From: Rhizobium sp. Q54
GTDB lineage: Bacteria > Pseudomonadota > Alphaproteobacteria > SMXS01
Reading direction: 5' to 3'
NCBI GenBank assembly: GCA_945872035.1
Contig: CAMBYA010000034.1
Span: 1 to 12,510, forward strand
Length of the DNA: 12,510 bases
Within the stretch, counting starts at the first letter, position 1. Every line of letters starts with the position of its first letter. The position numbers and the translations under genes were made by a program. The notes below the pieces were generated by a model. It did no database searches. It was not told the origin of the DNA and saw nothing but the letters and a program-made list of their open reading frames with translations. Below are positions 1 to 12,510 of the stretch, in pieces.

Positions 1-1
1 C

Positions 2-361
2 ACCGCCCATGGCGGCGGCCTGCATGTGCGCATCGCCGTCGACTACTCGGCCCGCCACGCCATCGCCGGCGCGGCTGCGCTGGTCGGCTCCGGCTCGCCG
101 CCCTCGGTCGAGCTGTTCGCCCGCACGCTGAGCCCGGTGCCCGACGTGGACCTGCTGATCCGCACCGGCGGCGAGAAGCGGCTGTCCGACTTCCTGTTGT
201 GGGAAAGCGCCTATGCGGAGCTGGTGTTCAGCGACGTCATGTGGCCCGACTTCGCCGCCGCCGACCTGGACGCGGCGCTGGCCGATTTCCGCCGCCGCGA
301 GCGCCGTTTCGGCGGCCTCGGCGCGGCGGCCGCGCCGCTCAGGCAGGAGGCCGCCCGATGA
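2..361 (+). CDS. UppS-family cis-prenyltransferase, 3' part only
   Basis: The reading frame is open from the window edge, so only the C-terminal 119 residues are present; family members are usually about 230-250 residues. It shows the C-terminal hallmarks of the undecaprenyl diphosphate synthase family: an [14 protein letters not shown] segment corresponding to the family's LNIAxxYGGRxEI strand, then [24 protein letters not shown] at about residues 50-73, which holds the Arg and Glu that bind isopentenyl diphosphate, then F..VMWPDF. Family members condense isopentenyl diphosphate in cis onto an allylic diphosphate to make polyprenyl carrier lipids, at the cytosolic face of the membrane. The usual YGGR is YSAR here, so this may be a specialised paralogue rather than the essential UppS. 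Its stop overlaps the next start (ATGA), so it is co-translated with the radical SAM gene. The family call is firm; the product chain length is unknown. Confidence 0.88.
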
Positions 362-1794
362 GCCCGCGCTTCAACCGCCCGCTCAGGGTCAAGCTGATCC
401 TGCCGGCGCTGACCGAGGCGACCGGCCCGCACTGGCGGCCGGTGAAATATTCGCTGTTCCCGCCGCTGGGCCTGGCGACGCTCGCCGCGTATCTCGATCC
501 GGACGACCGCGCCGTCATCGTCGACGAGCACGTGGAAAAGCTGACCACCGACGACTGTCCGGACCTGGTGATCATCCAGGTCTACATCACCAACGCCTAC
601 CGGTCCTACAAGCTGGCCGACCATTACCGGGCCAGGGGCGCATTCGTGGCGCTGGGCGGGCTGCACGTCACCTCGCTGCCGGAAGAAGCCGCGCCCCATG
701 CCGACGCCATCTTCCTCGGCCCCGGCGAGCAGACCTTCCCGCAGTTCCTCGAGGACTTCCGCGCCGGCCGTCCGCAAAAAATCTACCGGTCAACGTCGGG
801 CCGCACGCTCGAGCGGGTGCCGCCGATCCGCCGCGACCTGATCCGCCGCGCCAACTACCTGGTGCCCAACTCCCTTGTCGTCACCCGCGGCTGCCCGCAG
901 CACTGCGACTTCTGCTACAAGGACGCCTTCTTCGAGGGCGGCCGCACCTTCTACACCCAGCGTGTCGACGACGCCCTCGCCGAGATCGACCGGCTGCCCG
1001 GCCGCCACCTCTATTTCCTCGACGATCATTTGCTGGGCGACCGGCGCTTCGCGCCGGCGCTGTTCGAGGGCATGCGCGGCATGAACCGGCTGTTCCAGGG
1101 CGCCGCCACCGTCGATTCGATCCTGCGCGGCAATCTGATCGAGCAGGCGGCCGAGGCGGGCCTGCGCAGCATCTTCGTCGGCTTCGAGAGCCTGTCGCCG
1201 GCCAACCTCGCCGGCTCCAACAAGGTCCAGAATCTGGGGCGCGACTACAAGGCGGTCACCGACCGGCTGCACGGCCTCGGCATCATGATCAACGGCAGCT
1301 TCGTGTTCGGCATGGACGACGACGACGAGGGCGTGTTCCGCCGCACCGTCGACTGGGCCATGGACCACGGCGTCACCACCGCCACCTTCCACATCCAGAC
1401 ACCCTATCCGGGCACGCGCCTCTACCAGCAGATGGCAAAGGCCGGCCGGCTGACCAGCGGCAACTGGGACGAATACGACACCCGCACGGTCGTCTTCCGG
1501 CCCGCGCGGCTGACGCCCGAGGCGCTCAAGCGCGGCTACGACTGGGCCTACCGGGAGTTCTACCGCTGGCCGTCCATCGCCCGCGCCGCGCTCAGCCACG
1601 GCACGCTGAAACACCAGGCCAAGCACTTCTTCTACGCCGCCGGCTGGAAGAAGTTCGAGCCGCTGTGGGACGTGGTGATCCGCGCCAGGCAGCTGCGGAT
1701 CATGACCCCGGTGCTGGAGGCGGTGCTGTCGAAGGTGACGGGGCGGCGGGAACAGCCGTCGCAGGCCGCGGCTCAGGCTACCCTCGCACCATAG
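358..1794 (+). CDS. B12-binding-type (class B) radical SAM protein
   Basis: This is a 478-residue protein. The ATG at 358 overlaps the previous gene's TGA in an ATGA junction, which decides the start over longer frames reading back into that gene. Residues about 10-140 look like the Rossmann-type cobalamin-binding domain found in front of many radical SAM enzymes ([12 protein letters not shown], then [15 protein letters not shown], then [12 protein letters not shown]). The DxHxxG cobalamin ligand motif is not seen, as in many members of this class. Residues 172-340 form the radical SAM core with the [4Fe-4S] cluster motif C179-x3-C183-x2-C186 in [13 protein letters not shown], followed by [11 protein letters not shown] and GFESLSP. 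The C-terminal 130 residues are a helical extension typical of the class. Such enzymes do radical methylations or rearrangements on lipids, cofactors or antibiotics. Coupling to a cis-prenyltransferase suggests a polyprenyl or terpenoid-type substrate, but this is inference. I cannot assign it to a named hopanoid enzyme. Confidence 0.87.
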
Positions 1795-1961
1795 CGGGGC
1801 GCCGGAGCCAGATATCAAACCATCGCAATATCAGTTGCGCAAGTATAGGAATACTATGAAGTAGTATTTATATCAGCGTCTTGCCAGACCATCCTGATTT
1901 AAAGCCTGAATGAATGAAACGAAAATCACCATCGCAATAGCTATGGCGGTGGCGTTCTTAA
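1795..1961. other. AT-rich intergenic stretch with a 7-bp inverted repeat
   Basis: No credible gene is seen here. Base composition drops sharply from the GC-rich gene before it. A perfect inverted repeat AATACTA-TGAAG-TAGTATT spans 1850-1868, 56 bases after the radical SAM stop. It could act as a weak transcript-end hairpin, but it is AT-only and lacks a T tract. The 12-mer ACCATCGCAATA occurs twice in the stretch (about 1819 and 1928), with no obvious purpose. Confidence 0.4.
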
Positions 1962-2057
1962 TACGGTGACAGTGCATTTAATTCGGCATCGACTTCGGCG
2001 CACACTTGCCGGGTGTGAGCGCGCTGCGGACTCTCAATTTAGTGCACCATCACCGTA
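1962..2057 (+). mobile_element. 96-bp palindromic element, copy 1 (MITE/REP-like)
   Basis: Three 96-bp copies of this element occur in the window (1962-2057, 2625-2720 and, inverted, 12311-12406). The ends are imperfect inverted repeats of about 22 bp beginning TACGGTGACAGTGCATT, and the middle carries the small hairpin CACAC-N7-GTGTG. There is no coding capacity. It is shaped like a non-autonomous element moved in trans, or a REP-type hairpin. The TA at both tips could be a target duplication as made by Tc1/mariner/IS630-type transposases, which is inference. Confidence 0.8.
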
Positions 2058-2074
2058 ACGTGCCGCAGCGCGAG

Positions 2075-2097
2075 CCGCTTTCGACCCATTGCGTCAG
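2075..2097 (-). repeat. Half copy of the AATGGGTCG-core repeat
   Basis: Read on the minus strand this is TGACGCAATGGGTCGAAAGCGG, the core shared with the 53-bp palindromes elsewhere in the window, with the middle deleted so that AATGGGTCG joins directly to AAAGCGG. It lies just after the stop of the membrane-protein gene, the same relative position the repeat takes next to genes in the 9.5-11.9 kb array. Confidence 0.55.
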
Positions 2098-2450
2098 ATC
2101 TTGTTCGGAGGTTCGGGAAATAGGTTCAGTAGAAAAATAACACCGAGGCCGACGGCGAGGACGCCGCCCCCTCCCATAGCGCCATAGATCGGCCATGGTA
2201 GTAAATCGAGTTGGGTATTTACTACCCATAGATTAAACATAAGCCCTCCGCATGCGAGCAATACAAATCCAGCAGCACCCGAATGGAATTTAGATATCTG
2301 CTCGCTTCGCTTTATTGTGGCCAACAATAATATCCAACATCCTATAAAATGCAGGGGGAGCAAATAGGGCCTGTATGTACTAAAAAAGAAAAGAATAAAC
2401 ATGAGCGAAAATCTGCCAAAGAATTGTTTTCCCGTCATTAATTGCCCCAT
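2094..2450 (-). CDS. Small four-helix membrane protein, unknown function
   Basis: I do not recognise the family. From the ATG at 2450 the product has 118 residues. Hydrophobic segments lie at about residues 15-25, 31-46, 58-77 and 90-111, so a four-helix inner-membrane protein is likely, with a charged loop (KRSEQISKFH) after the second helix. An in-frame GTG at 2540 would add 30 residues, but that extension lies inside a dispersed repeat and is unlikely to be coding. A second ATG at 2438 is a possible start: AAGGGA sits directly before the 2450 ATG, better placed to serve the 2438 one. The gene is clearly lower in GC than the neighbours and stands alone between two repeats and between two copies of the 96-bp element, which suggests acquired DNA. 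Confidence 0.6.
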   Translation of the reverse strand: MGQLMTGKQFFGRFSLMFILFFFSTYRPYLLPLHFIGCWILLLATIKRSEQISKFHSGAAGFVLLACGGLMFNLWVVNTQLDLLPWPIYGAMGGGGVLAVGLGVIFLLNLFPEPPNKI

Positions 2451-2525
2451 TCCCTTGCGCGTGCCCAAGGCCTGCGTGCGCGCCGGTCCGGCTTCAAAGC
2501 AGGTGATCGTACATTGCCACCGTGG

Positions 2526-2565
2526 ACGGCTACTTTCCACCCAACTCGGTCATAGGAGCGGTCCT
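2526..2565 (-). repeat. Dispersed repeat with core TGACCGAGTTGGGTGGAAAG, copy J
   Basis: These 40 bp match the opposite strand of 9548-9587 at about 35 of 40 positions. The shared core on the minus strand is ATGACCGAGTTGGGTGGAAA followed by G-C/T-AGCCGT. The repeat lies just upstream of the membrane-protein gene. Its other copy lies at the 3' end of the SUFU-domain gene. It may be a variant of the same repeat family as the AATGGGTCGGA palindromes, since both end in GGTGGAAAGC. Confidence 0.65.
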
Positions 2566-2579
2566 GACGTGAGATGGCC

Positions 2580-2618
2580 CGAGCCATTGCTGGCGAGGAA
2601 CACGCACAGCGGCGCACC
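2580..2618 (-). pseudogene. 39-bp fragment of a short-chain dehydrogenase gene
   Basis: On the minus strand this encodes GAPLCVFLASNGS, the same as residues 232-244 (GAPLCVFLASHGS) of the dehydrogenase at 6339-7124 except for one residue. The DNA agrees at 36 of 39 positions with 6393-6431. The match stops abruptly on both sides: on the right, seven bases before the second 96-bp element. It is best read as the last scrap of a related dehydrogenase gene, or a copied piece of this one. Confidence 0.6.
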
Positions 2619-2624
2619 TTGTAT

Positions 2625-2720
2625 TACGGTGACAGTGCATTTAATTCGGCATCGACTTCGGCCCACACTTGCCGGGTGTGAGCGCGCTGCGGACTGTCAA
2701 TTTAATGCACTGTCACCGAA
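2625..2720 (+). mobile_element. 96-bp palindromic element, copy 2 (MITE/REP-like)
   Basis: Nearly identical to the copy at 1962-2057 and in the same orientation. The differences are a few bases, mostly near the right end, where TACGGTGA at the left is met by TCACCGAA rather than TCACCGTA. The two direct copies bracket the membrane-protein gene and the dehydrogenase scrap (2058-2624). Confidence 0.8.
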
Positions 2721-2758
2721 ACTTAGCTCTTGCGTGATCCCGATCCTGATAGCGTGAG

Positions 2759-2810
2759 CGTCCGCTTTCCACCGAGGCCGGTTCCACACAGCCTCGACCC
2801 ATTACGGACG
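2759..2810 (-). repeat. 53-bp-type palindromic repeat, copy F
   Basis: On the minus strand it runs CGTCCGTAATGGGTCG... to ...GGTGGAAAGCGGACG, 52 bp, with inverted CGTCCG/CGGACG tips. It matches the copies at 11032-11084 and 11781-11833 in both tips and core. It lies upstream of the HNH-like gene and opposite in orientation to it. Confidence 0.75.
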
Positions 2811-2908
2811 CCCGGCGAGATCGTCCACTATCTGTAGAAGCTGGTGTGCTACTGTTTGACCGCACCGCTGTAGCCGCGCAGCGCAACTTCAGGCATTCAG
2901 CTCGACGC

Positions 2909-3247
2909 ATGGCCCGCAAGCATTCAAGACCTGATCCCTATGGAGACTTGCAGCGCGAGGACGAGGCTCCGGCGGTGGCGGTACCCTGCTGGCTCTGTGG
3001 CCGGCCGACCGGCAAGACCATTGTCTGGCACCATCCCGTGCCTAAGAGCCGGGGCGGGCGCGATGTGGTGCCGATGCACCCCATTTGCCAGCAGACGCTG
3101 ATCGCCAATTTCACCAATTCTGAACTGCAGCGCCATGGGATGGATGTGGACGGCCTGCTGGCCAACCCCAACGTGCGCAAATTCGTCGATTGGGTGGCGA
3201 ACAAGGCTCCGGATTTCACCGCGACCACGGCCAGGAAGCAACGCTGA
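2909..3247 (+). CDS. HNH-endonuclease-like protein lacking expected histidines
   Basis: From the ATG at 2909 the product has 112 residues, starting MARKHSRPDPYG. An upstream ATG at 2846 in the same frame adds 21 residues that do not look like the family, and neither start has a clear ribosome binding site. The fold signature is CWLCG (C27, C30), HHPVPKSRGG (H41, H42), then HPIC (C60), and a C-terminal WVANKAPDF. From memory, small alphaproteobacterial HNH proteins of this type have CHKEIHA or CHRTIHA after HPI, with two histidines. Here that stretch is CQQTLIA, so both are replaced by Gln and Ile. The protein may still bind zinc through its cysteines, but nuclease activity is doubtful. It stands alone between a dispersed repeat and a hairpin. 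Confidence 0.75.
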   Translation: MARKHSRPDPYGDLQREDEAPAVAVPCWLCGRPTGKTIVWHHPVPKSRGGRDVVPMHPICQQTLIANFTNSELQRHGMDVDGLLANPNVRKFVDWVANKAPDFTATTARKQR

Positions 3248-3263
3248 CGCCGGCGTGAGGGCC

Positions 3264-3278
3264 GAGATTGGCAATCTC
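3264..3278. repeat. Short perfect palindrome GAGATTG-G-CAATCTC
   Basis: A 7-bp inverted repeat with a single-base centre, 17 bases after the HNH-like stop. It is too tight for a standard terminator loop. It could be a protein-binding palindrome, but no role can be assigned. Confidence 0.3.
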
Positions 3279-3308
3279 ACTCCGTCCCTCGAGCATTTTC
3301 GCGATAAA

Positions 3309-3355
3309 GCGGGAGGCAGCCCCGTCGTCTGGGGTGGGATCGGACTGCCTCCCGC
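3309..3355. terminator. Strong hairpin between convergent genes
   Basis: An 11-bp perfect stem, GCGGGAGGCAG at 3309-3319 with CTGCCTCCCGC at 3345-3355, has an inner CCCC/GGGG pair at 3320-3323 and 3331-3334. It lies between the stop of the plus-strand HNH-like gene (3247) and the stop of the minus-strand secreted-protein gene (3365), the expected place for a shared transcript-end hairpin. No T tract follows on either strand, so intrinsic termination is not proven. Confidence 0.5.
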
Positions 3356-3364
3356 GCGGCCCGG

Positions 3365-3763
3365 TCAGTCGTCGCGCCAGACGTCGCGGGTGCGGGTTTC
3401 ACCGTTGGCCCAGGTGCGGGTGATGTCGCGGTCGCAGCCCGCGCCCCGGTCGCAACTGGTGTTCACCGTGCGGCTGCCGCCCCGGTTGTTCTCCCAGCCG
3501 CGCTCGGCGTCGTAGTGGCCGGCGCTCCAGTTGCGCTCGACGCCGCGGCTGCCGCCCCGGCCCGAACTGGTCTCGACATACCGGCGCTTGTCCATGTGGC
3601 CCGGCGACCGGTTGTAGCTGAAGCCGCGCTCATAGCCGTGGCCGTGCGGGCCCTGGACGCTGGTGCCGCGCGAGAACGAGCGGGCCTCGGCGCCGCCAGC
3701 CGTGGCGGCCATCAGGCCGATCGCGGTGGCCGCGGCGGCGATGGTGAAGGCGATGGTCTTCAT
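3365..3763 (-). CDS. Secreted small Gly/Arg/Ser-rich protein, unknown function
   Basis: I do not recognise a named family. The 132-residue product starts with a clear Sec signal peptide (MKTIAFTIAAAATAIGLMAATAGGAEA, likely cut after AEA at about residue 27). The mature part is hydrophilic and low in complexity: rich in Gly, Arg, Ser, Tyr and Trp, with repeated RG and aromatic patches, and one close cysteine pair (CDRGAGC) that could form a disulfide in the periplasm. The start is supported by AGGAAAGGA shortly before the ATG. It follows the EF-hand gene by 25 bases on the same strand and is probably in the same transcript. This suggests a periplasmic or surface function linked to the adjacent two-component system, which is inference. 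Confidence 0.75.
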   Translation of the reverse strand: MKTIAFTIAAAATAIGLMAATAGGAEARSFSRGTSVQGPHGHGYERGFSYNRSPGHMDKRRYVETSSGRGGSRGVERNWSAGHYDAERGWENNRGGSRTVNTSCDRGAGCDRDITRTWANGETRTRDVWRDD

Positions 3764-3788
3764 GGGTCTGGTCCTTTCCTCGGGTTGG

Positions 3789-4097
3789 TTACTGGCGGCC
3801 CCAGCGGGCCATGGCGCGGGCGCGGATCTCCTGGCGGGTGATCCTGCCGTCGCCGTCGGCGTCGGCCTCGGAAATGCGGGTCATGCTGGCGTCGGTGAAT
3901 TCCTTCTCCGAGATCGTGCCGTCGCGGTTGGCGTCCATGGCCTTGAAGCGCAGCGTCACCGCCGCCCTGGCCTCGGCGACCTCGATGGCGCCGTTGCCGT
4001 CGCGGTCTACGCCGCGCAGGCCCTCCATGCCCTGCGCCAGGGCGGGCGAAGCGGCGAGGGCGAACAACGCGCCGAGCAGGGGAAGTTTCCAGGTCAT
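3789..4097 (-). CDS. Secreted EF-hand calcium-binding protein
   Basis: A 102-residue protein with a signal peptide ([21 protein letters not shown], cut after ALA at about residue 21) and three EF-hand loops: [12 protein letters not shown] at about 31-42, [12 protein letters not shown] at 55-66 and [12 protein letters not shown] at 79-90. Each has acidic residues at loop positions 1, 3, 5 and 12, so calcium binding is likely in all three. ATGs at 4109 and 4103 are also in frame. I chose 4097 because GGAG lies six bases before it and the signal peptide then has a normal N-terminus. It is transcribed away from the response regulator, and the 135-base gap contains a TGTAAC direct repeat. Small periplasmic EF-hand proteins often sit beside two-component genes in alphaproteobacteria, so co-regulation by the neighbouring pair is plausible. 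Confidence 0.85.
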
Positions 4098-4144
4098 GAG
4101 CATCTCCATGGTGCGGTTGGCATGGGATGAACATGGGCGCGGCG

Positions 4145-4192
4145 TGTAGCCGGCGGATTTCGCGCCGGTGACCATGTGTAACGGCATGTAAC
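4145..4192 (+). promoter_or_regulatory. Putative OmpR-family operator: TGTAAC-N4-TGTAAC
   Basis: TGTAAC at 4177-4182 is repeated exactly at 4187-4192, a 10-bp period, as expected for a winged-helix response-regulator dimer binding a direct repeat on one face of DNA. A related TGTAGC lies at 4145-4150, 32 bp upstream. The site is midway between the divergent EF-hand and response-regulator genes, 41 bases before the response-regulator start. The natural reading is autoregulation plus control of the EF-hand transcript by the adjacent regulator. The link to this particular regulator is inferred from position. Confidence 0.6.
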
Positions 4193-4232
4193 CGGGCTTG
4201 AACGGCAGGGCGCGCGGGCGCAAAACCAGAGC

Positions 4233-4946
4233 ATGGCGGAAAAGCAGTCCATCCTGCTGGTCGAGGACGACCGGGAAATCGCCCTGCTGGTCGCCGGCCT
4301 GCTGGAGCGCGACGGCGATGCGGTGCGCCGGGCGCGCGACGGCGCCGAGGCCGATGCGCTGCTGGCCGAGCGGCCCGCCGACCTGATCCTGCTCGACCTC
4401 ATGCTGCCGGGAGAGGATGGCTTCTCCATCTGCCGCCGGCTGCGCGCCGTGTCCCCGGTGCCCATCGTCATGCTGACGGCCCGCAGCGACGACATCGACC
4501 GCATCGTCGGGCTGGAACTGGGCGCCGACGACTACGTGGCCAAGCCGTTCAACCCGCGCGAGCTGGTCGCCCGCATCCGCGCCGTGCTGCGCCGCTGCGC
4601 GCCGGCCGCCGCCGCGCCGTTGCCGTCGGGCAACCGGCTGCGGTTCGATGCCTTCACCCTGGACGTGGATGCGCGGCGGCTGTTCCGCGGCGACGCGGAG
4701 ATCGAGCTGTCGACCGGCGACTTCGACCTGCTGCTGGTGCTGCTGCGGCATCCGCACCGGGTGCTGTCGCGCGACCAGCTCATGGACCTGATCAAGGGGC
4801 GCACCTGGGAAGCCTTCGACCGGTCCATCGACGTGGCCATGTCGCGCCTGCGCCGCAAGATCGAGCCGGACAGCGCCCATCCGGTGCTGATCCGCACCGT
4901 CCGCAACGCCGGCTACATGCTGGCGGCCACGGTGACGAAAGCCTGA
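4233..4946 (+). CDS. OmpR/PhoB-type response regulator
   Basis: A 237-residue protein of normal family length. The receiver domain at residues 5-120 has the acidic pair D12/D13, phospho-acceptor D55 ([11 protein letters not shown]), T82 and K104 (KPFNPREL). The C-terminal winged-helix DNA-binding domain, about 135-232, has the usual [20 protein letters not shown], a recognition helix in [14 protein letters not shown] and the wing [10 protein letters not shown]. All key residues are present, so it should be phosphorylated by the kinase encoded next and bind direct-repeat DNA. The ATG at 4233 has only a weak ribosome binding site. Its TGA overlaps the kinase ATG by one base, so the two are translationally coupled. 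The signal cannot be read from the sequence. Confidence 0.93.
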
Positions 4947-6292
4947 TGCGCGGGCTGGTGTTCCAGATCGGCCTGCTGCTGGCCCTGTCGCTCGCCGCGC
5001 TCACATCTGTCCTGGGCGGGCTGGGCTATCTGCAGGCGCGCGGCAACGGGCTGGCGGGCGGGGTGCTGCTGCCGCCCGCGCGGCAGCTGGCCGCCATGGT
5101 CGGGCAGATCGAGGCGGCGCCGCCCGGCCGGCTTCCCGGCCTGCTCGCCGCCTTTACCTCCCGCAGCCAGACTGTGTTCGTCGTGACCACGCCGCCCGAG
5201 CCGGGCCGGGACGTGCGGATGCCCGGCCTGCGGCTGGCGTTGGCGTCCTACCGCCGGGCGCTCGACGGCCGGGCGGTGAGCGTCTCCGTCGAGGGCGGCG
5301 AGGGCGACGAACCTCGCCTGATACGCCGCCGCGACCGGTTCTGGCTGGCCAACCCGCTGCGCCTCGCCATCGGCCTGAAGGATGGGCGCACGGCGATCGT
5401 CGAGGTGCGCGGCTGGCGCGCCGGCCAGTTCGACGGATTGCGGCTGTCGATGATCGCGCTGGCCGCGGCCATCGTCATCGGCGCGGCCGCCCTGTTCCTG
5501 TTGCTGCGCCAGCTCGGGCCGCTGCGGCGGCTGGCGGGCGCCGTCGACCGGTTCGGAGCCAGCGCCGCGCCCGAGACCCTGCCGGAACAGGGCTCGAAGG
5601 AGGTGCGCCAGCTCATCGGCGCGTTCAACCGGCTGCAGGGTCAGGTCGGCGCGCTGGTCGCCGGCCGCTCGCGGATGATGGCGGCCATCGGCCACGACCT
5701 GGGCACCTACCTGACCAGGCTGCGGCTGCGCACCGAATTCATCGAGGATCCGGACCAGCGCCGCAAGGCCATCGACGACATCGCCGGCATGCACGCCATG
5801 ATGACCGACACCCTGACCCTGGCCAAGCTGGACCACGACGCCGAACCCGCCGAGCCGGCCGACCTCGGCGCGCTGCTCCGCGACCGGGCGGACGGGCTGC
5901 CCGACCCGGCGAAGGTGTCGCTGTCCCTGCCGGCCGCGCCCGTCATGGCGCCGGTCCGGCGCACGGCCCTGTCCCGCGCCGTCGACAATCTGATCTCCAA
6001 CGCCCTCAAATATGGCGGCGCGGTCGAGATCACCCTGCGCGCCGTGGGCGGCACGGCCGAGATGCTGTTCGAGGATCGCGGCCCGGGCATCCCGGCGGCC
6101 GAGCGCCAGGCGGTGCTGGAGCCGTTCTACCGCCGCGACGGTGCCCGCAACCTGGACGAACCCGGCTTCGGCCTGGGTCTCGCCATCGTCGCCGACGTGG
6201 TCGCCCGCCATGCTGGCACCATCGCGCTGGAAGACCGGGACGGCGGCGGCCTGCGCGCCCGCGTCCGGCTGCCGCTCGCCGCGAAAAAATAG
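4946..6292 (+). CDS. Sensor histidine kinase of the adjacent response regulator
   Basis: A 448-residue inner-membrane kinase. One transmembrane helix lies at about residues 5-25 and a second at 168-188, enclosing a periplasmic sensor region of about 140 residues with no recognised domain. A HAMP-like segment follows ([18 protein letters not shown], about 188-205). The phospho-acceptor is H250, in [11 protein letters not shown]. The ATPase domain has an N box [12 protein letters not shown] (347-358), G1 EDRGPGIP (376-383) and G2 GFGLGLAIV (407-415). The H box is unusual: the common form in this subgroup is HDLRTPLTRLR, so the Arg and the conserved Pro are Gly and Tyr here. This may shift the kinase-to-phosphatase balance. 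The last codons (AAA AAA TAG) are shared with a terminator for the opposite-strand gene. Confidence 0.92.
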
Positions 6293-6311
6293 GGCGTCCC
6301 GAGGGACGCCC
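6285..6311 (-). terminator. Intrinsic terminator of the minus-strand dehydrogenase
   Basis: The stem GGGCGTCC (6292-6299) and GGACGCCC (6304-6311) has a four-base CGAG loop. Read on the minus strand, the hairpin is followed at once by TATTTTTT, which makes a textbook intrinsic terminator 28 bases after the stop of the dehydrogenase at 6339. On the plus strand no T tract follows, although the hairpin begins at the last base of the kinase stop codon and may still help end that transcript. Confidence 0.85.
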
Positions 6312-6338
6312 CAAGTCTCCCCGTTGAACTGGTTGGCC

Positions 6339-7124
6339 TTACGGCATCAGCTTGCCGCCGTTGAGCATGAAGGTCTGGCCGGTGATGTAGTCCGAGCCGT
6401 GGCTGGCGAGGAACACGCACAGCGGCGCGCCGTGGATCAGCGGATCGCCCAAATAGCGCATGGGCAGCGCCTGCTCCAGGGCGGTGACGAATTCGGGGCG
6501 CGCCTTGCGCCAGTTCTCGAACGCGTCCGAGGCCAGCGTCGGGCTGATGATGTTGACGTTGATGCCGAACTGGCCCCACTCGTTGGCGGCGGTGCGGCTG
6601 ACGGCGCGGATCGCCTCCTTGGCCATGTTGTAGGCGGTGTTGCCGGTGGTGCCCAGGATGCCCGAGGTGGACGAGAAGTTGATGATCTTGCCCCACTTCT
6701 TCGCCTTCATGATCGGGAACACGGCCTGCATCGCCCACAGGCTGGCCATCGCGCCGCTGTTGAAGGTGTAATAGATCTCGGCGTCGGTCGAATCCTCCAC
6801 GCCCACGAACACGGTCGAGCCCTGCGGCTTCTCCTTGGTGCCGAAGCCCTGGGCGTTGCTGACCATGATGTCGACGGTGCCATAGGCCTTCACCGTCTCG
6901 TCGACCATGCGGAACACCTGGTCGCGCTCGGACACGTCCACCACGACCGGAATCGCCTCGCCGCCCTCGTCGCGGATCTGCTTCACCACCTCGTCCACGG
7001 TCGACTTGGTGCGCGAGGCGACGGCCACCCGGGCGCCCTCGCGGCCATAGGCGATGGCGATGGCCTTGCCGATGCCGCGCCCGGCGCCGGTGACGATGGC
7101 GACGTTTCCTTCGAGCTGCTTCAT
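6339..7124 (-). CDS. SDR-family oxidoreductase
   Basis: A classical short-chain dehydrogenase of 261 residues. The cofactor-binding TGAGRGIG is at 12-19. Basic residues after the second strand (ASRTK, R38) suggest preference for NADP(H). The usual NNAG is SNAQG at 89-93. The catalytic serine lies in FSSTSG (about 151-155), with Y165 and K169 in YNMAK. The C-terminus has the usual GSDYITGQTFMLNGG. The stretch FNSGAMASLWAMQAVFPIM, with N122, marks a subgroup that often acts on hydroxy-acyl, alcohol or terpenoid-type substrates; the actual substrate is unknown. It has its own terminator and is divergent from the paralogue pair starting at 7307. A 39-bp near copy of its codons 232-244 lies at 2580-2618. 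Confidence 0.88.
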   Translation of the reverse strand: MKQLEGNVAIVTGAGRGIGKAIAIAYGREGARVAVASRTKSTVDEVVKQIRDEGGEAIPVVVDVSERDQVFRMVDETVKAYGTVDIMVSNAQGFGTKEKPQGSTVFVGVEDSTDAEIYYTFNSGAMASLWAMQAVFPIMKAKKWGKIINFSSTSGILGTTGNTAYNMAKEAIRAVSRTAANEWGQFGINVNIISPTLASDAFENWRKARPEFVTALEQALPMRYLGDPLIHGAPLCVFLASHGSDYITGQTFMLNGGKLMP

Positions 7125-7243
7125 GGGGTGACTTCCGCCTTTCGGGGGACTCGGTGAATTTCAGCGCCAGTGAAGAATCTTGCGTATGTTCGGGGATGAA
7201 CGGGTCCGCCGTCAACGGTCTTTTCACCGGACGTCCCCGTTGC

Positions 7244-7272
7244 GTGACGCGTGTTGCACATGCTCCTATAGT
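7244..7272 (+). promoter_or_regulatory. Possible promoter of the tandem dehydrogenase pair
   Basis: The sequence GTGACG at 7244-7249 and TATAGT at 7267-7272 are separated by 17 bases and end 34 bases before the ATG at 7307. They resemble a sigma-70 type -35 and -10. An alternative -35 (TTGCAC at 7254) is too close to the same -10. It is the best candidate in the 182-base divergent gap, but was picked by eye only. Confidence 0.35.
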
Positions 7273-7306
7273 CGGACGGCGCACGGGGGCGCCTTGGGGA
7301 GGAAAC

Positions 7307-8077
7307 ATGGACAGGGTTAAGGGCAAGATCGCGCTGGTCACCGGCGGCGCTGACGGCATCGGCGCGGCGACGGCGCGCCTGCTGGCGGCCGAGGGCGCGA
7401 CCGTCGTGGTCACCGACATCAACGAGGCGGGCGCGAAGGCGCTGGGCGCGGAGCTCGGCGGCATGGGCATCGCGCACGACGCCGGCAGCGAGGCCGACTG
7501 GCACGCCGCCATCGCGGCGGTCAAGGACCGCTACGGCCGGCTCGACGTGCTGGTCAACAACGCCGGCATCGGCGCCGGCATCGGCGACATCGAGCACCAG
7601 ACGCTCGAGGACTACCACAAGGTCATGCGGGTGACCTGCGACAGCGTGTTCATCGGCTCCAAATGCGCCATCGAGCTGATGAAGGGCCAGGGTAGTGCGA
7701 TGGCGGGCGGCGGCTCCATCGTCAACGTGTCGTCGATTCACGGCATCAAGGCGGCCGCCCACGAGGCGGCCTATTCGGCGGCCAAGGGCGCGGTGCGGCT
7801 GCTGACCAAGTCGGTGGCGCTCCACTGCGCCCGCAACGGCTACCGGATCCGCTCCAACTCGGTGCATCCGGGCTATATCCTGACCACCCAGATGATCGCG
7901 TGGATGGAGCGCGCCGACAACAGCGCCGATGTCAGGGCCGCGCTGCTCACCCAGCATCCCATCGGCTTCCTCGGCCAGCCCGAGGACATCGCCAACGGCA
8001 TCCTCTACCTGGCCAGCGAGGAAAGCCGGTTCATGACCGGATCCGAGCTGGTGATCGACGGCGGCTACACGCTGTAG
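7307..8077 (+). CDS. SDR-family oxidoreductase, first of a tandem pair (Thr in the tetrad)
   Basis: A 256-residue classical short-chain dehydrogenase. The ATG at 7307 is preceded by GGGGAGGAA, which decides the start over upstream in-frame codons. TGGADGIG is at 12-19, D37 (TDIN) indicates NAD(H), NNAG is at 84-87, the catalytic serine is in VSSIHG (141-146), with Y156 and K160 in YSAAK. The C-terminal SRFMTGSELVIDGGYTL resembles cyclopentanol and 3beta/17beta-hydroxysteroid dehydrogenases, so oxidation of a cyclic or steroid-like alcohol is a fair guess. The fourth catalytic position, normally Asn in a VNLxSVF context, is Thr here (RVTCDSVF, T110), whereas the twin gene keeps Asn. The next gene follows after 11 bases, and the two are surely one operon. 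Confidence 0.9.
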   Translation: MDRVKGKIALVTGGADGIGAATARLLAAEGATVVVTDINEAGAKALGAELGGMGIAHDAGSEADWHAAIAAVKDRYGRLDVLVNNAGIGAGIGDIEHQTLEDYHKVMRVTCDSVFIGSKCAIELMKGQGSAMAGGGSIVNVSSIHGIKAAAHEAAYSAAKGAVRLLTKSVALHCARNGYRIRSNSVHPGYILTTQMIAWMERADNSADVRAALLTQHPIGFLGQPEDIANGILYLASEESRFMTGSELVIDGGYTL

Positions 8078-8088
8078 GGGAGAAGACC

Positions 8089-8841
8089 ATGGGCAGGGTC
8101 GAGGGCAGGATCGCGCTGGTCACCGGCGGCGCCGACGGCATCGGCGAGGCGGCCGCCCGGCTGCTGGCGGCCGAGGGCGCGACGGTCGTCGTCACCGATA
8201 TCAATGAGGAAGGCGCGGCGGCGCTGGGCGACTCGCTCGGTGGGCTGGGCCTCGCCCACGACGCCACCAGCGAGGACAGCTGGCGGCAGGTCGCGGACAC
8301 GGTGCGCGGCCGCTTCGGGCGGCTGGACGTACTGGTCAACAATGTCGGCGGCGGCCTGCCCGACGGCAACATCGAGCAGCGCACGCTGGACGACTATCAC
8401 ACGGTGATGCGCCGGAACCTGGACAGCGTGTTCATCGGCTGCAAGCTGGGCATCGAGCTGATGAAGGGCGCGGGAGGCTCGATCGTCAACCTGTCCTCGG
8501 TCCACGGCATCCGCGCCGCGCCGCACGAGGCGGGCTATTCGGCGTCGAAGGGCGGCGTCCGGCTGCTGACCAAGTCGGTGGCGCTGCACTGCGCCCGCGC
8601 CGGCTACCGCATCCGGGTGAACTCGGTGCATCCCGGCTACATCCTGACCGGCCGGATGAAGGCCTGGGTCGCGCGCAGCCACAACGGCCCGGACCTGCTG
8701 GCCTCGCTGGTCGCCCAGCACCCCATCGGCTTCCTCGGCGAGCCCGAGGACGTGGCCGGCGCCATCCTCTACCTGGCCAGCGACGAAAGCCGGTTCATGA
8801 CCGGGTCCGAGCTGGTGATCGACGGCGGGTTCACGCTTTAA
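8089..8841 (+). CDS. SDR-family oxidoreductase, second of the tandem pair
   Basis: A 250-residue close paralogue of the preceding protein; long blocks such as LLAAEGATVVVTDINE, LLTKSVALHCAR and SRFMTGSELVIDGG are the same. TGGADGIG is at 12-19 with D37 for NAD(H), N110 in RRNLDSVF, serine in LSSVHG, and Y150 and K154 in YSASK. All four tetrad residues are therefore present, unlike in its twin. The NNAG motif is NNVG (84-87). A six-residue insertion in the twin (around 130-135) accounts for most of the length difference. AGGGGAGA before the ATG supports the start. The pair probably arose by local duplication and diverged in substrate. Nested palindromes follow the stop. Confidence 0.92.
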   Translation: MGRVEGRIALVTGGADGIGEAAARLLAAEGATVVVTDINEEGAAALGDSLGGLGLAHDATSEDSWRQVADTVRGRFGRLDVLVNNVGGGLPDGNIEQRTLDDYHTVMRRNLDSVFIGCKLGIELMKGAGGSIVNLSSVHGIRAAPHEAGYSASKGGVRLLTKSVALHCARAGYRIRVNSVHPGYILTGRMKAWVARSHNGPDLLASLVAQHPIGFLGEPEDVAGAILYLASDESRFMTGSELVIDGGFTL

Positions 8842-8872
8842 ACTATTGAAATCAATAAATTACTGTTATCCC

Positions 8873-8940
8873 GGCGAAGGCCGGGACCCAGAACGGGGAA
8901 GGGACTGAGCCCTGTGATCCCCTGGGTCCCGGCTTTCGCC
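8873..8940. repeat. Dispersed alphaproteobacterial palindrome (CCCGGCGAAGGCCGGG type)
   Basis: The left arm at 8873-8891 (GGCGAAGGCCGGGACCCAG) pairs with the right arm at 8922-8940 at 18 of 19 positions around a 30-base loop. This kind of intergenic palindrome is scattered in many alphaproteobacterial genomes. It starts 31 bases after the stop of the second dehydrogenase, so it may also end or protect that transcript. Confidence 0.75.
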
Positions 8941-8954
8941 CACAGGCGTCAACT

Positions 8955-8970
8955 GAGCGTTCGCACGCTC
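8955..8970. repeat. Small hairpin GAGCGT-TCGC-ACGCTC
   Basis: A perfect 6-bp stem with a TCGC tetraloop between the two larger palindromic blocks. It has no T tract. It may be a fragment of another dispersed repeat. Confidence 0.4.
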
Positions 8971-8977
8971 TGAAGTT

Positions 8978-9110
8978 GTCATCCCCGACGCCGGTCGAGC
9001 CCGCGAACCGGCAGGTTCGCGGCTGCGAGACTTGCGATCGGGGACCCATCTCTCCACGCGATAGTTGCGAGTCCCGGGTCGGGATGGGTCCCCGCGCGCG
9101 CGGGGATGAC
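8978..9110. repeat. Nested palindrome block bounded by GTCATCCCC and GGGGATGAC
   Basis: The outer arms are GTCATCCCC (8978-8986) and GGGGATGAC (9102-9110). Inside are three further perfect stems: CCGCGAACC/GGTTCGCGG (9001-9009 and 9014-9022, four-base loop), GGGGACCCATC/GATGGGTCCCC (9040-9050 and 9083-9093) and CCCCGCGC/GCGCGGGG (9090-9105). It looks like a dispersed GTCATCCCC...GGGGATGAC repeat into which other palindromes have inserted. No gene is seen between 8842 and 9118. Confidence 0.7.
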
Positions 9111-9118
9111 GGCATATC

Positions 9119-9451
9119 TTAAATCACGCCCTTGTCCCTCGGTGCCGCGATCTCCTCGTCGCTCAACCCCAGCAACCCCTGGAACACGCTCTCATTATCC
9201 GACGCCAGCGGCTTGCCCGCCCAGTCGATGGCGCCGGGCGTGCCCGTCAGCCTCGGCATGACATTGGCCATGTCGGCGATCCTCGTGGGCACCATGGCGA
9301 TGTTCCCCCGCGCGGCGTATTGCGGGTCGTCGAAGATCTCATCGATGGCATAGACCGGGCCGCACGGCACCTGGGCGTCGGCACATGTCCCCAGCACCTC
9401 GGCAACCGATGGGTCTGTCGGGATGCCTGGTATGCTTGGCGGACCGTCCGC
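9119..9451 (-). pseudogene. CaiB/BaiF family CoA-transferase, 3' remnant
   Basis: About 100 C-terminal residues of a CoA-transferase family III protein are left out of the usual 380-400. The identifying segment is DAQVPCGPVYAIDEIFDDPQYAARGNI, followed by the usual PRLTGTPGAIDWAGKPLASDNESVFQGLLGLSDEEI and the stop at 9119. Family members move CoA between acyl-CoA and free acids. Homology can be followed upstream to about 9415, where it gives way to dispersed-repeat DNA. The in-frame ATG at 9454 lies inside that repeat, so any product would be a non-functional fragment. The gene appears to have been cut off when the repeat and small-gene region formed. Its GC content matches the backbone, not the array. 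Confidence 0.8.
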
Positions 9452-9504
9452 CATCGACCCATTGTCGCCGTTCGGACCGATTGCCGGCGTTTCCGAAAGC
9501 GGAC
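9446..9504. repeat. Palindromic repeat copy H (GTCCGC ... GCGGAC)
   Basis: A 59-bp block with GTCCGC and GCGGAC tips contains CGACCCATTG, the reverse of the CAATGGGTCG core. It marks the exact border between the CoA-transferase remnant and the small-gene array. Confidence 0.6.
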
Positions 9505-9523
9505 ATTGAACGTCAGGTGGCGG

Positions 9524-9592
9524 AACGTCCGCTCTGGAGCACCGGCCAGGACTGCCGCCATGACCGAGTTGGGTGGAAAGCAGCCGTTAAGC
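9524..9592. repeat. Palindromic repeat copy I at the 3' end of the SUFU gene
   Basis: It starts AACGTCCGC like the 53-bp repeats, then carries the second core (TGACCGAGTTGGGTGGAAAG, shared with 2526-2565) and ends GCAGCCGTTAAGC. The terminal GTTAAGC fits the GTTRRRY box of an attC core, and its reverse GCTTAAC contains the stop codon of the SUFU-domain gene. The left tip (GCGGAAC) does not fit the partner box RYYYAAC. Confidence 0.55.
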
Positions 9593-10150
9593 GACGGCCT
9601 CGCGGTCAAGATTGAAGATGTCGATCTGTCTCTGTTCAAACAGGTCGGTCAGCGCGGCTACTCCGTTTTCGTAGGCAAAGCGCCGCTCGCTTTCCGAGAC
9701 AGGAACCATCATCAGCCACGCTATTTTCAACGCTGAATCATCCAGGGTTTGGGGACCATCCGCCCACAAAAATGGGTCGGTCAACAGCACGTGCGGCACA
9801 CCCGTCGACCTGTAGAGGCTGATAACGTTTACATGGATCGAGTCAGGTCGGGTTTGCACACCGTCTTTGAAGGCATTGAAAGCGCAAGTCGCCGCTATGT
9901 TCGGCGCGGCTATGAAGGATCGTGGGAAAGCACCAACGAGCTCTATCCGCACCTGCCCTAAACCCAGGTCATGATCGGAAAGCCCAACCGTTCCGACGCC
10001 AACACACCCTTCCACCGGTGTATCGTTACATGACGCCACATCAATGTGATGCAGTTCTGGTTTATCCCAATGACGAAAAACTTTGGGTTTCGCTCCCCAC
10101 GTCCGAGCGAGTTCTCTTGCGGCTGCCTTAGCGTTGGATGAGGGGTCCAT
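9587..10150 (-). CDS. SUFU-domain (suppressor of fused-like) protein
   Basis: A 187-residue protein. The C-terminal half carries the bacterial SUFU-domain pattern: VLLTDPFLW (121-129), then LKIAWLMMVPVSESERRFAYENGVAALTDLFE (141-172) and IDIFNLDREAV (176-186), matching the family's PI..sE..f....G...L...F.....dv..l.R. Bacterial SUFU proteins are predicted immunity proteins of polymorphic toxin systems, where they bind and neutralise a toxin. No toxin is present in the window, so an orphan immunity gene or a domesticated copy are both possible. The ATG at 10150 has no clear ribosome binding site. The stop codon TAA lies inside the repeat tip GCTTAAC. GC is clearly lower than in the backbone, and the gene stands alone between repeats at 9524 and 10176. 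Confidence 0.8.
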   Translation of the reverse strand: MDPSSNAKAAARELARTWGAKPKVFRHWDKPELHHIDVASCNDTPVEGCVGVGTVGLSDHDLGLGQVRIELVGAFPRSFIAAPNIAATCAFNAFKDGVQTRPDSIHVNVISLYRSTGVPHVLLTDPFLWADGPQTLDDSALKIAWLMMVPVSESERRFAYENGVAALTDLFEQRQIDIFNLDREAVA

Positions 10151-10175
10151 TCACACATTTTGGGTGGGTGTCCGA

Positions 10176-10242
10176 ATTTCCGCAATGGGTCGGATTCAGC
10201 CTGGCTGTTCATGGCGAGCAAGACACCGCTTTAGGTTAAGCG
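10176..10242 (+). repeat. Palindromic repeat copy E between SUFU gene and its neighbour
   Basis: The core CCGCAATGGGTCGGATTC (10180-10197) and AGCCTGGCTGTTCATGG match the 53-bp copies well, but the tips (ATTTCCGC and CAAGACA) have decayed. Further right is GGTTAAGC (10235-10242), whose reverse GCTTAAC contains the stop codon of the 159-residue gene, the same arrangement as at the SUFU gene. Confidence 0.65.
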
Positions 10243-10715
10243 AATGACGGTCCGCCCAACTCTTCCGACAGTTTGCTAAGGCGTTCCAATTCCCCAATCC
10301 AACCGTTCGACCATCCGTTTCCCGCTCCGGAGAAATCGAGGCTAAGCTCCTCGCGATGCAATTGAATCGCATCGCGCAGTCTCTCGGCGATTGCGCCCAA
10401 GGCAATGTTCATTGGCCTCCGAGATCGTTCCTGCCTCAGCGCCTCAAATAAAATGGCATACGCCACCGGGCCGATCCCGCTGTAGGACTCCAATGCGCTC
10501 ATTAAGGCTGCTTCATAATCAGCACGTATACGCTCACGCTCTGAGACATTCGTTTCGTCATACAGCGCGCCAAGCAATGCTGCCAAATCAGTATTTCCCG
10601 GTGCAAGCGAGCGCACGGGGAGGTAGGCATATTCGGGTTTTCCGATGAGCAGCCCACATAAATCTCCAGCTGCAAGCGCGCATGTAACAATCTGGCTAGG
10701 CTGCCGGTCCATCAT
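10236..10715 (-). CDS. Hypothetical protein, 159 residues
   Basis: I do not recognise this protein. From the ATG at 10715 (a second ATG follows at once) it has 159 residues, no signal peptide and no transmembrane helix. It appears soluble and mostly helical, with acidic and Leu/Ala-rich stretches (ISO-type helices such as ERLRDAIQLHREELSLD and ELERLSKLSEELG near the C-terminus). No ribosome binding site is apparent. The codon use is lower in GC than the backbone, and its stop lies in a GCTTAAC repeat tip. The position in the array, beside a predicted immunity-type gene, is the only hint of function. Confidence 0.55.
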   Translation of the reverse strand: MMDRQPSQIVTCALAAGDLCGLLIGKPEYAYLPVRSLAPGNTDLAALLGALYDETNVSERERIRADYEAALMSALESYSGIGPVAYAILFEALRQERSRRPMNIALGAIAERLRDAIQLHREELSLDFSGAGNGWSNGWIGELERLSKLSEELGGPSFA

Positions 10716-10739
10716 ACGCAGATGCTGCCTTCATGCTGG

Positions 10740-10776
10740 AACGTCCGCAATGGGTCGGATCGAGAACGGTCGTTCT
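10740..10776 (+). repeat. Palindromic repeat copy D (left half, with new hairpin)
   Basis: AACGTCCGCAATGGGTCGGA at 10740-10759 matches the left half of the 53-bp repeat exactly. The right half is replaced by AGAACG-GT-CGTTCT, a short hairpin, so this copy is truncated or rearranged. It separates the 159-residue gene from the two-helix membrane gene. Confidence 0.65.
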
Positions 10777-10794
10777 GGATTGCTGCATGCGGGG

Positions 10795-11007
10795 TCAGAA
10801 AAGGATCGAAAGCGCAATCAGACCTGGCGCGAGGCCGGGAAGACCAAATATCAGAAAAACCTTCAGCCATTTGGTGGCCGGGTCAGCGTGGGCTTCCTCG
10901 CTAAGCCAGAATAGCCGAATGCCATGATAGGCGAACATCGCAAGCGCGCCGACGCTTGCAAGCCCCATCAGCGCAAAAACCGCAATTAGCAGCATCACAA
11001 GCAGCAT
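10795..11007 (-). CDS. Small two-helix membrane protein, unknown function
   Basis: From the ATG at 11007 the product has 70 residues, and an in-frame TTG at 11013 would add two. One hydrophobic helix covers about residues 2-28 and a second about 48-70, joined by a polar loop (HGIRLFWLSEEAHADPATKWLK). The stop follows the second helix directly, so the C-terminus sits at the membrane. No family is recognised and no good ribosome binding site is seen. It could be a small regulator, immunity-type or stress membrane protein. Length and composition also fit a chance open frame, but the two well-formed helices and the place between repeats favour a real gene. Confidence 0.55.
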   Translation of the reverse strand: MLLVMLLIAVFALMGLASVGALAMFAYHGIRLFWLSEEAHADPATKWLKVFLIFGLPGLAPGLIALSILF

Positions 11008-11031
11008 GATCAAAGCTTACAGGCAGCGCGA

Positions 11032-11084
11032 ACGTCTGCAATGGGTCGGATTCTGCCTGGCGGTTGAGGGTGGAAAGCGGACGT
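11032..11084 (+). repeat. 53-bp palindromic repeat, complete copy C
   Basis: It runs ACGTCTGCAATGGGTCGGAT... to ...GGTGGAAAGCGGACGT, exactly 53 bp like the copy at 11781-11833, with tips ACGTCTGC/GCGGACGT pairing apart from one G-T. It lies between the two-helix gene and the lipoprotein gene. Confidence 0.8.
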
Positions 11085-11096
11085 CGCACTGCAGAG

Positions 11097-11351
11097 TCAA
11101 TTCGCCATATCCGCTGTAGCGCCAAGCCGGTCTTTCTCGACCCGGATGCATTCAACTTGTCCACGCGTTGGGTGTGCGTCGGTGAGCACGATCATCGGAA
11201 CATCTCGACCCTGCTGCTCCAAACGAACTTTTGGGGAGAGGCCGCAATTCCTCGATATCTCGCCAAATTGCGCGACAGTCAGGCTTGGTCCAAACTCCAC
11301 GTCACAGCCGGCAATCGGCAGAAGTAGCACAAGCGCAGCTGTACGGATCAC
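11097..11351 (-). CDS. Small predicted lipoprotein
   Basis: The product has 84 residues from a GTG at 11351, which has GGAG eight bases before it. The N-terminus MIRTAALVLLLPIAGC is a lipoprotein signal with the lipobox I-A-G-C16, so the mature protein should be lipidated on Cys16 and anchored in a membrane facing the periplasm. The mature part has two further cysteines (36 and 68) that could form a disulfide. No named domain is recognised. It stands between two repeats (11032-11084 and 11430-11463) and is on the same strand as its neighbours. Small envelope lipoproteins of this kind are common accessory genes and include inhibitors of lysozyme and toxins, but no such function can be shown here. 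Confidence 0.65.
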   Translation of the reverse strand: MIRTAALVLLLPIAGCDVEFGPSLTVAQFGEISRNCGLSPKVRLEQQGRDVPMIVLTDAHPTRGQVECIRVEKDRLGATADMAN

Positions 11352-11429
11352 TCCAGCATCTCCACGAACGTCTCAAGCAGACAGAAGCTGTCTTGAGATT
11401 CATTAGGCAAGGCTAATGGCCTCGGCCCA

Positions 11430-11463
11430 GGCCCACAATGGGTCGGATGCAGACCGACCATTG
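11430..11463. repeat. Palindromic repeat copy A, reshaped into a hairpin
   Basis: CAATGGGTCGG at 11436-11446 pairs with CCGACCATTG at 11454-11463 with one bulged G and a seven-base loop, so the repeat core here forms its own hairpin. On the minus strand it begins seven bases after the stop of the 80-residue gene and may end that transcript. The usual GTCCGC tips are missing. Confidence 0.6.
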
Positions 11464-11470
11464 ATGGTTA

Positions 11471-11713
11471 TTATTCAGCAGGAGCGTAAAAGCCCCAGAC
11501 GCCTGCTGACAGTTCTGTCGCCGCGAAGCGGATAGGCTTTTCCTCGGTCCCAATTTCATAAATCCAGAAGGGATGCATTTCGTGTTTGTGTGCTGGGTGA
11601 GGCAGGTTGATCGGGTCGTTTTGGACCCGTCGCCATTTGGTTCCCCAAACCCGAAGGCCACCGATTTTGACGGCGTCACCTTCGAAGCCGATATGCACGT
11701 CCCTCCAGTTCAC
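11471..11713 (-). CDS. Hypothetical protein, 80 residues
   Basis: The product starts from a GTG at 11713 with AGGA seven bases before it. It has 80 residues, no signal peptide and no membrane helix. The sequence is rich in aromatics (six Trp, several Phe and Tyr) and looks like a small all-beta fold: DVHIGFEGDAVKIGGLRVWG, then KWRRVQNDPINLPHP, then FWIYEIG and FAATELSAGVWGFYAP. I do not know the family, though the pattern is well structured and not a chance frame. It stands alone between repeat copies at 11430 and 11781. The role is unknown. Confidence 0.6.
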   Translation of the reverse strand: MNWRDVHIGFEGDAVKIGGLRVWGTKWRRVQNDPINLPHPAHKHEMHPFWIYEIGTEEKPIRFAATELSAGVWGFYAPAE

Positions 11714-11780
11714 TCCGGATTCCTTGTTGCGGCAGATGCCTACCCAACTATGGGGCTATGATCTAACCTCAAGGTGCCTA

Positions 11781-11833
11781 ACGTCCGCAATGGGTCGGAT
11801 TCGGCCTGGCCGTTCACGGTGGCAAGCAGACGT
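11781..11833 (+). repeat. 53-bp palindromic repeat, complete copy B
   Basis: It runs ACGTCCGCAATGGGTCGGAT... to ...GGTGGCAAGCAGACGT. The tips extend to AACGTC/GACGTT (11780-11834). Immediately to the left, GCCTAAC (11775-11781) fits the attC box RYYYAAC; the right flank GTTGTCT does not fit GTTRRRY. It lies between the 80-residue gene and the LprI-like gene, which are transcribed away from it on either side. Confidence 0.8.
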
Positions 11834-11867
11834 TGTCTACTCCACTGAGCCATGCGATCCTCCCGGC

Positions 11868-12278
11868 ATGCGTGTTCTACTTATGCTTACGTTGCTCTCT
11901 GCCAATAGCCTGGGCGACTACGTCCATTTCCAAGTTACCCCCGAGCAGGCTGATGAAATTAGCAGCGCCAAGTACCAGCGTTGCCTGAACGCTTCACTTG
12001 ATAATGCTGAGGCCGTCGAGTGCATGGCAGACGAAAGCCCTCGCCTTGATGTGCTGCTGAATGCCAGTTATCGGACAGCCATTGCTAAAATGCCGAACAG
12101 TCGCTCGCAAATTTTGCTTCGAGACAGCCAGCGGCAATGGCTGAAGGATAAGGATGCGATATGTGAGCAGGAAGTGCAGGCCGTTGGCGACACACCATAC
12201 AACATGGTCGGGGCCCAGTGCGCCATCGACGAGCTAATTCGGCGGATAGCGTGGTTGCAGAACCTTGGACGCAGGTGA
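11868..12278 (+). CDS. LprI-like (DUF1311) secreted protein
   Basis: From the ATG at 11868 the product has 136 residues with a short, weak signal sequence (MRVLLMLTLLSANSLG). The core matches the LprI/DUF1311 family: LNASYRTAIAKM (64-75), then LLRDSQRQWLKDKDAIC (83-99), then a second Cys at 118 and a C-terminal helix with RIAWLQNL. Cysteines at 39, 52, 99 and 118 could form two disulfides, as expected outside the cytoplasm. Mycobacterial LprI is a lysozyme inhibitor; for most bacterial relatives the role is only presumed. Longer in-frame starts back to 11607 overlap the opposite-strand gene and a repeat and are rejected. It is the only plus-strand gene in the array, and the ribosome binding site is weak. 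Confidence 0.8.
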   Translation: MRVLLMLTLLSANSLGDYVHFQVTPEQADEISSAKYQRCLNASLDNAEAVECMADESPRLDVLLNASYRTAIAKMPNSRSQILLRDSQRQWLKDKDAICEQEVQAVGDTPYNMVGAQCAIDELIRRIAWLQNLGRR

Positions 12279-12310
12279 CACTCGCACTAATAGGCGCAAT
12301 CCACTTAGGT

Positions 12311-12406
12311 TACGGTGACAGTGTACTAAATTGACAGTCCGCGGCGCGCTCACACCCTGCAATTGTGGGCCGAAGTCGATGCCGAATTAAATGCACCATC
12401 ACCGTA
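12311..12406 (-). mobile_element. 96-bp palindromic element, copy 3 (inverted)
   Basis: Exactly the same length as the two copies near 2 kb and in opposite orientation. It has TACGGTGA and TCACCGTA at its tips, and CACAC/TGTGG traces of the inner hairpin with a few changes. It lies 32 bases after the LprI-like stop, at the end of the small-gene array, and directly touches the histidine-rich remnant. Confidence 0.8.
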
Positions 12407-12505
12407 ATCTGGATCATGGGCGTGCTGGTGATGGTTGTCATGAATGTGCGCGTGTTCGTGAGCTTGGGCTTTGGCCCTGTACCCATGAGCAACTAATATT
12501 GAAAT
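12407..12505 (-). pseudogene. Possible remnant of a histidine-rich coding region
   Basis: One minus-strand frame (codons from 12505 downward) reads HGYRAKAQAHEHAHIHD then NHHQHAHDPDYGDG, with ten His in about 27 residues. Such stretches mark metal-binding loops of zinc, cobalt and nickel transporters and chaperones. The frame has a stop just before it (12506-12508) and no ATG, GTG or TTG start, and it runs on into the 96-bp element, where it ends at 12350. It is therefore at most debris. A chance His-rich frame in GTG/CAT-repetitive DNA cannot be ruled out. Confidence 0.3.
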
Positions 12506-12510
12506 CTAAC

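Follow-up and report, generated by a model that had tools for sequence, protein, structure and literature searches.

The window, by which we mean the whole stretch of DNA analysed (12,510 nucleotides of Rhizobium sp. Q54), contains a row of six small genes with a short repeat in each gap. This arrangement raises the question of whether the repeat takes part in gathering the genes or has simply settled between them. The evidence presented below makes it probable that the row is a cassette array, in which single genes are moved by site-specific recombination acting on the repeat.

The gene row and its repeats

The row begins where the 3' part of a CoA-transferase family III gene (9119-9403, minus strand; Pfam CoA_transf_3, 8.5e-8) is broken off, followed by a degenerate core site (9438-9464, minus strand; nhmmer, 16 bits). 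The left boundary of the first cassette is a plus-strand site at 9529-9585 (GTCCGCTCTGGAGC...GGGTGGAAAGCAGCC), assigned by its sequence and its relatives (G001:C24, G004:C13 and G004:C63) to a longer subfamily of about 57-59 bp. Cassette gene 1 (9587-10150, minus strand) encodes a SUFU-domain protein of 187 aa (Pfam SUFU, 1.3e-18); its stop codon lies 1 nt from this site and its ATG 27 nt from the next, at 10175-10226 (plus strand), the left part of which is intact by sequence comparison and site search. Gene 2 (10236-10715, minus strand; 159 aa, no family above cut-off) has its ATG 27 nt from a plus-strand site at 10740-10791, recognised by sequence match, with an exact left half (10740-10761) and an eroded right half. 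Gene 3 (10795-11007, minus strand) encodes a small hydrophobic protein and carries TAAGCT 12 nt 5' of its ATG, which lies 26 nt from a full-length site (11031-11084, plus strand; nhmmer, 41 bits). For gene 4 (11097-11351, minus strand), whose 84-aa product was labelled a putative lipoprotein by the first-pass annotation, an ATG in a different frame lies 27 nt from the next site, which is degenerate (11428-11462, plus strand; nhmmer, 16 bits). Gene 5 (11471-11713, minus strand; 80 aa, no family) starts 69 nt from the following full-length site (11780-11834, plus strand; nhmmer, 42 bits) and is therefore outside the spacing rule. Gene 6 (11862-12278, plus strand), encoding an LprI-like protein of 138 aa (Pfam LprI, 5.6e-12), runs opposite to genes 1-5.

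The core AATGGGTCGGA occurs exactly at 10184, 10749, 11040, 11437 and 11789, once in each gap, which confirms the earlier reading of one repeat per gap; all five lie on the plus strand. With up to two mismatches, 11 matches were found in the window against 3.5 expected, a number reached in 0 of 200 shuffles. The further claim of a 53-bp palindrome in every gap holds for the core but not for the full length, which within the row is found only at 11031 and 11780; among all window copies, both arms are present only in these two and in the copy at 2757-2813. The latter is a full-length minus-strand site, identified by site search and by comparison with the related genome G001, and corresponds to a copy previously noted near 2759. 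Copies had also been noted beside a membrane-protein gene (2094-2540, minus strand), and this second small unit indeed lies between partial sites at 2074-2093 and about 2526-2545. The ends of the window copies can pair, but as single strands they show little or no gain in folding over shuffles (z -1.8 to +0.6). Within the organism's own incomplete genome the repeat is clustered, four of six places at E<=0.001 (query copy counted) lying inside the window.

The same element forms directional arrays in other genera

The 21-base exact pattern of the window's own repeat had no match in genome_contigs, viral_contigs or the plasmid collection, and the family was revealed only by a looser two-arm pattern. 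Across the family the element measures 49-62 bp. It consists of a core site, roughly GTCCGCWAT-GGGTCG-RAAGCGGAC, in which inverted arms of 9 bp enclose a 6-bp spacer, and behind it a second, weaker core, often with the spacer GGGTGG. The repeat ends form an imperfect palindrome. At a lax threshold, four Rfam matches were obtained, each of them below its gathering score.

In Brevundimonas, Phenylobacterium, Sphingomonas and others, the element recurs between single small genes in arrays of one orientation, with at least 579 copies in at least 203 loci, after 11 loci at the same physical place as another had been left out. Neighbouring copies were in the same orientation in 349 cases and in opposite orientations in 6, and an earlier locus set gave 140 and 7. 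Many Brevundimonas loci were chosen because clusters showed among the matches, and the 111 loci fetched solely for holding an exact copy were kept apart; these gave 222 and 4. The genome_contigs loci were chosen for an exact copy among the matches listed (at least 120). Reversed-sequence controls produced 0 matches on 19 loci and 1 on 157. The densest example holds 20 copies within 15 kb in one array. One clear ORF was present in 246 of 311 units, and Pfam content was surveyed for 75 of 234 listed cassette proteins. Arrays of single-gene cassettes whose sites are directly repeated, a feature by which an integron is recognised, are found here, and a random scatter of repeats over the genome, which had been named as an outcome against the cassette reading, gives way to clustered, directional arrays of small genes.

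TTGCGG, which resembles a -35 box, is frequent in one arm of the site and stands at constant distance from the cassette starts. Of 610 flanks, 134 had an ATG 26-28 nt away from the site, and TANNNT was found 12 nt 5' of the ATG in 19 of the 37 flanks with the ATG at 26; a strict -10 box was rare with the ATG at 27 (6 of 75). On the other side, stop codons lay 1 nt from the site at frequencies of 13% and 18%, compared with 3%. With a -10-like box in the leader, the TTGCGG arm would place the transcription start approximately on the ATG, which would give every cassette a promoter of its own. These same boxes and the constant start distance could also mean that the main role of the repeat is that of a promoter or operator and the arrays are rows of co-regulated genes. 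However, in 80 of the 246 clear units the gene faces the other way while the sites hold a single orientation, the stop side of genes abuts the site too, and units recur elsewhere, all of which makes such a role as the primary one extremely unlikely.

Whole units recur with junctions inside the repeat

Gene-plus-repeat units turn up again beside different neighbours. In 11 of 14 homologous unit pairs both ends fell inside repeats, and in the remaining 3 one end fell inside the unit. The closest pair consists of two copies of a 616-bp unit within one single-contig genome, with 99.7% identity between them. Its left repeats differ left of position 9 and its right repeats differ right of position 15, which places both junctions within the same seven bases, TGGGTCG. 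This is the sole pair in which both junctions could be mapped at base level, most of the others being too diverged. The proposal that the repeat takes part in gathering the genes in the manner of a cassette site is thus supported, with precise junctions in the same stretch of the repeat; for the window's own row, this support is drawn mainly from sequence comparisons in other genera.

A minimal tyrosine recombinase heads some arrays

In Brevundimonas, a gene for a 208-residue tyrosine recombinase stands at the head of some arrays and points towards the array. A first core-site regular expression gave no matches, and a looser version was too unspecific for use. Mismatches were counted at 23 distinct recombinase 3' ends, from which the second pieces of three broken genes (L346, L347 and L348) were left out and which still include truncated genes. 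A core site with up to four mismatches lay within 75 bp in 17 of the 23, against 51 of 1200 random windows, and in 16 of those 17 it started 32-41 bp behind the stop codon. With at most one mismatch the counts were 12 of 23 and 0 of 3600. By nhmmer, the repeat was detected in 17 of 26 recombinase loci compared with 0 of 19 loci of other PF00589 genes, and a further same-strand repeat lay within the 1.5-kb flank in 10 of 23. Homology also ends at this site: in eight of nine close-relative pairs, not all of them independent, identity was 82-98% on the left of the site and dropped to 13-38% on its right. A primary site beside the recombinase gene, a further mark of an integron, is found in Brevundimonas and not in the window's genus.

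The protein matches PF00589, and 46 homologues show little or no variation in the motif columns that we take to be catalytic. Its AlphaFold model, of moderate quality (mean pLDDT 69), has low confidence over the first 24 residues and a fold starting at about residue 28; Foldseek matched it to XerA, Tn1549 Int, XerH and Cre (best TM about 0.5). An excerpt of PMC8138268 gives a core-binding domain before the catalytic domain as the rule for simple tyrosine recombinases; judging from the model, the 208-residue enzyme seems to lack it and to consist of the catalytic domain only. Its best NCBIfam match is XerC, far below cut-off. The recombinase P0001 had no match to the integron integrase model TIGR02249 at 1e-3 and scored 45 of 220 bits against NF040815 (archaeal XerA, "tyrosine recombinase/integron integrase"). 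No match to the recombinase at 1e-20 was obtained in 43 of 61 Brevundimonas genomes, and many array-bearing genomes are without it.

That many arrays lack the enzyme would suit an origin by RecA-type recombination or slippage at short identical stretches, with the recombinase unrelated, as would the position of the junction, since any exchange driven by homology would be resolved in the best-conserved 15 bp, where this junction lies. However, 15 bp is short for RecA, the conserved right arm AGCGGAC was not the junction in the mapped pair, and homology ends at the core site behind the recombinase as well. We regard this explanation as improbable.

Relatives of the recombinase and a sibling repeat

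Relatives of the recombinase within the class showed a hairpin behind the stop codon in about four of six flanks viewed by eye, and plasmid relatives in two of three; these hairpins differ in sequence from the Brevundimonas site. No array of the GGGTCG-type repeat was found with the plasmid relatives in Bosea and Cupriavidus. A Pantoea plasmid relative is accompanied by two exact sites of a sibling form, with the spacer GAGCGA, 8.6 kb apart. This form is common in viral contigs (at least 120 matches). Among the matches listed, its neighbours were 15 same versus 13 opposite at up to two mismatches, 15 versus 27 at up to three and 34 versus 32 at up to four, and on account of these counts no arrays are claimed there. 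Since both recombinase relatives and sibling core sites are common elsewhere, further forms may exist.

The sibling form looks to behave as a dispersed hairpin family would, and the same could be proposed for the repeat itself: a hairpin or MITE-like family lying between ordinary accessory genes, with no part in gathering them. Its ends do form an imperfect palindrome, and the folding energies of 100 copies are on average better than those of shuffled letters (mean z -1.7 on one strand and -1.9 on the other, with z below -2 in 43% and 42%). Arm pairing in 278 copies equals the column-composition expectation, a comparison with low power at near-invariant columns. Hairpins settling between genes, the alternative offered by the first-pass annotation, nevertheless fit poorly with the 349:6 neighbour orientation, the stop codons abutting the site, the recurrence of whole units beside different neighbours and the recombinase gene with a core site behind it at some array heads, and this alternative is quite improbable. 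The cassette reading is thus preferred.

The window array in its genus

DNA homology of the CoA-transferase gene to copies in six same-genus genomes and on the organism's own contig C165 stops at 9399-9403. Five of these copies were looked at beyond the breakpoint, and all five carry other sequence, alike among themselves. At the second unit, G001 lacks window positions 1919-2804, and the common backbone restarts within the site at 2757-2813. No recombinase homologue was matched at 1e-10 in four genomes of the window's genus (G000, G003, G004 and G005), for which reason the array looks orphaned, and the minimal recombinase was absent from five candidate stretches taken from relatives. Collectively, the window looks like a partly decayed, orphan cassette array.

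Proposed mechanism and comparison with known systems

Exchange inside the spacer, where the junctions of the mapped pair lie, would excise or insert one unit, and the moved unit would be a gene together with its 5' leader and, behind the stop codon, the body of the repeat. The asymmetric spacer would make each insertion directly repeated, which may account for uniform site orientation with genes facing either way. The likely enzyme in Brevundimonas is the 208-residue recombinase. Behind its gene come a hairpin and a single attI-like core site, an adjacency seen directly in the sequences, as is the end of homology there.

An excerpt of PMC9668308 describes integrons as entirely absent from Alphaproteobacteria, and a passage in PMC6054849 as nearly absent, with 5 in 2879 genomes. 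True integron cassettes without an integrase (CALIN) with degenerate attC sites would share the architecture of a gene with a 3' site, in arrays some of which are headed by an integrase; copies also fold better than shuffles on average, and GCCTAAC stands on one flank of the copy at 11780. However, none of 23 genomes had an IntI (TIGR02249) that exceeded the NCBIfam cut-off (the highest score was 86 of 265 bits), and 14 control genomes behaved likewise. The boxes RYYYAAC and GTTRRRY were found together in 0 of 253 copies (left box 2, right box 1), the arms lack covariation within the low power stated above, and the mapped exchange falls in TGGGTCG rather than at G/TT. Complementarity of unit ends (R'/R'') was at chance level, with a mean of 2.43 matches of 7 versus about 2.36 in permuted pairs and one of seven positions about 2 sd above them. 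Degenerate integron cassettes are accordingly very improbable. By these sequence criteria the system appears to work like an integron, yet is not one.

The row looks to belong to an integron-like system that is widespread and has a small recombinase of its own, in a class reported integron-free. We give an even chance to the larger proposal of a second, independently evolved integron, with a minimal recombinase, a primary site behind its gene, self-promoted cassettes, exchange at GGGTSG and, in Alphaproteobacteria, the role that integrons play elsewhere; before the sibling form proved not directional, we had put it slightly above even. If true, it would explain how Alphaproteobacteria stockpile small accessory genes, offer a minimal enzyme with short double-stranded sites for gene shuffling, provide a criterion by which to find cassette genes of a kind not expected to be visible to integron software, and make cassette making and exchange testable in a second system. 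In openly licensed PMC literature without preprints, titles and abstract starts contained no description of such a cassette system.

MITE and REP palindromes are likewise short and imperfect and lie between genes, a likeness that extends to the seemingly dispersed GAGCGA sibling, whereas the arrays here are directional with precise gene units. In Xer/dif systems and the pdif modules of Acinetobacter plasmids, core sites with inverted arms and a 6-bp spacer separate movable gene modules; the short inverted-arm cores and the best NCBIfam match, XerC, recall them, but here the enzyme is a dedicated 208-aa protein, the sites are in one orientation and often doubled, and their arms and spacer are presumably unlike dif. 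With integrons and CALIN the system shares the single-gene cassette array, the site behind the stop codon, the tyrosine recombinase with a primary site heading some arrays, and the orphan arrays without one. It differs in that the enzyme is not IntI, seems to lack a core-binding domain and has a gene pointing towards the array; the sites are direct repeats, conserved in sequence, that have a GGGTCG spacer and lack attC boxes; and the cassettes seem self-promoted and face both ways.

Results

Repeats and genes in the window

According to the first-pass annotation, one palindromic repeat, possibly a cassette site, lies in every gap of a row of six small genes. Five exact AATGGGTCGGA cores were found in the window (10184, 10749, 11040, 11437 and 11789), all on the plus strand and one per gap, and the window's count of near matches was equalled in 0 of 200 shuffles. 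The claim holds for the core; a profile search placed the full-length form at only two points of the row, 11031-11084 (41 bits) and 11780-11834 (42 bits), and the other row sites are partial. A third full-length site occupies 2757-2813 on the minus strand. The row starts where a CoA-transferase gene is cut, and the DNA homology of the CoA-transferase stretch, shared with six same-genus genomes and contig C165 of the same genome, stops at 9399-9403. Pfam scanning of nine window proteins matched SUFU, LprI and the cut CoA-transferase; the remaining proteins scanned had no family above the cut-off. The source genome, of which the window is contig C34, is incomplete (2.38 Mb in 338 contigs, 78% complete). 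Its class also contains the named Brevundimonas contigs treated below, which would place it among the Alphaproteobacteria.

Elsewhere in the window, two adjacent SDR-type genes (7306-8841), piecewise about 75-84% identical, look like a tandem duplication. A 56-bp copy (2569-2624 and 6382-6437, 84%) places the 3' part of a downstream gene inside the intergenic unit. The two-component system block at 3340-6280 is present in genome G004 and missing from the syntenic place in G001, and an inverted repeat with CCCGGCGAAGGCCGGGACC-type arms at 8859-8940 has matches in several same-genus loci.

Spread and anatomy of the repeat family

The exact 15-base core was present in 17 of 385 genomes of the class, where single core matches occurred at about the frequency of the reversed control and clusters in one orientation stood out. 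Copies are few and clustered in the window's genus, with more clusters in G003 and G005. A two-arm pattern gave at least 120 matches in genome contigs; those listed came mainly from Brevundimonas, Phenylobacterium, Sphingomonas, Sphingomicrobium, Qipengyuania, Croceibacterium and Altererythrobacter, with a few from Massilia, Pseudomonas and Herbaspirillum. Among 134 exact copies, the repeat measured 49 bp in 89 and 57-62 bp in 31. The 49-mer consists of two 24-bp core sites (inverted arms around a 6-bp spacer), the first being GTCCGCWAT-GGGTCG-RAAGCSGAC and the second weaker, ending GGGTGG-AAAGCGGAC in Brevundimonas; the 59-mer has two clearer core sites separated by 11 bp. Conservation in 278 copies was strong at positions 1-6, 10-15 and 43-49 (commonest base 85-100%). 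A 101-bp element at window positions 1959-2059, 2622-2722 and 12306-12408, with ends like TTACGGTGACAGTGCA...TGCACYRTCACCGTAA, is a separate dispersed inverted-repeat family, also seen in G004, G005 and partly elsewhere.

Array geometry and content of the proposed cassettes

The profile model detected 579 copies in 203 non-redundant loci. Neighbouring repeats 120-2500 bp apart formed 349 same-orientation pairs versus 6 opposite pairs, with a median gap of 496 bp. This bias was seen in loci fetched because they contain an exact copy (222:4), in clusters chosen by hand (111:1), in hits from the class (9:0), in the window's own genus (4:1) and the window (3:0), and in an earlier locus set (140 versus 7); reversed-sequence controls gave 1 match in 157 loci and 0 in 19. 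One array of Brevundimonas intermedia B-10 carries 20 copies within 15 kb.

A single clear ORF was found in 246 of 311 units of 150-1300 bp (median 132 residues), directed against the site reading in 166 and with it in 80. Pfam matches among 75 of the encoded proteins were diverse and covered 55 families, the most frequent (ankyrin repeats, hydrolases and LuxR-type regulators) having two members each, and PADLOC matched four families with at most two members each. One G003 unit, from the window's genus, encodes a GNAT acetyltransferase.

Start codons are placed regularly. In 610 flanks read outward from the site in the gene direction, the ATG lay 27 nt from the site in 75, 26 nt in 37 and 28 nt in 22, against a background of 1.6% per offset elsewhere. 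For ATGs at 26 nt, 19 of 37 flanks had TANNNT 12 nt ahead of the start codon, as did 6 of 22 for the 28-nt offset; at 27 nt the strict motif was rare (6/75), with the A and T of the box still enriched. TT preceded GCGGAC (ATT/GTT class) in 104 of 134 ATG flanks versus 162 of 352 lacking a start codon there. These features would fit a putative promoter with a -35-like TTGCGG, a spacing of 16-18 bp and transcription starting at the ATG or close to it. Window genes 1, 2 and 3 start 27, 27 and 26 nt from the site, genes 4 and 5 fall outside this rule, and only 1 nt separates the stop codon of gene 1 from its site.

Recurrence and proposed movement of units

Homologous units occupy different places in fourteen pairs, and with 130 bases checked per side, homology ended inside repeats at both ends in 11; in u4/u14, u116/u258 and u253/u272 one end lay within the unit. 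The best pair is a 616-bp unit (99.7% identity) that has different neighbours in each of two arrays of G400, a single-contig genome of the Brevundimonas genus group. The two left repeats disagree at positions 7-8 and in the flank and match from 9 on, and the two right repeats match through position 15 and diverge from 16 onward; both exchanges therefore fall in positions 9-15, TGGGTCG, a stretch that contains the core site's 6-bp spacer. Junctions at the same place in the repeat, as anticipated for gene-plus-repeat units, were thus borne out at both ends of this one pair. The repeat body moves with the gene whose stop codon precedes it. In a second pair (98.7%), the right ends agree, and the left ends give no information, since one of the two copies is a short form.

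A gene-less 131-bp piece of the window (9450-9580), bounded by core sites at both ends, recurs at a different locus in G001 (L062, 8344-8474) at 92%. Window positions 1919-2804 are missing from G001 and the common backbone restarts inside the 2757-2813 site, a comparison confused by 101-bp elements of the other family.

A recombinase linked to the site

A search of 11 genomes for tyrosine recombinases showed small ones adjoining arrays. P0001, a candidate enzyme of 208 residues, ends 1 bp ahead of the first of nine G400 repeats, and 18 of 61 Brevundimonas genomes carry relatives of it. A core site with at most 4 mismatches lay within 75 bp of 17 of 23 distinct recombinase 3' ends, some from truncated genes, versus 51 of 1200 random windows; 16 of these 17 sites start 32-41 bp past the stop. 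At one mismatch or fewer the counts were 12 ends versus 0 of 3600 windows. By profile, 17 of 26 recombinase loci contained the repeat, and none of 19 loci with other PF00589 genes did. A further same-strand repeat followed within the 1.5-kb flank in 10 of 23 (e.g., L327, L334, L332 and L345), and most flanks inspected by eye have a hairpin between stop and site. Among nine pairs of relatives, which share members, more than 80% alike left of the site, agreement stopped at the site in eight; in the ninth, L336/L340, identity extends across it to either side.

Across 46 homologues, the motif columns expected to be catalytic show little or no variation. The best NCBIfam rank was XerC, far under the cut-off. 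A structure predicted with moderate confidence would comprise the catalytic domain without a core-binding domain, its best Foldseek matches being XerA, Tn1549 Int, XerH and Cre (TM about 0.5 or less). The family is large, with at least 7995 relatives at 1e-20 (7995 of 8000 candidates scored); within the class, 16 of 385 genomes have a match of at least 1e-30, and 342 of 72,556 plasmid records, drawn from many Proteobacteria, match at 1e-40 (e.g., L351-L353). A second gene for the minimal recombinase in G400 (C1:1704523-1705146, L343) is 96% identical and has one in-frame TAG.

A recombinase relative is also present in the three plasmid regions examined. Those of Bosea and Cupriavidus had no array of the GGGTCG-family repeat. 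The Pantoea plasmid carries two exact sibling sites, GTCCGCTWT-GAGCGA-NNAGCRGAC, 8.6 kb apart (L353, 2023-2046 and 10674-10697), where none is expected by chance. This GAGCGA form occurs in at least 120 viral-contig stretches, its neighbours there being in the same orientation in 15 cases versus opposite in 13. Directional arrays thus characterise the GGGTCG family described here and not every relative, and the sibling form looks more like a dispersed element.

Discussion

The cassette reading draws its best support from the geometry of the arrays, the recurring units, the pair with mapped junctions and the site beside the recombinase gene. It is weakest in activity, which is predicted, in the enzyme of the window's own lineage and in generality beyond this repeat family.

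The integron and recombinase comparison draws on PMC9668308, PMC6054849, PMC8138268 and PMC8618304. No IntI above the cut-off was found in 23 genomes, none of 253 copies had the pair of attC boxes, and complementarity of unit ends was at chance level. The repeats fold on average better than letter shuffles, and no covariation was found between their arms. The comparison with integron mechanics and pdif modules otherwise follows general knowledge of these systems. The proposed cassette system would work like an integron but differs from it in two defining features, IntI and the attC boxes. The window row looks like a partly decayed orphan array, belonging to a widespread cassette system that is integron-like without being an integron.
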